From assembly GCA_902778165.1 (NCBI GenBank), contig CACYWQ010000012.1:1-64000 (forward strand): a stretch of DNA of 64,000 bases, written 5' to 3'. Positions 1 to 64,000 of the stretch are shown here, in pieces. The DNA is from an uncultured Lachnospiraceae bacterium. GTDB lineage: Bacteria > Bacillota > Clostridia > Lachnospirales > Lachnospiraceae. Both the position numbers and the translations under genes were made by a program. The first letter of the stretch is position 1. Each line of letters starts with the position of its first letter. The notes beneath the pieces are model-generated. The model did not search any database and was not told the origin of the DNA. It saw nothing but the letters and a program-made list of their open reading frames with translations.

Positions 1-383
1 TTATTGATCTCAATAAAAAAAGAGCAATGAGATCCTTCCAAAAACTCATGTATAAGAAATATGTTCCCTATGCGGCTCTTGTTGAAGAAAAGTTATCAAA
101 AGGGCAGTGGGGCAACACTTGGCGCATCAGGATCAATCCGGATAATACGGAAGAAGGGGTCCGATTTGATCTTGTAGGATGCCCTCTTGCAGATTATGCC
201 AAGGCAAACGGATATATGGATCTTTTGCCCTATATGTGCGCAACGGATCATGTGATCCCGGGACTTATACATGCCAAGCTTATCCGCACACATACCTGCG
301 CGCTGGGAAGTGACTCGTGCGATTATTGGTATGTCGGTGATGAGAGCGAGACAGCAAAGAACTTTAAAGGAGGACTGGTCTAA
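1..383 (+). CDS. ATC hydrolase-like protein, C-terminal part
   Basis: The frame is open from the left edge of the window to the TAA at 381-383, so the true start lies upstream; the ATG at 27 is probably internal. The visible 118-residue part resembles the C-terminal half of the L-2-amino-thiazoline-4-carboxylic acid hydrolase family, a family with few characterised members: it ends with an aromatic Cys-Asp-Tyr-Trp-Tyr stretch after a Leu-Gly-Ser-Asp segment. No membrane segment is seen. A strong AAAGGAGG at 364-371 just before the stop suggests that another gene once followed, and a decayed relative does follow in the same frame. The family call rests on motif memory, so the substrate is unknown. 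Confidence 0.55.
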   Translation, partial: IDLNKKRAMRSFQKLMYKKYVPYAALVEEKLSKGQWGNTWRIRINPDNTEEGVRFDLVGCPLADYAKANGYMDLLPYMCATDHVIPGLIHAKLIRTHTCALGSDSCDYWYVGDESETAKNFKGGLV

Positions 384-497
384 AGATACGGCGAAAAACA
401 GGAAGAAGAAATATGGGAAAAAGTTTAGGAACAATATATTGAATATCTCCCCGATCTTCCGGATTACGGTGGTAAGAAAAACGGCCATGCTATGTGA
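384..497 (+). pseudogene. Decayed N-terminal fragment of a second ATC hydrolase-like gene
   Basis: In the same frame as the preceding gene, the sequence reads as an N-terminal ATC-hydrolase-like stretch (…EEEIWEKV, then EQYIEYLPDLPDYGGKKNG…), broken by an in-frame TAG at 426-428 and ended by TGA at 495-497. There is no start codon after the preceding TAA although a good ribosome binding site remains at 364-371. The Leu-Pro-Asp followed by Gly-Gly-Lys-Lys-Asn is the family's typical N-terminal signature. I read it as the remnant of a tandem paralogue. The short length makes the family assignment tentative; the in-frame stop is certain. Confidence 0.5.
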
Positions 498-573
498 TTG
501 ATAAAAGTCAATCGCCATAATTTTTCATCAGGAGAATTAGCGATCAGGTTCGCGGTACGAAACGGAGAGATAA

Positions 574-657
574 ATGGGACTGATTGAACTGCTGCTTTTA
601 GGTATAGGTCTTTCCGTGGATGCCTTTGATTGCATATTAAACGGATATACGGTATAA
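574..657 (+). pseudogene. mntP 5' remnant, truncated after about 18 codons
   Basis: A GGAG ribosome binding site is followed by ATG at 574 and the reading MGLIELLLLGIGLSVDAF, which matches the start of the intact gene at 1639 (MGLFELLLLSVGLAMDAF) residue for residue at most positions. After the Asp-Ala-Phe the similarity stops abruptly at about 628-630, exactly where the mazEF promoter begins, and the frame ends at TAA 655-657. The third positions differ widely from the intact gene, so this was an older paralogue, not a fresh duplication. No remainder of the gene is found after mazF. Confidence 0.75.
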
Positions 658-658
658 T
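630..658 (+). promoter_or_regulatory. mazEF promoter
   Basis: TTGCAT (630-635), a 17-bp spacer and a perfect TATAAT (653-658) lie 26 bp before the mazE start. It begins at the junction with the mntP remnant, so the module arrived with its own promoter. Confidence 0.75.
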
Positions 659-669
659 GTATATACATT
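656..669. promoter_or_regulatory. Probable MazE/MazEF operator palindrome
   Basis: AATGTATATACATT is a perfect 14-bp palindrome overlapping the -10 box and the expected transcription start of mazEF. Known MazE-type antitoxins repress their own promoter by binding such palindromes, so this is the likely autoregulatory site. Confidence 0.6.
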
Positions 670-683
670 CAGGAGGTGATTGT

Positions 684-926
684 ATGGAACAGGTAGCGAT
701 AAGAGCTTGGGGAAATAGCCAGGGAATACGCATCCCTAAAGATATTTTGGAACAAATGCAATTAAAGATTTCAGATGTTCTGGATTTAGAAGTTAAAGAT
801 GATACCATTGTGCTTAGAAAACAGTTTGTTCATAAATCTTTTGAGGAACGGCTTGCTGAATACAATGGTGAAATAACAGTCTGTGATTTTGACTGGGGTG
901 AGCCTGTGGGGAGAGAGATTCTATGA
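684..926 (+). CDS. mazE: MazE-type antitoxin (AbrB fold)
   Basis: An 80-residue protein starting at the ATG 7 bp after a strong AGGAGG (671-676); an upstream in-frame start at 630 lies inside the promoter and is rejected. The first half is a SpoVT/AbrB swapped-hairpin domain with the typical Trp-Gly-Asn-Ser-Gln-Gly-Ile-Arg-Ile-Pro sequence (about residues 9-18), which forms the DNA-binding dimer. The acidic C-terminal tail (Asp-Phe-Asp-Trp-Gly-Glu) is the part that in known MazE proteins occupies the toxin's active site. It overlaps the toxin gene by 4 bp (ATGA), the usual arrangement for coupled translation. Complete and apparently functional. Confidence 0.92.
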   Translation: MEQVAIRAWGNSQGIRIPKDILEQMQLKISDVLDLEVKDDTIVLRKQFVHKSFEERLAEYNGEITVCDFDWGEPVGREIL

Positions 927-1234
927 AAGAATTTTATCAAGGGGATATTATTAAGATAACCGACTTTAAGAAGCAAATATTTGTTATAGTCAGTAAGAAT
1001 GCTTTTATAAAGGCAACAGGTATATTTCATATATGTCCTGTGATTTCGGGAATTCAGGCGGGCCCTTTACATATTCCGGTGAACGGGAAAAAGGGAGAGT
1101 CTGGAACTGTCATATGCGAGCAGATAAAGGTAATAGATCCACAAGCAAGAGGGTGCAATAGGGTAGATTCTCTCGCGTATGAGGATATTTTAAATGTATC
1201 TGACGCTGTACAGGGCATTTTCGAGTATGATTGA
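923..1234 (+). CDS. mazF: MazF/PemK-type mRNA interferase toxin
   Basis: A 103-residue PemK/MazF-family endoribonuclease, expected to cleave mRNA at short sequence motifs when its antitoxin is degraded. It shows the family order: an N-terminal Gln-Gly-Asp-Ile segment (6-9), a beta strand ending in Val-Ser (about 22-24), Cys-Pro-Val-Ile-Ser (about 38-42), and Glu-Gln-Ile-Lys-Val-Ile-Asp followed by an Arg-Gly-Cys (residues about 66-78), which carries catalytic-region residues. Length is normal for the family. Translation is coupled to mazE by the ATGA overlap. Cleavage specificity cannot be read from the sequence. Confidence 0.92.
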   Translation: MKEFYQGDIIKITDFKKQIFVIVSKNAFIKATGIFHICPVISGIQAGPLHIPVNGKKGESGTVICEQIKVIDPQARGCNRVDSLAYEDILNVSDAVQGIFEYD

Positions 1235-1282
1235 TTTACTTTTGAATTAGTGCCATTATAGTTAGTGATAGATAACCAAGTT

Positions 1283-1312
1283 AAAAAAAAGACTCCGCTC
1301 AGGTAGCGGAGT
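1283..1312 (-). terminator. Minus-strand terminator-like hairpin after mazF
   Basis: ACTCCGCT (1292-1299) and AGCGGAGT (1305-1312) form an 8-bp hairpin. Eight A residues at 1283-1290 give a T8 tract on the minus strand, so it would end transcription coming from the right on the minus strand; the plus-strand side has no T tract. A second small hairpin with a TTCG loop lies at 1328-1345. No minus-strand gene to its right is seen in this window. Confidence 0.5.
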
Positions 1313-1409
1313 AAATAAATAACAATAAGTTAGCTTCGGCTAACTCAAGACATCAGGCAGCAGGCAGAAAACTGGCAGATCGCGTAGGGAGATAAAGGCT
1401 TCAAAATGC

Positions 1410-1438
1410 TTGACGCATGTACGGTAACATGATACAAT
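1410..1438 (+). promoter_or_regulatory. Promoter of the riboswitch-mntP transcript
   Basis: TTGACG (1410-1415), a 17-bp spacer and TACAAT (1433-1438) lie 17 bp upstream of the riboswitch P1 stem, placing the transcription start just before the aptamer. The 70 bp between the TTCG hairpin and this promoter show nothing recognisable. Confidence 0.7.
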
Positions 1439-1454
1439 TCGTTCAATGTATCCC

Positions 1455-1535
1455 ATGAGGGAGTAGCAAGCGCGCAGCGTAGCAAGTCAACATACTGGCC
1501 TGTCGGCCTGGCTTGTTTTAAATTGCGAGACTCAT
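1455..1535 (+). ncRNA. yybP-ykoY manganese riboswitch aptamer
   Basis: The conserved GGGAGTAGC (1459-1467), the later TCAACATACT (1487-1496) and a GCGAGACT near the 3' side (1525-1532) are the hallmark segments of the yybP-ykoY class. The closing P1 stem pairs ATGAG (1455-1459) with CTCAT (1531-1535), and GGCC/GGCC (1497-1500 and 1505-1508) forms the P4-like arm. This class binds Mn2+ and usually controls metal transporters, including mntP, which is exactly the gene that follows. A second ATGAG at 1576-1580 could compete for the CTCAT strand of P1 and may be part of the switching mechanism (inference). Confidence 0.88.
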
Positions 1536-1584
1536 GTATAGTTAATATCGGAAAGCTATGCATGGTCAATAATGGATGAGAATG

Positions 1585-1618
1585 ATCCCGGGTATGGTTT
1601 TCCATATCCGGGATTTTT
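1585..1618 (+). terminator. Riboswitch expression platform terminator
   Basis: ATCCCGGGTATGG (1585-1597) pairs with CCATATCCGGGAT (1602-1614) around a TTTT loop and is followed by a short T run (1615-1618). It lies between the Mn2+ aptamer and the mntP ribosome binding site, so it is the likely ON-switch terminator that is relieved when manganese is bound. Confidence 0.75.
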
Positions 1619-1638
1619 GGTATAAGGGAGATGTATCA

Positions 1639-3012
1639 ATGGGATTATTTGAATTACTGTTGTTGTCAGTAGGTCTGGCGATGGATGCTTTTGCCGTGTC
1701 CATATGTAAAGGCCTGGCATCCGGTAAAGTCACGGCAAAAGAATATCTGTTATGCGGCGTATGGTTTGGTTCTTTTCAGGCGATCATGCCCTTTATCGGA
1801 TATCTTATCGGAGCAAGGTTTGAGAGATACATAAGCATGATAGCACCGTGGGTGGCATTCGGCCTTCTTGCCCTGATAGGCGGTAACATGATAAGGGAAG
1901 CATTATCGCCGGAAGAAGAGATGGCTCCGGGCTTTGATCTTAAGACCATGTTCATGATGGCAGTAGCTACGAGTATTGATGCACTGGCTGTCGGTATCAC
2001 GTTTGTAGCTGTTCCCGTCAGAGTCTTAGATCTTGGAGATCTGGCCAATGTAGGATTCGCGGTGTTCGTCATAGGAGTTATCACATTTTTGATCTCTGCA
2101 GCAGGCGTTAAGATCGGCAGTATTTTCGGTGACCGGTATAAATCGGGTTCTGAGATCATGGGCGGAACGATATTGATATTCATCGGATTCCGTTCATTGA
2201 TAACATATCTGGACAGAGCACAGACATTATCTGACGGCGAGACGATATTCGGAATGCTCATCCCTCTTATCGGGACGCTTCTGGGGGCAGCAGTCATATA
2301 TGCCCAAAAGGGTCGTTTCTCGGAAGATATCCGTATGATATTAGTCGGATCCGGATCGGGCATAATGCTCTCCATAGCGGTATGGGGAATGATAGAACCT
2401 GCAATAGACGGTCTTAATAAGGTGGATGTGAATGGGATAATCCCGGTGACCGTTTGCTTTGGGGCCGGAGTCGTGATCCAGATAATCTTTGATAAGATCG
2501 TGCCGCATACACATGTATATTCTGAGATAACGGAGGGGCTGAGAAGCGGGCTTGATACCGATATCAAGGTCATGCTGACTGAGGTGATACATCATATTCC
2601 GGAGGGTATCGCCTTAGGTTCGATATATGCAGCGCATTTCATGAAGACCGAGTGGATATCATCAACGGTGGCGCTGGTTCTGGCTATAGCGATTGCACTT
2701 CAGAATATCCCGGAGGCGATGTATGTCTCACTTCCGATAAGAGAGCAGGGTACAAGGACCGGCAAGGCATTCTTCATGGGAATAGTATCGGGAGTTCCGA
2801 TACCGTTGCTTGGGATCATCACTGTGGTGATAGTAGTGTTTTTCCCCGGGGCGCTTCCATACATAATGGCAATAGCCGGTGGGGCACTGATCTTTACTAC
2901 GATTGAGGAGATCCCTCATATCGCATCCAGGAAGGATAATGACAAGGGAACCATTGCATTCGTGATCGGATTCGCACTCGTGATGCTGATGGTGTACTTA
3001 AGAATGTCGTGA
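1639..3012 (+). CDS. mntP: MntP manganese exporter fused to a ZIP-family metal transporter
   Basis: 457 residues from the ATG after GGGAG (1626-1630); the upstream in-frame ATG at 1576 lies in the riboswitch platform and has no ribosome binding site. Residues about 1-195 are a complete MntP (DUF204) exporter with its two Asp-Ala repeats (MDAFAVSICKG near the start and SIDALAVGITF around 115-125). Residues about 212-457 are a ZIP transporter: a Gly-Thr-Leu-Leu-Gly-Ala first helix, the His-His-Ile-Pro-Glu-Gly metal motif of TM4 (from His318), the Gln-Asn-Ile-Pro-Glu-Ala motif of TM5 and a Glu-Glu-Ile-Pro-His later. Both halves look intact, with no frameshift. Stand-alone MntP is about 190 residues, so this is a genuine fusion. 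The Mn2+ riboswitch argues for a role in manganese (or iron/manganese) detoxification; whether the ZIP half exports or imports is unknown. Confidence 0.88.
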   Translation: MGLFELLLLSVGLAMDAFAVSICKGLASGKVTAKEYLLCGVWFGSFQAIMPFIGYLIGARFERYISMIAPWVAFGLLALIGGNMIREALSPEEEMAPGFDLKTMFMMAVATSIDALAVGITFVAVPVRVLDLGDLANVGFAVFVIGVITFLISAAGVKIGSIFGDRYKSGSEIMGGTILIFIGFRSLITYLDRAQTLSDGETIFGMLIPLIGTLLGAAVIYAQKGRFSEDIRMILVGSGSGIMLSIAVWGMIEPAIDGLNKVDVNGIIPVTVCFGAGVVIQIIFDKIVPHTHVYSEITEGLRSGLDTDIKVMLTEVIHHIPEGIALGSIYAAHFMKTEWISSTVALVLAIAIALQNIPEAMYVSLPIREQGTRTGKAFFMGIVSGVPIPLLGIITVVIVVFFPGALPYIMAIAGGALIFTTIEEIPHIASRKDNDKGTIAFVIGFALVMLMVYLRMS

Positions 3013-3019
3013 TATCGCT

Positions 3020-3814
3020 TTAATCATGGCGGAGCTTATCAAGTGAGAGAATTAAAGATGCTGCGATAGCAGGTCGGCTGTTTGGCCGGCCTGTTTCCAT
3101 GTCTAAGGAAGTCAGACTGCCGGTGCCGGCAAGATCGGATACAGTCTGATGTACGTTGATACCTATACCAACTATAAGAGCACGGATCATTCCGCTCTCG
3201 ATTTCCATATCGGTCTGAGTGAGTATGCCGCAGAATTTGCGGCCGTTTATTAAGAGTTCATTGCCTGATAACTCAGGCGTGATGTCGCACAGACCGCTTA
3301 TCACACTGCACACAGACTTACCGACGCGTTCAGTGATCGTACGCCAGTCTGAGACAAAGGAAGACTCGCCGTCTATGACTCCGGGACGGATGAGATAGGA
3401 GAGATAGATACCCTTTCCTTCGGGCGAATCAAAACGTGTTCCGATACGACCTCTGCCGCCTGTCTGCATCTCTGCGATCACTACCTGACCGTCGGGTGCA
3501 TCCTGTTGAGCAAGTTCCATCAGATGAATGTTGGTCGATGTGACTGTGGGAAGACAGATCACATGGTTCATGCGCTCCTGTGACAGGGCTGAAAGCAGAG
3601 TGCCTGTAGTGAGAGCATCGGGCATCTCTGTAAGTCTGTATCCGCGGTTAGTGACAGACTCAATGATATAACCTTCTTCGCGCAGACTGCGAACAGCAGT
3701 ATTAACGGCCGCACGACTTAAGCCAATGCTCTTGCTTGCATCTTCTCCTGATATGTAATTGCCTTCCGCCCTCATAAGGAGGGCGAGGATCTGATCTTTC
3801 GTGGAATATGACAT
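3020..3814 (-). CDS. birA: BirA: biotin operon repressor and biotin-protein ligase
   Basis: 264 residues. An N-terminal winged helix-turn-helix (about 1-65) is followed by the ligase domain with the biotin/ATP loop Gly-Gly-Arg-Gly-Arg (about 118-122), the Asn-Gly-Arg-Lys-x-Cys-Gly-Ile-Leu strand carrying the catalytic lysine, and Val-Gly-Ile-Gly-Ile-Asn-Val. It activates biotin to biotinyl-AMP and loads it on carboxylases; the adenylate-bound form represses biotin genes. Odd points: the usual Lys-Trp-Pro-Asn-Asp motif is replaced by a Ser-Gly-Asn-Glu segment, and the C-terminal SH3-like domain is short or missing (family about 320 residues). Last gene of the bioY operon, 27 bp after DUF1284; convergent with mntP, 7 bp apart. 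Confidence 0.9.
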   Translation of the reverse strand: MSYSTKDQILALLMRAEGNYISGEDASKSIGLSRAAVNTAVRSLREEGYIIESVTNRGYRLTEMPDALTTGTLLSALSQERMNHVICLPTVTSTNIHLMELAQQDAPDGQVVIAEMQTGGRGRIGTRFDSPEGKGIYLSYLIRPGVIDGESSFVSDWRTITERVGKSVCSVISGLCDITPELSGNELLINGRKFCGILTQTDMEIESGMIRALIVGIGINVHQTVSDLAGTGSLTSLDMETGRPNSRPAIAASLILSLDKLRHD

Positions 3815-3841
3815 GCTTTGATTATAGCAGAAACAGAAGTG

Positions 3842-4291
3842 TCACAGTACGTATTTTTGTTCGCGGATGTTTTGGCTGCATGCACTTACCGGATACCAGT
3901 TACAGTCTCCGCATATACTTCGCAAACGCTTATCATCCTCGCAACCATTCAGATATTCATCAAGTCTCCGTATCAGTTCATGATATGAGTAGCGTTTTTC
4001 TTTTAATTTAAGTATGTCGCGTACAGCTGCATCGTATCGCAAAACCTTGTCATCATCGGCGCAGAGTCCTTCACCAAGCTTGGACGGACAGGCGGAACAG
4101 ATATTGTCTGAAGAAAAGGTGATCTCGATCTCAATATCAGGTTCATTACGAAGCCTGTCTGTAATTGCACTCATTCCGGATACAAAATCATCGCTGTAAC
4201 CTTTGCCGCTGTAGCCTTGTGTGCAGAGCAGATGATGGGGGCGAAGGCGGATGATGTGCGCGTTGTCGGTATTATTGTCCGTGTGCATCAT
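3842..4291 (-). CDS. DUF1284 domain protein
   Basis: 149 residues. The start contains the family's signature Ile-Arg-Leu-Arg-Pro-His-His-Leu-Leu-Cys followed by a Gly-Tyr-Ser-Gly-Lys-Gly-Tyr segment (about 14-31). Several further cysteines (Ile-Cys-Ser-Ala-Cys-Pro near 65-70, Cys-Gly-Asp-Cys near 127-130) suggest metal or Fe-S binding, but the family has no settled function. It overlaps bioY by 4 bp (ATGA) and precedes birA, so it is translated as part of the biotin operon. No signal peptide or membrane helix is seen. A role linked to biotin is inferred from position only. Confidence 0.8.
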   Translation of the reverse strand: MMHTDNNTDNAHIIRLRPHHLLCTQGYSGKGYSDDFVSGMSAITDRLRNEPDIEIEITFSSDNICSACPSKLGEGLCADDDKVLRYDAAVRDILKLKEKRYSYHELIRRLDEYLNGCEDDKRLRSICGDCNWYPVSACSQNIREQKYVL

Positions 4292-4851
4292 CTTATTTCC
4301 AGAAGATTGGCCTTCACCAATATACCGCGAAGGGTCGTACCAAAGATACCGGATAAGATGATCTTGATGATGGCCGTGGGAATGAAGGGGATCACACAGG
4401 CTGTGAGTGCGGCAGGCAGAGTGCTTCCTGCTACGACCATGAACCAGACAGTACCTATCACATAGTTAACTACGGCACCGAGTACAAGCCAGAGCCAGAG
4501 CAGTGGGCTCTTGATGCTCTTCTTTACAGCAAGTCCTGCAAGGAATGCCATAACAGGGAATGAAACAATAAAGCCGCCTGTCATTCCGAGTACGATACCC
4601 AGTCCGCCTGAGAAACCTGCAAATACCGGAACGCCGACAGCACCTAAGAGTACATAGACTGCAGTTGAGATGGTGCCTCTCTTAGAGCCCAGTACTAATC
4701 CTGCCAGCGGAACTGCAAAGGTCTGAAGTGTAAGGGGAACGCCTCCCGGAAGAGGGATGCTTATCTGTGCCAATACTGCGATCAAAGCAGTGAACAAAGC
4801 TATATAGCAAATATCTCTGATATAGCTTGATGAATTGTTGTCTGTAGTCAT
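4288..4851 (-). CDS. bioY: BioY biotin transporter (ECF S component)
   Basis: 187 residues from the ATG 6 nt after GGAGA; an in-frame ATG 66 bp further upstream overlaps the operator and is rejected. It is a six-helix membrane protein with the BioY features Ile-Pro-Leu-Pro-Gly-Gly-Val-Pro-Leu-Thr-Leu-Gln (about 31-42), a Gly-rich loop Gly-Gly-Leu-Gly-Ile-Val-Leu-Gly-Met-Thr-Gly-Gly-Phe, and Asn-Tyr-Val-Ile-Gly-Thr. BioY captures biotin with high affinity, usually working with a shared ECF energising module. It is the first gene of bioY-DUF1284-birA, and the operator upstream implies that it is repressed when biotin is plentiful. Confidence 0.93.
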   Translation of the reverse strand: MTTDNNSSSYIRDICYIALFTALIAVLAQISIPLPGGVPLTLQTFAVPLAGLVLGSKRGTISTAVYVLLGAVGVPVFAGFSGGLGIVLGMTGGFIVSFPVMAFLAGLAVKKSIKSPLLWLWLVLGAVVNYVIGTVWFMVVAGSTLPAALTACVIPFIPTAIIKIILSGIFGTTLRGILVKANLLEIR

Positions 4852-4888
4852 GATGTTTCTCCATTCATATTTTTTTCTAACCAGGAGT

Positions 4889-4917
4889 AGTGTAATAGGT
4901 TCCGGATTGATTGTCAA
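4889..4917 (-). promoter_or_regulatory. bioY operon promoter
   Basis: On the minus strand TTGACA (complement of 4912-4917), a 17-bp spacer and TACACT (complement of 4889-4894). The -35 box lies inside one half of the BirA operator, so bound BirA would block RNA polymerase. Confidence 0.7.
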
Positions 4918-4942
4918 CCTAAAATTGTTGGAGGTTTACAAT
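4910..4942. promoter_or_regulatory. BirA operator
   Basis: Inverted repeat ATTGTCAACC (4910-4919) and GGTTTACAAT (4933-4942) with a 13-bp gap. This matches the Firmicute BirA site, whose halves read roughly ATTGTTAACC and GGTTAACAAT, with one change in each half. It sits over the bioY promoter, and birA is in the same operon, giving a closed autoregulatory loop. Confidence 0.85.
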
Positions 4943-4946
4943 GCAA

Positions 4947-4976
4947 TCAAAAATAAGGACGGCAGTAACCGCCCTT
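4947..4976 (-). terminator. ktrBA operon terminator
   Basis: AAGGACGG (4955-4962) and CCGCCCTT (4969-4976) form an 8-bp stem with one wobble pair; on the minus strand it is followed by a T-rich tract (4947-4954). It lies 11 bp after the ktrA stop codon. Confidence 0.75.
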
Positions 4977-4987
4977 TGGTATTTCAC

Positions 4988-5638
4988 CTATTGCACATTT
5001 AGTTTATTGAGTGCCGAACGTTCGACGACAATCAATAGTTTGTCATCTTTACCAAGGGGAACAGAGGGATCTATAAGCTGCCAGGTGTTGTTCTGATCTT
5101 TCTTGGCAACTGCATTTATAAGATGATTCTTTCTTAAGTTAAGGTCTATAAGAGATCTTCCGACCCATTTATCAAGCGGGTACATCTCGACCATGCACAG
5201 ATTGTTGTCGACCTGGAAGTAATCAAGCATCGTATCGGACACCAGTATCCTGGCGGACTGTATTCCGCTTATTTGTTCGGGAACAACCACCTTATCTGCG
5301 CCGATCCTTTTTAAGATCGAAGTCATACGCTCCGAAGAACTCTTGGCTACAATGAGAGGAACACCTTTTTCCTTGGATACGGCTACAGCCATGATGCTGG
5401 CTGAGAGATTTCTTCCCATTGCTGTCACGACTATGTCCATGCTCTTAAGATCAAGTTCAGCGACATCATCTTCATTGGTCAGATCCATGCATATCGCATA
5501 TGTGCTGTACTCTGCAATCTCCTTGACCTTGTCCTCATCCATATCTACAGCCAGTACATCCATTCCCATGTCATACAGGGCCTTGGCGAGGCTCATTCCG
5601 TATTTTCCGAGTCCTAATACTGCAATTGATTTTTTCAT
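4988..5638 (-). CDS. ktrA: KtrA/KtrC-type K+ channel gating subunit (RCK)
   Basis: 216 residues. The AGGAGG (complement of 5645-5650) directly abuts the ATG at 5644, so the ATG at 5638 with a 6-nt spacing is the better start. The N-terminal RCK domain has a Rossmann fold with Gly-Leu-Gly-Lys-Tyr-Gly (about 9-14) and an acidic Asp-Met-Asp at the end of strand 2 that binds the nucleotide ribose. The C-terminal RCK_C (TrkA_C) domain from about 135 on is the usual c-di-AMP site in Firmicute homologues. It forms a cytoplasmic octameric ring that opens the KtrB channel on ATP binding. It follows ktrB by about 50 bp, on the same strand. Confidence 0.92.
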   Translation of the reverse strand: MKKSIAVLGLGKYGMSLAKALYDMGMDVLAVDMDEDKVKEIAEYSTYAICMDLTNEDDVAELDLKSMDIVVTAMGRNLSASIMAVAVSKEKGVPLIVAKSSSERMTSILKRIGADKVVVPEQISGIQSARILVSDTMLDYFQVDNNLCMVEMYPLDKWVGRSLIDLNLRKNHLINAVAKKDQNNTWQLIDPSVPLGKDDKLLIVVERSALNKLNVQ

Positions 5639-5691
5639 TTTCATCCTCCTTGACCGTCCAAGAAAGTTGGCGAGTCTTATATGAGATTCAT

Positions 5692-7056
5692 CTATCCTAT
5701 ATAAATCTTGGTTTCAGGGTACTTAAGCCTGTTATCTTCACGGTGTTGTCCCGCAAAGAATACTACCATTGACAAAGGAGCGATTCTTCCTATGTACATT
5801 GCAAAGGTGATAAGCAGCTTACCGCCGGTATTAAGTATGGGAGTTACATCTCTTGTGAGTCCGACAGTGGCGGATGCACTTATAACTTCAAAAAGCCCGT
5901 CTTTTAATCCCACATCATTTATTATATTCAGAAGTATGGTCATTATAAGTACTGCAACGGCACTGACACTTATTATAACCGTTGATTTACGCATCTGTTC
6001 TGCCGTGATACGTCTGTTAAATATAGTGGTGTCATTCTCTCCGCGAATATATGACACGACATTCATGACGGCGAGGAAGAAGGTGATTGTCTTCACGCCA
6101 CCGGCGGTACCTACGGGCGATCCTCCTATGAACATGAGCGTATATGCCGCAACACAGGAAATATCTCTCATGGGAGCCTGAGGAAATGTATTAAACCCGG
6201 CTGTCCTGAAAGTAATCGATTCAAACAGACTGTTTAAGATCTTCTGAGACAGAGTCATTGAACCGATAGTATCCGGATTGGAATATTCCGTGATAAAGAT
6301 GATAAGTCCGCCCGACAGGATAAGTGTCAGTGTGATGATAAGACTTAACTTACTGTGTTCGGGAAGGCGCCTTATAATCTGCCGGGGAGAGATTCGCTTA
6401 GTCGCCCCATTTTTTACCGTGGAAGCTATATCGAACCATACCACATAGCCAATTCCTCCTGCGAAGATCAGGAACATGGTGGTGATAAGTATTAAAGGAT
6501 TGTCATAGAAGCCGGTTAAGCTGCTGTCGCCGATGATATCCATACCGGCGTTGCAGAATGCGGAAACCGAATTAAAGACTGAGATCGTGATGCCGCGGGT
6601 GATGCCGAAGCGCGGGATGAAGTCAATGGCGTAAATGGCGGCACCGATAAGTTCGAATATAAGGGTGGCCTTGATGACGCGGATAAGAAACTTAAGCACA
6701 CCCGAAGTGTTCCGCAGGTTAAGGGCATCCTGAAGTACGATCCTGTCTGATAAGGTGAATCTTCGATGCGCAAGGAGCATGATGAGTGAATATATGGTTA
6801 TGATACCGAGTCCGCCAATCTGTATGAGACATACGATTACGACCTTACCGAAGATACTCCAGTGATATGCGGTCGTAACGACAGTAAGACCCGTAACGCA
6901 TACAGATGTCGCGGAAGTGAAGAGAGCATCAGTAAATGCGGTTGCCTGACCGCTTGCTGAAGATATGGGAAGCATAAGCAGAACTGCTCCCAGAAGAATA
7001 GCCGCAAGAAAACTTAAAGGGATCAGCCTGACAGACGAAATCCTGTGTCTGAACAT
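5692..7056 (-). CDS. ktrB: KtrB-type potassium uptake channel
   Basis: 454 residues with four membrane-pore-membrane repeats of the TrkH/KtrB/HKT family. The four pore loops are visible: Ser-Val-Cys-Val-Thr-Gly-Leu (about 50-56), Ser-Ala-Phe-Cys-Asn-Ala-Gly-Met, Thr-Phe-Arg-Thr-Ala-Gly-Phe-Asn and Ser-Ala-Thr-Val-Gly-Leu-Thr near the C terminus, each with the conserved selectivity-filter glycine. It imports K+ together with KtrA, usually Na+-dependent. The start follows AAAGGAGAT by 8 nt. First gene of ktrBA, transcribed divergently from the aminotransferase gene. Confidence 0.92.
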   Translation of the reverse strand: MFRHRISSVRLIPLSFLAAILLGAVLLMLPISSASGQATAFTDALFTSATSVCVTGLTVVTTAYHWSIFGKVVIVCLIQIGGLGIITIYSLIMLLAHRRFTLSDRIVLQDALNLRNTSGVLKFLIRVIKATLIFELIGAAIYAIDFIPRFGITRGITISVFNSVSAFCNAGMDIIGDSSLTGFYDNPLILITTMFLIFAGGIGYVVWFDIASTVKNGATKRISPRQIIRRLPEHSKLSLIITLTLILSGGLIIFITEYSNPDTIGSMTLSQKILNSLFESITFRTAGFNTFPQAPMRDISCVAAYTLMFIGGSPVGTAGGVKTITFFLAVMNVVSYIRGENDTTIFNRRITAEQMRKSTVIISVSAVAVLIMTILLNIINDVGLKDGLFEVISASATVGLTRDVTPILNTGGKLLITFAMYIGRIAPLSMVVFFAGQHREDNRLKYPETKIYIG

Positions 7057-7115
7057 TCTGTTATATCTCCTTTGTAATAAACTGCTGACTGTATAAAAGT
7101 GTTACAACTTCATAT

Positions 7116-7143
7116 ATTGTAGCACTTATGCATGATTGGTCAA
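7116..7143 (-). promoter_or_regulatory. ktrBA promoter
   Basis: On the minus strand, TTGACC (complement of 7138-7143), 16-bp spacer, TACAAT (complement of 7116-7121). No riboswitch is recognised in the leader. Confidence 0.6.
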
Positions 7144-7172
7144 TACCGACGCGATCAGGGGTATGATATAAT
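7144..7172 (+). promoter_or_regulatory. Promoter of the aminotransferase gene
   Basis: TATAAT at 7167-7172 preceded by TGA gives an extended -10 element; the -35 region (TACCGA, 7144-7149, 17-bp spacing) is weak. It is back to back with the ktrBA promoter. Confidence 0.55.
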
Positions 7173-7219
7173 GAATGTGTTTGGCCTGGACTAAAGAATA
7201 GAAGGGATAAGGAGAGAAA

Positions 7220-8383
7220 ATGAAAGAACTGTCAGTAAGAACTGCCGATTTTACGGATTCGGTAATACGAAGAATGACAAGGATATCAAATAAATACGGA
7301 GCGGTAAATCTGTCTCAGGGATTCCCTGACTTTGATCCGCCAAAGGAGATTCTTAGAAGGCTTGCGGAGGTCTCCAAAGAGGATTTTCATCAATACTCCA
7401 TCACATGGGGAGCACAGAATTTCAGAGAGGCTCTCGCTGCCAAACAGAAGATATTCATGGGGATCGACATAGATCCTGATAAGGAGATAGTTGTCACCTG
7501 CGGAAGTACGGAAGCAATGATGGCGGCCATGATGAGTGTTGTTGATCCGGGGGATAAGGTCATAGTGTTCTCGCCTTTTTATGAGAATTACGGTGCAGAC
7601 ACCATATTGTCGGGCGCGGAACCGATATATGTACCTCTTATCCCACCGAATTTTTCTTTTGATGCAGATGTGCTGGAGAATGCATTTAAACAGGGCGCAA
7701 AGGCGCTTATTCTGTGTAATCCGTCAAATCCTTCAGGCAAGGTATTTACGCGTGATGAGCTTCTTGCGATTGCGGATCTTGCAATAAAATATGATACATA
7801 TGTCATAACGGATGAAGTGTATGAACATATAGTCTATGAACCTTATGAACATGTTTATATATCTACACTTCCGGGAATGAGAGAGCGGACCGTATGCTGT
7901 TCTTCATTGTCAAAAACCTATTCCATAACAGGTTGGAGGCTCGGATACACCATTGCTCCGCCAGAGATCACCGACACGATCAAGAAGGTCCATGATTTCC
8001 TTACCGTAGGAGCTGCTGCGCCGCTTCAGGAAGCTGTGATTCCGGGGCTTAGATTCGGGAAAGATTATTATACCGGACTTAAGGATACATATACCGGGAA
8101 AAGAGACCTGTTCTTAAAAGGACTGGATGATATCGGAATAAGACACACCAATCCCCAGGGTGCATATTATGTCATGCTGGATATATCGGAATACGGTTAT
8201 GATAATGATCTTGAATTCTGTGAGAAACTTTGTGAGAAGGTAGGCGTCGGCGCGGTGCCGGGCTCAAGTTTCTTCAGAGAGGATATTAACCATCTTATAA
8301 GGCTGCATTATGCCAAGAAAGATGAGACACTCCTTGCGGCACTTGATAGACTGGCGGATATAAAGGAGAAAATGAAGCGGTAA
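7220..8383 (+). CDS. Class I/II PLP-dependent aminotransferase
   Basis: 387 residues, fold type I. Visible motifs: the N-terminal Asn-Leu-Ser-Gln-Gly-Phe-Pro-Asp (about 30-37), Cys-Asn-Pro-Ser-Asn-Pro-Ser-Gly (about 164-171), Thr-Asp-Glu-Val-Tyr-Glu-His that contacts the cofactor, and Ser-Leu-Ser-Lys-Thr-Tyr-Ser-Ile-Thr-Gly-Trp-Arg with the Schiff-base lysine. A C-terminal Arg-Leu-His-Tyr-Ala supplies the substrate-carboxylate arginine. It is closest in feel to aspartate/aromatic or kynurenine-type aminotransferases, but the amino-acid substrate cannot be fixed. It starts 6 nt after GGAGAG. The downstream 2H protein follows in 13 bp, so they are probably co-transcribed. Confidence 0.88.
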   Translation: MKELSVRTADFTDSVIRRMTRISNKYGAVNLSQGFPDFDPPKEILRRLAEVSKEDFHQYSITWGAQNFREALAAKQKIFMGIDIDPDKEIVVTCGSTEAMMAAMMSVVDPGDKVIVFSPFYENYGADTILSGAEPIYVPLIPPNFSFDADVLENAFKQGAKALILCNPSNPSGKVFTRDELLAIADLAIKYDTYVITDEVYEHIVYEPYEHVYISTLPGMRERTVCCSSLSKTYSITGWRLGYTIAPPEITDTIKKVHDFLTVGAAAPLQEAVIPGLRFGKDYYTGLKDTYTGKRDLFLKGLDDIGIRHTNPQGAYYVMLDISEYGYDNDLEFCEKLCEKVGVGAVPGSSFFREDINHLIRLHYAKKDETLLAALDRLADIKEKMKR

Positions 8384-8396
8384 GCAGAAGGTGTAC

Positions 8397-8921
8397 ATGT
8401 ATCTTATAACGGCATATTTTGATGAAAAGACTAACAGCATATTGCAGCGCCATATAGATGCGATAGCGGAGGTTACGGGGAATACATATATGACGGATAA
8501 CCATGTTCCGCCGCATATGACTTTATGTGCATTCGAAGCCAGAAGTGCCGAAGTGTTAAAGCCGGGATTTGAGGTGTTCGCCGCGAGCATGAAGCAGACT
8601 GAGCTGATCATAGCCTCAGTTGCATTCTTTTTTCCGTATGTGATGTATGCGGCTCCTGTTCCGAGCACGATCCTGACTGAGATCCCCGGGCAGATTGCGC
8701 AGATATATTCGGATACTGCAGAAGTATCGATAAGTAAGTTTTATGGTGTTGACCACTGGGTGCCGCATATCACTCTGGCCAAGCGCCTTAATGAGGGACA
8801 GATGCAAAAGGCATTGGAGGTGATGCGGTCAGGATTCTCACCCATCACAGGTTTTATAACAGAGGTCGGACTCTCTGAGGTCAACCCGCATAAAGATGTG
8901 GAGAGGATAAGAATAAAATAA
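8397..8921 (+). CDS. 2H phosphoesterase / 2'-5' RNA ligase-like protein
   Basis: 174 residues from the ATG 5 nt after AGAAGG; a GTG 6 bp earlier is possible. Two His-x-Thr motifs define the family: Pro-Pro-His-Met-Thr-Leu (about 39-44) and Val-Pro-His-Ile-Thr-Leu (about 121-126), which together form the active site of the 2H superfamily (LigT, cyclic phosphodiesterases). Members act on 2'-5' or cyclic phosphates of RNA or nucleotides; the natural substrate here is unknown. Cytoplasmic, no membrane segment. It follows the aminotransferase gene, an association with no obvious pathway meaning. Confidence 0.8.
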   Translation: MYLITAYFDEKTNSILQRHIDAIAEVTGNTYMTDNHVPPHMTLCAFEARSAEVLKPGFEVFAASMKQTELIIASVAFFFPYVMYAAPVPSTILTEIPGQIAQIYSDTAEVSISKFYGVDHWVPHITLAKRLNEGQMQKALEVMRSGFSPITGFITEVGLSEVNPHKDVERIRIK

Positions 8922-8924
8922 GTG

Positions 8925-8976
8925 TTGACAGAAAAATACTTCGGTAGTAGAATTAAATTAATTCGAGAAGCGAAGT
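8925..8976 (+). promoter_or_regulatory. marR promoter with overlapping operator
   Basis: TTGACA (8925-8930), 17-bp spacer, TAGAAT (8948-8953). Overlapping it is an interrupted palindrome, 8938-8976: half-site ACTTCG-N6-GAAT (8938-8953), a 7-bp gap, and half-site ATTC-N6-CGAAGT (8961-8976), both centred at 8957. A repressor bound here would cover the -10 box, consistent with autoregulation by the MarR protein. Confidence 0.75.
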
Positions 8977-9006
8977 AATTGCGGACCACATGATAAAGGA
9001 CGGGAA

Positions 9007-9510
9007 ATGGGCTTAAAAGAGCAGAATTCAGCTGAAGAGAATTTCAGACAGTTCACGGATTATATAGATGAGATCAAGGAACTGCTGTCGTCGGATCTGT
9101 GGGGGAATATATTCCTTAACTGCTCGAAGAATGAAGTCCTGATATTCTGGCTTCTGTACCAGAAGAAGGAAGTCAATATGTCCGAGATCGCCGAATACAT
9201 CCATGTGCCGCTTAATACGGCTACGGGGATCGTGGGCAGGATGGAGAAGGGCGGACTCATAGAGAGGACGCGCAGTGAACAGGACAAGAGGATAGTGCTG
9301 ATCCGATTCAGTGAGAAGGGGCAGGCACAGTTTAACAGGCTCATAGCTGAGCTTATGAGCTACATGACGAAGATCTTAAGCGAATTTACACCGGAGGAGT
9401 TAAAGCTCATGGAGGGCATGATGGCCAAGGTCAAGGATGTGCTTAAGAACGAGAAGAAGAAGGAAGAGAAGGATACGGTCACAAAGGTCAGAAGGATCAC
9501 GATAGATTGA
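9007..9510 (+). CDS. MarR-family transcriptional regulator
   Basis: 167 residues. A winged helix-turn-helix spans about 40-110: a Ser-Glu-Ile-Ala-Glu-Tyr-Ile helix, the recognition helix around Asn-Thr-Ala-Thr-Gly-Ile-Val-Gly-Arg-Met-Glu-Lys-Gly-Gly-Leu-Ile and the wing Asp-Lys-Arg-Ile-Val-Leu-Ile, typical of MarR dimers. The last 30 residues are a Lys/Glu-rich extension ending in TKVRRITID, nearly the same tail as in the 79-residue protein encoded at 10795. It is followed by the ArsA-like ATPase locus and probably represses both itself and that locus through matching operators. The ligand is unknown. Confidence 0.85.
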   Translation: MGLKEQNSAEENFRQFTDYIDEIKELLSSDLWGNIFLNCSKNEVLIFWLLYQKKEVNMSEIAEYIHVPLNTATGIVGRMEKGGLIERTRSEQDKRIVLIRFSEKGQAQFNRLIAELMSYMTKILSEFTPEELKLMEGMMAKVKDVLKNEKKKEEKDTVTKVRRITID

Positions 9511-9623
9511 CTTCAATCGCGAGACTGTGACCTAAGGATCATGAACTGATAGCCAGACAGAACAGATATCACCTACATAGACAGGATAACGGGCAGCATG
9601 GGCTGCCTGTAAAAAAGGCGAAT

Positions 9624-9656
9624 ACTTCGAGAACGGAAATATTCGAAACATGAAGT
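9624..9656. promoter_or_regulatory. Second probable MarR operator, before the ArsA locus
   Basis: Half-sites ACTTCG-N6-GAAA (9624-9639) and ATTC-N6-TGAAGT (9641-9656) separated by 1 bp. They match the halves at the marR promoter (8938-8976), which are separated by 7 bp. The site lies in the 210-bp gap between marR and the arsA pseudogene. No clear -35/-10 pair was identified beside it. Confidence 0.55.
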
Positions 9657-9720
9657 AAGCCGAGACGAACACAAAAGGCTGTGGCTGTTCGGCCGGAACA
9701 GAGATACAGGAGGAATGCAG

Positions 9721-10805
9721 ATGGATAAGAGGATCATCATTTTTACCGGAAAAGGCGGCGTAGGTAAGAGCAGTGTGGCGGCAGCTCACGCTCTTAAGAG
9801 CGCATCACAGGGCAGGAACACATTGCTTGTGAGCACGGATATGGCGCATAACTTAGGAGATATATTCGAGGTAAAGCTTGGGAGAGAGATAAGTAACGTA
9901 CGTGAGAATCTCGACCTGTATGAGATCGATCCGCAGTATGTCATGGAGAATGACTTTGAGGATATCATGAAGTATCTTGCGCAGCTCTTAGCAGGCAAGG
10001 ACATCATAGGGCTTGAGGATGTCGGGATGCTTCCTGGAATGGAGGAGTTGTTCTCACTTCTTAGGATCGCGCAGTTATATAAAAGTGACACATATGACAG
10101 GATCATCGTGGACTGTGCACCGACGGGCGAGACGCTCTCGCTCCTTAAGTTCCCGGAGCTGCTGTCGTGGTATATGGAGAAGCTCTTCCCCATAGGGAAG
10201 GTCGGGGTAAGGGTATTCAGTAGAAAACCCGGCAGCTTGCAGCTCAGAAAAAATCCGTTTAAAAAAACTCAATAGGTTCTTTCAAACGGATAATTAAGTA
10301 GCTGATGTATCTGCTGTATGACTTCAATGTTGACGGGCTCTATGTCAACAGGATACTTCCGCAGGATATCGGAAACGATTTCTTTGATGAATGGCTTGAC
10401 ATACAGAAGAAGTATATAGAGGAGATCGAGCAGACTTTTGCTGCACTCCCGATATACAGGATCCCGTGGTATGATGAGGAACTTAAGGGTGAAGACAACA
10501 TATTGAGGATAGTCAGGGATGTGCTTACGGGGGAGGAGATATTTGACACACGTGTCATAAATGACAGGGAGAAGTTTGAACAGACTGATGAGGGATATAT
10601 GCTTAAGGTAAGCATACCGGGCGCTGATAAGGGCGATATCGACCTGTATCAGGCACAGACGGATGTGGTCATTAAAACGGGGAACTTTAAGCGCAACATT
10701 CCGCTGCCGAACATATTAAGAGATCATGTGGTGGCGGGAGCAAAATACGTAGACGGGACACTTAATATAAGCTTTGTGAAAGGAGATGATCCGGATGATG
10801 AATAA
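9721..10805 (+). pseudogene. ArsA-like ATPase, disrupted by an internal deletion
   Basis: The N-terminal half (9721-10275, 184 residues from the ATG 7 nt after AGGAGG) has the deviant Walker A Gly-Lys-Gly-Gly-Val-Gly-Lys-Ser-Ser and the switch Asp-Cys-Ala-Pro-Thr-Gly-Glu of the ArsA/Get3 family. It then drifts into about 20 unrelated residues and stops. The C-terminal half resumes in another frame at about 10302-10805 (Tyr-Asp-Phe-Asn-Val-Asp-Gly… then an HSP20-like ArsA C-terminal domain). Compared with the intact copy at 11108, about 60 residues of the central helical region are missing, and an inverted repeat sits at the junction. Both halves keep long frames, so the damage is recent. Whether the halves are made and work together is unknown; a functional ATPase is unlikely. 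Confidence 0.8.
10253..10291. repeat. Inverted repeat at the arsA deletion junction
   Basis: ATCCGTTT (10253-10260) and AAACGGAT (10284-10291) flank an A-rich/T-rich interior that extends the pairing imperfectly. It sits exactly where the ATPase reading frame is lost and may be the scar of a small mobile element. Confidence 0.5.
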
Positions 10806-11034
10806 AGAGATGCTTGGAAGAATAAAGACGGCAGCTGGTTTCCAGAGACAGGCGATACGGGCGCTTATTCCGGAAGGGATGGAAGGGCATCTGGATGTCA
10901 TAGAAAGTGAGGTCAAAGCAATGTTTGCAGAGGCCGTGACCAAGGTCATGGCAGATCACGTTACAGGCGATCGCAAAAGTGATGCGTCTGAAGACAAGGC
11001 GGACACTAAGGTCAAAAAGGTGACGATAGACTGA
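10795..11034 (+). CDS. Small hypothetical protein of the ArsA locus
   Basis: 79 residues; AGGAG at 10781-10785 favours the ATG at 10795 (or 10798) over the one at 10786. It overlaps the end of the arsA pseudogene by 11 bp. The protein appears helical (residues about 3-58, with Met/Ala/Glu-rich segments), followed by a charged linker and the tail TKVKKVTID. This tail is almost the same as the C terminus of the MarR regulator encoded at 9007 (TKVRRITID). It has no signal peptide, membrane helix or recognised domain. Location between two ArsA-like ATPases suggests a client, adaptor or regulator of them (inference). Confidence 0.75.
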   Translation: MMNKEMLGRIKTAAGFQRQAIRALIPEGMEGHLDVIESEVKAMFAEAVTKVMADHVTGDRKSDASEDKADTKVKKVTID

Positions 11035-11107
11035 ACGTTTATCTGTGATCACGAAATGAGGAAACCACAGAATCGCAGGAATACAATGTAACGGAATGGA
11101 GATCAAT

Positions 11108-12277
11108 ATGCGAATAATCATATACACAGGAAAAGGCGGAGTGGGCAAGACCAGTATGGCGGCAGCCACTGCATGTAAGATCGCCGGAAGCGGTAAGAGA
11201 GTGATGATCATGAGCACGGATCAGGCGCACAGCTTAGGTGATGCATTCGACTGTCATATAGGAAGCGAACCGACGCTTATCACGGAAAATCTGTATGCGC
11301 TTGAGACAGATACTGTTGCAGAAAGTGAGAAAAGCTGGGGGAATCTCAAGGACTACTTTAAGAGGCTCTTAACCCTTAAGGGCGGAAGCGGGATAGAGAC
11401 GGAGGAACTGCTGGTATTCCCGGGACTTGAAGAACTCTTCTCAATGTTTAAGATCCTTGAACTGTATGAAAGCGGTCGCTACGATATCATAATAGTCGAC
11501 TGCGCACCGACAGGTGAGACGCTTTCACTTTTACGTTATCCGGAAAGATTCGCGGGCCTTATGGAGAAGGTTCTGCCGATGAAGAAGGCAGGAGTTAAGA
11601 CGGTCGGACCTGCGGTGGAAGCGATGACCAAGATCCCGATGCCTGACATGAACGTCTTTGATGATATCGAACGATTGATGGATAAGATGGGACGCCTTCA
11701 GGAACTCATGCTTAATAAGGATATCGTCAGCCTGCGCGTAGTGACGACGCCGGAGAAGATAGTCATTAAGGAGGCTGAGAGGAACTTCACCTGCCTGTAT
11801 CTCTATCACTACAATGTGGATGCGGTGATCGTGAACCATATCTATCCCGACAGAGCGATGGAGGGGTATTTCGGTAAATGGATGCAGCTTCAGCAGGAAG
11901 GACTTGATAAGATAAAGGAGAGCTTCAGTGAGGTGCCGAAGTTCTATGTGGAGTTACAGAGCGGTGAGATCAGAACGCTTGATGTGCTTAAGAAGGTCGG
12001 CGACATGATATTTGACGGACTTAACCCCGATGAAGTACTTTTTAAGCAGGAGATATACAGGACGGATACCGATAAAAAGATATTAAGTATCTATCTGCCT
12101 TTTGCAAGTAAGGATGAGCTTATCCTTGAACAGGAAAAAGGTGAGATCTCTGTGGGTGTTAAGAATGAGCGAAGGAGATTCCCCATCCCGGCCGGACTGT
12201 CGGGACTTAATATCGCAGGCGCGGCATTTGAGGACGGGTATCTCAATATAAGGTTTGGTGAAGAATATGATGACTGA
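11108..12277 (+). CDS. ArsA/Get3-like ATPase with HSP20-like C-terminal domain
   Basis: 389 residues; GGAG followed by 6 nt favours the ATG at 11108. Motifs: Walker A Gly-Lys-Gly-Gly-Val-Gly-Lys-Thr-Ser (about 8-16), switch I Ser-Thr-Asp-Gln-Ala-His-Ser-Leu-Gly-Asp-Ala-Phe, and Val-Asp-Cys-Ala-Pro-Thr-Gly-Glu-Thr. Residues from about 315 form a small HSP20-like domain seen at the end of many bacterial ArsA-family proteins. It lacks the second ATPase half of true ArsA, and no arsB, arsD, arsC or arsR lies nearby, so arsenite export is not indicated. A role in delivering membrane or metal-binding clients is possible. Probably under MarR control with the preceding genes. Confidence 0.85.
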   Translation: MRIIIYTGKGGVGKTSMAAATACKIAGSGKRVMIMSTDQAHSLGDAFDCHIGSEPTLITENLYALETDTVAESEKSWGNLKDYFKRLLTLKGGSGIETEELLVFPGLEELFSMFKILELYESGRYDIIIVDCAPTGETLSLLRYPERFAGLMEKVLPMKKAGVKTVGPAVEAMTKIPMPDMNVFDDIERLMDKMGRLQELMLNKDIVSLRVVTTPEKIVIKEAERNFTCLYLYHYNVDAVIVNHIYPDRAMEGYFGKWMQLQQEGLDKIKESFSEVPKFYVELQSGEIRTLDVLKKVGDMIFDGLNPDEVLFKQEIYRTDTDKKILSIYLPFASKDELILEQEKGEISVGVKNERRRFPIPAGLSGLNIAGAAFEDGYLNIRFGEEYDD

Positions 12278-12332
12278 TGTCAATAAGACTTTGTTCATAC
12301 CGCTTTACAGTAAGACTGATCATAAAAAACTG

Positions 12333-12387
12333 TTGACAGATTAAGAAGATGATATTAAGATAACATTGTTACGTAACAATGTTATCT
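12333..12387 (+). promoter_or_regulatory. tetR promoter and 30-bp palindromic operator
   Basis: TTGACA (12333-12338), 17-bp spacer, TAAGAT (12356-12361). Positions 12358-12387 form a perfect 30-bp palindrome with arms AGATAACATTGTTAC and GTAACAATGTTATCT. It covers the -10 box and the transcription start, so the TetR protein most likely represses itself here. Confidence 0.85.
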
Positions 12388-12405
12388 ATTTATATGGGCA
12401 GAATT

Positions 12406-13023
12406 ATGAAGCAGGATGTTGAGTACAAAAAAAGAGAATTGCTGATAGAAGCGGCTAAAAAGGAATTCCTTGAAAAGGGATATAATAAGGCATCGCTTCG
12501 GACTATATGTTCCAAGGCAGGAGTCACTACAGGCGCACTGTATTTCTTCTTTGAGAATAAGGCGGAACTGTTCGCCGCGATCGTGGATGAACCGCTTAAG
12601 GGGCTTAAGAAGTTAGTCGCCACACATTTTAAAGAAGACAGCATGTATATGTCGAAGCTCGGTTCGCTGAGTGAGATAGAACTGGATCATTCCGATGAGA
12701 GCGATATGTTCATTGAATATATATATGATTATCGCGACAACTTTATGCTGATACTCAATTCGTCGGAGAATACGGTGTATGAGAACTGCGTGGACGAGTT
12801 CGTAGTTATGATCGAGAAGTCGATACCAATGATGATGTCCGGCATGAAGGGATATACATATGATGAATATATGTCGCATTGGATGGCTCATCTGACGATA
12901 GATGCTTTCATCAATGTGATAAAGCACATAGAAGATAAGGAAGAAGCGAAGAGAAGGATGAGACCGATCCTTAATTACTTAGTCAAGGGCTGGGTTGAGC
13001 TGGTAATGGTGAAAGAGAAGTAG
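12406..13023 (+). CDS. TetR-family transcriptional regulator
   Basis: 205 residues from the ATG at 12406. ATGs at 12379 and 12394 are also in frame, but the first lies inside the operator; the ribosome binding site (GGGCAG) is weak, so the start is uncertain. The N-terminal helix-turn-helix contains Ala-Lys-Lys-Glu-Phe-Leu-Glu-Lys-Gly-Tyr, Thr-Ile-Cys-Ser-Lys-Ala-Gly-Val-Thr-Thr-Gly-Ala-Leu-Tyr-Phe-Phe-Phe-Glu-Asn-Lys (about 24-44), the classic TetR signature. The C-terminal part is the helical ligand domain; the ligand is unknown. It precedes an ABC exporter with a related palindrome before it, so it likely controls that exporter. Confidence 0.9.
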   Translation: MKQDVEYKKRELLIEAAKKEFLEKGYNKASLRTICSKAGVTTGALYFFFENKAELFAAIVDEPLKGLKKLVATHFKEDSMYMSKLGSLSEIELDHSDESDMFIEYIYDYRDNFMLILNSSENTVYENCVDEFVVMIEKSIPMMMSGMKGYTYDEYMSHWMAHLTIDAFINVIKHIEDKEEAKRRMRPILNYLVKGWVELVMVKEK

Positions 13024-13029
13024 GACTCA

Positions 13030-13095
13030 GGACAGAAGAACCGTCCCAGTGTCACGAAAACAGGACGAAAGAACCGTCCCCGTATCGGGGGCGGT
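13030..13095. repeat. Two copies of a REP-like GAAC-CGTCCC repeat
   Basis: AGAAGAACCGTCCC and AAAGAACCGTCCCC (starting about 13035 and 13069) are two direct copies of a motif that recurs as dispersed intergenic repeats in many Clostridia. The second copy can fold with the following GGGGGCGGT (13086-13094). It has no T tract, so it is not an ordinary terminator. Confidence 0.55.
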
Positions 13096-13107
13096 AAAAA
13101 ATAACAA

Positions 13108-13128
13108 TTACATAACAGCGTTATGTAA
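13108..13128. promoter_or_regulatory. Palindromic operator before the ABC exporter
   Basis: TTACATAAC and GTTATGTAA flank a 3-bp centre, a 21-bp perfect interrupted palindrome 33 bp before the ATPase start. It shares the ATAAC/GTTAT halves with the tetR operator, so it is a probable second TetR site. A TATATTAT-like -10 box follows at about 13132-13139. Confidence 0.65.
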
Positions 13129-13160
13129 AAATATATTATAGCGATAGGAGAAGGACAGAT

Positions 13161-13862
13161 ATGTATCTTGAGATCAAAGATGTAAAGAAGAGCTACGGAC
13201 AGGACGGAAGTTATGTTCAGGTACTTAAAGGCGTTAATACCGGAGTCGAGAAGGGACAGATGTGTGTCATACAGGGCACATCGGGATCGGGCAAGTCGAC
13301 TCTGCTTAACTGCATAGGCGGACTGGATGTCATGGATTCGGGTTCCATCAAGGTAGAAGGCATAGAGGTGTTCGGCATGAAATGGGATGAACTGTCGGAT
13401 TACAGAAGAGACAATCTCGGATTCATTTTCCAGTTCTATAATCTGATACCGAATCTGACGGTCAAGGAGAATATTGAGGTGTGCAGGCATCTGACTAATG
13501 ATCCGCTTGATATGGATGAACTGTTGGATGTCCTGGGGCTTACGGAGCATCAGAACAAGTTCCCTTCGCAGTTATCCGGAGGCCAGCAGCAGAGATGCGC
13601 GATAGCCAGAGCACTCATAAAGAATCCGAAGCTTCTTCTGTGTGACGAACCGACGGGCGCGCTGGATTCGAATACATCGAGAGACATACTCGTGCTTCTT
13701 GAGCAGATCAATGAAAAATATGGGATGACTATGCTCATAGTGACGCACAACAATTCCATCAAAAATATGGTTCATAAGGTGATCTTTCTTAAGGACGGTC
13801 TGGTAAAGACTGAATATATAAATGAGAAGAGAATACCGGCATCTGAACTGGAGGATCTGTAA
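13161..13862 (+). CDS. ABC transporter ATP-binding protein (MacB/LolD type)
   Basis: 233 residues with a full ATPase set: Walker A Gly-Thr-Ser-Gly-Ser-Gly-Lys-Ser-Thr (about 41-49), Q-loop Gln-Phe-Tyr-Asn-Leu-Ile-Pro, signature Leu-Ser-Gly-Gly-Gln-Gln-Gln-Arg, Walker B Leu-Leu-Cys-Asp-Glu-Pro-Thr-Gly-Ala-Leu-Asp-Ser, and the His switch Val-Thr-His-Asn. The FNLIP-like Q-loop and DEPTGALD are typical of the FtsE/LolD/MacB subfamily, which works with FtsX-like permeases. Its stop overlaps the permease start by 1 bp, so the two form one exporter or mechanotransmission complex. Preceded by a TetR site. Confidence 0.92.
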   Translation: MYLEIKDVKKSYGQDGSYVQVLKGVNTGVEKGQMCVIQGTSGSGKSTLLNCIGGLDVMDSGSIKVEGIEVFGMKWDELSDYRRDNLGFIFQFYNLIPNLTVKENIEVCRHLTNDPLDMDELLDVLGLTEHQNKFPSQLSGGQQQRCAIARALIKNPKLLLCDEPTGALDSNTSRDILVLLEQINEKYGMTMLIVTHNNSIKNMVHKVIFLKDGLVKTEYINEKRIPASELEDL

Positions 13863-16582
13863 TGAGAAGGGTACTTAGAAAAAGATTTCCAAGAGAGATA
13901 AGGGCGAATCTTTTCAGATATATATCGCTGTTTTTTATGATCGCACTGTGCATGTATATAGTCATAGCACTTGTGGATGCGGCCGAGACGGTGATAGGCG
14001 GTACGGATAAGAATCAGGCAGAGAGCAATCTCGAGGACGGGCAGTTTACCGTCTTCACACCGCTGCTTGATAAACAGATAGAAGAGATCGAGAGTAAGGG
14101 AGTCACGATCGAAGCTCATATCAGTTATGACATCGATATGGAGGACGGGTCGGTACTTCGTATATTTAAAAACAGAGAAAAGATCGATCGTGTAGTATTG
14201 GATGTGTACGGAGTGAACAATAAGATAAGCCGCTACGGAACAGACCCGAGACCGGCTGAGACTGCTAATGAAGTCGTACTTGAGAAGAGATACTGCGAAG
14301 AACATGACATAAGTGTCGGTGACAGCATAAAGATCGGAAAAGAAGATTATCTTGTAACCGGTATAGGTAGCAGTGTCGATTATGATGCACCGTATAAGAA
14401 ACTGTCGGATACTGCGGTCGACAGCACTTCCTTCGGAGTCGCATTCGTGACTTCTGAAGGATATGACAGGATAAAAGCTCTTAATAAAGTGGGTTCCGAG
14501 GAACTGACATATGCATTTGTATTAAATGATGCGATGAGTTCGGATGATCTTAAGGAGATGATAAAGGATTTTGACTTTGATTATAAGCAGGTCGATGATC
14601 CGTATTATCAGGAAATGCTTGCAGACACATACGGTAAGAAGGATGAGATCACGGACGGCATCAATGATCTTGTGGACGGTGTGGATGAACTCTATGACGG
14701 AGCAGGGGAACTGCGTGACGGTACCACAGAACTTGTTGACGGTATGAGTGAGCTGTATGACGGCAGTGTAGATCTGTATGACGGAACCGTTAAGCTTAAA
14801 AACGGTACGGCTGCCTTCGGAATGAATATAGGAGCATACAGATTGAGCGACGGCGTAAAGGAATTGTCGGACGGAGTAAAGGAAGCATACGACGGCTCGG
14901 TTGAACTGGATGATGGGGCGGGTGAGCTGCTTGACGGTGTAAGCGAACTTAAAGACGGCGTTAAGGATCTTAAGAAGCAGTCGGATGATATGATGGATGA
15001 GCTGTTTGCAAAATCTCCGGATAACATCATGGACTTTATGCTCAAAAAAGATAACCTAAGGATAGGCGGAGCAGCGGGAGATATCGAGATCAACAAGACT
15101 ATCGGCGTGGTCGCCGGCATCATAGTGATCATCCTCTTTACATATGTGCTCTCTGTATTTGTGATACATCAGATACAGAGTGAGAGCAGTGTAATAGGTG
15201 CGCTCTATGCGCTGGGCGTTAAGAAAAGAGATCTGATGACTCACTATATAACGATACCGACCGTGATATCTTTCTTAGGCGGACTGACAGGGGCGGCAGT
15301 GGGACTCAGCGGCTTCGGCAGTAGCTGGCAGATGTCTGATTCGTATGAATACTATTCACTGCCATGGTTTGGCAGGATCGTGCCACCGTATCTTATCATC
15401 TATGCGGTCTTCATGCCTCCTGTGGTATCCCTGATCGTTAATTTCCTTGTGATCAATAAGAGCCTTTCACGCACGGCACTTTCGCTTATAAGAAACGAGC
15501 AGAAGGTAAGTAAGAGCAAAGATATCAAGCTTGGAGACATGCCTTTTATGAGGAAGTTTAAGATAAGGCAGATACTCAGAGAGAGAAGGACGGCGCTTAC
15601 CATAATAGCCGGAATGGCGATCTCACTGCTGATATTCGTGATGGGAATGAACTGTTATGTTCTGTGTGAGAGTGTGGGCAGACTCTCAAGCAAAGATACG
15701 AGATATGAGTATATGTACAGTTATAAATACCCTACAGAGGAAGCCCCGGAAGGTGGAGAGGCATGCTTCGTGCAGACACTCAAAAAGGAGATGTTCGGTT
15801 ATGTCCTTGATATAACCGTGATGGGTATAGATGATGATAATCCGTACATTGATGTCAAGCCGATAAAGGGTAAGAATAAGATAGTTGCATCCGATGCGGT
15901 AGCGCTAAGATACGGGCTTAAAAAGGGAGATAAGATCATACTTACGGATAATGCCGAGGATATAGACTATGCTTTTACAATAGCCGATATCGCACCGTAT
16001 TCCGTGGGGCTTACCGTGTTCATGGATATTGAAAGCATGAGAGAACTGTTCGGTGAGGATGATGACTATTATAATGTCGTGATGGCCGATCATGAACTGG
16101 ATATCGAGACCGGCAGACTGTATTCGACAACGACAAGAGCTGATGTAGTCAGATCGTCGGATACATTCTTAGATCTGATGAGGCCTATGTATACGATGTT
16201 GCTTACCATGTCGGCAGTCATCTTCTGTATAGTGATGTATCTTATGACTGCGGTTATGATAGACAGGGCGGGATTCGGAATATCCCTGGTCAAGATCTTC
16301 GGATATAACTCACGTGAGGTTAAGAAACTCTATCTTGACGGCAACAGGACCGTGGTGATCGTCGGGGCGCTTATAAGCATTCCGATAGCCAAGAAGTTAA
16401 TGGATACGATTTTCCCTATATTCGTAGCCAATGTATGTTGTACCGTGCATCTTGAATACAGATGGTATCATTATGTGATCCTTTTTGCGGGAATAATACT
16501 GTGCTACAACCTGATAAGTATGATCCTTACAAGAAAACTTGATAAGATCACACCCGCTGAAGTGCTTAAGAACAGAGAGTGA
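13862..16582 (+). CDS. FtsX-like ABC permease with long extracytoplasmic heptad region
   Basis: 906 residues. One N-terminal membrane helix (about 20-43), a large extracytoplasmic domain, three membrane helices (about 415-535) of the first FtsX module, another N-helix near 580-605, a second extracytoplasmic domain and a final three-helix FtsX module (about 780-895). Between about 260 and 375 there is a run of Leu/Asp-Gly heptads (ELYDG, ELRDG, ELVDG, ELSDG and so on), a rod-like repeat also seen in YhgE/Pip-type membrane proteins. With the ATPase it should form a MacB-like machine acting on the cell surface or exporting peptides or lipids. Substrate unknown; regulated by the TetR protein (inference). 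Confidence 0.88.
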   Translation: MRRVLRKRFPREIRANLFRYISLFFMIALCMYIVIALVDAAETVIGGTDKNQAESNLEDGQFTVFTPLLDKQIEEIESKGVTIEAHISYDIDMEDGSVLRIFKNREKIDRVVLDVYGVNNKISRYGTDPRPAETANEVVLEKRYCEEHDISVGDSIKIGKEDYLVTGIGSSVDYDAPYKKLSDTAVDSTSFGVAFVTSEGYDRIKALNKVGSEELTYAFVLNDAMSSDDLKEMIKDFDFDYKQVDDPYYQEMLADTYGKKDEITDGINDLVDGVDELYDGAGELRDGTTELVDGMSELYDGSVDLYDGTVKLKNGTAAFGMNIGAYRLSDGVKELSDGVKEAYDGSVELDDGAGELLDGVSELKDGVKDLKKQSDDMMDELFAKSPDNIMDFMLKKDNLRIGGAAGDIEINKTIGVVAGIIVIILFTYVLSVFVIHQIQSESSVIGALYALGVKKRDLMTHYITIPTVISFLGGLTGAAVGLSGFGSSWQMSDSYEYYSLPWFGRIVPPYLIIYAVFMPPVVSLIVNFLVINKSLSRTALSLIRNEQKVSKSKDIKLGDMPFMRKFKIRQILRERRTALTIIAGMAISLLIFVMGMNCYVLCESVGRLSSKDTRYEYMYSYKYPTEEAPEGGEACFVQTLKKEMFGYVLDITVMGIDDDNPYIDVKPIKGKNKIVASDAVALRYGLKKGDKIILTDNAEDIDYAFTIADIAPYSVGLTVFMDIESMRELFGEDDDYYNVVMADHELDIETGRLYSTTTRADVVRSSDTFLDLMRPMYTMLLTMSAVIFCIVMYLMTAVMIDRAGFGISLVKIFGYNSREVKKLYLDGNRTVVIVGALISIPIAKKLMDTIFPIFVANVCCTVHLEYRWYHYVILFAGIILCYNLISMILTRKLDKITPAEVLKNRE

Positions 16583-16628
16583 TAAGAGCAGATGAAGTGA
16601 ATGAAGTCGATCGGGTTGACGGGCCAGG

Positions 16629-16657
16629 TTGATAATATGCCGTTTTTATGGTAGAAT
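16629..16657 (+). promoter_or_regulatory. ychF promoter
   Basis: TTGATA (16629-16634), 17-bp spacer, TAGAAT (16652-16657), about 60 bp before the ychF start codon. Confidence 0.7.
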
Positions 16658-16718
16658 CCGTAGGTCGCATGATCTGTGGTGCGTAAATAATACGAAACAG
16701 GAAAGAGGTTTACATAAC

Positions 16719-17819
16719 ATGAAGCTCGGCATTGTGGGATTACCCAACGTAGGCAAAAGTACATTATTTAATTCACTTACCAAGGCGGGAGCGGAATCTG
16801 CCAATTACCCGTTCTGTACAATAGATCCCAATATCGGCATAGTACAGGTACCTGATGAGAGAGTGGATAAGCTCGGCGAACTCTATCATACCAAGAAGTG
16901 CACTCATGCAACGATTGAATTCGTGGATATCGCAGGTCTTGTTAAGGGAGCCAGCAAGGGCGAAGGCTTAGGTAATCAGTTTCTTGCCAATATAAGGGAA
17001 GTGGATGCCATAGTGCATGTAGTAAGATGTTTTGAAGATACCAATGTGGTACATGTGGACGGTTCGGTAGATCCGGCAAGAGACATAGAGACCATTAATT
17101 TAGAGCTTATCTTTTCTGATCTTGAGATATTGCAGAGACGTATAGATAAAGTGGCCAAGCAGGCTAAGATGGATAAGACCGTAGCCAAGGAATATGAGCA
17201 GTTAGAGCAGATTAAGGCTCACCTTGAATCCGGTAAGATGGCTCGTACATTCCCGGTATCTGATGACGAGGATAAGGTCGCATGGTTTAACTCATATAAT
17301 CTGCTTACAGCCAAGCCCACGATATATGCTGCCAATGTATCAGAGGATGACCTGGCTGATGATGGTGCATCCAATAACTATGTACAGGCGGTGCGCAAGC
17401 AGGCTGAGACAGAGGGCAGTGAAGTATTTGTTATCTGTGCTCAGATCGAGCAGGAGATCGCTGAACTTGATGATGATGAGAAGGCAATGTTCTTAGAAGA
17501 CTTGGGACTTAAGCAGTCGGGTCTTGATAAACTTATTGCAGCAAGCTATTCATTGCTTGGCCTTATGAGCTTCTTAACAGCAGGTGAGGATGAGTGCAGA
17601 GCCTGGACTATACGTAAGGGTACGAAGGCGCCTCAGGCAGCAGGTAAGATTCACACCGACTTTGAACGCGGATTTATTAAGGCAGAAGTTGTTAACTACA
17701 AGGACCTCTTAGAACTCGGTTCACTGGCTGCAGCAAGAGAGAAGGGCTTAGTCGGCATGGAAGGTAAAGACTATGTCGTTAAGGACGGCGATGTGATATT
17801 ATTCAGGTTTAATGTCTAG
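16719..17819 (+). CDS. ychF: YchF/Ola1-family ATPase
   Basis: 366 residues; the ATG follows GAAAGAGG and gives the standard N terminus Met-Lys-Leu-Gly-Ile-Val-Gly. An upstream in-frame start at 16629 lies in the promoter. P-loop Gly-Leu-Pro-Asn-Val-Gly-Lys-Ser-Thr (7-15), G3 Asp-Ile-Ala-Gly-Leu-Val-Lys-Gly-Ala, and a G4 region Asn-Val-Ser-Glu-Asp in place of the GTP-specific NKxD, which is why the family prefers ATP. The C-terminal TGS domain (about 280-366) ends with [10 protein letters not shown]. The protein associates with ribosomes and is implicated in stress control. Monocistronic, with terminators downstream. Confidence 0.95.
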
Positions 17820-17876
17820 AAGAGGGTGGATGAATCGGAATAAGAATGTAGTAATCTGATATCGTAATAAACATCC

Positions 17877-17899
17877 AAGCCGGACCAATGGTCCGGCTT
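17877..17899 (+). terminator. First terminator hairpin after ychF
   Basis: AAGCCGGACC (17877-17886) and GGTCCGGCTT (17890-17899) form a perfect 10-bp stem with a 3-nt loop. The downstream tract (ATGTTATT) is only moderately T-rich. Confidence 0.7.
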
Positions 17900-17907
17900 A
17901 TGTTATT

Positions 17908-17938
17908 AAGCGAGAATTCAATGATTCTCCTTGTTTTT
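17908..17938 (+). terminator. Second terminator after ychF
   Basis: AAGCGAGAAT (17908-17917) pairs with ATTCTCCTT (17924-17932) with one mismatch, followed by GTTTTT. It backs up the hairpin just upstream. Confidence 0.7.
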
Positions 17939-18006
17939 AATGCTTTCCCCTCGATATTTAGTGCGATAGATGATAGAATTATTCATTATAGATATGGGAG
18001 AGTTGA

Positions 18007-18741
18007 ATGAGAATACTGTTGATAAGACACGGGGATCCGGACTATGAGAATGATTCCTTAACAGAGAAGGGATTCAGAGAGGCGGATCTGTTAGCCGCAA
18101 GGCTTAAGAATGAAAGAATAGATGCGGCATATGTATCCACGATGGGCAGGGCTATGGCTACGGCTAAGCCGACGCTTGATATTAAGGGTATGAATGCTGA
18201 GTATTGCGACTGGTTAAGAGAGTTCTCGGGCAGATTTATAGAGAGGCCTGATAAGGGCGTTCCTTATCACATATGCTGGGACTGGCTTCCACAGGATTGG
18301 ATGATACATGAGCAGTTCTATCGTTATGATGAGTGGTATGATCAGCCCATAATGGCTGCCGGAGGCATGAAAGAATATGCGGCCGAGGTAACAGGCGCAC
18401 TTGATAAGATGCTGGCTGATCACGGCTATGTAAGATACGGGCATATGTATAAGGCGGTTAGGCCTAATGATGATACCATAGCACTCTTCAGTCATTTCGG
18501 CGCCGGGTGTGTTATGATAGGACATCTGATAGGAGTGTCACCTATGCCGTTGTGGCACGGGTTCTGCGCCGCACCGACTTCCGTTACCACCATATATACG
18601 GAGGAGCGAAGAGAAGGGATAGCTTCATTCAGGGTGGCATGTTACGGGGATACTATACATCTGCATGACGGAGGTGAACCGGTATCATTCTCTGCCAGAT
18701 TCTGCGAGATGTATACCAATGAAGAGCAACGACATGACTAG
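18007..18741 (+). CDS. Histidine phosphatase family protein
   Basis: 244 residues. The N terminus has the catalytic Leu-Ile-Arg-His-Gly-Asp (5-10) with the phospho-accepting His8, then Leu-Thr-Glu-Lys-Gly (about 19-23) and a Ser-His-Phe-Gly-Ala-Gly (about 162-167) with the second active-site histidine. Phosphoglycerate-mutase-like fold; members dephosphorylate sugars, nucleotides or other small molecules. The insert between 75 and 140 rich in Trp/Tyr is longer than in classic members. No signal peptide. It lies 32 bp before the CHASE2 cyclase gene and is probably co-transcribed, but the substrate is unknown. Confidence 0.85.
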   Translation: MRILLIRHGDPDYENDSLTEKGFREADLLAARLKNERIDAAYVSTMGRAMATAKPTLDIKGMNAEYCDWLREFSGRFIERPDKGVPYHICWDWLPQDWMIHEQFYRYDEWYDQPIMAAGGMKEYAAEVTGALDKMLADHGYVRYGHMYKAVRPNDDTIALFSHFGAGCVMIGHLIGVSPMPLWHGFCAAPTSVTTIYTEERREGIASFRVACYGDTIHLHDGGEPVSFSARFCEMYTNEEQRHD

Positions 18742-18773
18742 CATAGATCAGTAAAAGGGAGAATTGAGTAATT

Positions 18774-20573
18774 ATGAGGTCGGAGATTAAAAGAAACTTA
18801 ATGATTGCACTGGGCGGTGCGTTGCTGTTTGTGGCACTTGTGCATGCAGGGATGTTTAACAGACTGGATAAGTGGGTGCAGGATAAGTTATATCAGCAAC
18901 CGAAGGCGTTATCGGGAGATATTGTAATAATCGGTATAGATGAAGAGGCGCTTGAAAGAATCGGTGAGTACAATACCTGGGATCGTAACGTAATGGCTAA
19001 GGCCCTTGAAGTGCTTAATTCAGACCCTGATAACAAACCTGCAGTTGTGGGAATAGATACACTCTACTCAGGTCAGACAGATCCGGATGCTGATGCGCAT
19101 CTGGCTAAGGCTGCTGCAGACCTTGGTAATGTGGTAACGGCCACAAGCGCCGTTATGGGTACCCAGTATATAGATACGGATGACGGCGGTATGGCCATAG
19201 ATACATATGCCGTGCTTAACTATGAAGAACCGTATGATGAGCTTAAAGCTGCAGTAGACACAGGTCATATCAATGCCATGTATGATATGGACGGTATCAT
19301 GCGCCATTCCCTTCTCTACATCAAGCCTGACGGGCAGGAAGTATACTCCATGGCCTATGTTGTGGCATCCAAATATCTTGAGGCTAAGGGCGATGTGATC
19401 ACTGCACCTTACGTCAATAAAAGAGGTCAGTTCTATGTAGACTATTCAGCCAAGCCGGGTGGATTCTATGATGAAGTGTCCATTGCAGACTTAATAGACG
19501 GTGATGTTCCGGCAGATTACTATGCCGGTAAGATAGTGCTTATTGGTCCTTATGCCGCAGGGCTTCAGGATGCGTATTATACCCCCATAGAGCGTGCAGG
19601 ACAGATGTACGGTGTGGAATTCCAGGCCAATGTCATCACGCAGATGCTTAATAAGGATTACAAATCAGAAGCTTCGGATGGGTTGCAGCTCATAATCCTG
19701 TTTATCATATGTATTGCAGCTTCGCTTCTATTTGCCAATATCAAGATTATATGGTCATCTGTTACGGCGGTGGCCCTAATAGTGATAAGTCTCATCATCT
19801 CGGTTATGGCATATGCAAGAGGAAAGATCTTACATCCGTTGTGGATACCGATAGGCATAGCAGTGTTCTATCTGATAGCCATAGTTATCCATTATCTGCA
19901 GGCAGCCCTTGAAAGACGCGAGATCACACGTACATTCAAGCGATACGTGGCACCTGAGATCGTTCAGGAGATCCTTAAAGAAGGCACGGAGAATCTTGGC
20001 CTTGGCGGCAAGACATGCGATATAGCAGTATTATTTGTAGATGTAAGAGGTTTTACAACAATGTCAGAGAACCTTGCGCCTGAGAAGGTGGTGGCAATAC
20101 TTAATAAGTACTTAACCATGGCAAGCGATGCCGTAGAAGCCCATAAGGGTACACTTGACAAATTCGTGGGTGATGCCATGATGGCATTCTGGGGAGCGCC
20201 CCTTCCGCAGGAGGATGCAGTATACAATGCGATCCTCACGGCCAAGGATATAGTTGACGGTGCTGCGAGAGTATCGGAAGAGCTTAAGGAGGAGATGGGC
20301 CAGGAACTGCGCGTAGGCGTAGGTGTACATTTCGGCCCGGCGGTCGTAGGCAATATGGGTGCCGAGAAGCATATGGACTATACTGCCATAGGAGATACCG
20401 TCAATACCGCAGCAAGACTTGAGGCCAATGCACCGGGAGGCGAAGTATATTTAAGCCGTGCCGTATGTGATATGCTGGAGGGCAGGATCACATACACAAG
20501 CCTTGGTGATACCATTAAGCTTAAGGGAAAAACTGAAGGATTCGAGGTTCTTAGGCTTGATTCGGTTGTGTAG
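18774..20573 (+). CDS. CHASE2-domain class III adenylate cyclase
   Basis: 599 residues. An N-terminal membrane helix (about 10-27), an extracytoplasmic CHASE2 sensor domain (about 30-295, with Ile-Gly-Ile-Asp-Glu-Glu-Ala-Leu), three membrane helices (about 305-380) and a cytoplasmic class III cyclase domain (about 395-599). The two metal aspartates are in Phe-Val-Asp-Val-Arg-Gly-Phe-Thr and Phe-Val-Gly-Asp-Ala-Met-Met-Ala; Lys in Leu-Asp-Lys-Phe and Thr in Asp-Tyr-Thr-Ala-Ile-Gly-Asp point to adenine specificity; Val-Asn-Thr-Ala-Ala-Arg holds the transition-state Asn and Arg. All catalytic residues are present, so it should make cAMP in response to an external signal. No cAMP receptor is encoded in this window. 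Confidence 0.9.
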   Translation: MRSEIKRNLMIALGGALLFVALVHAGMFNRLDKWVQDKLYQQPKALSGDIVIIGIDEEALERIGEYNTWDRNVMAKALEVLNSDPDNKPAVVGIDTLYSGQTDPDADAHLAKAAADLGNVVTATSAVMGTQYIDTDDGGMAIDTYAVLNYEEPYDELKAAVDTGHINAMYDMDGIMRHSLLYIKPDGQEVYSMAYVVASKYLEAKGDVITAPYVNKRGQFYVDYSAKPGGFYDEVSIADLIDGDVPADYYAGKIVLIGPYAAGLQDAYYTPIERAGQMYGVEFQANVITQMLNKDYKSEASDGLQLIILFIICIAASLLFANIKIIWSSVTAVALIVISLIISVMAYARGKILHPLWIPIGIAVFYLIAIVIHYLQAALERREITRTFKRYVAPEIVQEILKEGTENLGLGGKTCDIAVLFVDVRGFTTMSENLAPEKVVAILNKYLTMASDAVEAHKGTLDKFVGDAMMAFWGAPLPQEDAVYNAILTAKDIVDGAARVSEELKEEMGQELRVGVGVHFGPAVVGNMGAEKHMDYTAIGDTVNTAARLEANAPGGEVYLSRAVCDMLEGRITYTSLGDTIKLKGKTEGFEVLRLDSVV

Positions 20574-20668
20574 GAGTGAATGGTGAACACCTTAAGAAGA
20601 GATTAAGAATTCCTTAGTAAAATTATACAAAAAATTAATAAAAACTTTGTGAAATATTAACAAAGAGC

Positions 20669-20707
20669 AAGAACCAACCACAATATATAGTGGTTGGTTC
20701 TTTTATT
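20669..20707 (+). terminator. Strong terminator after the cyclase gene
   Basis: AAGAACCAACCAC (20669-20681) and GTGGTTGGTTCTT (20690-20702) form a 13-bp stem, followed by TTATT. The rest of the 315-bp gap (20574-20888) holds only AT-rich sequence and the mraZ promoter. Confidence 0.9.
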
Positions 20708-20785
20708 ATGCCCAATATCTTCCAACCACCGTCGCAAAACCCAGTAAAATCAAGGCTTTCGCGCTAATCATCAGCTAAGTTTTCC

Positions 20786-20814
20786 TTGAAATTAACCGAA
20801 ATAATAACTATAAT
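20786..20814 (+). promoter_or_regulatory. Division (dcw) cluster promoter
   Basis: TTGAAA (20786-20791), 17-bp spacer, TATAAT (20809-20814). The MraZ repeats start immediately after the -10 box. Confidence 0.85.
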
Positions 20815-20859
20815 GTGGTTAAAAGTGGTTGAAAGTGGTAACTAAGTGGCACAAAGTGG
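20815..20859. promoter_or_regulatory. MraZ-binding repeats
   Basis: Five direct GTGG boxes start at 20815, 20825, 20835, 20846 and 20856, a spacing of 10, 10, 11 and 10 bp. MraZ binds tandem TGGG/GTGG boxes with about one helical turn between them near its own promoter, so these should mediate autoregulation of the division cluster. Confidence 0.85.
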
Positions 20860-20888
20860 TGAATACTTAGGAAGACAGGTAAAAGCCT

Positions 20889-21320
20889 ATGTTCATGGGA
20901 GAATATAATCACACAATTGACCCCAAGGGCAGGGTGATAGTACCTGCTAAGTTCAGGGAAGCGTTAGGTGAAGAGTTCGTGGTCACCAAGGGACTTGACG
21001 GATGCTTGTTCGTATATGACAAGACGGAGTGGACGGCATTTGAAGAGAAGCTTAAGACTCTCCCTATTACCAACAAAGATGCAAGAAGCTTCGTAAGATT
21101 CTTCTTAGCCGGAGCCACAACGGTTGAAGTAGATAAGCAAGGCAGAATACTTCTTCCGGCAGTCTTAAGAGAGTTCGCTGAACTGATCAAGGATGTTGTA
21201 CTCATAGGTGTTGCGAGTCGCGTCGAGATTTGGAGCAAGGAGCGTTGGGACGGTACGGCGAACTTCGATGATATGGAAGATATCGCTGAACACATGGCAG
21301 AATTGGGACTTAGTATCTGA
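20889..21320 (+). CDS. mraZ: MraZ transcriptional regulator / RsmH partner
   Basis: 143 residues, starting with the canonical [11 protein letters not shown]. Two SpoVT/AbrB-type repeats are seen, each with an Asp-x-Lys/Gln-Gly-Arg core (Asp-Pro-Lys-Gly-Arg at about 11-15 and Asp-Lys-Gln-Gly-Arg at about 83-87), which assemble into a ring that binds the GTGG repeats upstream. First gene of the division cluster, overlapping rsmH by 1 bp (TGATG). Confidence 0.96.
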
Positions 21321-22255
21321 TGAGCTTTGAACATATACCGGTATTACTGAATGAAGTTATAGAGGGGCTTAACATCAACCCCGACGGAATATATGCAGAC
21401 GGAACCTTAGGCGGAGCCGGACATTCCTCAGAGATTCTTAAGAGGTTATCTCCTAACGGAAGACTGATAGGGATCGATCAGGATGAAGAAGCCGTTAAGG
21501 CAGCAACGGATAGGATAGGTCGTGACAATCGGGTAAGGATAGTAAGAGCGAATTACGTTAAGATGCCCGAGGTTTTGCAAGAATTAGGAATAGAAATGGT
21601 GGACGGAATACTCTTAGATATCGGAGTATCTTCACACCAGTTAGACACTCCTGACAGAGGGTTCTCCTATAAATCAGATGCGCCTCTGGACATGCGAATG
21701 GACCAGAGGCAGAGCATCACAGCGGCGGACATAGTAAACGGATACGAAGAGAGAGAACTCTTTAGGGTAATAAGAGATTACGGCGAAGAGAAATTCGCAC
21801 AGAACATTGCCAAGCACATAGTTGCAGCCAGGGCCGAGAAGCCGATTGAGACAACATATGAACTTAATGAGATCATAAAGGCTTCGATACCGGCAAGGAT
21901 GAGACAGGACGGACACCCGTCCAAGAGAACTTATCAGGCGATAAGGATAGAGTGCAACAGAGAACTGGAAGTCCTTAAGGATTCAATAGATTCAATGATA
22001 GACATCCTTAAGCCGGGCGGAAGATTAGCGATAATCACCTTCCACTCATTGGAAGATCGGATAGTCAAGAATGCATTTAAGATTGCCGAGAACCCCTGCA
22101 CATGCCCACCAAATTTTCCTAAGTGTGTATGCGGCAAGGTAAGCAAAGGCAAGGTTATAGGAAGGAAGCCGGTAACGGCAACAGAAGAAGAATTAGAGGT
22201 TAACAGCAGAAGCAAAAGCGCAAAGCTAAGAGTATTTGAAAAAGCAATGTCTTAA
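21320..22255 (+). CDS. rsmH: 16S rRNA (cytosine-1402-N4) methyltransferase
   Basis: 311 residues. It begins with His-Ile-Pro-Val-Leu-Leu-Asn-Glu-Val and has the SAM-binding [10 protein letters not shown] (about 27-36), Gly-Ile-Asp-Gln-Asp and the [10 protein letters not shown] motif (about 99-108), then Ile-Thr-Phe-His-Ser-Leu-Glu-Asp-Arg near 240. It methylates N4 of C1402 in 16S rRNA at the ribosomal P site. Position directly after mraZ is conserved across bacteria. Confidence 0.96.
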
Positions 22256-22318
22256 GCAAGGATGTTTAAGAGAAGGTACAAGGATGTAGCACCCTTTCGG
22301 TGCGCGAGGGAGAGATAA

Positions 22319-22807
22319 GTGAGACACTACGAAGCAGGAAGAATGGAAGATTACAGAATAACCGTGAATACCGGCAGACGCAGTTACTACGTCGAGGGAA
22401 GTGCGGTACGTAAGAATGCGCCCGGAACAGAGGCAGAGCCTAGAATCAGACGTGTTAATCACGCAGCAAGACGTAACCGCGACAGAGCAAGACATATGAA
22501 TGCAGGATATGTTCTGTTCCTTACGATTGCAGTTTGCATTACAGCTATAACTCTGTTAGGATATATAAGGACTCAGAGCCAGTTGACCGTCAGTGCCAAG
22601 AGAGTTGCGAATCTTGAGAGGGAGTTAGAAGATTTAAGACGCACGAACGATCAGAATCTTGACAGAATCAACGCAGCCGTTAACTTAGAGGACATCAAGC
22701 AGGTTGCGGTTAATGAATTGGGTATGACATATGCCAAAGAAGGTCAAGTAGTTGTTGTGGGAAGCGAGGGGAGCGATTATGTAAGACAACTGCGTGAGCT
22801 TCAGTAA
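22319..22807 (+). CDS. ftsL: FtsL/DivIC-like cell division protein
   Basis: 162 residues. A GTG start at 22319 follows GGGAGAG by 5 nt; the next ATG at 22343 lacks one. A basic N-terminal cytoplasmic region of about 60 residues is followed by one membrane helix (about 63-83) and a short extracytoplasmic coiled coil (about 85-120, with Leu-Glu-Arg-Glu-Leu-Glu-Asp-Leu). This is the FtsL layout: a small bitopic protein that joins DivIC and DivIB and activates septal synthesis by FtsW and the PBP. The sequence is poorly conserved; position between rsmH and the PBP gene supports the name. The cytoplasmic part is longer than usual. Confidence 0.82.
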   Translation: MRHYEAGRMEDYRITVNTGRRSYYVEGSAVRKNAPGTEAEPRIRRVNHAARRNRDRARHMNAGYVLFLTIAVCITAITLLGYIRTQSQLTVSAKRVANLERELEDLRRTNDQNLDRINAAVNLEDIKQVAVNELGMTYAKEGQVVVVGSEGSDYVRQLRELQ

Positions 22808-22819
22808 GATAGAGCCGAT

Positions 22820-24994
22820 ATGAGCAGGAGTGACAGAAGACCTTTTAATAAGAAGATGCAGGAGAAGCTGGTGGTACTTTTTCTTATAGTACTACTGGCT
22901 TTTGTCGGGTTAAGCATTAAACTTGTCACAATCACCAGAGATAACGGTGAGAGTTATAAGAAGCAGGTGCTTAGTCAGCAACAATACGAGAGTACGGTTA
23001 TCCCCTTCAGAAGAGGGGATATACTCGATTCCAAGGGTAATAAGTTAGCAACAAGTGAGAAGGTATATAACCTGATAATTGACAGCAAGCAGATGCTTCG
23101 TAAGGAAGAGAGTCTTGATGCGACTATGAGCGCGTTAAGCACTTGTTTCCCGGGATTCCCTGAGAGTGAAGTAAGAAGTTATGTCAGCCAGAATCCCGCC
23201 AGCCAGTACTATGTGACACTTAAGTCACTTAGCTACGATGATATATCGGGTTTTGTTGAGATGCAGAATGATAAGACCAACTATCCGGATATTGCGGGTG
23301 TGTGGTTTGAAGAAGAGTACAGGAGAGTATATCCCAACAATACATTAGCCTGTGATGTTATAGGATTCACGGGTAAGGACAATGTGGGTTCATACGGACT
23401 TGAGCAGTATTATAATGATACTTTAAACGGCACAAACGGTCGTGAGTACGGTTACTTAAGCGAAGGCGAGATGCTTGAGCGTACCGTTGTGTCCGCGGTA
23501 GACGGCTATAACATAGTTACTACTATAGACGGTAATATTCAGCAGATCGTTGAGAAATATCTGTATCAATTCAATGAAGAGCACAAAAACGGTGCCCGTC
23601 CGGGCGGAAACGGCGCCAATAATGTCGGATGCATCATAATGGATGTCAATACCGGCGATATATTGGCTATGGCAAGTTATCCCAATTATGATCTTAATAA
23701 TCCCAGAGATAAGTCGGCGCTTCTAGGCTCAAGATTTGTAAATGACAAGGGACTTATTGAATATGAGGCCAATATTGTTACTGAAGAGAATATAGACGAA
23801 CTGTTGATTGACGATGCAACAACATACCAGCAGCTTAATTATCTGTGGAAGAATTACTGTATCAGCAATACGTTCGAACCCGGTTCGGTTGCCAAGCCTC
23901 TTACGGTGGCTGCGGGACTTGAGTCAGGTAAGATGACCGGTAATGAGTATTATACTTGTAACGGTCAGTTACACGTCGGAGATCATGACATTAAGTGTCA
24001 TAACTATAAGACCGGTGGTGATGGTACATTATCGGTTCAGGAAGCGGTTGAGAAGTCTTGTAACGTGGCCTTGATGCTAATGGGTCGCCAGATTGGTAAG
24101 ACCACATTCCTTGAGTATCAGGAGAAATTTAATTTCGGTCTTAAGACCAATATAGACTTATACGGTGAATCAAGAACCAATACGCTTGTATTCAACCAGA
24201 AGAACATGGGTGAAACCGAGCTTGCAACATCTACATTCGGACAGGGATATAATGTTACGATGATACAGATGATTGCGGCTTATGCGTCGCTTGTTAACGG
24301 CGGATATTATTATGAGCCCCATGTTGTTAAGAGAATCACGGCTCAGGACGGTTCAACCGTTCAGAATATTAGCCCCAGAGTTCTTAAGCAGACCGTATCG
24401 GCTGCTACAAGTGCCAAGATCGTACAGTATTGTAACGGTGTTGTAACTAACGGTACCGGTAAGACTGCACGTCCGGCAGGCTATGCGATCGGCGGTAAGA
24501 CGGGAACGGCGGAGACTATCCCCAGAGATAAGAAGAATTACGTTGTTTCATTTATGGGCTATGCTCCTGCGGATAATCCGCAGATAGCCATATATGTGGT
24601 TGTGGACAGACCAAATGTAATATTCCAGGACGATGCCAAGTATGCAACCAAGATAGTTCGCAATATTCTTACGGAAGTATTGCCCTACATGAACATATAT
24701 ATGACAGAGGAACTCTCTGATAAGGAACGCGAAGAGCTGGAGAACCTTGATATTGCCATTAAGAGTACCGAGGAAGAAGTCGAAGGTGAAGAAGGCGCAG
24801 AAGGAGAGGGCGAAGTAGAAGGCGACGGAGAAGAAGTAATAGATGCCCATGGCGGAGATATTACTTCATCAACCACACCTACAGCTGAAGAGATGGAATC
24901 CGATGATGTTCTTACGGCACCGCTTACAGGCTCTGTGCTTAATACAGAGACCGGTGCGCCTATTATAGAGGAGAATGATGATGGCCCGAATTAA
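22820..24994 (+). CDS. Septal penicillin-binding protein (FtsI/SpoVD type)
   Basis: 724 residues. A membrane anchor (about 17-38), a PBP dimerisation domain (about 60-230) and a transpeptidase domain (about 250-665) with Ser-Val-Ala-Lys (catalytic Ser356), Ser-Cys-Asn as SxN and Lys-Thr-Gly-Thr-Ala-Glu. It cross-links septal peptidoglycan. The tail (about 670-724) is a low-complexity Glu/Gly-rich extension outside the cell, with no PASTA domain. The SxxK motif reads SVAK instead of the more common STFK. It is 12 bp after ftsL and overlaps ftsW. Either the vegetative FtsI or the sporulation SpoVD paralogue is possible; position favours the division role. Confidence 0.9.
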   Translation: MSRSDRRPFNKKMQEKLVVLFLIVLLAFVGLSIKLVTITRDNGESYKKQVLSQQQYESTVIPFRRGDILDSKGNKLATSEKVYNLIIDSKQMLRKEESLDATMSALSTCFPGFPESEVRSYVSQNPASQYYVTLKSLSYDDISGFVEMQNDKTNYPDIAGVWFEEEYRRVYPNNTLACDVIGFTGKDNVGSYGLEQYYNDTLNGTNGREYGYLSEGEMLERTVVSAVDGYNIVTTIDGNIQQIVEKYLYQFNEEHKNGARPGGNGANNVGCIIMDVNTGDILAMASYPNYDLNNPRDKSALLGSRFVNDKGLIEYEANIVTEENIDELLIDDATTYQQLNYLWKNYCISNTFEPGSVAKPLTVAAGLESGKMTGNEYYTCNGQLHVGDHDIKCHNYKTGGDGTLSVQEAVEKSCNVALMLMGRQIGKTTFLEYQEKFNFGLKTNIDLYGESRTNTLVFNQKNMGETELATSTFGQGYNVTMIQMIAAYASLVNGGYYYEPHVVKRITAQDGSTVQNISPRVLKQTVSAATSAKIVQYCNGVVTNGTGKTARPAGYAIGGKTGTAETIPRDKKNYVVSFMGYAPADNPQIAIYVVVDRPNVIFQDDAKYATKIVRNILTEVLPYMNIYMTEELSDKEREELENLDIAIKSTEEEVEGEEGAEGEGEVEGDGEEVIDAHGGDITSSTTPTAEEMESDDVLTAPLTGSVLNTETGAPIIEENDDGPN

Positions 24995-26135
24995 ATTACC
25001 CAAAGCCAAGGGCTATATAGATTACACCTTAATATTCATCGTGTTGCTGTTATTGGGCTTCGGATTGATCATGGTGTATTCTACAAGTTCATATACCGCA
25101 TCCATGACGCCAAGCACGAATAATAATCCGTCATATTACCTGAATAAACAGGCATTTGCTACGGTGTTCGGACTTGGGGCCATGGCGTTTGTTGCGTTTC
25201 TGCCGTATCACATCTGGGAGAGAGTAGCAGGTATTGCATACGGTGTTTCTGCCGTGCTTATCATGTTAGTGCTTACTCCCCTTGGTATGAAGATCAATGG
25301 TGTGCGCAGATGGCTTAACCTCGGTATTTCAGTACAGCCGGCGGAGATCGCCAAGCTTGCCATGATCATCTTCCTTGCAACTTTGGTCTGTCGACTCGGA
25401 GGCAAGATTCGTTCAAGAAACGGTTTCTTAATAGTGCTGTTATCACCTGCCCCCATATGTCTTATGGTGTGGCTTATTACGGAGAATCTTAGTTCCGCAA
25501 TCATCATTTTCATGATCGGATTTATTATGTTGTTTGTTGCAAGTCCGGAGTACAGGCGTTTCGCGCTTATCACTCTGGGAATCTTTGCATTGGGAGCTTT
25601 GGTTGTATTTACGATATCCCATATGCCGGCTTCCGGCTTGTTCGGTTTCAGAGGACAGCGTATCAGAACATGGTTAGATCCCGAGGCTTATGCATCCGGT
25701 ACCGGATTCCAGACGCTTCAGGCTCTTTATGCCATAGGTTCAGGCGGAGTATTCGGCAAGGGTATCGGACAGAGCACCCAGAAACTCGGCTTCGTTCCCG
25801 AGGCTCAGAATGATATGATCTTCTCCATCATATGTGAAGAATTGGGATTATTCGGAGGAATATGTATTATCATATTGTTCCTTCTTCTGTTATGGCGACT
25901 TATGATAATAGCCAACAACGCGCCCGATGAATTCGGCGGACTCTTGGTTGTGGGCGTTATGGGTCACATAGCTATACAGGTTATTCTTAATGTTGCGGTC
26001 GTAACAAACGTGATCCCTAATACGGGTATTTCGTTGCCTTTCATCAGTTACGGAGGCTCATCCGTCATGTTCTTATTGATTGAGATAGGACTTGTGTTCT
26101 CCGTTTCAAGGTCCATAGAATTCACGGAGGATTAG
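24981..26135 (+). CDS. ftsW: FtsW-type septal peptidoglycan polymerase (SEDS)
   Basis: 384 residues from the third of three adjacent ATGs, 7 nt after AGAGGAG; overlaps the PBP gene by 14 bp. Ten membrane helices of the SEDS family, with Met-Val-Tyr-Ser-Thr-Ser-Ser-Tyr early, Leu-Gly-Ile-Ser-Val-Gln-Pro-Ala-Glu-Ile-Ala-Lys (about 113-124), Pro-Glu-Ala-Gln-Asn-Asp-Met-Ile-Phe (about 273-281, with the essential Asp) and Gly-Gly-Ser-Ser near 355. It polymerises lipid II glycan strands together with the PBP encoded just upstream. RodA is the alternative name, but the cluster indicates FtsW. Confidence 0.93.
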   Translation: MARIKLPKAKGYIDYTLIFIVLLLLGFGLIMVYSTSSYTASMTPSTNNNPSYYLNKQAFATVFGLGAMAFVAFLPYHIWERVAGIAYGVSAVLIMLVLTPLGMKINGVRRWLNLGISVQPAEIAKLAMIIFLATLVCRLGGKIRSRNGFLIVLLSPAPICLMVWLITENLSSAIIIFMIGFIMLFVASPEYRRFALITLGIFALGALVVFTISHMPASGLFGFRGQRIRTWLDPEAYASGTGFQTLQALYAIGSGGVFGKGIGQSTQKLGFVPEAQNDMIFSIICEELGLFGGICIIILFLLLLWRLMIIANNAPDEFGGLLVVGVMGHIAIQVILNVAVVTNVIPNTGISLPFISYGGSSVMFLLIEIGLVFSVSRSIEFTED

Positions 26136-26139
26136 ACTT

Positions 26140-27309
26140 ATGAGTTCTAAGGCAAATAAGAAGGCAACTAAGTCTAAGAAACCTCAGAGTAAGTCTAAGT
26201 CTGAGGCAAACACCAAGGACAAGAAGAAACAAAGCGCTAAGGGACCTGCTAAGCAGAATACTAAATCACCTGCCAAGCAGGGTGCTAAGTCACCTTCTAA
26301 ACAGGCTGCCAAGTCATCTGCCAAGAAGGGCGCCAAGTCTTCTTCCAAATCTGCGAATAAGACTCCCAAATCAGCTACATTAATGGCATATGAGAGGCAG
26401 AAGAAATTCGAAGACACCGTACCTTTAGGCGGTGCCATTTCTCAGCTTACATCTGAACTTCCCATACTTAATAAGAGCTTAGATGCACCGGATAAAAGAC
26501 CTTGGAAGAAGGTTAAACTTCCGCGTTTTAGTATGGATATGGCGGGCAAGAGGCTGCTTATTGTGTTCGCCTCGGCCCTTGTTATACTTGCGATTGCCAT
26601 AGCCGTAATCGCTCGCGTTTTTACTGTAGAAACCGTGACCATAGAGGGTAATACACACTATACCAACGAAGAGATATATGAGATGGTAATGGGCGATAAG
26701 CTCGGTCGTAACTCGATATACCTATCCATGAAGTATAAGAATAAGGATATCGAGGGAATTCCGTTTATTCAGACAATGAACGTGCATATCGTGAATCCGT
26801 CGACCATTAAAATCACCGTATATGAGAAGGCAATGGCGGGATTCGTTGAGTATATGGGAAGGTATTTCTACTTCGATAAGGACGGAACGGTGGTTGAGTC
26901 ATCGGATGTTAAGACGGGCGGAATTCCGCAGGTTATGGGGCTTAACTTCGACCATATCATATTGTATGAGAAACTGCCTGTTGAGAGTGATGAGATATTC
27001 AAGCAGATTCTTGAGATCACTCAGTTGCTTAGTAAATACGGCGTTGAGATGGATAAGATATATTTCGATGCCAATTACAACATGACGCTTTATTATGATC
27101 AGGCGCGTATCAAGATCGGTGATTTCACGGCGATTGATGAGAAGATAATTAGACTTAAGGATATTCTGCCGGAGCTTAAGGGACGCAAGGGTGTGTTAAG
27201 ACTTGATAATTACAACGGAAGCGACAGTATTATCACGTTTGAAGTGGATGATGACGCTGTAAATGCGGTCTTAGATGAGGCAGATCAAAATGACGGCGAG
27301 TCGGAATAA
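26140..27309 (+). CDS. ftsQ: DivIB/FtsQ-type division protein with histone-like tail
   Basis: 389 residues. The first about 80 residues are cytoplasmic and made of Lys/Ala/Ser/Pro repeats (SPAKQGAKS, SPSKQAAKS, SAKKGAKSS), like an H1 histone tail. Then come a linker, a membrane helix (about 138-162), a POTRA domain (about 165-235, Val-Glu-Thr-Val-Thr-Ile-Glu-Gly-Asn) and the FtsQ beta domain. It joins FtsL and DivIC at the septum. The basic tail is much longer than in Bacillus DivIB and could bind DNA or lipid. Starts 4 bp after ftsW. Confidence 0.9.
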   Translation: MSSKANKKATKSKKPQSKSKSEANTKDKKKQSAKGPAKQNTKSPAKQGAKSPSKQAAKSSAKKGAKSSSKSANKTPKSATLMAYERQKKFEDTVPLGGAISQLTSELPILNKSLDAPDKRPWKKVKLPRFSMDMAGKRLLIVFASALVILAIAIAVIARVFTVETVTIEGNTHYTNEEIYEMVMGDKLGRNSIYLSMKYKNKDIEGIPFIQTMNVHIVNPSTIKITVYEKAMAGFVEYMGRYFYFDKDGTVVESSDVKTGGIPQVMGLNFDHIILYEKLPVESDEIFKQILEITQLLSKYGVEMDKIYFDANYNMTLYYDQARIKIGDFTAIDEKIIRLKDILPELKGRKGVLRLDNYNGSDSIITFEVDDDAVNAVLDEADQNDGESE

Positions 27310-27381
27310 GAAGAGGTGTTTGGCCATAGGGTTACATAAGTCTCAAATGCCGATTTTTGTTAAGTTTTAGTAAAAAAAGCA

Positions 27382-27410
27382 TTGCGCATTCTGAAGAAAA
27401 ATTATATTAT
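27382..27410 (+). promoter_or_regulatory. Probable ftsZ promoter
   Basis: TTGCGC (27382-27387), 17-bp spacer, TATTAT (27405-27410), 64 bp before the start codon, in the 164-bp gap after ftsQ. Confidence 0.55.
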
Positions 27411-27473
27411 ATACAATGTGTATGATTATTTGGGAAGTATCATGCGCTTTAATACTAGGAGGAGGACAGTCCG

Positions 27474-28724
27474 TTGCTAGAAATAAGAAATAGCGAAGCG
27501 ATGAGCGGAGCTAAAATACTCGTAGTAGGCGTCGGGGGCGCCGGCAATAACGCTGTCAACAGAATGATAGAAGAGGAAATCACGGGAGTTGATTTCATTG
27601 GCGTTAATACTGATAAGCAGTGGTTATCCAATTGTAAGGCAACCACTTTACAGATCGGTGAGAAGCTTACCAAGGGATTAGGTGCAGGTGCAAGACCTGA
27701 GGTAGGTGAGAAGGCTGCAGAAGAGAGTTATGATGAGCTTCAGCAGGCTATCAGATCATATAACATGGTATTCGTTACCTGTGGTATGGGTGGCGGAACC
27801 GGAACGGGAGCAGCTCCCGTTATAGCTAAGATTGCCAAGGATATGGGTATTCTTACCGTTGGTGTAGTTACCAAGCCTTTCCATTTCGAAGCTAAGACAC
27901 GTATGAATAACGCTATAGGCGGTATCGAGAGACTTAAGGACAATGTTGATACCCTTATCGTTATCCCTAATCAGAAGATTCTTGATATAGTCGACAGACG
28001 TACGACTATGCCTGAAGCATTTAAGAGAGCTGATGAGGTATTACAGCAGGCTGTAAGAGGTATTACCGACCTTATCAACGTTCCTTCACTTATTAACCTT
28101 GACTTCGCTGATATCCAGACAGTTATGAGAGGCAAAGGTGTTGCTCATATCGGTATCGGTGTAGGTAAGGGTGATGACAAGGCCAAAGAAGCAATCGTGG
28201 CAGCCGTTGAGTCTCCGCTTCTTGAGACTACGATCAAGGGCGCTACGGATGTTATTATGAATATTACCGGTGATATAAGCGTATTTGATGCTGATGATGC
28301 AGCAAGTTATGTTGAGGAGATCACGGGTGAGGATATCAATCTTATCTTCGGTGCGATGTATGATGAGACAGAACCCGACAGTTGTAAGATCACCGTAATC
28401 GCTACAGGACTTGATGAGGTTAAGACCAATGTGACTCTCGGTAATAGAGCAGGCCTTACTTCAAGACCTACGATGAATGCCAGACCGGCAGCACCTGTCA
28501 CGGCACCCGGAGTTAGCAGACCTGTTGCTCCGACAGAGGGCGTGGCACCCGGTGTAAGACCTACAGTAAGCGGACTTAATAATGCCGGAGCAGCCAAGGC
28601 AACACAGGCTCAGGTCCCGGGAACGGCTCATGTAGCTCGTAACTTCGGACAGAAGCCTACGGATATTAAGAGTAAGATTGAATCAGAACAGCTTCAGATT
28701 CCTTCGTTCTTAATGAAGAAATAG
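27474..28724 (+). CDS. ftsZ: Cell division GTPase FtsZ
   Basis: 416 residues. The TTG at 27474 is 8 nt after a very strong AGGAGGAGG and yields the Leu-Glu-Ile-Arg-Asn N terminus common in this group; the first ATG (27501) has no ribosome binding site. Motifs: Gly-Val-Gly-Gly-Ala-Gly-Asn-Asn, the tubulin signature Gly-Gly-Gly-Thr-Gly-Thr-Gly (about 105-111), the T7 loop Asn-Leu-Asp-Phe-Ala-Asp, a variable Pro/Ala linker (about 320-385) and the C-terminal peptide Ile-Pro-Ser-Phe-Leu that binds FtsA, SepF or ZapA. It forms the Z ring. Separated from ftsQ by its own promoter. Confidence 0.97.
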
Positions 28725-28744
28725 TTATTAAATAAGCATGATGA

Positions 28745-28781
28745 GGGAGTGTTAGTGCATTGCACGGACACTCCCTTTTTT
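28745..28781 (+). terminator. Terminator after ftsZ
   Basis: GGGAGTGT (28745-28752) pairs with ACACTCCC (28768-28775), with an inner stem in the loop, followed by TTTTTT. Confidence 0.93.
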
Positions 28782-28839
28782 GATATAATTATAAGACTAC
28801 AATTAAGACTACGATGTATTGACATCACAAGGAGGCTAC

Positions 28840-30258
28840 ATGAAATTATCACTTAGGGAAAAGGCATCTTACGGCCTGGGGGCAGTCGGCAAAGACATGG
28901 TATACATGCTCTCTGCAAGCTATATTCTGTATTATTATCAGGATCTGCTTGGAATAAAGGGGACTATTATGGGCGCCATTATGATGGCAGCCAGAATCTT
29001 TGATGCATTTAATGACCCGATCATGGGTGTTATTGTTGCCAAGACCAAGACCAAATGGGGTAAGTTCCGTCCCTGGTTGATGATTGGTACAATAACCAAT
29101 GCGATCGTCTTATATCTTGTATTCTCCGCTCCACCGTCTCTTACCGGTTCCGGACTTGTGGCATATGCCGCAATATTCTATGTGTTATGGGGCGTTACCT
29201 ATACCATGATGGACATTCCTTTCTGGTCTATGATCCCTGCATTTACCGAGGGTGGTAAAGAGAGAGAAGGCCTGACTGCTATGGCTCGTTCTTGTGCCGG
29301 TGTGGGTTCTGCACTTATTACCGTTATAACAATGTTGGTAGTGCCTATACTTGGCGGTATTGCTCACCCTGCAGAGAAGGCGCAGGCCGGCAATATGATA
29401 GAGATAACCGGTTTCTCTTATTTTGCGCTCATTGTAGCAGTCATATTCATTGTGTTTATTACTATCACCTGCGTTACCATCAAAGAGAAATCAAGTGTGG
29501 ATATGGAGAGCCCTTCTATCGGAACGATGTTTAAGGCTTTAGTAACCAATGACCAGGCGATGGCGGTGGTTATAACTATTGTTCTTGTCAATGCGTCGTT
29601 ATACATCACATCAAATCTGCTTATTTATTTCTTTAAATATGACATAGCCGGTGAGAACTGGAATAATTCGTATGTACTGTTCAATACTTTCGGCGGCGGA
29701 ATGCAGATAATCTCAATGATGGTTATCTATCCCCTTGTTCGTAAGATAATGAGCATTACTAAGGTGTGCTATTTAAGTTTCTTCTGTGCCATAGGAGGAT
29801 ATGCGGTATTGCTTATTATGATGATGGCCGGGGCTAAGAGTATGGTGCTCCTGTTTATTCCGGGATTCTTTGTATTCGTGGCATTCGGACTTCTTACGGT
29901 GCTTACCACGGTATTCCTTGCCAATACGGTTGATTACGGCGAATACAAAAACGGCAGACGAGATGAATCGGTGATTTTCTCTATGCAGACATTCGTTGTT
30001 AAGCTTGCAAGCGGCGTGGCCGTATTCATTACGGGTGTTGCGCTTGATTTATTCAATATCAGTAAGAATACGGATAATGTTGTGGAGAATGCTTCTGCTT
30101 CTTCCAACATCATGGGTCTTCGTATGACAATGACTATATTGCCTATTGCAGGTCTTCTTATTGCGGTATTTATATTCGCCAAGAAGTATATTCTTACGGA
30201 GGAGAAGCTTGAAGAGATTACTGCTTCCTTAAGAAGCGGAAAGGGTGCAGAAGCATAA
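28840..30258 (+). CDS. GPH-family sugar:cation symporter (MelB-like)
   Basis: 472 residues from the ATG 4 nt after AAGGAGG. Twelve membrane helices of the glycoside-pentoside-hexuronide family: Lys-Ala-Ser-Tyr-Gly-Leu-Gly-Ala-Val-Gly-Lys-Asp at the start, the Arg-Ile-Phe-Asp-Ala-Phe-Asn-Asp-Pro-Ile-Met-Gly motif of helix 2 (about 51-62) with the cation-site aspartates, and Lys-Trp-Gly-Lys-Phe-Arg-Pro-Trp (about 73-80). It imports a glycoside with H+ or Na+. It lies 42 bp before the GH2 enzyme gene, and together they make a simple import-and-hydrolyse unit. The sugar (beta-galactoside or beta-glucuronide) is not certain. Confidence 0.9.
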   Translation: MKLSLREKASYGLGAVGKDMVYMLSASYILYYYQDLLGIKGTIMGAIMMAARIFDAFNDPIMGVIVAKTKTKWGKFRPWLMIGTITNAIVLYLVFSAPPSLTGSGLVAYAAIFYVLWGVTYTMMDIPFWSMIPAFTEGGKEREGLTAMARSCAGVGSALITVITMLVVPILGGIAHPAEKAQAGNMIEITGFSYFALIVAVIFIVFITITCVTIKEKSSVDMESPSIGTMFKALVTNDQAMAVVITIVLVNASLYITSNLLIYFFKYDIAGENWNNSYVLFNTFGGGMQIISMMVIYPLVRKIMSITKVCYLSFFCAIGGYAVLLIMMMAGAKSMVLLFIPGFFVFVAFGLLTVLTTVFLANTVDYGEYKNGRRDESVIFSMQTFVVKLASGVAVFITGVALDLFNISKNTDNVVENASASSNIMGLRMTMTILPIAGLLIAVFIFAKKYILTEEKLEEITASLRSGKGAEA

Positions 30259-30300
30259 TCACCGGCGGTTTGCCTGATATTAACAGGTATGGAGGGTTAC

Positions 30301-32691
30301 ATGAGACAATACATATGTGATAAATGGCAGTTTTGCAGTAAATTCAGTGAGGATATGCTTGCTGATTCATATAATGGTGAAGCGACAGAGGTTCGTATTC
30401 CGCATTCTGTAACGGAGATGCCTTATAACTGCTTCGATGAGAGCATATATCAGATGGTAAGCGGATACAGAAGGATAATTAACCTTGATAAGAAGTATGA
30501 AGGCAAGGTTATTCTGCTTACTTTTGATGCGGTGGGACATGATTGTAATGTGTATCTAAACGGCGAAGAAGTCGGCTCCCATCATTCAGGATATACTGCA
30601 TTTACCATAGATTTATCCGATAAGATCCGCTTCGGTCAGGATAATGTGCTTGCACTTAAGGTAGACAGCAGAGAGAGTCTTAATACACCGCCTTTCGGAT
30701 TCGTGATCGACTATATGACATACGGCGGAATATATCGAGATGTGTATATCGATATTAAGGAGCCGTCATATATCTCTGATATATATGTTCATCCTGAAGT
30801 AACCATTGCTGACGGCCATGTGACCGCCAAGGTTGTTTCGGATATCAAGGTCTGTCAGAAAGAGCTTGAACTGCTTGACAGTTCGGTTATGATCAGCCAG
30901 ATACTTAGAGATAAGAAGACTAAAGAAGAGCGTGTTTTAGGCGAAGTCGGACTGGATAGGGGCCAGACAATAAGCTTCGATGCAGGTGATGTGGAACTCT
31001 GGGATACGGATAATCCGTATATGTATGAAGTGATCACCGTGCTTAACGTTGAAGGTAAGGAATGTGACAGAAGTGTCATATCCACTGCTTTCAGGACTAT
31101 AGAGTTTAGAAAAGACGGATTCTATTTAAACGGACGGAAGTTCCTAATCAGAGGCCTTAACAGGCATCAGTGCTATCCTTATGTTGGTTATGCAATGCCT
31201 AAGTCAATGCAGGTGATGGATGCTAAAGTGCTTAAATATGAGCTTGGTCTTAATGCGGTAAGAACGTCGCATTATCCCAATTCGCATTATTTCCTGGATG
31301 CATGTGATGAGATCGGACTCTTGGTATTTACCGAGATTCCGGGATGGCAGCATATCGGTGATGATGCATGGAAGGCTCAAGCCGTAGTTAATGTTGAAGA
31401 AATGGTGACTCAGTACCGTAATCATCCGTCTATCATTCTGTGGGGTGTACGAATCAATGAGTCACAGGATGATGATGCATTCTATGAGAAGACCAATGCA
31501 ACGGCGCATAAGCTCGATCCTTATCGTCAGACAGGCGGTGTGAGATTCATTAAGAAGAGCCATCTGCTTGAGGATGTATATACATTCAATGATTTCTCAC
31601 ATGACGGAACAACTCCGGGATGCCAGCATAAGAAGGATGTAACTCCTGATGTTAATAAGGGATATTTCATATCGGAATACTGCGGACATATGTATCCGAC
31701 CAAGGCTTTTGATGATGAGGAACACAGACTTGAGCATGCGCTTCGTCATGCAAGAGTTATAAATGCCGTAGCCGGAGAAGAGGGTGTGGCCGGAAGTTTT
31801 GGATGGTGTATGGCAGATTACAATACACACAGAGATTTTGGCTCGGGTGACCGCATATGTTATCACGGTGTGCTTGATATGTACCGTAATGCCAAGCAGG
31901 CGGCATGGGTGTATTCATGTGGACAGAATGAGGAGCCAATCCTTGAAGTCAGCTCCAATATGGATATAGGTGAGCATCCTGCCGGCAACAACGGCAAGAT
32001 ATATATCTATACCAATGCCGAGAGCGTTAAGATGTACAAAAACGGTAAACTCATGAAAGAATACACTCATAATGATTCCGAATTTGGGAATATAACCTTC
32101 GGACCAATAAGAGTAACGGATTTCGTGGGTAATGCGGTTCATGAATCGGGATTGTATTCGCCTAAGCAGGCGGACCTTGTTAAGTACGGACTTAATGCCA
32201 ACAATGTATACGGAATGAACCATCTGCCTCTTAAGGCTAAGTGGGCTTTCCTTAAGGCTGTTGTCATTTATCATATGAGTTTTGGTGATATGGCTGATGC
32301 ATACGGTAAGTTTATCGGTGACTGGGGCGGAGAAGCGACTGAGTATAAGTTCGAAGCAATCAAAAACGGCAAGGTTGTTAAGACGCTTATTAAGTCTGTA
32401 ATGACTTCCGCTCATATGGAAGCCGTGGCAGACCATACATCGCTTAAAGAAGATCATACTTATGATGTGGCTGCAATCCGTATCCGGGCCCTTGACCAGA
32501 ACAATAATGTTCAGACATATTGTCAGGAACCTGTTGAATTAATAACCGAAGGCCCTATCGAACTGATCGGTCCGTCGATCACCGTACTCCGTGGCGGAAT
32601 GGGCGGTACTTACGTCCGCACCACCGGCAGCGACTGTGTGATTGAACTCATCCCGGAGGGAATGAATAAACTTATTATCCGCGCGAAGTAA
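30301..32691 (+). CDS. GH2 beta-galactosidase / beta-glucuronidase
   Basis: 796 residues; GGAGGG 4 nt upstream supports the ATG at 30301. A sugar-binding jelly-roll domain (about 1-165), an immunoglobulin-like domain (about 165-265), a TIM barrel (about 270-545) and C-terminal beta domains. The acid/base Glu387 lies in Arg-Ile-Asn-Glu-Ser-Gln, and the nucleophile Glu459 in Ile-Ser-Glu-Tyr-Cys-Gly-His. No signal peptide, so it acts on imported substrate delivered by the adjacent symporter. No Asn-Lys-Gly glucuronidase motif was noticed, which slightly favours a galactosidase, but specificity is open. Confidence 0.88.
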   Translation: MRQYICDKWQFCSKFSEDMLADSYNGEATEVRIPHSVTEMPYNCFDESIYQMVSGYRRIINLDKKYEGKVILLTFDAVGHDCNVYLNGEEVGSHHSGYTAFTIDLSDKIRFGQDNVLALKVDSRESLNTPPFGFVIDYMTYGGIYRDVYIDIKEPSYISDIYVHPEVTIADGHVTAKVVSDIKVCQKELELLDSSVMISQILRDKKTKEERVLGEVGLDRGQTISFDAGDVELWDTDNPYMYEVITVLNVEGKECDRSVISTAFRTIEFRKDGFYLNGRKFLIRGLNRHQCYPYVGYAMPKSMQVMDAKVLKYELGLNAVRTSHYPNSHYFLDACDEIGLLVFTEIPGWQHIGDDAWKAQAVVNVEEMVTQYRNHPSIILWGVRINESQDDDAFYEKTNATAHKLDPYRQTGGVRFIKKSHLLEDVYTFNDFSHDGTTPGCQHKKDVTPDVNKGYFISEYCGHMYPTKAFDDEEHRLEHALRHARVINAVAGEEGVAGSFGWCMADYNTHRDFGSGDRICYHGVLDMYRNAKQAAWVYSCGQNEEPILEVSSNMDIGEHPAGNNGKIYIYTNAESVKMYKNGKLMKEYTHNDSEFGNITFGPIRVTDFVGNAVHESGLYSPKQADLVKYGLNANNVYGMNHLPLKAKWAFLKAVVIYHMSFGDMADAYGKFIGDWGGEATEYKFEAIKNGKVVKTLIKSVMTSAHMEAVADHTSLKEDHTYDVAAIRIRALDQNNNVQTYCQEPVELITEGPIELIGPSITVLRGGMGGTYVRTTGSDCVIELIPEGMNKLIIRAK

Positions 32692-32721
32692 TTGCGGTTA
32701 AACAAAGAGCGGAGTTGAGAT

Positions 32722-33459
32722 ATGCGTAAACGTATTTATGAAATAATTGAGGTATCTGAAGAGGGCGATAAAATAAGTTTATTGTACGATTTGATAATGC
32801 TGTGTGCAATCATTATCAGCATTGTTCCATTGGCGTTTAAACAGTCAATATCATTCTTTTACATTACTGATATTATAACAACAGTTCTATTCATAATTGA
32901 TTATTTTCTTAGATTAATAACGGCTGATTATAAACTTAAACAACATAGAGCAACAGCGTTTATTAAATATCCGTTCACTCCATGGGCAATAATTGATCTA
33001 GTTTCAATACTGCCAACGCTTACGGTTCTTAATAGCGGATTCAAACTCTTGCGTTTGTTCCGTATATTTAGAACTTTCAGAGTATTTAGAGTGTTTAAAG
33101 CGTTTAGGTATAGTAAGAGTTTTGCGATAATAGTAAATGTAATAAAGAATTCCAAAAACGCTCTGCTGGCGGTATGTACACTTGCAGTGGGTTATATTCT
33201 TGTTTCTGCACTTGTTATATTTAATGTAGAGGGCGATTCATTTACTACATTCTTTGATGCCATATACTGGGCAACGGTATCGCTTACAACTGTCGGATAC
33301 GGAGATATATATCCTATAACAACAGCCGGTCGAATAATAACAATGATTTCATCTATATTTGGAATTGCAATTGTGGCACTTCCGGCCGGAATAATTACTG
33401 CCGGATATATGGATGAACTTAAAGAAGGCAAGGATAAAGATGGAAGTTCTTTAGAGTAA
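32722..33459 (+). CDS. Voltage-gated potassium channel
   Basis: 245 residues, six membrane helices (S1-S6). S4 carries regularly spaced arginines and lysines (about 108-131, Leu-Leu-Arg-Leu-Phe-Arg-Ile-Phe-Arg-Thr-Phe-Arg-Val-Phe-Arg), the voltage sensor. The pore loop has the K+ filter Thr-Val-Gly-Tyr-Gly-Asp (about 193-198), followed by S6 with Leu-Pro-Ala-Gly-Ile. No cytoplasmic RCK domain. The gene is more A/T-rich than its neighbours, which hints at separate acquisition. It follows the GH2 gene by 30 bp with a GGAG ribosome binding site. Confidence 0.92.
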   Translation: MRKRIYEIIEVSEEGDKISLLYDLIMLCAIIISIVPLAFKQSISFFYITDIITTVLFIIDYFLRLITADYKLKQHRATAFIKYPFTPWAIIDLVSILPTLTVLNSGFKLLRLFRIFRTFRVFRVFKAFRYSKSFAIIVNVIKNSKNALLAVCTLAVGYILVSALVIFNVEGDSFTTFFDAIYWATVSLTTVGYGDIYPITTAGRIITMISSIFGIAIVALPAGIITAGYMDELKEGKDKDGSSLE

Positions 33460-33480
33460 TGGGTTGCTTTGCAACTCACT

Positions 33481-33610
33481 TATCCATTACTGCTTGTCTA
33501 TGATTTTATCTGCACTGAGATGGCGGTCAACCCTGCGAAGCACCGCTACGCGGCTATGGGGTTGACTGCCATCTCAGTGCAGATATACTGTAATCAAGCA
33601 GCAATGGATA
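33481..33610. repeat. 130-bp hairpin element (MITE-like)
   Basis: The outer arms (33481-33496 and 33595-33610) match with one mismatch, and the inner 26-bp arms (33508-33533 and 33559-33584, beginning ATCTGCACTGAGATGG) match with one mismatch. They are separated by an internal loop of 11 and 10 nt and close around a 25-nt centre that holds a CCGC/GCGG stem. The element begins and ends with TA, as expected for an insertion with TA target duplication. It encodes nothing and has no T tract, so it is not a terminator. 33611-33683 shows nothing recognised. Confidence 0.7.
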
Positions 33611-33683
33611 ATAGTGCGCACATGCGCGGTTATAGTTAGGTCACATATCTTACGAGGTGCACGACGTTGGACAATAGCGATGT

Positions 33684-33711
33684 TTGACATGTAATGTTGG
33701 TGTGGTATAAT
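33684..33711 (+). promoter_or_regulatory. Promoter of the antitoxin RNA
   Basis: Perfect TTGACA (33684-33689), 16-bp spacer, perfect TATAAT (33706-33711). It is the strongest promoter in this region, although no plus-strand protein gene follows. Confidence 0.85.
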
Positions 33712-33717
33712 TAAATC

Positions 33718-33804
33718 ACAAAGGCGCTACCGATGACGGTTAGCCCGAGAATAGTTTAGTCAAAAACGACCGCCATAGCCTCGAAACTAACGGCGGTCGT
33801 TTTT
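33718..33804 (+). ncRNA. Putative type I antitoxin antisense RNA
   Basis: From the expected start at about 33718 to the T run at 33804 the RNA would be about 87 nt with no coding frame. Its 3' part is the exact antisense of the toxin stop codon and terminator region (33762-33804), as in Fst/RatA/SprA-type systems. Its 5' part carries a GGTTAGCCC block (33738-33746) that recurs in the toxin mRNA leader. The end points are inferred from promoter and terminator positions. Confidence 0.7.
33762..33804. terminator. Bidirectional terminator shared by toxin and antitoxin RNAs
   Basis: AAAAACGACCGCC (33762-33774) and GGCGGTCGTTTTT (33792-33804) form a 13-bp perfect stem with T5 at the end on either strand. 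The toxin stop codon (33787-33789) lies in its loop. Confidence 0.9.
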
Positions 33805-33897
33805 ACTGTGTTCTATATATCTTCCTACCGCGATTCCGGCAGTGAAGATCGTAATAACGGATGCGATCGCACCCACGATTTCAGAAGCCAGTACCAT
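33787..33897 (-). CDS. Putative type I toxin, 36-residue membrane peptide
   Basis: A short gene with an AAAGGAGGG ribosome binding site (complement of 33905-33913) 7 nt before ATG. The peptide is one hydrophobic helix (about residues 7-25, Ile-Val-Gly-Ala-Ile-Ala-Ser-Val-Ile-Thr-Ile-Phe…) followed by a charged tail ending Ser-Lys-Asn-Asp-Arg-Arg. This is the layout of small holin-like toxins of type I systems (Fst, TxpA, BsrG). The ribosome binding site is folded into a hairpin with a GAAA loop (33905-33920), which would limit translation. It has its own strong promoter and a convergent antisense RNA. I do not recognise the exact family; the peptide's toxicity is inferred. Confidence 0.72.
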   Translation of the reverse strand: MVLASEIVGAIASVITIFTAGIAVGRYIEHSKNDRR

Positions 33898-34013
33898 AGT
33901 AGTGCCCTCCTTTCGGAAGATTCCCACAGGGGGTCTCTATCATAAACGGAGGTTCACAGTCCCTCCGGAGAGGGCTAACCGCCACGTCTTAAGCAGCACC
34001 TTTGCTTAGATTC

Positions 34014-34042
34014 ATTATATCATCTCGAACGTATGTTTGCAA
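34014..34042 (-). promoter_or_regulatory. Toxin mRNA promoter
   Basis: On the minus strand, TTGCAA (34037-34042), 17-bp spacer, TATAAT (complement of 34014-34019). It gives a leader of about 110 nt (33898-34007) rich in inverted repeats, including GGTTAGCCC and several CCTCC/GGAGG segments that can trap the ribosome binding site. Confidence 0.8.
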
Positions 34043-34089
34043 TCAAAAAATGAATTTTGTACCATTGAAGAGTACATTAAAATTGTATA

Positions 34090-34121
34090 TAAAAAGAGGT
34101 GGTGCCGAAGCACCACCTCTT
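34090..34121 (-). terminator. Terminator of the PH-domain gene
   Basis: AAGAGGTGGTGC (34094-34105) and GCACCACCTCTT (34110-34121) form a 12-bp stem around a 4-nt loop; A residues at 34090-34093 give the T tract on the minus strand. Confidence 0.92.
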
Positions 34122-34134
34122 ATAAAATCAGCAA

Positions 34135-34530
34135 TTATGCGTTGTCGATGATTGTGTCGAGATCGTCGATATCGGCGCCGATGTTCTGCATATTGACTGT
34201 ACGGCGACGAAGGCGAGCCTGCTCGGAAGCCTTGATAATATAGTCCTTGATCTCCATAGACTGTCTGATGTTCTTAAGTACAAGCTGTTTGTCAGTTGTA
34301 TCACCTGTAAAGCATGTAACAGTTCCGAGACCGAACATACGCTGGGTTAAACTTCTTGTAAGCTTGGCATCCTGAATCTTATACATATAACAATCATTCT
34401 CTTCGCGTCTGAAGAATCCCGCGTCTACTGTTAGAAGATCTTCGCCTACATTATATACCGTGAAGGTCCAGGGAAGTCCTAAGAATCCCCATCTTTTACG
34501 TGCTCTGTACTTAACTGATTCCTTATCCAT
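34135..34530 (-). CDS. Bacterial PH-domain (bPH2-like) protein
   Basis: 131 residues from the ATG 5 nt after AAAGGAG; a longer frame starting 63 bp upstream has no ribosome binding site. The sequence folds as a PH-like barrel: a Trp-Thr-Phe-Thr-Val-Tyr first strand, Leu-Thr-Val-Asp-Ala-Gly-Phe-Phe-Arg-Arg-Glu-Glu, then Tyr-Lys-Ile-Gln-Asp-Ala-Lys-Leu-Thr-Arg-Ser-Leu and the conserved Gln-Arg-Met-Phe-Gly-Leu-Gly-Thr-Val. No membrane helix is present, unlike YdbS/YdbT, so it is probably cytoplasmic. The function is unknown. It is a single-gene unit with its own terminator. Confidence 0.75.
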   Translation of the reverse strand: MDKESVKYRARKRWGFLGLPWTFTVYNVGEDLLTVDAGFFRREENDCYMYKIQDAKLTRSLTQRMFGLGTVTCFTGDTTDKQLVLKNIRQSMEIKDYIIKASEQARLRRRTVNMQNIGADIDDLDTIIDNA

Positions 34531-34699
34531 ACTCACTCCTTTGATAATACGCAACAGGGGCCGCAAAAATGCCCCGATTACGCAGATAATCATTGATATA
34601 ACTCTGTCTTTATGGTATCATACCACCGATAGGCCAAACACGCAACAATCCATGGGATAAGCGATGTTTGACTGAGAATATGGAATCGAGATTATAAAC

Positions 34700-35752
34700 A
34701 TGAATATATTGGTTTTGGCAGGTGGAATAAGTACAGAGAGAGATGTGTCATTTGTGACGGGAAGGTGTATATATGAAGCACTTAAGCGCAAGGGGCACAG
34801 AGCAATACTTATTGACGCATATCTTGGATTGCCCAAGGAATACCTCGGTAAGTCAAGTGCCGAACTGTATGAAGAAGATATAGACTGGGCTGCACATGTA
34901 AGCGGAATCAGCGAAGATGCACCGGATATTGAGAGTATCAAGGCATTAAGAGATCCCGAGTATAAGGGATTCATGGGCCCCGGAGTCATAGATTTGTGCA
35001 GAGATTCCGATGTGGTATTTAACGGTATGCACGGTGAGAATGGTGAGAACGGCAGACTTCAGGCATATCTTGATCTTGAAGGAATAAGATATACCGGAAC
35101 GGATTATGCAAGTTCAGCCATCTGCATGAATAAGCAGTTATCCAAGGAATTACTCGCATATAACGGAATACCGGTTCCCAAGGGAACGATAATTCATAAG
35201 GGTGAAGATACAACCAATACCGTCGGATATCCTTGTGTAGTCAAGGTATGTGCGGGCGGTTCGAGTGTGGGAGTATCCCTATGCCATAATAAAGAAGAGT
35301 ATGATAAGGGTATTGCGGATGCCCTTGCTCTTGATAATGATGTGATCGTTGAAGAGTATATCAAAGGCAGAGAATTCTCCGTGTGCGTGACAGATTGGAG
35401 CGGACAGCCCAAGGCACTACCCATTATAGAGATTGCACCGGGCGGTGAGTTCTATGATTATAAATGCAAGTATCAGGCCGGTGCTACCGTTGAGACCTGT
35501 CCTGCGGATCTTGCAGCGAATAAGACGGCTGAGATGAGTGCTCTTGCGGAGAGAGGATTCAAAGCCCTTAAGCTACATTCTTATGCAAGGCTTGATTTCC
35601 TTATGAAAGAGGAAGACGGAAGTCTGTATTGTTTGGAAGCTAATACCCTTCCCGGCATGACGCCCACTTCGCTTGTTCCCCAGGAAGCGAAGGCTGCAGG
35701 TATTGAATTCGATGATTTGTGTATAAAGATAGTGGAGAATGCCCTCAGATAG
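34700..35752 (+). CDS. ddl: D-alanine-D-alanine ligase (ATP-grasp)
   Basis: 350 residues. The N terminus Val-Leu-Ala-Gly-Gly-Ile-Ser-Thr-Glu-Arg-Asp-Val-Ser and Met-His-Gly-Glu-Asn-Gly-Glu-Asn-Gly (about 110-118) are the ligase signatures; the ATP-grasp domain has Lys-Val-Cys-Ala-Gly-Gly-Ser-Ser-Val-Gly-Val-Ser and the metal-binding Glu-Ala-Asn-Thr-Leu-Pro-Gly-Met-Thr near 312-320. It joins two D-alanines for peptidoglycan precursors. murF, which uses the product, follows directly. Which form (D-Ala-D-Ala or D-Ala-D-Ser/Lac) cannot be decided without alignment of the omega loop. Confidence 0.9.
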   Translation: MNILVLAGGISTERDVSFVTGRCIYEALKRKGHRAILIDAYLGLPKEYLGKSSAELYEEDIDWAAHVSGISEDAPDIESIKALRDPEYKGFMGPGVIDLCRDSDVVFNGMHGENGENGRLQAYLDLEGIRYTGTDYASSAICMNKQLSKELLAYNGIPVPKGTIIHKGEDTTNTVGYPCVVKVCAGGSSVGVSLCHNKEEYDKGIADALALDNDVIVEEYIKGREFSVCVTDWSGQPKALPIIEIAPGGEFYDYKCKYQAGATVETCPADLAANKTAEMSALAERGFKALKLHSYARLDFLMKEEDGSLYCLEANTLPGMTPTSLVPQEAKAAGIEFDDLCIKIVENALR

Positions 35753-35766
35753 TCTTGAGGGCTTTT
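35741..35766 (+). terminator. Hairpin with T tract between ddl and murF
   Basis: GCCCTCA (35741-35747) and TGAGGGC (35756-35762) with TTTT following. It contains the ddl stop codon and ends 8 bp before murF, so it may act as a partial terminator that lowers murF expression. Confidence 0.6.
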
Positions 35767-35773
35767 ATATAGT

Positions 35774-37213
35774 ATGAAAGACATGACACTTAAGGCCATC
35801 GCAGATGCATGCGACGGTACCGTGTATTATGATGACAAAAACATAGCGACTGAGACAGAGGCAACCGGAGTGTATCTGGACTCGCGTAAAATCACCGAAG
35901 GCAGTGTATTCATTGCAACGGTGGGTGAGCGTGTGGACGGCCACAGCTTCATTGAATCCGTATTTAAAGCAGGAGCGTTGGGTGTAATATGTGAGAAATT
36001 ACCGGACAAGCCCTATGGTCCCTGCATATTGGTTAAGGATTCCTTCAAGGCACTTAAAGATGTTGCGTCGTATTATCGAAGTAAGCTTACATGCAAAGTA
36101 ATCGGTATTACGGGAAGCGTGGGTAAGACCAGTACCAAGGAATTCATAGCGACGGTTCTGTCGGAGAAATACAAGGTATGTAAGACGATAGGCAACTTCA
36201 ATAACGAAGTCGGAATGCCGCTTACCATATTAAGCGCAAGAGAAGATGACGAAGTGCTGGTGCTTGAGATGGGCATCAATCATTTCGGTGAGATGGAGAG
36301 AATGTCTGCCATAGCAAGACCCGATATGGCAGTGATTACCAATATAGCCAACTGTCACATAGAATTCCTGGGCGACAGAGACGGCGTGCTTAAAGCTAAG
36401 ACAGCGATATTTACGGGAATGAAAGAGGGAAGTCACGTCTTCCTTAACTGTGATGATGATAAGTTATCGACTGTATCCGAAGCCCTCGGACTGCGTCCGG
36501 TGTTCTACGGAATTAAGAATAAGCAGTCGGATTACTATGTGAGAGAATATATGACCAGGGGATTACTCGGAACGGATGCGGTAATAGTAAGCCGTGTTAC
36601 AGGGGATACGATTCCCGTAAGTATTAAACTTCCGGGTGAGCATATGTTATACAATGCGCTTGCATCCGCTGCTGTTGCTGAGAGTCTTGATCTTGATCCC
36701 GATCAGATTCAGGCCGGAATATGCAAGGTTGCGGCTACTGCAGGACGCGGACACATAATTCAGGGAAATAACTATACGATAATAGATGACTGTTATAATG
36801 CCAATCCTTCGGCAATGAAGTCTGCACTTAAGCTTCTGTCACTTTCTGATACAAGGAAGGTTGCAATACTTGGAGATATGTATGAACTTGGTGATAATGC
36901 GAAGGCACTGCACCGTGAAGTCGGAGAGGCTGCAGGAAATACTGACATAGATGTCATAATATGCGTGGGTGAATTATCTGAAGCGATGTATGAGGGCGCA
37001 CATGAAGCGCTGCCTGCAGGCGATAAGGAGGCAGTCTCTGTAAATGAAGAGGACAGAACGGATTATACGGGTGTTCGTCTTATATACTTTGCTTCCAAGG
37101 ATATGCTTAAGAGTAAGTTGCCACATGTTTTGCATAAAGGGGATTCGGTGCTTATTAAGGCATCACACGGAATGGGATTTGATGAAATAGTTAATATACT
37201 TAAGGATGCTTAA
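35774..37213 (+). CDS. murF: UDP-MurNAc-tripeptide-D-Ala-D-Ala ligase
   Basis: 479 residues; ATG at 35774 or 35783, neither with a clear ribosome binding site. Mur-ligase domains: an N-terminal UDP-binding part with Thr-Gly-Val-Tyr-Leu-Asp-Ser-Arg, the P-loop Gly-Ile-Thr-Gly-Ser-Val-Gly-Lys-Thr-Ser-Thr-Lys (about 112-123), Glu-Met-Gly-Ile-Asn-His-Phe-Gly-Glu-Met, and the C-terminal Asp-Cys-Tyr-Asn-Ala-Asn-Pro-Ser-Ala-Met-Lys (about 338-348), typical of MurF. It adds D-Ala-D-Ala to the cytoplasmic precursor. It lies far from the division cluster, next to ddl. Confidence 0.93.
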   Translation: MKDMTLKAIADACDGTVYYDDKNIATETEATGVYLDSRKITEGSVFIATVGERVDGHSFIESVFKAGALGVICEKLPDKPYGPCILVKDSFKALKDVASYYRSKLTCKVIGITGSVGKTSTKEFIATVLSEKYKVCKTIGNFNNEVGMPLTILSAREDDEVLVLEMGINHFGEMERMSAIARPDMAVITNIANCHIEFLGDRDGVLKAKTAIFTGMKEGSHVFLNCDDDKLSTVSEALGLRPVFYGIKNKQSDYYVREYMTRGLLGTDAVIVSRVTGDTIPVSIKLPGEHMLYNALASAAVAESLDLDPDQIQAGICKVAATAGRGHIIQGNNYTIIDDCYNANPSAMKSALKLLSLSDTRKVAILGDMYELGDNAKALHREVGEAAGNTDIDVIICVGELSEAMYEGAHEALPAGDKEAVSVNEEDRTDYTGVRLIYFASKDMLKSKLPHVLHKGDSVLIKASHGMGFDEIVNILKDA

Positions 37214-37226
37214 ACGGAGGTAGAAA

Positions 37227-38156
37227 ATGAAGTCAGGAGATGTTAGACATCTGATGAATCCGCTTGATTTCACGGTGGATGAGCTTGACAGATTGTTCGA
37301 TCTGGCGGGGGACATTGAGAAGAATCCCGCTAAGTACAGCAAGGTATGCGAAGGTAAGAAATTAGCGACCTGCTTCTATGAGCCGAGTACTAGAACGAGG
37401 TTATCGTTTGAAGCGGCAATGCTTAACTTAGGAGGAGAGGTACTTGGTTTCTCGGAAGCCAGCAGTTCATCCGCATCAAAGGGTGAGAGCGTATCGGATA
37501 CGATAAGAGTGATATCGTGCTATGCCGATATATGTGCGATGAGACATCCCAAGGAAGGCGCCGCATATGTGGCTGCATCCAAGTCATTGATCCCCGTGAT
37601 TAATGCAGGTGACGGAGGCCATCAGCATCCGACTCAGACTCTTACGGATCTTCTGACAATAAGAAGCTTAAGAGGAAGCTTAAGCGGGTATACGATCGGT
37701 TTATGCGGAGACCTTAAATTCGGCAGAACCGTACATTCACTTATCAATGCCCTTACAAGGTATGATGATGTGAAGTTCATATTCATATCTCCGGAGGAAC
37801 TTCGAGTTCCCGATTATATCACTGAGATGCTGGCGGATAAGGGTATTGCATACGAAGAGGTGATAAGCCTTGAAGATGTAATAGACAGACTTGATATTCT
37901 CTACATGACAAGAGTTCAGAGGGAAAGATTCTTCAACGAAGAGGATTATGTAAGACTTAAAGATTTCTATATCTTAACCAAGAGTAAGATGGTTAAGGCT
38001 AAGCAGAATATGCTTATCTTACATCCGCTTCCGCGTGTCAATGAGATATCGGTTGAGATAGATGACGATCCGAGAGCAGCGTATTTTAAACAGGCACAGT
38101 ACGGCGTATATGTCAGAATGGCACTTATACTGACATTGCTTGGGATAGAGGTATAG
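37227..38156 (+). CDS. pyrB: Aspartate carbamoyltransferase catalytic chain
   Basis: 309 residues. Carbamoyl-phosphate motif [11 protein letters not shown] (about 52-62), then Lys-Gly-Glu-Ser-Val-Ser-Asp-Thr, His-Pro-Thr-Gln-Thr-Leu-Thr-Asp-Leu and Leu-His-Pro-Leu-Pro-Arg-Val (about 270-276). It makes carbamoyl-aspartate, the committed step of pyrimidine synthesis. Starts 6 nt after GGAGG. With pyrI 13 bp downstream it should form the allosteric c6r6 enzyme. Confidence 0.96.
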
Positions 38157-38169
38157 GAGGAGACAGACT

Positions 38170-38610
38170 ATGCTTAACGTAGGTAAGATAGAAGAAGGAT
38201 TTGTGCTTGACCATATCAAGGCCGGACAATCGTTGTCCATATATCATCATCTTCAGCTTGATAAGATGGATCACACTGTGGCTATAATTAAGAATGCCAA
38301 GTCTGATAAAATGGGCAAAAAGGACATACTTAAGGTGGAGTGTGATATAGATGAACTTAATCTTGATGTGCTTGCCGTAATTGACAGAGACATCACGGTT
38401 AATGTCATTAAGGCCGGTGAGATAGTTGAGAAGAGGGAACTTACATTGCCTAAGGAGATCAAGCATATATTTAAGTGTAAGAATCCCAGATGCATAACTT
38501 CCATAGAGCAGGAATTGCCTCACATATTCTTCCTTGCGGATGAGAAAGAGGGAGTCTACAGATGCAGATACTGTGAAGAGAAATTCGATAAGAGAAGATT
38601 GGTACAATAG
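38170..38610 (+). CDS. pyrI: Aspartate carbamoyltransferase regulatory chain
   Basis: 146 residues. The N-terminal nucleotide-binding domain binds CTP/ATP, and the C-terminal zinc domain has four cysteines (Cys-Lys-Asn-Pro-Arg-Cys and Cys-Arg-Tyr-Cys) that bind the catalytic chains. The presence of pyrI means feedback control by CTP, as in enterobacteria and many Clostridia. Starts after GGAGG (38157-38161), 13 bp after pyrB. Confidence 0.95.
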   Translation: MLNVGKIEEGFVLDHIKAGQSLSIYHHLQLDKMDHTVAIIKNAKSDKMGKKDILKVECDIDELNLDVLAVIDRDITVNVIKAGEIVEKRELTLPKEIKHIFKCKNPRCITSIEQELPHIFFLADEKEGVYRCRYCEEKFDKRRLVQ

Positions 38611-38644
38611 AGATATCTGATTGAAAGGAAACGGGAGAGTAATC

Positions 38645-40276
38645 ATGAAAAACAAGAAAAACACAGCAGTGATTGCAGGGCTGGTATTTATCGTAATGGT
38701 TGCGATCATACTGGCAGTCAATGCGGCAGGAGCCGGCAATTTCACCGGAACATTCTGGGCACTTGTTCCTCCGCTTGTAGCCATAGCGCTTGCGCTTATC
38801 ACCAAGGAAGCATATTCATCATTATTCATGGGTGTGATCTTAGGTGCGATTATGGCAGGTGGTTGTTCGTTCTACGGAACTATTGACATGGTGACGGTAG
38901 ACGGATTATCAACATCGGTTGCAGATAATGCGGGAATACTCATATTCCTTGTGATTTTGGGAACGATCGTTGCACTTGTTAATAAGTCTGGTGCATCAAG
39001 ATCATTCGGTAAGTGGGCAGAGACTCATATCAAGACCAAGACTGGTGCGGCCCTTGCTACATTCTTACTCGGTGTACTTATATTTATCGATGACTATTTC
39101 AACTGTCTGACGGTTGGTTCTGTTATGGCCCCCGTTACGGATTCCAAGAAGATAAGCAGAGTTAAGCTTGCATACTTAATAGATGCTACGGCAGCTCCGG
39201 TATGTATGATAGCTCCCATATCTTCATGGGCAGCTGCAGTATCGGGCTGTGTAGACAGTGAGAAGTACTCGGGAATAGAGTTATTCGTAAGAGCAATTCC
39301 TTATAATTTCTACTCAATACTTACACTTGTATTCATCATCACTTTATCTATTCTTAACTTTGATTACGGCAAGATGCGTAAGTTTGAAAGAAGAGCGGAA
39401 AACGGCGGCGATTTAGGAGCCCTTAAATTATCCGATGAAGAAGAGAGAACTCTTAGAGTAGACGGACCTGAAACTCCGAATAAGGGTAAGCTTATAGACC
39501 TTATACTTCCCATCATTACACTTATTGTTCTTTGCGTATGGGGACTTCTTCACAATGGATTCCAGTCTATAGGCGAAGGCACATTTATCGAAGCTTTCTC
39601 TGAGACCGATGCATATGTGGGACTTCCTTGGGGAAGTATTCTTGCGTTGGTTATCATAATCATATATATGGTCGTAAGAAAGGTGATGACATTCGAAGAA
39701 GCAATGGAATGTCTTCCTAAGGGATTCATTGCCATGGTTCCAGCCATCACGATCCTTACACTTGCAACATCCCTTAAGAGCATGACCAATGCACTTGATG
39801 CATCGGCTTTTGTTGATGCGGCTATGAGCGGTGCACAGGGACTTCAGTGGTTACTGCCTGCAATCGTGTTCGTGGTAGCCTGCCTTGTATCTTTCGCAAC
39901 AGGAACATCATGGGGTACATTCGGTATTCTTATCCCGATAGTATCTGCAATATTCCCGGAGTCAAGCCATCTGTTCTTTGTAGGAATTTCAGCTTGTCTT
40001 GCAGGTGCCGTATGCGGAGATCATTGCTCACCTATATCGGATACAACGATCATGTCTTCTGCAGGAGCACATTGTAACCACATTAATCACGTTGAGACAC
40101 AGCTTCCTTACGCACTTACGGTTGCTGCTGTATCATTTGTTTGTTACATACTTGCAGGTGTACTCAATAACGCAAATATGACATGGGTGTCAATTCCTGT
40201 TGGCGTGATACTTACTGTTGCGGTACTGTTCTTCATTAAGGCAAGAACGGTCAATCAGGCTGAAAATGACGTATAA
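38645..40276 (+). CDS. NhaC-family Na+/H+ antiporter
   Basis: 543 residues from the ATG 6 nt after GGGAGAG. About twelve membrane helices; typical stretches are Gly-Thr-Phe-Trp-Ala-Leu-Val-Pro-Pro-Leu-Val-Ala-Ile near the start, Phe-Ile-Asp-Asp-Tyr-Phe-Asn-Cys-Leu-Thr-Val-Gly (about 143-154), Ser-Trp-Ala-Ala-Ala-Val, Ala-Thr-Gly-Thr-Ser-Trp-Gly-Thr-Phe and Gly-Asp-His-Cys-Ser-Pro-Ile-Ser-Asp-Thr (about 458-467). The last is a hallmark of the NhaC/large organic-acid exchanger group, some of which swap malate or amino acids. The ion-exchange role is inferred from the family. It follows pyrI by 34 bp and overlaps folC by 11 bp. Confidence 0.87.
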   Translation: MKNKKNTAVIAGLVFIVMVAIILAVNAAGAGNFTGTFWALVPPLVAIALALITKEAYSSLFMGVILGAIMAGGCSFYGTIDMVTVDGLSTSVADNAGILIFLVILGTIVALVNKSGASRSFGKWAETHIKTKTGAALATFLLGVLIFIDDYFNCLTVGSVMAPVTDSKKISRVKLAYLIDATAAPVCMIAPISSWAAAVSGCVDSEKYSGIELFVRAIPYNFYSILTLVFIITLSILNFDYGKMRKFERRAENGGDLGALKLSDEEERTLRVDGPETPNKGKLIDLILPIITLIVLCVWGLLHNGFQSIGEGTFIEAFSETDAYVGLPWGSILALVIIIIYMVVRKVMTFEEAMECLPKGFIAMVPAITILTLATSLKSMTNALDASAFVDAAMSGAQGLQWLLPAIVFVVACLVSFATGTSWGTFGILIPIVSAIFPESSHLFFVGISACLAGAVCGDHCSPISDTTIMSSAGAHCNHINHVETQLPYALTVAAVSFVCYILAGVLNNANMTWVSIPVGVILTVAVLFFIKARTVNQAENDV

Positions 40277-41693
40277 TCAGGCATCAGAGTATATAGAAGA
40301 ATGTTTAAGATTTGGCAGTGTTCCGGGGCTTGAGAGTATAACCGAGCTCTGCCACAGACTCGGTGATCCTCAGGATGAACTTAAATATATCCATATAGCG
40401 GGCACCAACGGCAAAGGCTCAATCCTTGCTTATACATCGGAGATCCTTAAGGCTGCGGGACTTAGAGTGGGTCGTTATATCTCTCCTACTATAAGCAGTT
40501 ATCTTGAGAGATTTGATGTGGGCGGTAAGCCCATGAGTAAGACGTCGTTTGCAAAATACATTGAGACGGTTCGTCCCGTATGTGAGCAGATGGCGGAGGA
40601 AGGATTACCCCATCCCACCGCATTTGAAATAGAGACCGCAATTGCTTTCTTATATTTTAGGGATAAAAACTGTGACATTGTAGTGCTTGAATGCGGAATG
40701 GGCGGAAGATTGGATGCGACCAATATCATTAAGTCTACGCTTGTCAGTGTGTTCGCCCATATCGATATGGATCATATGCAGTTTCTCGGCAACTCATTAA
40801 CGGAGATCGCAACGGAGAAATCAGGCATAATACGTAAGGGTATTCCAATTGTTACGGGACCTCAGAAATCAGAAGCAATGAAGGTGCTTATAAATAGGGC
40901 GCATAAAGAAGGCTGCGGCATATATGCGGTTACGGATGATGAAGGTCTTAAACAGGATAATGAGTTAAACGTATCTTACATTTCTGACGTTAAATGTTCG
41001 CTTAAGGGCGGAAGATTTGCGCTAAGATCCGATACTAAGCATAAGTATAAAACTCCGCTTCTTGGTACACATCAGATATACAATGCTGCGGTTGCAGTGG
41101 AAGTGATCAAAGCATTCAGAGCCGTGTGCGAAGGATTGGCAAGTAATGTCTCTGATAGATTAAGAGATGTTGCCGTTAAGAGACTTACGGACGATATTAT
41201 TAATAGAGGCATTGCGAATACGAAGTGGCCCGGAAGGTTGCAGATCATATCAGATAAGCCCCTTGTGATAATAGACGGGGCGCACAATCCCGATGCGGCG
41301 ACAAGACTTAAGGAATCATTGGATGTTCTTATTCCGGATAAGCATAGGATTCTTATAATGGGAATGCTTAAGGATAAGGATATTGATGCGGTTGCGCATA
41401 TTATGTGTAAGGATGCATCTATGATCATGACGGTGACACCGCCTGACAATCCAAGATCACTTAGAAGCGTTGAACTTGCGGAAACGGTTAAGAAGTATAA
41501 TGCCAATGTGACGAGCCTTGACAGTATAGAAGAGGCCGTTGAGATGGCCACACTGTGTTCTGTCCAGGATGATAAGAGTGTTATAATAGCATTCGGATCC
41601 CTGTCATATATGGGCAGAATGATTAAGATATACTCCGATAATAAGATATCGCCCCTTGCAACAAAGGGAATGATGAATGGGAGAATAATATGA
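40266..41693 (+). CDS. folC: Folylpolyglutamate / dihydrofolate synthase
   Basis: 475 residues; the start at 40266 overlaps the antiporter stop. Mur-ligase-like fold: Ile-Ala-Gly-Thr-Asn-Gly-Lys-Gly-Ser (about 45-53) is the P-loop, followed by [13 protein letters not shown], the omega region with [12 protein letters not shown] (about 140-151), and a C-terminal Asp-Gly-Ala-His-Asn-Pro-Asp-Ala. It adds glutamate to dihydropteroate or folates. It is translationally coupled to folE (ATGA overlap). Confidence 0.93.
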
Positions 41694-42265
41694 GCAATAA
41701 AGTAGATAAGGATAAGATTAAGAAAGCGGTTACCGAGATATTAGAGGCAATCGGAGAGGACCCTTCAAGAGAGGGATTGGTTGAGACGCCTGACAGAATA
41801 AGCCGCATGTATGAGGAGATATTCTCGGGGCTTGGTGAGGATGCACACGAAGTATTAAGCAAGCGATTCACTGTTGATAACAGCGAGATGGTTGTAGAGC
41901 GTGATATAACTTTCTATTCAATGTGCGAACATCATCTGCTTCCTTTCTTTGGTAAGGCTCATGTTGCATATGTGCCAAACGGCGAGGTTGTGGGATTAAG
42001 TAAGCTGGCAAGAACCGTTGAGATATATGCAAGACGTCCGCAGATCCAGGAAAGACTTACGGCACAGATTGCCGATGCCATCATGGACGAGCTTAAGCCC
42101 AAGGGTGTTATGGTCATGATGGAAGCAGAGCATATGTGTATGACTATGCGCGGAGTCAAAAAGCCCGGTTCTACTACCGTTACGGTAGCCACAAGAGGTG
42201 ACTTTATCGATAATGAGAAATTGCAGGGCACATTCTACGGAAGAGTAAGAAACTTCAGGTTATAG
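41690..42265 (+). CDS. folE: GTP cyclohydrolase I
   Basis: 191 residues, with Glu-Gly-Leu-Val-Glu-Thr-Pro-Asp-Arg, Cys-Glu-His-His-Leu-Leu-Pro-Phe (zinc site, about 84-90), Leu-Ser-Lys-Leu-Ala-Arg and the third zinc cysteine region [11 protein letters not shown] (about 143-153). It opens GTP to dihydroneopterin triphosphate, the first step of folate synthesis. Overlaps folC by 4 bp. Confidence 0.96.
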
Positions 42266-42301
42266 TACCGTTATTATGCATCATACGCTTCATAATTCGG
42301 A

Positions 42302-42352
42302 TTGTAAGTGATGCGTAATTAGGATATAATGTGAGAAACGGCTTAAGCCGTT
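42302..42352 (+). promoter_or_regulatory. ECF operon promoter with palindrome
   Basis: TTGTAA (42302-42307), 17-bp spacer, TATAAT (42325-42330). A perfect 16-bp palindrome AACGGCTTAAGCCGTT (42337-42352) sits at the expected transcription start and is a probable repressor site; which regulator binds it is unknown. No tetrahydrofolate riboswitch is seen. Confidence 0.7.
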
Positions 42353-42382
42353 ATGCGCGAATAAGCGAAAGGAGATAGTAGT

Positions 42383-42934
42383 ATGAAGAAATTTGGAGTT
42401 AAGAGTATTGTTGCTACCGGTATCGGTGCCGCTTTGTTCTTCGTTTTGGGAAGATTCGTAGCAATACCAAGTGGCGTTCCGAACACTAATATTGCATTGC
42501 AGTATGGTGTGCTTGCATTCATCGCAGCTGTATTTGGTCCCATCGCCGGTCTGCTTGCAGGTCTTATAGGTCACTTCTTCATCGACTTCAGTTACGGCTG
42601 GGGAGTATGGTGGAGTTGGGTTATCTCATCCGCTTTCTTTGGTTGTGTAGTAGGGTTTGCTACATCCAAGATTGATTTCGAGAGCGGTGAGTTCGGTGCC
42701 AGCGGAATCATCAAGTTCAACGTTGCTCAGATCATTGCTCATCTTGTTGCTTGGGCAGGTCTTGCGCCCGTTCTTGATATTCTTATATATGGTGAGCCTG
42801 CGGATAAGGTGTTCGTTCAGGGCCTTGTAAGTGCGGGTGTTAATATCATCACAACAGCTGTTTTGGGTACATTATTATGTATCGCGTATACAGCAGCCAT
42901 TCCCAAGAAGGGAAGTCTTAAAGAAGAGGAATAA
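42383..42934 (+). CDS. ECF transporter S component (UPF0397 family)
   Basis: 183 residues, about five to six membrane helices. The start Val-Ala-Thr-Gly-Ile-Gly-Ala-Ala-Leu-Phe-Phe-Val-Leu-Gly-Arg-Phe and Pro-Asn-Thr-Asn-Ile-Ala-Leu-Gln-Tyr, then Gly-Pro-Ile-Ala-Gly-Leu, Gly-His-Phe-Phe-Ile-Asp and Trp-Trp-Ser-Trp-Val-Ile are UPF0397 features; such proteins are often labelled riboflavin-type S components. It gives the transporter its specificity. The next two genes encode its ATPases and T component. Position between folE and folP suggests a folate- or pterin-related vitamin, but this is inference. Confidence 0.87.
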   Translation: MKKFGVKSIVATGIGAALFFVLGRFVAIPSGVPNTNIALQYGVLAFIAAVFGPIAGLLAGLIGHFFIDFSYGWGVWWSWVISSAFFGCVVGFATSKIDFESGEFGASGIIKFNVAQIIAHLVAWAGLAPVLDILIYGEPADKVFVQGLVSAGVNIITTAVLGTLLCIAYTAAIPKKGSLKEEE

Positions 42935-42953
42935 TCTCTATTGTATTTAATAA

Positions 42954-42978
42954 GGCGGGAAGCGATTCCCGCCTTTTT
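42954..42978 (+). terminator. Internal terminator in the ECF operon
   Basis: GGCGGGAA (42954-42961) and TTCCCGCC (42966-42973) with a GCGA loop, followed by T5. It ends 10 bp before the ATPase gene, so it probably makes the S component more abundant than the ATPase. Confidence 0.85.
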
Positions 42979-42988
42979 GGCTTTTATT

Positions 42989-44719
42989 ATGGACCAGGAA
43001 CTGTTACTGGAATTCAGAGACTTCGGCTTTCAATACAATGCTCAGAGTAAGCCGACTCTGTATGACATCAATCTCAAATTACATAAAGGTGAGAGAATAC
43101 TGATTGCCGGTCCTTCGGGATGCGGCAAATCTACGCTTGTGCACTGCATCAACGGCCTCATTCCCTTCTCATACAGAGGAGAGATGTCGGGTTCGCTTCA
43201 GATTAAGGGCAAAGAGACCAGAGATCTAAGCCTATTCGACATATCACATACCGTAGGTACGGTATTACAGGATTCGGACGCGCAGTTTGTCGGAATGACG
43301 GTTGCAGAGGACATCGCATTTGCGCTTGAGAATGACTGTGTGGGTGAGCCGGATCTTCATAACAGGGTTAAAGATGCGGCAGACTTAGTCGGTATAGGCG
43401 ATTTCTTAACCCACGCTCCGGGCGAACTGTCGGGTGGCCAGAAGCAGAGAGTGTCAGTGGCAGGTGTGCTTGTGGATGACGTGGATATCCTTATATTCGA
43501 CGAACCCCTGGCTAATCTTGACCCGGCAACAGGCAAGCAGGCCATAGAACTTATCGATGAGATGCAGACTAAGACTGGCTCATCCGTCATAATCGTTGAG
43601 CACAGACTTGAAGACGTACTTCACAAATCCGTTGACAGAGTGGTATTGATGGACAACGGCCGCATAGTGGCCGATAAGTCTGCAGATGAATTGCTCTCGG
43701 AGCAGATGTTGGCGGAATGCGGAATCAGAGAACCTTTATATATCACGGCTCTTAAATATTCGGGTGTTAAGATCACTCCGAATATGCATCCCTCATCTCT
43801 TAGAAGCATTGATTTAAGTGATTCCGACAGAGAAAGTGTATGTTCATGGTACAGAAGCGGCAATAGTACCGTGCCGCCTAAGCTTGGGGATAAGTTGCTT
43901 GAAGTTAAAGATATCAAATTTGCATATTCGCATGGAGCGCGTAATGCACTTGACGGTGTGAGCGTGGATATTATGCGCGGTGAGATGACTGCCATAGTAG
44001 GAACCAACGGAGCGGGCAAATCAACTTTCTCCAAGGTGATTTGCGGATTTGAGACACAGAATAAGGGAACAATACTCTTGGATGGTCATGATATATCGGA
44101 TCTAAGCATCAAGGAGAGAGCCGAGCGTATCGGATATGTGATGCAGAATCCCAATCAGATGATATCCAAGATATGGATATATGATGAGGTCGCACTGGGA
44201 CTTCGCACAAGAGGAGTGCCTGAAGAAGAGATAGAGAAGCGCGTTGAACAGGCCCTTAAGATATGCGGCTTATGGAAGATGCGTAAGTGGCCGATATCCG
44301 CACTTAGTTTCGGCCAGAAGAAGAGAGTGACAATAGCGGCCATTCTTGTGCTTAATCCTGAGATAATCATCTTGGATGAACCTACGGCGGGTCAGGATTA
44401 CAGACACTATACCGAGATAATGGAATTCTTAAGTAAGCTTAATGCAGAAGGCATAACAGTGCTTATGATCACTCATGATATGCATCTTATGCTTGAGTAT
44501 GCAGACAGAGCGATAGTGTTCTCGGACGGTCGAATAATTGCCGATGACAAATCATATAATATTCTTACGAATGAAGAGATCATTAATAAGGCGTCTCTTA
44601 AGGAGACTTCATTGTATGATCTGGCACTTAAATGCGGAATTGATGACGGTACGGATTTTGTGCGTCATTTCATAGATTACGAACGTGAGAATGAGCGAGA
44701 TCGGGAGGTGCTGTCATGA
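42989..44719 (+). CDS. ECF transporter duplicated ATPase (EcfA1-EcfA2 fusion)
   Basis: 576 residues; ATG at 42989 has no clear ribosome binding site. Two complete ABC ATPase halves. Half 1 (about 1-260): Gly-Pro-Ser-Gly-Cys-Gly-Lys-Ser-Thr, Leu-Ser-Gly-Gly-Gln-Lys-Gln-Arg, Phe-Asp-Glu-Pro-Leu-Ala-Asn-Leu-Asp. Half 2 (about 295-540): Gly-Thr-Asn-Gly-Ala-Gly-Lys-Ser-Thr, a variant signature Leu-Ser-Phe-Gly-Gln-Lys-Lys-Arg, Leu-Asp-Glu-Pro-Thr-Ala-Gly-Gln-Asp. YkoD-like architecture. It energises uptake through the S and T components and overlaps the T gene by 4 bp. Confidence 0.93.
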   Translation: MDQELLLEFRDFGFQYNAQSKPTLYDINLKLHKGERILIAGPSGCGKSTLVHCINGLIPFSYRGEMSGSLQIKGKETRDLSLFDISHTVGTVLQDSDAQFVGMTVAEDIAFALENDCVGEPDLHNRVKDAADLVGIGDFLTHAPGELSGGQKQRVSVAGVLVDDVDILIFDEPLANLDPATGKQAIELIDEMQTKTGSSVIIVEHRLEDVLHKSVDRVVLMDNGRIVADKSADELLSEQMLAECGIREPLYITALKYSGVKITPNMHPSSLRSIDLSDSDRESVCSWYRSGNSTVPPKLGDKLLEVKDIKFAYSHGARNALDGVSVDIMRGEMTAIVGTNGAGKSTFSKVICGFETQNKGTILLDGHDISDLSIKERAERIGYVMQNPNQMISKIWIYDEVALGLRTRGVPEEEIEKRVEQALKICGLWKMRKWPISALSFGQKKRVTIAAILVLNPEIIILDEPTAGQDYRHYTEIMEFLSKLNAEGITVLMITHDMHLMLEYADRAIVFSDGRIIADDKSYNILTNEEIINKASLKETSLYDLALKCGIDDGTDFVRHFIDYERENERDREVLS

Positions 44720-45543
44720 CGAATCTGTTTAATTATATAGACAGGCCTTCACCCATACACAGACTTACGGGGGCGACCAAGTTCGTATGTCTTATGCTGT
44801 GGAGTTTTGCGGCAATGTCCACCTATGATACAAGAATGTTGATCGGCTTGGTAATAGGAAGCATGATACTGTTTAAGATAGGCAGAATACATATCAAAGA
44901 TGTGTCGTTTATGCTTGGATTTACCGTGGTATTCTTAGTAATAAACAGTGTAATGATATATATATTCTCGCCTCACCACGGAACAGAGATATACGGAACA
45001 TGTACTTATTTATGGGGAACGAGCGGAAGATTCGCCCCGACGGCAGAGCAGTTATTCTATCATCTTAACTATCTGCTTAAGTACTTAGCCACTATTCCGA
45101 TCGTGCTGTTATTTGTATGTACCACCAATCCCAGTGAATTTGCGGCGTCGCTTAACAAAGTGGGAATTAAGTATTCTGTTGCGTATTCCGTTGCGCTTGC
45201 ATTAAGATATATCCCCGATATACAGAAGCAGTATCATGAGATAAGTCAGGCAGGCCAGGCCAGAGGAATAGAGATGACCAAGAAAGCGTCCATGGTCAAG
45301 CGTATCAAAGCCGCATCCGGAATATTGATACCGCTTATATTATCCAGCATGGACAGGATAGAGATTATATCCAATGCCATGGAACTTAGAGGCTTCGGTA
45401 AGGAGAAGAAGAGAACCTGGTATATGGGACGTCCCTTTAAGGCGCCTGATATCTTAGCAATGATAGGATGCGGATTGCTTATTCTTCTGTCGGTATTCCT
45501 GACATTTATAAACGGCGGAAGATACTATAACCCTTTTATTTAA
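44716..45543 (+). CDS. ECF transporter T component
   Basis: 275 residues, about five membrane helices (CbiQ-like). The two coupling motifs are present: Gln-Ala-Arg-Gly-Ile-Glu (about 181-186) and Glu-Leu-Arg-Gly-Phe-Gly (about 226-231), both of the Ala/Leu-Arg-Gly type that contact the ATPases. Starts inside the end of the ATPase gene (ATGA overlap). Could also serve other S components such as BioY encoded at 4288 if the module is shared (inference). Confidence 0.92.
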   Translation: MTNLFNYIDRPSPIHRLTGATKFVCLMLWSFAAMSTYDTRMLIGLVIGSMILFKIGRIHIKDVSFMLGFTVVFLVINSVMIYIFSPHHGTEIYGTCTYLWGTSGRFAPTAEQLFYHLNYLLKYLATIPIVLLFVCTTNPSEFAASLNKVGIKYSVAYSVALALRYIPDIQKQYHEISQAGQARGIEMTKKASMVKRIKAASGILIPLILSSMDRIEIISNAMELRGFGKEKKRTWYMGRPFKAPDILAMIGCGLLILLSVFLTFINGGRYYNPFI

Positions 45544-45577
45544 CATAAGGATTACATTCCGATTAACGGTAGCGGTC

Positions 45578-46470
45578 ATGAAGATAGGTAACAAAGAATT
45601 TGATGTATACAATGACACATATATAATGGGCATATTAAACGTGACTCCGGATTCTTTCTCTGACGGCGGAAGGTTTGTTAAAGGCAGAAGTTCCGGCGTC
45701 ATGATAACCGAGATCCTAAGGGCATGTGATGAGATGATCACTGACGGTGCGGACATAATAGATGTGGGCGGCGAATCCACAAGGCCCGGTGCTCCTACGG
45801 TATCTGCGGATGAAGAACTTGAACGTGTGATACCCCCCATAGAAGAGATATCCAAGCGATTTGATGTGGCAATAAGTGTTGATACCTATAAGGCAGAGGT
45901 GGCTTTAGAGGCAGTCAGAGCCGGAGCGCATATCATCAATGATATATGGGGCCTTAATGGCGATGAGAATATGGCGCATACAGTATCATCGCTTATGCGG
46001 GCATATGACGGAACGGCACTTTGTATTATGCATAACAGAAGACCGGTTAAGGACAATGATCCTGATTCTTCCGTGCCGATCACAATGCACGGAGAACAGA
46101 CGGATTACGGATACAGAAGAAGCGTAACCGGTGATAATAAAGAAGACGAAGAGTTATTTGTTGAAGATGTCAAGTCAGACCTACATATAGACAGAACCTA
46201 ATAACGATTAAGAGAATAAGTGATTTCGGGAATATTGATTATCCAAGCAAAGGATATAGATATCCGACACTTCTTGGTACAAGCCGTAAGTCGGTAATAG
46301 GTACGGCACTTAACAGAGAAGTACATGAGAGACTGTACGGAACCACAGCCACAACATCATATGCTTATCTTAACGGAGTAGGGTTTGTCAGAGTACATGA
46401 TGTGAGGGCCAATGCAGATGTGATAGGAATGCTTAGGGCAATAGGGGAGGATTCTTATGGACGAGATTAG
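45578..46470 (+). pseudogene. folP: Dihydropteroate synthase, broken by deletion and frameshift
   Basis: The first part (45578-46201) is a normal DHPS start: Met-Gly-Ile-Leu-Asn-Val-Thr-Pro-Asp-Ser-Phe-Ser-Asp-Gly-Gly, Asp-Val-Gly-Gly-Glu-Ser-Thr-Arg-Pro-Gly and Ile-Met-His-Asn-Arg. After Asp-Val-Lys-Ser-Asp-Leu (near 46180) the frame is lost. The C-terminal part continues in the -1 frame to 46470 (Tyr-Arg-Gln-Asn-Leu… Leu-Leu-Gly-Thr-Ser-Arg-Lys-Ser-Val-Ile-Gly). About 28 residues that normally contain Asp-Pro-Gly-Ile-Gly-Phe-x-Lys, part of the pterin site, are absent. Activity is not expected. A sequencing or assembly gap is possible. It overlaps folBK by 14 bp and follows the ECF genes. 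Confidence 0.82.
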
Positions 46471-47281
46471 GATAAGGGAACTTAAGGTCAAGGCGTATCA
46501 CGGTGTATATGAGGATGAGAAGCAGAAGGGACAGTACTTCTATGTCAATGCCACCTTATATGTTAATTCAAGGAAAGCGGGACTGAGTGATGAACTGAGC
46601 GATTCAGTGGATTATGCGAGAGTATGCTCGTTAATCCGTGCAGTACTGTTGCGTGATTCATATAACCTCATTGAGACGGTTGCAGAGAATGTTGCCACTG
46701 AGATACTGTTAGGATTTGAAGGAATATCAGCAGTGGATATAGAAGTTCGTAAGCCTGAGGCTCCGGTTCCGATGGAATTTGAGTCCATATCCGTTAAGAT
46801 TCACAGAGCCTGGCATGATGTTTATATATCATACGGCTCTAATATGGGTGACAGTGAAGGATATATAACCGAGGCGGTGAGTGAGATTGCGGATAATCCC
46901 ATCACGGAACTTGTTGAGGATTCAGACCGTATAGTTACCAAACCCTACGGCGAAGTTGAACAAGACGATTTCTTAAACGGCGTATGTCATATAAGAACTC
47001 TTATGGAAGCCGAAGAATTGCTTATATATCTGCATGAGCTTGAGCAGAAGGCCGGAAGGACCAGAGATATTCACTGGGGTCCCAGGACATTGGATCTTGA
47101 TATATTGTTATATGATGACATCGTATATGAAAGTGACACGCTTGTCATTCCCCATGCAGATATGGAGAACAGAGAATTCGTACTTAAGCCAATGTGTGAA
47201 TTGGCGCCGAATTTAAGACATCCGGTTCTTAAATTTACAATGAAGCAGTTACTTGATAAGTTGGTTGATGCCAAGCAATAG
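46457..47281 (+). CDS. Dihydroneopterin aldolase fused to HPPK
   Basis: 274 residues. Residues 1-118 are FolB (Ala-Tyr-His-Gly-Val-Tyr-Glu-Asp-Glu near 12-20, Glu-Val-Arg-Lys-Pro-Glu-Ala-Pro near 96-103, with the catalytic lysine). Residues about 122-274 are FolK (Tyr-Gly-Ser-Asn-Met-Gly, then Gly-Pro-Arg-Thr-Leu-Asp-Leu-Asp-Ile-Leu-Leu-Tyr, and His-Ala-Asp-Met-Glu-Asn-Arg-Glu-Phe-Val-Leu). The fusion performs two successive steps of folate synthesis. FolB-FolK fusions are known in Clostridia and streptococci. It needs a working FolP to be useful in de novo folate synthesis, yet the adjacent folP is broken here. Confidence 0.92.
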   Translation: MDEIRIRELKVKAYHGVYEDEKQKGQYFYVNATLYVNSRKAGLSDELSDSVDYARVCSLIRAVLLRDSYNLIETVAENVATEILLGFEGISAVDIEVRKPEAPVPMEFESISVKIHRAWHDVYISYGSNMGDSEGYITEAVSEIADNPITELVEDSDRIVTKPYGEVEQDDFLNGVCHIRTLMEAEELLIYLHELEQKAGRTRDIHWGPRTLDLDILLYDDIVYESDTLVIPHADMENREFVLKPMCELAPNLRHPVLKFTMKQLLDKLVDAKQ

Positions 47282-47308
47282 ATCAGACAGAAATAAAGAG
47301 GGTATATT

Positions 47309-48028
47309 ATGAATGGCAAAGATAAGAATACTAATGAGATAAACAATGCAAGACCTGACGGAATGGTGATGCAGATTGTTACTTCACTTCTGTGTATTGC
47401 CATCGGAGGATTACTTATTGCGATGCCGGGAATCAATGTGTTATATATGTGCTATTGTTTTTGCGCAGCACTTATATTCATCGGCATTACACTTATTGTC
47501 TCTTACTTTGTATCGGAGGCATACAGAAGACTTAATGATTACAGATTTGCCATTGGTGTTTTGTTGATCATCCTTGGCTGTATAGAACTGTTAAGAGCCG
47601 GTATTCTGGCTGAAGAGATCATGTTTATCATAGGCCTCGTGACACTTATTCTTGCCGTGATCATTATGCAATCTGCAGTGCAGATGAGGATCCTTAGAAG
47701 CGGTGCATGGATAGTTCAGCTGATTTTTACCATAGTGTCACTAACGGGAGCAATCTTAGTGCTTGTTGATTTTGCCCCTGTTATGAACAGAATAAAGGGA
47801 TTCGCTTATATAGTAATGGTGCTTGTAGGAACCCTATGTCTTATCAGTCTGTTAATAGAGGCAGTTGTACTATGGAGTGTTAAGAGAAAGGACGCTGCTG
47901 TTAAGGAAGAGTCTGAACCGGTTGAAGATAAGCCCGAAGATTCTGATAAGGAATCGGATGAAGATAAAGTGAAGGATGATAAGGATTCTTCGTCAACGGA
48001 GGACGGAGAGGTTAGTATAAATAAATAA
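47309..48028 (+). CDS. DUF308/HdeD-like membrane protein
   Basis: 239 residues with about six membrane helices between residues 20 and 192, arranged as short helical pairs (Ile-Ala-Ile-Gly-Gly-Leu-Leu, Ile-Gly-Val-Leu-Leu-Ile-Ile-Leu-Gly, Ile-Ile-Gly-Leu-Val-Thr-Leu-Ile-Leu), typical of DUF308. The last 45 residues are a charged Glu/Asp/Lys tail. The function of the family is unknown; HdeD is linked to acid resistance. It is 15 bp before the secreted repeat protein gene, so they may be co-expressed. Confidence 0.7.
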   Translation: MNGKDKNTNEINNARPDGMVMQIVTSLLCIAIGGLLIAMPGINVLYMCYCFCAALIFIGITLIVSYFVSEAYRRLNDYRFAIGVLLIILGCIELLRAGILAEEIMFIIGLVTLILAVIIMQSAVQMRILRSGAWIVQLIFTIVSLTGAILVLVDFAPVMNRIKGFAYIVMVLVGTLCLISLLIEAVVLWSVKRKDAAVKEESEPVEDKPEDSDKESDEDKVKDDKDSSSTEDGEVSINK

Positions 48029-48042
48029 TCCGGAGGAGAGTT

Positions 48043-49062
48043 ATGAAAAAAAGTGTGCAGATTGCGGCGATCATACTGGCATCAGTACTTGGTGTCGGTG
48101 TGCTTGTCGGCGGAGGATATATGGCATATAAGACCATGGGTACTTCGAAGGTTATTAATCTCAATGATTATATCCAGGTGGATTTTAGCGGCAAAGACGG
48201 TAAGGGCAAGGCCTCTTTGGATTATGATACCGAAACCATGAAGGAGGATTACCCCAGAGTGGATGTGGATGGTCTGTTACATAAATGCGTAGACGGTGAA
48301 TTTGACTCATCCAAGAACTTAAGTAACGGAGATAAGATTACCTGGGAATGGGATTGCGATGACAGTAAGGCAAGCAGTGAATACCGCGTGACACTTGAAT
48401 ACGAGGATGAGACATTCAAGGTCAAGGGCCTTAAGAATCCGGACCAGGATAAGGATAAGGATAAGGACCAAGATAAGGATAACGACAAAGATAAAGACAA
48501 GGATAAGGATAAGGATAAGGATAAAGACCAAGACAAGGACAAAGATAAGGATAAGTCGGCGGGTGATTTAAATATCGCAAAGAGTATGACGGAGATTGAT
48601 GAAGATGTGCTTGATGCGATAGAAGACAGAGGCTTTGATATCTTAGATGATCATTATGAGAATGATTACAGTGCCTTTGAACTTGTATTGAGTACGGAAT
48701 ATATCGGTACCGGATTTGCATCGGGCAAGTCAGGGGCAGCCTATGATAATATCGTTCAACCCGTGTATAAGGTAACCGTATGTGATGACTATAACAGAAA
48801 CGGATCATTTGATGATGCAGACGATCCGGTCGTTACATTTTACACATACATAGATTTCTATAATGTGCCATGCGAGGATGAATACAAAGATAAGGTTAAT
48901 GCACTGGAATGGCATATGACCGGCTCGATATACAGACCCAATGACAGCTTCTATTACTGGGGGACGGAGACGTTGGAAGATCTTATAGAGTATATGATGT
49001 ATTACTATTCGGATGACTATGTATTGGGGGAGTACGACCTGGAGGACATAAGCTCGATTTAA
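48043..49062 (+). CDS. Exported or membrane-anchored protein with Asp-Lys repeat linker
   Basis: 339 residues. A Lys-rich start and hydrophobic helix (about 6-28) act as signal peptide or anchor; no lipobox cysteine. Next comes a small domain (about 35-130), then a low-complexity Asp-Lys/Asp-Gln-Asp-Lys linker (about 134-172), then a C-terminal acidic domain (about 175-339) with many Tyr and Asp. No known family is recognised. A Asp-Asp-Tyr-Asn-Arg-Asn-Gly-Ser-Phe-Asp-Asp-Ala-Asp stretch (about 248-260) resembles a dockerin/EF-hand-like calcium loop, which fits an extracellular place. Confidence 0.65.
   Translation: MKKSVQIAAIILASVLGVGVLVGGGYMAYKTMGTSKVINLNDYIQVDFSGKDGKGKASLDYDTETMKEDYPRVDVDGLLHKCVDGEFDSSKNLSNGDKITWEWDCDDSKASSEYRVTLEYEDETFKVKGLKNPDQDKDKDKDQDKDNDKDKDKDKDKDKDKDQDKDKDKDKSAGDLNIAKSMTEIDEDVLDAIEDRGFDILDDHYENDYSAFELVLSTEYIGTGFASGKSGAAYDNIVQPVYKVTVCDDYNRNGSFDDADDPVVTFYTYIDFYNVPCEDEYKDKVNALEWHMTGSIYRPNDSFYYWGTETLEDLIEYMMYYYSDDYVLGEYDLEDISSI
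48443..48556 (+). repeat. In-frame GATAAG hexamer tandem repeat
   Basis: About nineteen imperfect hexamers of the type GATAAG/GACAAG/GACCAA lie in frame and encode the Asp-Lys linker of the surrounding gene. Gain or loss of units would change linker length without frameshift. Confidence 0.9.
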
Positions 49063-49086
49063 CACTTTAATACATGGGATGGAGAC

Positions 49087-52000
49087 ATGAGAAGAGAGAA
49101 CGGAAACACAATCGGCAATACCAAGATTTCGATAATTGAGATTATCAGAAGATACGGATTCAGAAGAGCGCTGGTATTTGTATTTCTTGCGTTGTTTTTC
49201 TCTGCGCTTATACTTATTTACAATACCGTGCTCGGTAATTATGTAAGAAACGGAATTCGTGCCAAGAACGAGATAAATGCGCTTAATTCCGCTCAGGAGG
49301 TTGAAATATATCTTTCTACCGGTAAGGATATTATCGGTGTCACACAGCATGCCGTGACGGATTTGATTAAAGAGAATGCATCGGATGAGGCGATTCTGGA
49401 TTATCTTACGGAGCAGACTCATGTCATACAGAATTCCGTGCTGCCGGCATCTACAGGAATATACGGGTGCATAAGAGGTAAGTATTTCGACGGTTCCGGA
49501 TGGGAGCCTGAGGAAGGCTATGTACCGCAGGAGCGTCCCTGGTATACAGAGGCTGTGGAGGATGTCGGAGAGACAGTGTTAATCAATCCTTATTTTGACC
49601 TGTATTCAAACGAAGTCGTTATGACCATAGCCAAATCTCTGTCTGATGGTGAGAATGTTGTTGCCGTAGATATTACGCTTGGAAGAATACAGGAAATTAC
49701 TGAGATGAACTCTGGAACGGGAACGGAATCGGGATTAAATACATCCAGAATCGTGGTCAGTAACAATGGATTTGTGGTAGCGCATTCCGATTCCGAAGAG
49801 AGAGGACATAATTATCTTGAGGAGAAAGGAACTTTCGGTAATCTAATCCTTATGAGTATATTGGAGGATGAGGATGATTATTCGGAGATAGAGTATCGGG
49901 GTCATAAATATACCGTATACGGTGTGCCCATCGGTAACGGATGGTACGGAATATCCGTAGTTGATGCCAGGAATGAATACAGGGCAATGTACACGCTTTT
50001 TGCAACCAGTGCGTTTGCCTTACTAGCGACATTCATCATATTTACCATTATCATGTTACGGACCGGAAGAAGAGAACTTCTTAATGACAAGCTTCAGTCG
50101 GTATTGGGTTCTTCTGCGGATATATACATGTCGTTATGTGACTTGGATGTTATTAACAATACAGTTGAAGGAATCAAGAATGTCAATCCGGCGGTAGCCA
50201 AGGCCGTAGAATCATGTGACCATAACATGAAGGAACTGTTCTTGGGAATCATGCAGGCACTTCCCGAGAGTCCGACCAAGCAGGCGGCAATTGATTTTAC
50301 GGATCTAAATACAATAGATGAACGTATGAAAGATACCGATACGTCGGCAATTGAGTATTTAAGCTATGGCGATATATGGGTCAGGGCAAGACTCGTGGTA
50401 TCGGAGAGAACCAAGGATAACAAGGTATCCCATGTATTGTGGATGCTTGAGAATATTGATGAAGAGAAAAAAGAAAGAGACAGGCTTGTAGATCTGTCCG
50501 AGAAGGCACTGGCCGCAAGCGAGGCCAAATCATCATTCTTATCAAATATGTCACATGAAATACGTACGCCCATTAATGCAATCCTGGGTATGAATGAAGT
50601 GGCATTAAGAGAGTGTGAGGATGATAATATCAAAGAATATCTAAATAATATTCAATCATCGGGCCATACTTTGCTTGAACTTGTTAATGATATTCTGGAT
50701 GTATCCAAGATTGAGTCGGGTAAGCTTGAGATTATTCCCGTGGAATATGAATTGTCATTTATGCTTAACGATTTGATTAACATGATACGTCCCAGACTTG
50801 AGCATAAGGGTCTTGAGTTAATCGTAGATATCGATAAGACCATACCTCAGTCATTATACGGTGATGATGTAAGAATCAAGCAGGTTATAACCAATATCCT
50901 GACCAATGCGGTTAAGTATACCGAGAAGGGAAGTATTACTTTCAAAATGGAATACAAGGGCATGGGCAGCGATGAGAACAGTATAATGCTGCACGTAGCC
51001 GTTAAGGATACCGGAATCGGTATTAAGAAAGAGGATATCAATAAACTGTTTGTGGAATTTGAGCGTATCGAAGAGAAGCGTAACCGAAACATTGAGGGAA
51101 CCGGTCTTGGAATGGCTATTACCAAAACTCTGCTTGAACTTATGAACAGTTCGCTTAAGGTTGAAAGTACTTATGGGGAAGGTTCTGAATTCTCGTTTGA
51201 CATTGTTCAGGAAGTAAGAGACTGGACGCCGATAGGTAATTATGAGTCGGCCTACAGGAATTCAATTGCACACGAAAAGATTCATTACGGATCGTTCACC
51301 GCTCCCGATGCAAGGATTCTGGTGGTTGATGATACACCCATGAATTTGCTTGTATTTACCAGTCTTCTTGAGCCTACCAAGATAGTAATTGATACGGCGG
51401 ATAACGGAGATGACGGAATTAAGAATGCACTCGGCATGAAGTATGACCTTATCTTCTTTGATCATATGATGCCTCATAAGGACGGTATAGAGACACTTAA
51501 AGAGCTTAAATCTTATGAGGGAAATATCAACTGGTCCACACCGATTGTATGTCTGACGGCCAATGCCATTACCGGTGCCAGAGAACAGTACATTGAGGCG
51601 GGATTTGATGACTATCTGACGAAGCCTATCGATTCAAGGAAACTTGAAGAGATGATTGTTAAGTATCTGCCGCGCAATAAGATTATGGCCAAGAAAGAGG
51701 AGATCTCTAACAATGTTAAGAAAGATAATATTGAGGAGGATACCGTTTCTCATCTTCCCGAATATCTTTTCTCGATACGTGATCTCGATCCGGTTGACGG
51801 AATGAAGAGATGCGGAAGTGAGAAGATATATCTGGATGCGCTCAATGCATTTGCCAGATATGTCGAGCCGACAATTAAGGCTACTCACGGATATTTGTAC
51901 AATAAAGACATGAAGGATGTTATGATCAATGTTCATTCCATTAAGACGGCATCCAAGTTGGTGGGAGCAACACATATATGTGACATGGCTCAGAAGATTG

Positions 52001-52101
52001 AGAATGCCGGAGAGGAAGGATTTAACGTTGATGCTTTAGATGAATTGTTTGACAGGTGCATGGAGATGAAGGGATTTATCATGCAGATGAACGGTAATTA
52101 A
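49087..52101 (+). CDS. Hybrid sensor histidine kinase (Cache-HisKA-REC-Hpt)
   Basis: 1004 residues. A membrane helix (about 28-50), an extracytoplasmic Cache sensor (about 55-295, with Gln-Glu-Arg-Pro-Trp-Tyr and Asn-Pro-Tyr-Phe-Asp), a second helix (about 300-322), a PAS-like region, and HisKA with the phospho-accepting His490 in Ser-His-Glu-Ile-Arg-Thr-Pro. The ATPase domain has an Asn-Ala-Val-Lys-Tyr N-box and Asp-Thr-Gly-Ile-Gly-Ile, Gly-Thr-Gly-Leu-Gly-Met. The receiver has Asp792 in Phe-Phe-Asp-His-Met-Met-Pro, and the C-terminal Hpt has His950 in Val-His-Ser-Ile-Lys. All phosphorelay residues are present; no partner response regulator is adjacent, so the output is unknown. Confidence 0.92.
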   Translation: MRRENGNTIGNTKISIIEIIRRYGFRRALVFVFLALFFSALILIYNTVLGNYVRNGIRAKNEINALNSAQEVEIYLSTGKDIIGVTQHAVTDLIKENASDEAILDYLTEQTHVIQNSVLPASTGIYGCIRGKYFDGSGWEPEEGYVPQERPWYTEAVEDVGETVLINPYFDLYSNEVVMTIAKSLSDGENVVAVDITLGRIQEITEMNSGTGTESGLNTSRIVVSNNGFVVAHSDSEERGHNYLEEKGTFGNLILMSILEDEDDYSEIEYRGHKYTVYGVPIGNGWYGISVVDARNEYRAMYTLFATSAFALLATFIIFTIIMLRTGRRELLNDKLQSVLGSSADIYMSLCDLDVINNTVEGIKNVNPAVAKAVESCDHNMKELFLGIMQALPESPTKQAAIDFTDLNTIDERMKDTDTSAIEYLSYGDIWVRARLVVSERTKDNKVSHVLWMLENIDEEKKERDRLVDLSEKALAASEAKSSFLSNMSHEIRTPINAILGMNEVALRECEDDNIKEYLNNIQSSGHTLLELVNDILDVSKIESGKLEIIPVEYELSFMLNDLINMIRPRLEHKGLELIVDIDKTIPQSLYGDDVRIKQVITNILTNAVKYTEKGSITFKMEYKGMGSDENSIMLHVAVKDTGIGIKKEDINKLFVEFERIEEKRNRNIEGTGLGMAITKTLLELMNSSLKVESTYGEGSEFSFDIVQEVRDWTPIGNYESAYRNSIAHEKIHYGSFTAPDARILVVDDTPMNLLVFTSLLEPTKIVIDTADNGDDGIKNALGMKYDLIFFDHMMPHKDGIETLKELKSYEGNINWSTPIVCLTANAITGAREQYIEAGFDDYLTKPIDSRKLEEMIVKYLPRNKIMAKKEEISNNVKKDNIEEDTVSHLPEYLFSIRDLDPVDGMKRCGSEKIYLDALNAFARYVEPTIKATHGYLYNKDMKDVMINVHSIKTASKLVGATHICDMAQKIENAGEEGFNVDALDELFDRCMEMKGFIMQMNGN

Positions 52102-52114
52102 TTTGGGAGATTAT

Positions 52115-52849
52115 ATGTCTGAGAAGATAAACAGACGGATACTTATAACCAATGATGACGGTATAGATGCCGACGGTCTTATAAGGCTGGTAGAAGAAGC
52201 GCTTAATTTCGGAGAGGTATGGGTGATAGCACCTAAAGACCAGAGAAGCGCAGCATCACACAGTATCACATTAAGGGATTCCATAGATGTATATCCTTAC
52301 CCGGAGTTTCCGGTTAAGGGAGTTAAGGCATATCATTGCAGCGGAACGCCTGCCGATTGTGTAAGAGTCGGAGTGCGTAAGATTATGCCTTATAAGCCCG
52401 ACCTTGTACTTTCGGGAATAAATTACGGGTATAATGCGGCGACCGACCTGCAGTATTCGGCAACAGTTGGAGCGGCATTTGAAGCCGCATTTCAGGAGGT
52501 GCATGCAATAGCCTTATCTGAGGGATTCTCTATGTGTCATGAGGTAACAGATAAGTATCTCCATGAGATTATAGCCAAACTCATAGACACTCCGCTGGGA
52601 TACGGACAGGTACATAACGTTAATTTTCCTGATTGTCCGCTTGGTGAATGTAAGGGTGTATTGTATGATATGAAAGTATCTCACGGATACTATTATGAAG
52701 ATGAATACAATGTGATCAAAGAACTAAATGACGGCGGAGTCAGACTTATGGTTGAAGGACACCGTCGTAACGAATCGGAAGAGGGAACAGATTTCAGAGC
52801 GCTTGCAGAGAATTATGTCTCTGTGGGCATAATCAATAATATCGGTTGA
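52115..52849 (+). CDS. surE: 5'/3'-nucleotidase SurE
   Basis: 244 residues; GGGAGA 4 nt before the ATG at 52115 supports this start. The signature Ile-Leu-Ile-Thr-Asn-Asp-Asp-Gly-Ile (about 9-17) holds the metal-binding aspartates, followed by Ala-Pro-Lys-Asp-Gln-Arg-Ser-Ala-Ala-Ser-His-Ser-Ile-Thr, Ser-Gly-Thr-Pro-Ala-Asp-Cys-Val and Leu-Ser-Gly-Ile-Asn-Tyr-Gly. It dephosphorylates nucleoside monophosphates and is linked to stress survival. It follows the kinase gene closely and precedes mnmA by 18 bp. Confidence 0.95.
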   Translation: MSEKINRRILITNDDGIDADGLIRLVEEALNFGEVWVIAPKDQRSAASHSITLRDSIDVYPYPEFPVKGVKAYHCSGTPADCVRVGVRKIMPYKPDLVLSGINYGYNAATDLQYSATVGAAFEAAFQEVHAIALSEGFSMCHEVTDKYLHEIIAKLIDTPLGYGQVHNVNFPDCPLGECKGVLYDMKVSHGYYYEDEYNVIKELNDGGVRLMVEGHRRNESEEGTDFRALAENYVSVGIINNIG

Positions 52850-52867
52850 TAAGGACGGTTTGAATAT

Positions 52868-53959
52868 ATGAAGGCGCTGATTGCAATGAGCGGCGGTGTG
52901 GATTCATCGGTAGCTGCCAAGATAATGGCAGACAGAGGATATGAGTGTATCGGAGCAACCATGCGGTTGTATGATAAGGGCGATGACGGCTTGGACATTG
53001 AGTGTGACGGCAATTGTCGTACCTGTTGCTCGGAGACTGATGCGGCGGATGCAAGAGCCGTGGCGGGCAAACTTGATATGCCTTTCTATACGCTTAATTA
53101 CAAAGAAGAATTCAGAGATAAGGTGATAAATAAGTTTATAGACTGTTATGAACACGGCATCACTCCTAATCCCTGCATAGACTGCAACAGATATCTTAAA
53201 TTCGACATATTGCTTAATAAGGCTAAGGAACTTGGCTGTGATAAAGTTGTAACCGGACATTATGCCAGAATAACAAGGGAACAGGACGGTAAGTATGTTC
53301 TTAAGAAGGCTGAGGATTTAAGTAAGGATCAGAGTTACGTTCTGTATATGCTTACACAGGAACAGCTTAAGTGTATTGAGGTTCCGTTGGGAGAATATAA
53401 TAAGACCGACACAAGGTTAATTGCGCAGGAATCATCATTTGTTAACAGTGATAAGCCCGACAGTCAGGATATTTGTTTTGTTCCTAACGGAGATTACGGC
53501 GCAGTGATCGCCGGATACACGGGCAAGGATTATCCCGAAGGAGATTTTGTTGACAAGGACGGTAATGTACTCGGCAGGCATAAAGGGATAATCAATTATA
53601 CTTTAGGGCAGCGCAAGGGCTTGGGTATAAGTGCGGACAGACCCTTATATGTAATCAATATAGACACGGCAGGTAACAGAGTGGTATTGGGAGATAATGA
53701 AGATCTCTTCACAACCAGAGCAGTATTTACGGATATCAATTGGATATCGGGAACGGCACCCGAAGAAGGCAGGAAACTGTCTGCCAAATCCAGATACAGG
53801 CAGACGGAACAGCCGGGGGAAATACATAAACTCACTGAAGATATGTATGAATTCATATTTGAACAACCTCAGAGAGCCGTAACGCCGGGACAGTCACTTG
53901 TGATATATGACGGAGATATCGTAATAGGCGGAGGAACCATAGTTAGGTACGACGATTAA
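52868..53959 (+). CDS. mnmA: tRNA 2-thiouridylase
   Basis: 363 residues. PP-loop Ala-Met-Ser-Gly-Gly-Val-Asp-Ser-Ser (about 6-14), the nucleophilic cysteine in Asn-Pro-Cys-Ile-Asp-Cys-Asn (about 101-107), and the second active-site cysteine in Ser-Gln-Asp-Ile-Cys-Phe-Val. It thiolates U34 of Glu, Gln and Lys tRNAs. A Cys-rich insert (Cys-Asp-Gly-Asn-Cys-Arg-Thr-Cys-Cys, about 43-51) is present after the P-loop region, a feature of some Clostridia and Bacteroides versions. Complete C-terminal beta domain. Confidence 0.95.
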   Translation: MKALIAMSGGVDSSVAAKIMADRGYECIGATMRLYDKGDDGLDIECDGNCRTCCSETDAADARAVAGKLDMPFYTLNYKEEFRDKVINKFIDCYEHGITPNPCIDCNRYLKFDILLNKAKELGCDKVVTGHYARITREQDGKYVLKKAEDLSKDQSYVLYMLTQEQLKCIEVPLGEYNKTDTRLIAQESSFVNSDKPDSQDICFVPNGDYGAVIAGYTGKDYPEGDFVDKDGNVLGRHKGIINYTLGQRKGLGISADRPLYVINIDTAGNRVVLGDNEDLFTTRAVFTDINWISGTAPEEGRKLSAKSRYRQTEQPGEIHKLTEDMYEFIFEQPQRAVTPGQSLVIYDGDIVIGGGTIVRYDD

Positions 53960-54045
53960 GATGATAACGAACGAGATTTCGGACTTGTCATGGGCTTAAA
54001 CGTCTGATAAAGTATGCAAGGATAGTAAAGGAGTGAAACCAAATT

Positions 54046-54759
54046 ATGAAGAAAAACAGTATTGAAGAAGTACTTACAGGTAATGCCTATCCGGGCAGAG
54101 GAATAATGATAGGAAGATCTGCAGACGGTAAGTATGCCGTTGCCGCATATTTCATTATGGGCAGAAGCGTCAACAGCCGTAACAGAGTATTTGTGGAAGA
54201 CGGAGAGGGAATAAGAACTCAGGCTTTCGATCCTTCCAAATTAACGGATCCCTCACTTATCATCTATGCTCCCGTAAGAGTACTTGGAAATAAGACAATT
54301 GTTACAAACGGAGATCAGACCGATACCATATATGAAGGAATGGATAAACAGCTCACATTCGAACAGTCATTAAGATGTCGCGAATTTGAGCCTGATGAGC
54401 CTAATTATACGCCCAGAATCTCAGGTATAATGCATATTGAGGATGGCAAATACAACTATGCGATGAGCATACTTAAGAGTAACAACGGCAATCCCGCATC
54501 ATGCAACAGATATGCATTTGCTTATGAGAATCCGGCAGCAGGCGAGGGAAGATTCATTCATACATATATGCAGGACGGCAATCCGCTTCCCAGCTTTGAA
54601 GGAGAGCCTGAATGGATAGAGATAAGCGGTAATATTGATGAACTTACCGACAGAATCTGGAACAGTCTTAATGAAGAGAATAAGGTCAGCTTATTCGTAA
54701 GATTCATTGATATTGAGACAGGTAAGTACGAGACAAGAATCGTTAATAAGAACAAATAA
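54046..54759 (+). CDS. PurO-type IMP cyclohydrolase
   Basis: 237 residues starting after AAAGGAG. The sequence Gly-Asn-Ala-Tyr-Pro-Gly-Arg-Gly-Ile-Met-Ile-Gly (about 12-23) and Tyr-Phe-Ile-Met-Gly-Arg-Ser-Val-Asn-Ser-Arg-Asn-Arg are typical of the archaeal-type IMP cyclohydrolase family (PurO, distinct from the PurH N-terminal domain). It closes FAICAR to IMP, the last step of purine synthesis. It lies 21 bp before the gene for the AICAR transformylase that lacks its own cyclohydrolase, so the two replace bifunctional PurH. Confidence 0.85.
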   Translation: MKKNSIEEVLTGNAYPGRGIMIGRSADGKYAVAAYFIMGRSVNSRNRVFVEDGEGIRTQAFDPSKLTDPSLIIYAPVRVLGNKTIVTNGDQTDTIYEGMDKQLTFEQSLRCREFEPDEPNYTPRISGIMHIEDGKYNYAMSILKSNNGNPASCNRYAFAYENPAAGEGRFIHTYMQDGNPLPSFEGEPEWIEISGNIDELTDRIWNSLNEENKVSLFVRFIDIETGKYETRIVNKNK

Positions 54760-54780
54760 GATTATTAGGGAGAATAGGTA

Positions 54781-55959
54781 ATGAAAGAACTGGAACTTAA
54801 ATACGGTTGTAACCCCAATCAGAAGCCTTCCAAGATATTTATGGAAGACGGAAGCGAACTTCCGATTACAGTACTTAACGGTAAGCCGGGATATATCAAT
54901 TTCTTAGATGCTTTCAACGGTTGGCAGCTTGTAAGTGAACTTAAGGCAGCTACGGGACTTCCTGCAGCAACTTCATTTAAGCATGTATCACCCGCAGGAG
55001 CAGCAATAGGCAGACCGCTTGATGATACACTTAAGAAGATATATTGGGTGGACGATCTGGGTGAGCTTACTCCCCTTGCTTCTGCTTATGCAAGAGCAAG
55101 AGGCGCTGACAGAATGAGCAGTTTCGGTGATTTCATAGCTTTATCTGATGAGTGTGATGCATGTACGGCCAATCTTATCAAAAGAGAGGTATCTGACGGT
55201 ATCATAGCTCCGGGTTATTCGGCAGAAGCGCTTGAGATCCTTAAGAGCAAGAAGAAGGGCAATTATAATATCATACAGATCGATCCCGCTTATAAGCCGG
55301 CTCCCATAGAGCATAAGCAGGTATACGGAATAACATTTGAGCAGGGACGTAATGAACTGCCCATAGATAACAGCCTGCTTGAGAATATCGTTACCAAGAA
55401 TAAAGATCTTCCTGATTCTGTCAAGGATGATATGAAGATAGCATTGATCACTCTTAAGTACACTCAGTCCAATTCGGTATGCTTCGTTAAGGACGGTCAG
55501 GCCATAGGCATCGGTGCAGGACAGCAGTCAAGAGTACATTGTACAAGACTTGCCGGAAGCAAGGCGGATAACTGGCTTCTTCGTCAGTCACCCAAGGTAC
55601 TTAATCTTCCCTTTAAGGAGGATATCGGCAGACCTGACAGAGATAATGCGATAGACAATTACATCGGTGATGATTACATGGATGTATTGGCTGACGGTAA
55701 GTGGGAGCATTTCTTTACTGAGAAGCCCGCCGTATTTACCAAGGAAGAGAAGGAGACATGGTTATCCAAGGCTACTGATGTGGTACTAGGTTCAGATGCA
55801 TTCTTCCCATTCTCAGACAATATAGACAGAGCTGCCAAGAGCGGTGTTAAGTACATTGTTCAGCCCGGCGGTTCGGTTCGTGATGATATAGTAATTGATG
55901 CAGCCGATGATTACGGAATGGTAATGGTATGTAACGGCGTTCGCCTGTTTCATCATTGA
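54781..55959 (+). CDS. purH: AICAR transformylase without the IMP cyclohydrolase domain
   Basis: 392 residues. It starts directly with the transformylase domain, Leu-Lys-Tyr-Gly-Cys-Asn-Pro-Asn-Gln, then Ala-Thr-Ser-Phe-Lys-His-Val-Ser-Pro-Ala-Gly-Ala-Ala (catalytic Lys-His pair, about 61-73), Ser-Asn-Ser-Val-Cys-Phe and Gln-Gln-Ser-Arg-Val-His-Cys-Thr-Arg. It transfers a formyl group from 10-formyl-THF to AICAR. Bifunctional PurH is about 510-530 residues; the missing N-terminal part is supplied by the preceding gene. Confidence 0.92.
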   Translation: MKELELKYGCNPNQKPSKIFMEDGSELPITVLNGKPGYINFLDAFNGWQLVSELKAATGLPAATSFKHVSPAGAAIGRPLDDTLKKIYWVDDLGELTPLASAYARARGADRMSSFGDFIALSDECDACTANLIKREVSDGIIAPGYSAEALEILKSKKKGNYNIIQIDPAYKPAPIEHKQVYGITFEQGRNELPIDNSLLENIVTKNKDLPDSVKDDMKIALITLKYTQSNSVCFVKDGQAIGIGAGQQSRVHCTRLAGSKADNWLLRQSPKVLNLPFKEDIGRPDRDNAIDNYIGDDYMDVLADGKWEHFFTEKPAVFTKEEKETWLSKATDVVLGSDAFFPFSDNIDRAAKSGVKYIVQPGGSVRDDIVIDAADDYGMVMVCNGVRLFHH

Positions 55960-55964
55960 TTAAT

Positions 55965-56759
55965 ATGAATAATATATATAAGTGTCCCAATTGTGGGGCC
56001 CAAATGGATATAAATGAGCCTAAGTGTCCTCACTGTGGCTATATAAATGAGACCGGTGCCGAAGCGCAATATATGAATAAACTTGACGATGTCAGGCAAC
56101 GTCTTGACAATGTCGATGAAGAAGCTGCTGCGGGCTACGGTAAGAATTATCTTAAGATAGTTAAGATCATGGCCATAACATTGGTGATTCTTATTGTCTT
56201 GGCGTTAGGCTATATCGTTTTGGCAAGATATATCGAGAATAAGATCATGGATAACGGTAATGCCTCGGGCGATGATATGCTTAAGGAGATGAGCTGGCAG
56301 CGTGAACATTTCCCGATATATGATAAGATATATGAATCGGGAGATTATGAGAAACTTGTTGAGACGGTATTTAGCGATGAGACAAGCAGTCATGATATCT
56401 GGCAGTGGGAGCATTACAATTTCGCCAGAAAGTATAATGACTATGTACAGATCAGAAATATGATTGAGAAGATAGACAGCGAAGGATGGAACGAATACTA
56501 TGCCAAGAGCATAACCTATAGTTGCTTCTATTATTATTTCGAGAACTATAAGACCAATTCCGCAGATAAGGTAAGTGAGGAAGAAGAGGAGATTCTTAAG
56601 CCGAATATCGAGTATATCAATAATGTTCTGCATGAACGTTTGGGATATAGCGATGAAGATATGGAAGGACTTAAGGATAAAATCATGAGTGAATACGGCA
56701 ACGTAATGTATGATAAGTGCGAGAAGATTGCCGTTAAGAATATGAAGAATTACAAGTAG
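55965..56759 (+). CDS. Zinc-ribbon membrane protein, unknown function (trio gene 1)
   Basis: 264 residues from the ATG at 55965 (no clear ribosome binding site; 5 bp after purH). An N-terminal zinc ribbon Cys-Pro-Asn-Cys-Gly … Cys-Pro-His-Cys-Gly-Tyr (about 6-27), a linker, one membrane helix (about 65-90) and an extracytoplasmic helical domain (about 100-264) rich in Tyr, Glu and Lys. The topology puts the zinc ribbon inside the cell. No enzyme motif is visible. The next two genes share the same general layout. Confidence 0.72.
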   Translation: MNNIYKCPNCGAQMDINEPKCPHCGYINETGAEAQYMNKLDDVRQRLDNVDEEAAAGYGKNYLKIVKIMAITLVILIVLALGYIVLARYIENKIMDNGNASGDDMLKEMSWQREHFPIYDKIYESGDYEKLVETVFSDETSSHDIWQWEHYNFARKYNDYVQIRNMIEKIDSEGWNEYYAKSITYSCFYYYFENYKTNSADKVSEEEEEILKPNIEYINNVLHERLGYSDEDMEGLKDKIMSEYGNVMYDKCEKIAVKNMKNYK

Positions 56760-56771
56760 CAAGGTATAACA

Positions 56772-57515
56772 ATGAAATGTGAGTATTGCGGAAGCAATTT
56801 GGGAATAGAGGATGCAGTCTGCCCCTATTGCGGTAAAGAGAATAAGTTTGCTAAGAAACATACCAAGGATATGCGCAAGTATAATGCAGCCTTTGATTCG
56901 ACCAGGGCTGAAGTGCTTGCTAACAGCAGGAGATTCAACGGTTTCACTGCGCGTATAACCGTTATTGCGGTTCTTGTTGCACTTATAGCGGCCACTTTGC
57001 TTGGCATAAACAATTATTATGATATAAGGGGATACCGAGAAGAGAGAATAGTGGCCAAGCATGCAGCTGAACATCGCGCGCAGATCGATAAACTCATGGA
57101 TGCTGATGCCTATATGGATCTGTATCATTACATGCAGCGTAACAGGATATCATATTCGGATGTGATTCCTGAATATTACATGGTATACAATGCATGTCAC
57201 ACTTACTATTCCTTCATGGAATATATGGACTATCTTCTTGACAAAGATTCGTATATTGAGGATTCCGATGCGATAGAATCAATTACCGAATTGGTTGACA
57301 GACTTCACGGATACGCTAATCCTACTTCCGAGTATGAGATTAAGAAATATTATGACGACAGAACCCGTGACTTCATTAACAGAGTGGAGGCACATGTAAA
57401 TACATTGGTTAAGGGGTATTTCAATCTTACGGATGAAGAGATGGAGAGTTTCTATACCCTTAATAAGGCCAAGAAGCAGTTGTTATTAGAGGAGGGCTAT
57501 GAACGTGGCAAATAA
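56772..57515 (+). CDS. Zinc-ribbon membrane protein, unknown function (trio gene 2)
   Basis: 247 residues. Zinc ribbon Cys-Glu-Tyr-Cys-Gly … Cys-Pro-Tyr-Cys-Gly-Lys-Glu-Asn (3-23), a short basic segment, one membrane helix (about 59-80) and an extracytoplasmic helical domain with many Tyr residues (about 88-247). It lies 12 bp after the previous gene and overlaps the next by 17 bp. I do not recognise the C-terminal domain. Confidence 0.72.
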   Translation: MKCEYCGSNLGIEDAVCPYCGKENKFAKKHTKDMRKYNAAFDSTRAEVLANSRRFNGFTARITVIAVLVALIAATLLGINNYYDIRGYREERIVAKHAAEHRAQIDKLMDADAYMDLYHYMQRNRISYSDVIPEYYMVYNACHTYYSFMEYMDYLLDKDSYIEDSDAIESITELVDRLHGYANPTSEYEIKKYYDDRTRDFINRVEAHVNTLVKGYFNLTDEEMESFYTLNKAKKQLLLEEGYERGK

Positions 57516-58023
57516 TATATATGTTAAGAGGCCCGGAATCGAAAATACAACGGCTCAGAATACACAAGTGTCGCAGCCTGTGCAGACTAATGTGGCGAAC
57601 AATAAGAAGGTAAAAGATAAGAAAAGCAGTTTATTGAACATAATAATCATCGTCCTTACGGTGATATTGTTCTTTCTTTTGGTTACATTCATCGTACAGA
57701 CAGCTCCAAGAGCGAACAGTTACTATCAGGAGAGCTCGGCAGAGGATCTTATTCGCCGTATGAATTACAGCGGATACCAGAGAATGCTTGAATCCGTATA
57801 TGAGAACAGAGTATTGGGCGTGACTGAAGCTGAAAAGCCTGAACTTACCGTTCCTTATGCAATTGCGGATTATTATGAAGCGGCCTTCATATATAAGGGT
57901 TATTCGAAGGCTAAAGCTTCGGGAGCAGACGTATATTTGCAGACCATGAATGATGCAAAATCAAAGATGGGAGAGTATGCATATATTGCGGATGAAATTG
58001 ATGAAGAATTAGGGCTTGATTAG
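57499..58023 (+). CDS. Single-pass membrane protein, unknown function (trio gene 3)
   Basis: 174 residues from the ATG 3 nt after AGAGGAGGG, inside the end of the previous gene. A polar N-terminal region (about 1-44, Asn/Gln/Thr-rich, no zinc ribbon), one membrane helix (about 46-68) and an extracytoplasmic helical domain (about 75-174). The layout matches its two neighbours without the metal site. The gene is directly followed by the tRNA promoter. Confidence 0.7.
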   Translation: MNVANNIYVKRPGIENTTAQNTQVSQPVQTNVANNKKVKDKKSSLLNIIIIVLTVILFFLLVTFIVQTAPRANSYYQESSAEDLIRRMNYSGYQRMLESVYENRVLGVTEAEKPELTVPYAIADYYEAAFIYKGYSKAKASGADVYLQTMNDAKSKMGEYAYIADEIDEELGLD

Positions 58024-58044
58024 TTGGGAAAGTTCTGTTAGAAT
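58016..58044 (+). promoter_or_regulatory. tRNA-Pro promoter
   Basis: TTGATT (58016-58021), 17-bp spacer, TAGAAT (58039-58044). The -35 box overlaps the stop codon of the preceding gene. Confidence 0.7.
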
Positions 58045-58060
58045 AGTCCGTGGCAATAAA

Positions 58061-58135
58061 CGGGGTGTGGCTCAGTTTGGTTAGAGCGCCGTCTTAGGGA
58101 GGCGGAGGTCGCAAGTTCGAATCTTGTCACTCCGA
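58061..58135 (+). tRNA. tRNA-Pro (anticodon AGG)
   Basis: A 75-nt cloverleaf. Acceptor CGGGGTG pairs with CACTCCG (one G-U); D arm GCTC/GAGC; anticodon stem CCGTC/GGCGG around loop TTAGGGA, giving anticodon AGG; T arm GCAAG/CTTGT with TTCGAAT loop. C1-G72, discriminator A73 and G37 are proline identity features. The CCA end is not encoded. A34 would need deamination to inosine by a TadA-type enzyme to read several CCN codons. Confidence 0.93.
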
Positions 58136-58137
58136 GC

Positions 58138-58169
58138 AAACGGGTCGTATATCAATACGGCCCGTTTTT
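58138..58169 (+). terminator. Terminator after tRNA-Pro
   Basis: AAACGGGTCGTAT (58138-58150) pairs with ATACGGCCCGTTT (58155-58167) with one wobble pair, followed by further T residues. Confidence 0.9.
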
Positions 58170-58203
58170 GTTTTATAACACAGTTTAATAATAGGAGAAG
58201 TAA

Positions 58204-59079
58204 ATGAAAATAAGAGAGTTGATCACAGGGGATAAGATCACATTGTCATTTGAGGTGTTCCCACCCAAGACCGGAGGTAATTTCGATAATGTGTACAATG
58301 CAGCCATGGGCGTGGCGAATCTTAATCCAAGCTACATGAGTGTCACATACGGTGCCGGCGGAAGCACAAGAGGCAACACCCTTAAGATAGCGAGTGATAT
58401 ACAGAATAAGTACGGTGTTGCAACAATAGCGCATCTTACATGTGTGGGTGCCAAGAAGGAGGATATTCATTCGGCCATAGATGAGATGAGAGCTGCGGGA
58501 ATAGAGAATATTCTTGCGCTCAGAGGTGATAAGCCCAAGGATTTCGAAGGCGAACCCTTCATAGATTATCATTATGCGTCTGAGCTTATAGAAGAGATCC
58601 GTTCATATGCCGGAGAGGATGCATTCTGCATCGGAGGAGCTTGTTACCCCGAGGGTCATGTGGATGCTGTTAATAAATCAGAAGATATCGATCATCTTAA
58701 ATTAAAGGTTGATGCCGGATGTGAATTCTTAACAACCCAGATGTTTTTTGATAACAATATTTTCTATAACTTCTTATACAGAGTTAAAGACAAGGGAATT
58801 ACGGTTCCGGTTATTCCGGGTATCATGCCCATCACCAGAGCGAGTCAGGTAGCCAATGCAGTCAGCATGTCGGGTACCAATATGCCTGAGAGATTCCGCA
58901 ATCTTGTGGATCGATTCGGTGATAATCCCGATGCCATGCAGCAGGCGGGTATAGCCTATGCCACGGATCAGATAATAGATCTTATAGCCAACGGCGTTAA
59001 TCATATACATGTTTATTCCATGAATAAGCCGGAAGTGGCAAGAGCATTGCAGAATAATCTAAGTAAGATAATCATATAA
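58204..59079 (+). CDS. metF: 5,10-methylenetetrahydrofolate reductase
   Basis: 291 residues. The TIM-barrel start Leu-Ser-Phe-Glu-Val-Phe-Pro-Pro-Lys-Thr (about 16-25) has the catalytic Glu, followed by Tyr-Gly-Ala-Gly-Gly-Ser, His-Leu-Thr-Cys-Val-Gly-Ala, Ala-Leu-Arg-Gly-Asp (FAD contact) and Thr-Gln-Met-Phe-Phe-Asp. It reduces methylene-THF to methyl-THF for methionine synthesis. The gene follows GGAG and stands alone; no metH or metE is adjacent. Confidence 0.95.
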   Translation: MKIRELITGDKITLSFEVFPPKTGGNFDNVYNAAMGVANLNPSYMSVTYGAGGSTRGNTLKIASDIQNKYGVATIAHLTCVGAKKEDIHSAIDEMRAAGIENILALRGDKPKDFEGEPFIDYHYASELIEEIRSYAGEDAFCIGGACYPEGHVDAVNKSEDIDHLKLKVDAGCEFLTTQMFFDNNIFYNFLYRVKDKGITVPVIPGIMPITRASQVANAVSMSGTNMPERFRNLVDRFGDNPDAMQQAGIAYATDQIIDLIANGVNHIHVYSMNKPEVARALQNNLSKIII

Positions 59080-59138
59080 TACATATACAAACCAAAACAA
59101 AATAAAATATCAGAGCCGATCTTACAGACAGAAAGAAG

Positions 59139-61607
59139 ATGAATGAATTGAACAAAGATAAGATCAGGGAACAGCAGGGAAGTTCAATAATACTTAAGAT
59201 TTGTGCTTTTATAGTGGATAAGAGGAATCTATTCTTCCTCGTATTCGGTATATTGGCAATATTCTCAGTCATAGCCAGAAACTGGGTTGGCGTTGAGAAT
59301 GACATGGCGGCGTATCTTCCGCAGTCCACGGAGACAAGACAGGGTCTTGATCTTATGGAAGAGGAATTCGTAACCTACGGCAGTTGTACCATAATGGTGG
59401 CCAATATCTCTTATGAACAGGGTGAGAAGATTAGAGATGACATCGAGGGCATAGACGGCGTATTCTCCGTAGATTATGATGACAGCGCCAAGCACTATAA
59501 TAACGGATCGGGTTGCTTTAATGTAACGTTTATATATCCGGAAGAAGATGACAGATGTCTGGAATCCCTTGATAAGGTCAAGGAATACATTGCACCATTC
59601 GACAGTTATCTTAAGACAAGCCTCGGTAATGTGCAGGCTGATCTTATAAATGATGAGATGAAGGTTATCTCTGCCATAGTCGTTGTGATAGTGCTGTCGG
59701 TTCTGCTGCTTACGACTCAGGCATATGCCGAGATACCGGTTCTGTTAATTACATTCGGCGCATCTGCATTGTTGCAGATGGGCTCTAATTTCATATTCGG
59801 TACCATATCTTTCGTATCGGATTCAGTGACAATAGTATTGCAGTTGGCGCTGTCTATCGATTACGCAATCATTTTCCTTAACAGATACAAAGAAGAACAT
59901 GCGGATAAAGAGCCAAGAGAGGCTGTTATTACTGCATTGTCCAAAGCCATACCCGAGATATCGGGCTCTTCGCTTACAACCATAGGCGGTCTTATAGCCA
60001 TGACCTTCATGCAGTATAAGATGGGACCTGATATGGGTATTGTGCTTATCAAGGCAATATTGCTCTCATTGGTCGGAGTATTCCTGCTTATGCCCGGTGT
60101 GATAATGATATTCGCCGATCTTATGGAGAAGACCAAGCATAAGAACTTTATACCCAAGATACCTTTCGTGGGTAAATTCGCATATGCGACACGATTCTTT
60201 ATTCCGCCGATATTTGCGGTCATAATCGTGGCGGCATTCTTCGTATCGGATAAATGTAATTACGTATACGGATATTCTACGGTTGTTCCTCCTATAGAGA
60301 ATGAAGTACAAGTGGCGGAGAGAATGATTGGAGAGAACTTCGAATCTCCCAATCTTGTGGCAATGATGGTTCCTACGGGCAATTATGAAGCTGAGAAGAG
60401 GCTTATAGAGGAACTTGAGAGCAGAGAAGAAGTTGATTATTGTCAGGGTCTTGCCAACATCGAAGCGATAGACGGTTATATGCTTGCCGATAAGTTGACT
60501 CCCAGGCAGTTCTCGGAACTTATAGATCTGGATTATGAAGTGGCGGAATTAATATATGCGGCATATGCCATAAATGATAAGGACTATGCGAAAGTGGTCA
60601 ACGGACTTGAATCATACAAAGTTCCGCTTATTGATATGTTCATCTTCGTTAAACAAGAGGTTGATGAGGGATATGTAACGCTTGATGAGGATCTGTATAA
60701 GACGCTTGATGATGCTTACAGACAGATGATGTTTGCCAAGAAACAGCTTAAGGGCGAGAATTATTCGAGGATTTTAGTGTATCTCACGCTCCCGGAGGAG
60801 TCAGATGAGACATATGTATTCCTGGATCGGATGCATGAGATGGCATCAAGGTATTATCCGGGTGGCAAGGTATTATTATGCGGAGAATGTGTCAGCCAAC
60901 TTGACTTACGTAATACTTTCTCAAGAGATAATAAGGTCGTTAATATAGTATCAATACTCGTCGTATTGGTGGTGCTTCTGTTTACGTTTAAGTCGGCAGG
61001 AATGCCTGTGCTTCTTATTGCCGTGATTCAGGGATGTATATGGATCAACTTCTCATTCTCGACGGTGATGCATCAGAATATATTCTTCCTAGGCTATCTG
61101 ATAGTAAGCTCCATTCAGATGGGTGCCAATATCGATTACGCCATAGTAATAGCCAGCAGATATACGGAATTAAGGGAGAGCATGGACAGGCGTGAAGCAA
61201 TAATAGATACGATGAATCTCTCATTCCCGACTATTATTACTTCAGGACCGATGCTTGCATTTGCCGGAATAACCATAGGAAGGCTTACATCGGATGTAGC
61301 CATATATAACATCGGACAGACACTTGGCCGAGGAACGATCATATCCATATTTATCACAATGTTTGTATTGCCTCAGATTCTTCTTGTAGGCGATAAGGTT
61401 ATCGCACGTACGGCATTTGTTATGAATATGCCGATCAGACAGAAAGAACTATCCGGTATCACAAGAGTGGACGGATTGGTAAGAGGAGAAATAAACGGTG
61501 TGTTCACCGGTTATATGAGAGGTATAGTCAGAGGCGATATCAACGCATATGTTGAAAGCGGAGATGTGAAGGAACTTACTGAGGAGGTGGCAAATGATGA
61601 AGAATAG
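59139..61607 (+). CDS. RND/MMPL-family membrane exporter
   Basis: 822 residues with twelve membrane helices in two halves. Helix 1 at about 32-50, an extracytoplasmic domain, helices 2-6 (about 170-330) with Leu-Ser-Ile-Asp-Tyr-Ala-Ile-Ile-Phe-Leu-Asn-Arg-Tyr, then the repeat with Gly-Ala-Asn-Ile-Asp-Tyr-Ala-Ile-Val-Ile-Ala-Ser-Arg-Tyr near 660-675. These Asp-Tyr pairs in helix 4 and 10 are the proton-relay signature of MmpL/HpnN-type exporters. It likely exports lipids, glycolipids or peptides. It overlaps the secreted repeat protein gene by 14 bp, so the two are translated together. Confidence 0.88.
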   Translation: MNELNKDKIREQQGSSIILKICAFIVDKRNLFFLVFGILAIFSVIARNWVGVENDMAAYLPQSTETRQGLDLMEEEFVTYGSCTIMVANISYEQGEKIRDDIEGIDGVFSVDYDDSAKHYNNGSGCFNVTFIYPEEDDRCLESLDKVKEYIAPFDSYLKTSLGNVQADLINDEMKVISAIVVVIVLSVLLLTTQAYAEIPVLLITFGASALLQMGSNFIFGTISFVSDSVTIVLQLALSIDYAIIFLNRYKEEHADKEPREAVITALSKAIPEISGSSLTTIGGLIAMTFMQYKMGPDMGIVLIKAILLSLVGVFLLMPGVIMIFADLMEKTKHKNFIPKIPFVGKFAYATRFFIPPIFAVIIVAAFFVSDKCNYVYGYSTVVPPIENEVQVAERMIGENFESPNLVAMMVPTGNYEAEKRLIEELESREEVDYCQGLANIEAIDGYMLADKLTPRQFSELIDLDYEVAELIYAAYAINDKDYAKVVNGLESYKVPLIDMFIFVKQEVDEGYVTLDEDLYKTLDDAYRQMMFAKKQLKGENYSRILVYLTLPEESDETYVFLDRMHEMASRYYPGGKVLLCGECVSQLDLRNTFSRDNKVVNIVSILVVLVVLLFTFKSAGMPVLLIAVIQGCIWINFSFSTVMHQNIFFLGYLIVSSIQMGANIDYAIVIASRYTELRESMDRREAIIDTMNLSFPTIITSGPMLAFAGITIGRLTSDVAIYNIGQTLGRGTIISIFITMFVLPQILLVGDKVIARTAFVMNMPIRQKELSGITRVDGLVRGEINGVFTGYMRGIVRGDINAYVESGDVKELTEEVANDEE

Positions 61608-64000
61608 AAATAGCATGCCCCTTGGTAAGCGACTTGTATGTCTTATAAGCATAATGACACTAATGTCATATATGTTAATACCCTTGCGCGCATATGCAAC
61701 GATCAACTTATCGGAGAATAGTATTGTCGAATCCGCGGAGTCGGATGAAGCAACAGATGACGGTGATAATATACAACACGGAGGCATCATAGAGGAAGCA
61801 GGGACTTCGGATGATGATAACGTGGAGTGGGAGACCGTTGAAATATCCACTGCGGAAGAACTTATTGATTTCGCATCCAAATGCAACTATAACAGCTATT
61901 CTGAGAATAAGATCGTTAAGCTTACATCCGATATCACTCTTGCGGGATCGGGATATGAGCCCATGGCGATATTCTGCGGAGTGTTCGACGGGGGCGGTCA
62001 CAAGATAGAGGGATTCTTATACTCAGACACCCGCAGTTTTGCCGGATTCATATGCAAAACAACACCTTCTGCAACTGTTATGAATCTTACCATAGGTGGC
62101 AATATCACTCCTGCAAACAGGCAGATGGTCATGGGCGGTATAGTGGGTGATAATTACGGCCTAATTAAGAACTGTAAGTATGTAGGAATAGTGAAAGGCC
62201 ATGACTATGTGGGAGGAATAACGGGATACAATGAGTCTGTCGGAAGAGTGATGGATTGTTCATCCTACGGACAGATATCGGGTCAGCATTATGTGGGCGG
62301 TATAGCGGGAGCCAATGCCGGCGGAATATACAGATGCACTAATGAAGCCGATATCAATACTACCAATGAGGATAAGAAGGCCGACTTCGATGATATAGAT
62401 GTTGATAAATACTTAGGCGGAATTCTGGATATAAGCGGTAAGGGAAGTGAGGCCAAGGAGATCAATGCTGCCAACAGTTCGATAGATATAGGCGGAATTG
62501 CTGGGTATTCCATGGGTGTTGTGGAATACTGTAATAACCCGGGTAATGTGGGATATGAGCATGTAGGATACAACGTAGGCGGCATAGTAGGCAGACAGAG
62601 CGGATACGTGCACGGATGCACCAATGAAGGTAAGATACTCGGACGTAAGGATGTGGGCGGTATAGTCGGTCAGGCGGAGCCGTATGTGGATATGGATCTG
62701 TCCGAAGATACCATAAGCAAGCTTACGACCAATATCAACGAACTGCATGATCTTATTTCGGGTACGCTTACGGATTCGGATAATCAATCGGATGTGATCA
62801 CCGAGAGGTTATCTTTAATACAGAAATTTACAAACGATGCTCTGGCCGATATAGATTATCTTTCGGGAGAAACGATCAATTGGGCCAACGGTATGACAGG
62901 TGCCGCCAATGATGCGTTGGGTCGCGTGGATTATGTGATCGATGAATCATCTAAGGACGGCGGAGCCATAGATCAGAGCAGGAATGCGGCCTCTAATGTG
63001 GGTAAGGCGGCGGATGCATTGGCAGAAGCAGCCGATGCGGCGAATATATATAATTATATGTCCGATGAAGAGACTGTAAGATATGATGCTGCCAAGAACC
63101 GAATTAAGGCTAACAGTGATGAGTATAACGGATATTATGAGGAGTATCTGCAGAATAATCCCGGAGATACCGTCGACGCTAAGACTCATGCGGAAGCAGA
63201 ATATACTGCTGCGCATCCCTTACATACATATGAGCAGGATGTGAAGGATGATGCGGACATAATGGCGGAAATAATCGCGGCACATGAAGGAGAGATGTCT
63301 TCAGATGCGACCCAATCAACGCAGTCTGCCATGGATGCATTATCGGATGCAGGTGATAATCTGTCGGAAGCTGCTTCGGATGTGGATGGTATTGTAGGCA
63401 ATCTAAGCGGCAGGGATGATATTGCTCTTCCTTATCTGAGTGACGGATACAAATCCCGCACAAGCTCTTTCATGGCAGCATTACAGGGCATGTCGGATAA
63501 CATGGGGCAGCTTAATAATGAGCTTAACAATTCAAGCAGTGTATTAACCGATGATATGCAGAAGGTCAATGACAGTTTTAATTCAATCATGTTGTTATTT
63601 ACCGATGCATTAAGTACGGCTCTTAACATGGATTATGAAGCCATATATGAAGATGAATCACTGGATGTTGCGCTTAATTCCACGCAGGGTACTATAGCTG
63701 ATTGTACCAATAACGGTACTGTATACGGTGATATAGATACAGCGGGAATAGCAGGAACGATGGCCATAGAGTATGACTTTGATTTGGAAAGTGATACCAC
63801 GGGCATTAAGGATTCTAAAGCGGGTGCAGTATATAAGACCAAGTGTGTATTAAGAGATGATGTCAATAACGGAAGGATCACATCGCACAAAAGCTATGCA
63901 GGCGGTCAGACCGGATTGCAGGAGATGGGTATTATAACCGGATGTGCTAATTATGGCAGGATAGTAAGTACTTCAGGAGGATATGTAGGCGGAATAGCCG
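61594..64000 (+). CDS. Large secreted GGIxG-repeat (GLUG-like) protein, partial
   Basis: The frame stays open from the ATG at 61594 (6 nt after GAGGAGG) to the end of the window, 802 codons, so the 3' end is missing. A basic start and hydrophobic core (about 13-35) ending in Ala-Tyr-Ala form a signal peptide. From about 165 there are repeats of the GLUG type, Tyr-Val-Gly-Gly-Ile-x-Gly followed by Cys and a Gly-x-Ile (for example around 62210, 62295, 62500, 62575 and 62655). A region of about 350 residues (roughly 370-680) is helical, Ala/Asp-rich and coiled-coil-like, and repeats resume near 63700. Likely a cell-surface or adhesin-like protein, possibly a partner of the exporter encoded just upstream. 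Confidence 0.75.
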   Translation, partial: MMKNRNSMPLGKRLVCLISIMTLMSYMLIPLRAYATINLSENSIVESAESDEATDDGDNIQHGGIIEEAGTSDDDNVEWETVEISTAEELIDFASKCNYNSYSENKIVKLTSDITLAGSGYEPMAIFCGVFDGGGHKIEGFLYSDTRSFAGFICKTTPSATVMNLTIGGNITPANRQMVMGGIVGDNYGLIKNCKYVGIVKGHDYVGGITGYNESVGRVMDCSSYGQISGQHYVGGIAGANAGGIYRCTNEADINTTNEDKKADFDDIDVDKYLGGILDISGKGSEAKEINAANSSIDIGGIAGYSMGVVEYCNNPGNVGYEHVGYNVGGIVGRQSGYVHGCTNEGKILGRKDVGGIVGQAEPYVDMDLSEDTISKLTTNINELHDLISGTLTDSDNQSDVITERLSLIQKFTNDALADIDYLSGETINWANGMTGAANDALGRVDYVIDESSKDGGAIDQSRNAASNVGKAADALAEAADAANIYNYMSDEETVRYDAAKNRIKANSDEYNGYYEEYLQNNPGDTVDAKTHAEAEYTAAHPLHTYEQDVKDDADIMAEIIAAHEGEMSSDATQSTQSAMDALSDAGDNLSEAASDVDGIVGNLSGRDDIALPYLSDGYKSRTSSFMAALQGMSDNMGQLNNELNNSSSVLTDDMQKVNDSFNSIMLLFTDALSTALNMDYEAIYEDESLDVALNSTQGTIADCTNNGTVYGDIDTAGIAGTMAIEYDFDLESDTTGIKDSKAGAVYKTKCVLRDDVNNGRITSHKSYAGGQTGLQEMGIITGCANYGRIVSTSGGYVGGIA

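Follow-up and report, generated by a model that had tools for sequence, protein, structure and literature searches.

A probable SOS-linked type I toxin-antitoxin module in a Lachnospiraceae genome and its RNA-defined relatives

The region 33684-34042 of the analysed DNA (64,000 nucleotides of contig CACYWQ010000012.1 from an uncultured Lachnospiraceae bacterium, hereafter the window) contains two promoters which face each other around a peptide gene on the minus strand and a noncoding RNA on the plus strand (Table 1). In the 3-kb region examined, 18 promoter-like sites were found, compared with 9.3 (sd 3.0) in shuffled sequences, and the plus promoter is the only one that matches the consensus at every position. 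The minus strand carries the features expected of a type I toxin gene, i.e. a small hydrophobic peptide gene with a Shine-Dalgarno (SD) sequence and a promoter. The plus strand carries those of an antisense RNA gene: its own promoter, a terminator, complementarity to the toxin mRNA and no long open reading frame (none of at least 25 aa on this strand within 33718-33812). This arrangement had been proposed in an original prediction made from the DNA letters of the locus, and each of its structural elements was recovered: near-consensus facing promoters, a strong ribosome binding site in front of a 36-residue hydrophobic peptide with a charged tail, a plus transcript devoid of a coding frame, and a shared bidirectional terminator overlapping the toxin stop codon. 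The stop codon (33787-33789) is placed in the terminator loop and the KNDRR codons in one of the two perfect 13-nt arms (33762-33774 and 33792-33804). As a whole, the earlier reading stood in part; it did not include the LexA box, the SD-sequestering leader, the common 5' hairpin or the family-wide spread described below.

Table 1. Features of the predicted toxin-antitoxin locus (positions in the window)
Feature	Position	Strand	Basis
Antitoxin promoter, TTGACA-16-TATAAT, extended -10 TG	33684..33711	+	12/12 consensus
Predicted antitoxin RNA, ~95 nt, both ends inferred	33718..33812	+	R1 match, fold z, covariation
Antitoxin 5' hairpin, GGCGCTACCG-ATGA-CGGTTAGCCC	33723..33746	+	conserved with compensatory changes; similar sequence starts the toxin leader
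Bidirectional terminator, 13-bp perfect arms, 17-nt loop; RNA overlap region	33762..33804	.	inverted arms; helix 2 covariation
Toxin gene, 36 codons + stop, hydrophobic with charged tail, MVLASEIVGAIASVITIFTAGIAVGRYIEHSKNDRR	33787..33897	-	ORF; genus homologues; pN/pS
Shine-Dalgarno AAAGGAGGG = leader segment d	33905..33913	-	can pair with upstream leader segments
Conserved leader stem adjoining the SD	33919..33937	-	helix 4: both sides changed 14 and 13 times at two pairs, 32 sequences
Leader segment c, pairs with b or SD	33947..33954	-	covariation and segment complementarity test
Leader segment b	33956..33967	-	segment complementarity test
Leader segment a, pairs with b or SD	33967..33977	-	cognate pairing permutations and segment complementarity test
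Hairpin at the 5' end of the toxin leader, repeating the antitoxin one in inverted orientation	33972..34000	-	inverted repeat; similarity z>2 in 82/82 loci
Toxin promoter, TTGCAA-17-TATAAT	34014..34042	-	10/12 consensus
LexA/SOS box CGAACGTATGTTTG within the spacer of the toxin promoter	34026..34039	+	13/13 specified positions; genus recA motif

In the plus RNA, a short linker joins a 5' hairpin to the terminator hairpin (fold z -4.67; for the toxin mRNA the value is -4.38). A covariance model (R1) was built from 14 such RNAs, one of which is the window sequence, and it matches 33718-33807 at the window locus; a separate model (R2) came from 11 toxin leaders, another segment of the cassette, and played no part in the finding of loci. 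The DNA search had revealed relatives in 14 of 61 genomes, own included. With R1, matches (E<=0.01) were obtained in 143 of 299 genomes of the family, sampled nearly one per genus, which corresponds to 142 of 298 genera. At E<=0.001, the model also matched 61 of 246 genomes of the order and 15 of 299 of the phylum; 37 and 12 of these, respectively, belong to other families. Many of these extra-family matches, few of which were inspected, are weak. Convergent pairs are present in named records of Roseburia hominis, Blautia massiliensis, Coprococcus comes and Butyrivibrio hungatei, as well as in Anaerovibrio lipolyticus, which does not belong to the family; in Megasphaera NM10 the antitoxin motif is present, but no leader match stands in the proper place beside it.

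Removal of overlapping lower-scoring and identical matches reduced 177 raw R1 matches to 146 distinct loci. A convergent leader accompanies 86 of these, with a start codon at the leader end in 82, and clustering at 85% leader identity left 56; 60 of the 146 have no R2 partner, and 49 have no ORF passing the SD-plus-hydrophobic filter. In this set of 56, an upstream -10 of at least 5/6 was found for 47 antitoxins and a toxin -10 of the same quality for 46 leaders. The R2 matches were convergent to R1 in all 93 cases of a first set, which contains the 11 source leaders of R2, and in 70 of 71 matches of a second set. The latter was found by a 24-nt antitoxin pattern and partly overlaps the first; 80 loci (L179-L258) were examined out of at least 119 matching stretches, and among the matches listed the pair occurs in 60 of the 80 genome loci and in 7/7 viral contigs. 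The window genome has two strong R1 matches. One is the window locus; the other, at C43:3394-3488 (E 2.8e-5), is divergent. This divergent locus encodes a 40-codon hydrophobic ORF and may be decayed, because it has no R2 leader and a poor SD. Two other toxin leaders (L017 1250-1500 and L018 1150-1640) are split by a repeat-like insert (GCGCATGAAGTCCGG...) and are apparently decayed copies.

Both RNAs show signs of conserved pairing, in structures that were predicted from the very alignments tested. The antitoxin alignment (54 of the 56 antitoxins) has 96.9% of cells paired, with 41 both-side-changed cells against 8.8 in shuffled alignments (reached in 0/500), and for further pair types the excess is less marked (8/500 shuffles). 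For the leader, 32 of 56 sequences, hand-chosen for clean alignment, gave 35 both-side-changed cells against 12.9 (0/500; further pair types 20/500), a result which includes the pairing of segment c with the SD. Mutual complementarity of segments a, b, c and the SD exceeds the shuffled level in those 36 of 56 leaders which have a recognisable loop and could be scored. The leader may accordingly switch between a fold in which the SD is hidden and one in which it is free. In the window mRNA the SD is predicted to be mostly paired (mean unpaired probability 0.15). Permutation of cognate partners gave 25/2000 for the anti-SD with the SD and 0/2000 for the middle segment with the SD, both values being uncorrected for relatedness. 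A small effect (reached by 5/2000 permutations, again uncorrected for relatedness) was seen for long-range pairing of the leader GGCGGUU with the terminator arm; we do not take this pairing as settled, as the 5' hairpin would account for these changes too.

The two RNAs begin with a similar hairpin because the repeat in the DNA (33734-33746 and 33972-33984) is inverted, and this sense-sense similarity was detected at z>2 in every one of the 82 loci. Complementarity between the two 5' parts stays near the shuffle level (z about -0.9), with z<-2 in 6/82 loci when the leader was shuffled and in 11/82 when the antitoxin was. No locus-specific pairing of the antitoxin 5' part with the leader was seen, the cognate partner being better in 35/82 loci; with the coding region the cognate was better in 52/82, a slight preference uncorrected for relatedness. 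In the Fst system, direct repeats provide complementarity (PMC7472228). Here, no direct-repeat family of the DRa/DRb kind was found in the 359 bp. Pairing of the Fst type at the 5' ends thus found no support, given the lack of direct repeats, the shuffle-like 5' complementarity and the cognate advantage in only 35/82 loci. The hairpin might protect the RNA ends or serve as a binding site for a protein; it might also be what remains of an inverted duplication in which the toxin promoter and leader were copied.

The overlap between the two predicted RNAs would be confined to the terminator and measure about 45-55 nt, as judged from inferred 3' ends. The YUNR motif is present in the terminator loops of 132 of 146 antitoxins and on the toxin strand of 110 of 146 loci, compared with 85.8 in shuffled antitoxin loops. 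Within single genomes (67 pairs), likeness amounts to 85% for the 5' hairpins and to 54% for the terminator loops, and the family could in this way be used to examine how RNA antitoxins that are paralogous keep their specificity.

A search for homologous peptides, of the kind that the original prediction had suggested, found relatives in 6 of 20 genomes of the genus, own included. Peptide classes vary widely across the family; the RNA frame is constant across them. The pN/pS ratio of family-wide peptides, computed with the last six codons left out, was 0.255 (307 non-independent pairs), with pN below pS in 306 of the 307, and on this measure the peptides are under purifying selection. This bears on the view that the ORF is incidental and the locus a noncoding repeat or a palindromic mobile element. 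The cassette is indeed roughly mirror-symmetric and moves as a unit. Yet such a view can be given hardly any credence in the face of selection on the ORF, of a leader that covaries and pairs with the SD, and of an ORF shorter than 60 aa opening at the leader end in 69 of the 70 convergent R2 matches of the second set (R2 ends on the start codon by construction, whereas the short ORF after it is not built in). The claim that an unannotated type I toxin-antitoxin locus is present is well supported comparatively, by the R1 and R2 matches, the covariation and the pN/pS values.

The box in the toxin promoter takes in the final 3 bases of the -35 and stops 6 nt short of the -10, and we take it to fit the Bacillus-type LexA consensus. 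It is of the same type as the boxes of recA and lexA in this genus. Matches of at least 11/13 were found in 19/19 upstream regions of recA (19 of 20 loci were used, one starting at a contig end; mean best 11.9, shuffled 9.1) and in 17/17 of lexA (mean best 11.7, shuffled 9.0). The recA box likewise lies in the spacer between -35 and -10, with TTGACA just 5' of it in 17 of 19 cases. Among 142 distinct toxin promoters of the family, 47 have a box of at least 11/13, against 0.9 in shuffles, and the rate elsewhere in 154 loci is 0.009 per 70 nt. The frequency depends on the peptide type: 34/68 for MLT, 4/8 for MSDFE, 4/6 for the window's own type and 1/37 for SIVDF. In most promoters with a box (35 of 47, by a loose pattern), a single nucleotide separates its end from a -10-like hexamer; the toxin promoter of the window has 6 nt there. 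Antitoxin promoters have a box in 14 of 139 cases (in a smaller set, 9 of the 81 used out of 82 loci, against 0.2 in shuffles). This is above chance, and at some loci LexA may thus act on the antitoxin gene as well as on the toxin gene; the window antitoxin promoter has no SOS box (best 8/13). From these comparisons, the toxin promoter likely carries a DNA-damage control site, with binding of LexA predicted.

We also observed that SIVDF-type toxin promoters (e.g. L053, L181) are without the box and that several have ACTG-TTATAAT at the -10, perhaps for a different regulator. Separately, promoters with a LexA-like box in L023 (1300-1900) and L022 (1-320), from G007 and G010, drew blastn matches to the toxin promoter; by eye, the gene behind the one in L023 presumably encodes a tnpB-type transposon protein.

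Alternatively, the locus might be a type I module in which the SOS box is non-functional, and which serves as a constitutive stability or addiction element. The absence of a box from 95 of the 142 family toxin promoters and its presence in some antitoxin promoters would be compatible with this. In the genome as a whole, moreover, the strict box is not enriched (one match, against two, 1+1, for the reversed control). Since the reversed control is the commoner, counts alone prove nothing, and the SOS claim is carried by position and conservation. An addiction role would also suit the mobility of the cassette. In genome G018, 33684-34042 alone recurs with 91% identity between flanks unlike those of the window (about 1.5 kb on one side; on the other about 0.1 kb, after which the contig ends). 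Neither the ion-channel gene nor the toxin-antitoxin pair is present at the homologous site in G018 and G013, the two together forming one missing block of ~1.4 kb (32685-34135), and some genomes contain several clustered copies. The antitoxin motif was found in 7 IMG/VR contigs, all with the pair and four with one identical peptide, though some of these contigs may be host DNA. The phage records gave two weak matches to the class consensus (E 0.02 and 2) and none at E<=1 to the window peptide, and the plasmid records three matches at E 1 or worse, with the consensus query only. The module seems to be mainly chromosomal, with occasional carriage. A non-functional box is nevertheless unlikely, as all 13 positions are kept in the own-type relatives from G018, G008 and G003 (L013, L014 and L015) and the motif is that of the recA promoter of the genus.

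Between the ion-channel gene and the cassette, a 132-bp nested palindrome (33480-33611; inverted arms of 27 and 17 nt) was noted, which looks like a miniature mobile or repeat element; a diverged copy is located at G000:C1:350445-350579 and another at the same site in G008.

The peptide family had not been recognised in the original prediction, and this was borne out by the databases: with the window peptide and, according to the library, 2 to 14 relatives as queries, nothing exceeded a curated cut-off in Pfam, NCBIfam, PHROGs or PADLOC, and the Fst toxin family was not among the Pfam and NCBIfam matches at E up to 10. A few divergent members gave weak sub-threshold matches to Hol_Tox (PF16935; 16.1 of 23.3 bits, E 0.01) and to PepG1 of SprG1/SprF1 (NF041589; 19.7 of 70 bits, E 4.7e-4); the window peptide matches neither. 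Rfam produced no match for the cassette of the window or for 16 named loci at gathering scores, and none in six family loci at E<=0.1. Weak matches to DUF202, a cerein-type bacteriocin, PsbN, BcsF, antiporter subunits, Proton_antipo_N (best E 5.4e-4), DUF5337 and a few more were judged to be due to chance, as were those in PHROGs (best E 0.025) and the PDB (E 0.6-0.7); Rfam OrzO-P was also rejected (17-19 bits, cut-off 60). The titles and abstract openings surveyed contain no name for the family, whose members may be listed unnamed in catalogues of small proteins and structured RNAs (e.g. PMC8040213). Six peptide motifs found no match in the literature covered, which excludes supplements and most subscription text.

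The lack of a convincing family match leaves some room for a peptide that is not a toxin, but a small membrane peptide with a regulatory or structural role, which SOS would induce and the antisense RNA would tune. This is quite improbable, considering the patchy and often multi-copy distribution, the convergent antisense layout and the hydrophobic sequence with a charged tail, all of which are usual for type I toxins. The resemblance of two divergent members to PepG1 and Hol_Tox, below cut-off, also speaks for a toxin, but it weighs little, because the Proton_antipo_N match, judged a chance one, reaches a comparable E value with another member.

The probable explanation, which we favour, is a type I toxin-antitoxin module on the chromosome, SOS-inducible through control of its toxin gene by LexA, and Fst-like in layout without the Fst direct repeats. 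Its support is comparative: the paired promoters, two conserved structured RNAs, the shared terminator, selection on the peptide, and the SOS box with its position in the toxin promoter. Such a module could work as follows. In an undamaged cell LexA would occupy the box in the toxin promoter, and transcription from the strong plus promoter, here without a box, would keep the antitoxin RNA in excess. Any toxin mRNA that escaped would fold so that its SD paired with leader segment a or c. The antitoxin would make contact with this mRNA through the complementary loops of the terminator, and the duplex that starts there might block the mRNA or mark it for decay by RNase III. DNA damage would remove LexA, the toxin mRNA would outrun the antitoxin, and the 36-residue peptide could insert in the membrane and slow growth.

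Beyond the single locus, the data raise the prospect, which we rate about evenly, of an unnamed type I superfamily in roughly half of the genera of Lachnospiraceae. Many of its members would be LexA-repressed, i.e. SOS-inducible membrane toxins of Gram-positive bacteria with a tisB-like logic. The antitoxin gene may have arisen in them as an inverted copy of the toxin promoter and 5' leader across the shared terminator, and an origin of this kind would make the module close to mirror-symmetric. Lachnospiraceae are dominant anaerobes of the gut and rumen. For them, a conserved, often multi-copy and apparently unannotated toxin-antitoxin family, partly tied to the SOS response, could provide a concrete path by which DNA damage (fluoroquinolones, phage induction, oxidative stress) leads commensals into growth arrest or persistence. 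Type I genes of B. subtilis, S. aureus and E. coli are triggered by stresses of the nutritional and genotoxic kind (PMC6563280), and passages of three reviews name SOS-inducible type I systems from E. coli only (PMC8309996, PMC6563280, PMC8167048).

Among known systems, the C. difficile type of CD2517.1-RCd8, compared by description only, differs from the locus in its SigB-linked promoters and long complementary region (PMC6563280). The likeness to Fst- and TxpA-type systems that had been proposed for the locus was upheld for the convergent promoters and the bidirectional terminator, and not for the direct repeats or the length of the overlap. TxpA, BsrG and BsrE of B. subtilis also have opposed RNAs overlapping at their 3' ends; TxpA is a single-TM peptide with charged residues, and BsrG and BsrE have YUNR loops, as does the window family (PMC8464778). 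Their overlap, however, is 114-123 nt according to the same source, in contrast to the about 45-55 nt inferred here, and no sequence match to a curated family was obtained. Fst/par of pAD1 shares several features with the locus: convergent promoters, a bidirectional terminator as the region of overlap, a small membrane peptide with a charged tail, an SD-sequestering leader and a U-turn-type motif in the terminator loops (PMC7472228). It differs in its direct repeats, in place of which our locus has an inverted repeat. The tisB/istR-1 pair of E. coli (also dinQ/agrB and symE/symR) comes from another phylum, and IstR is called trans-encoded (PMC8167048), as opposed to the convergent 3' overlap at our locus. 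It resembles what is predicted for our locus in its LexA-repressed toxin promoter, small membrane peptide and antitoxin promoter without a box (PMC8309996), and in a structured leader restraining translation (PMC8167048). By its anatomy, the module may accordingly be classed as a type I system, with control that is likely tisB-like.
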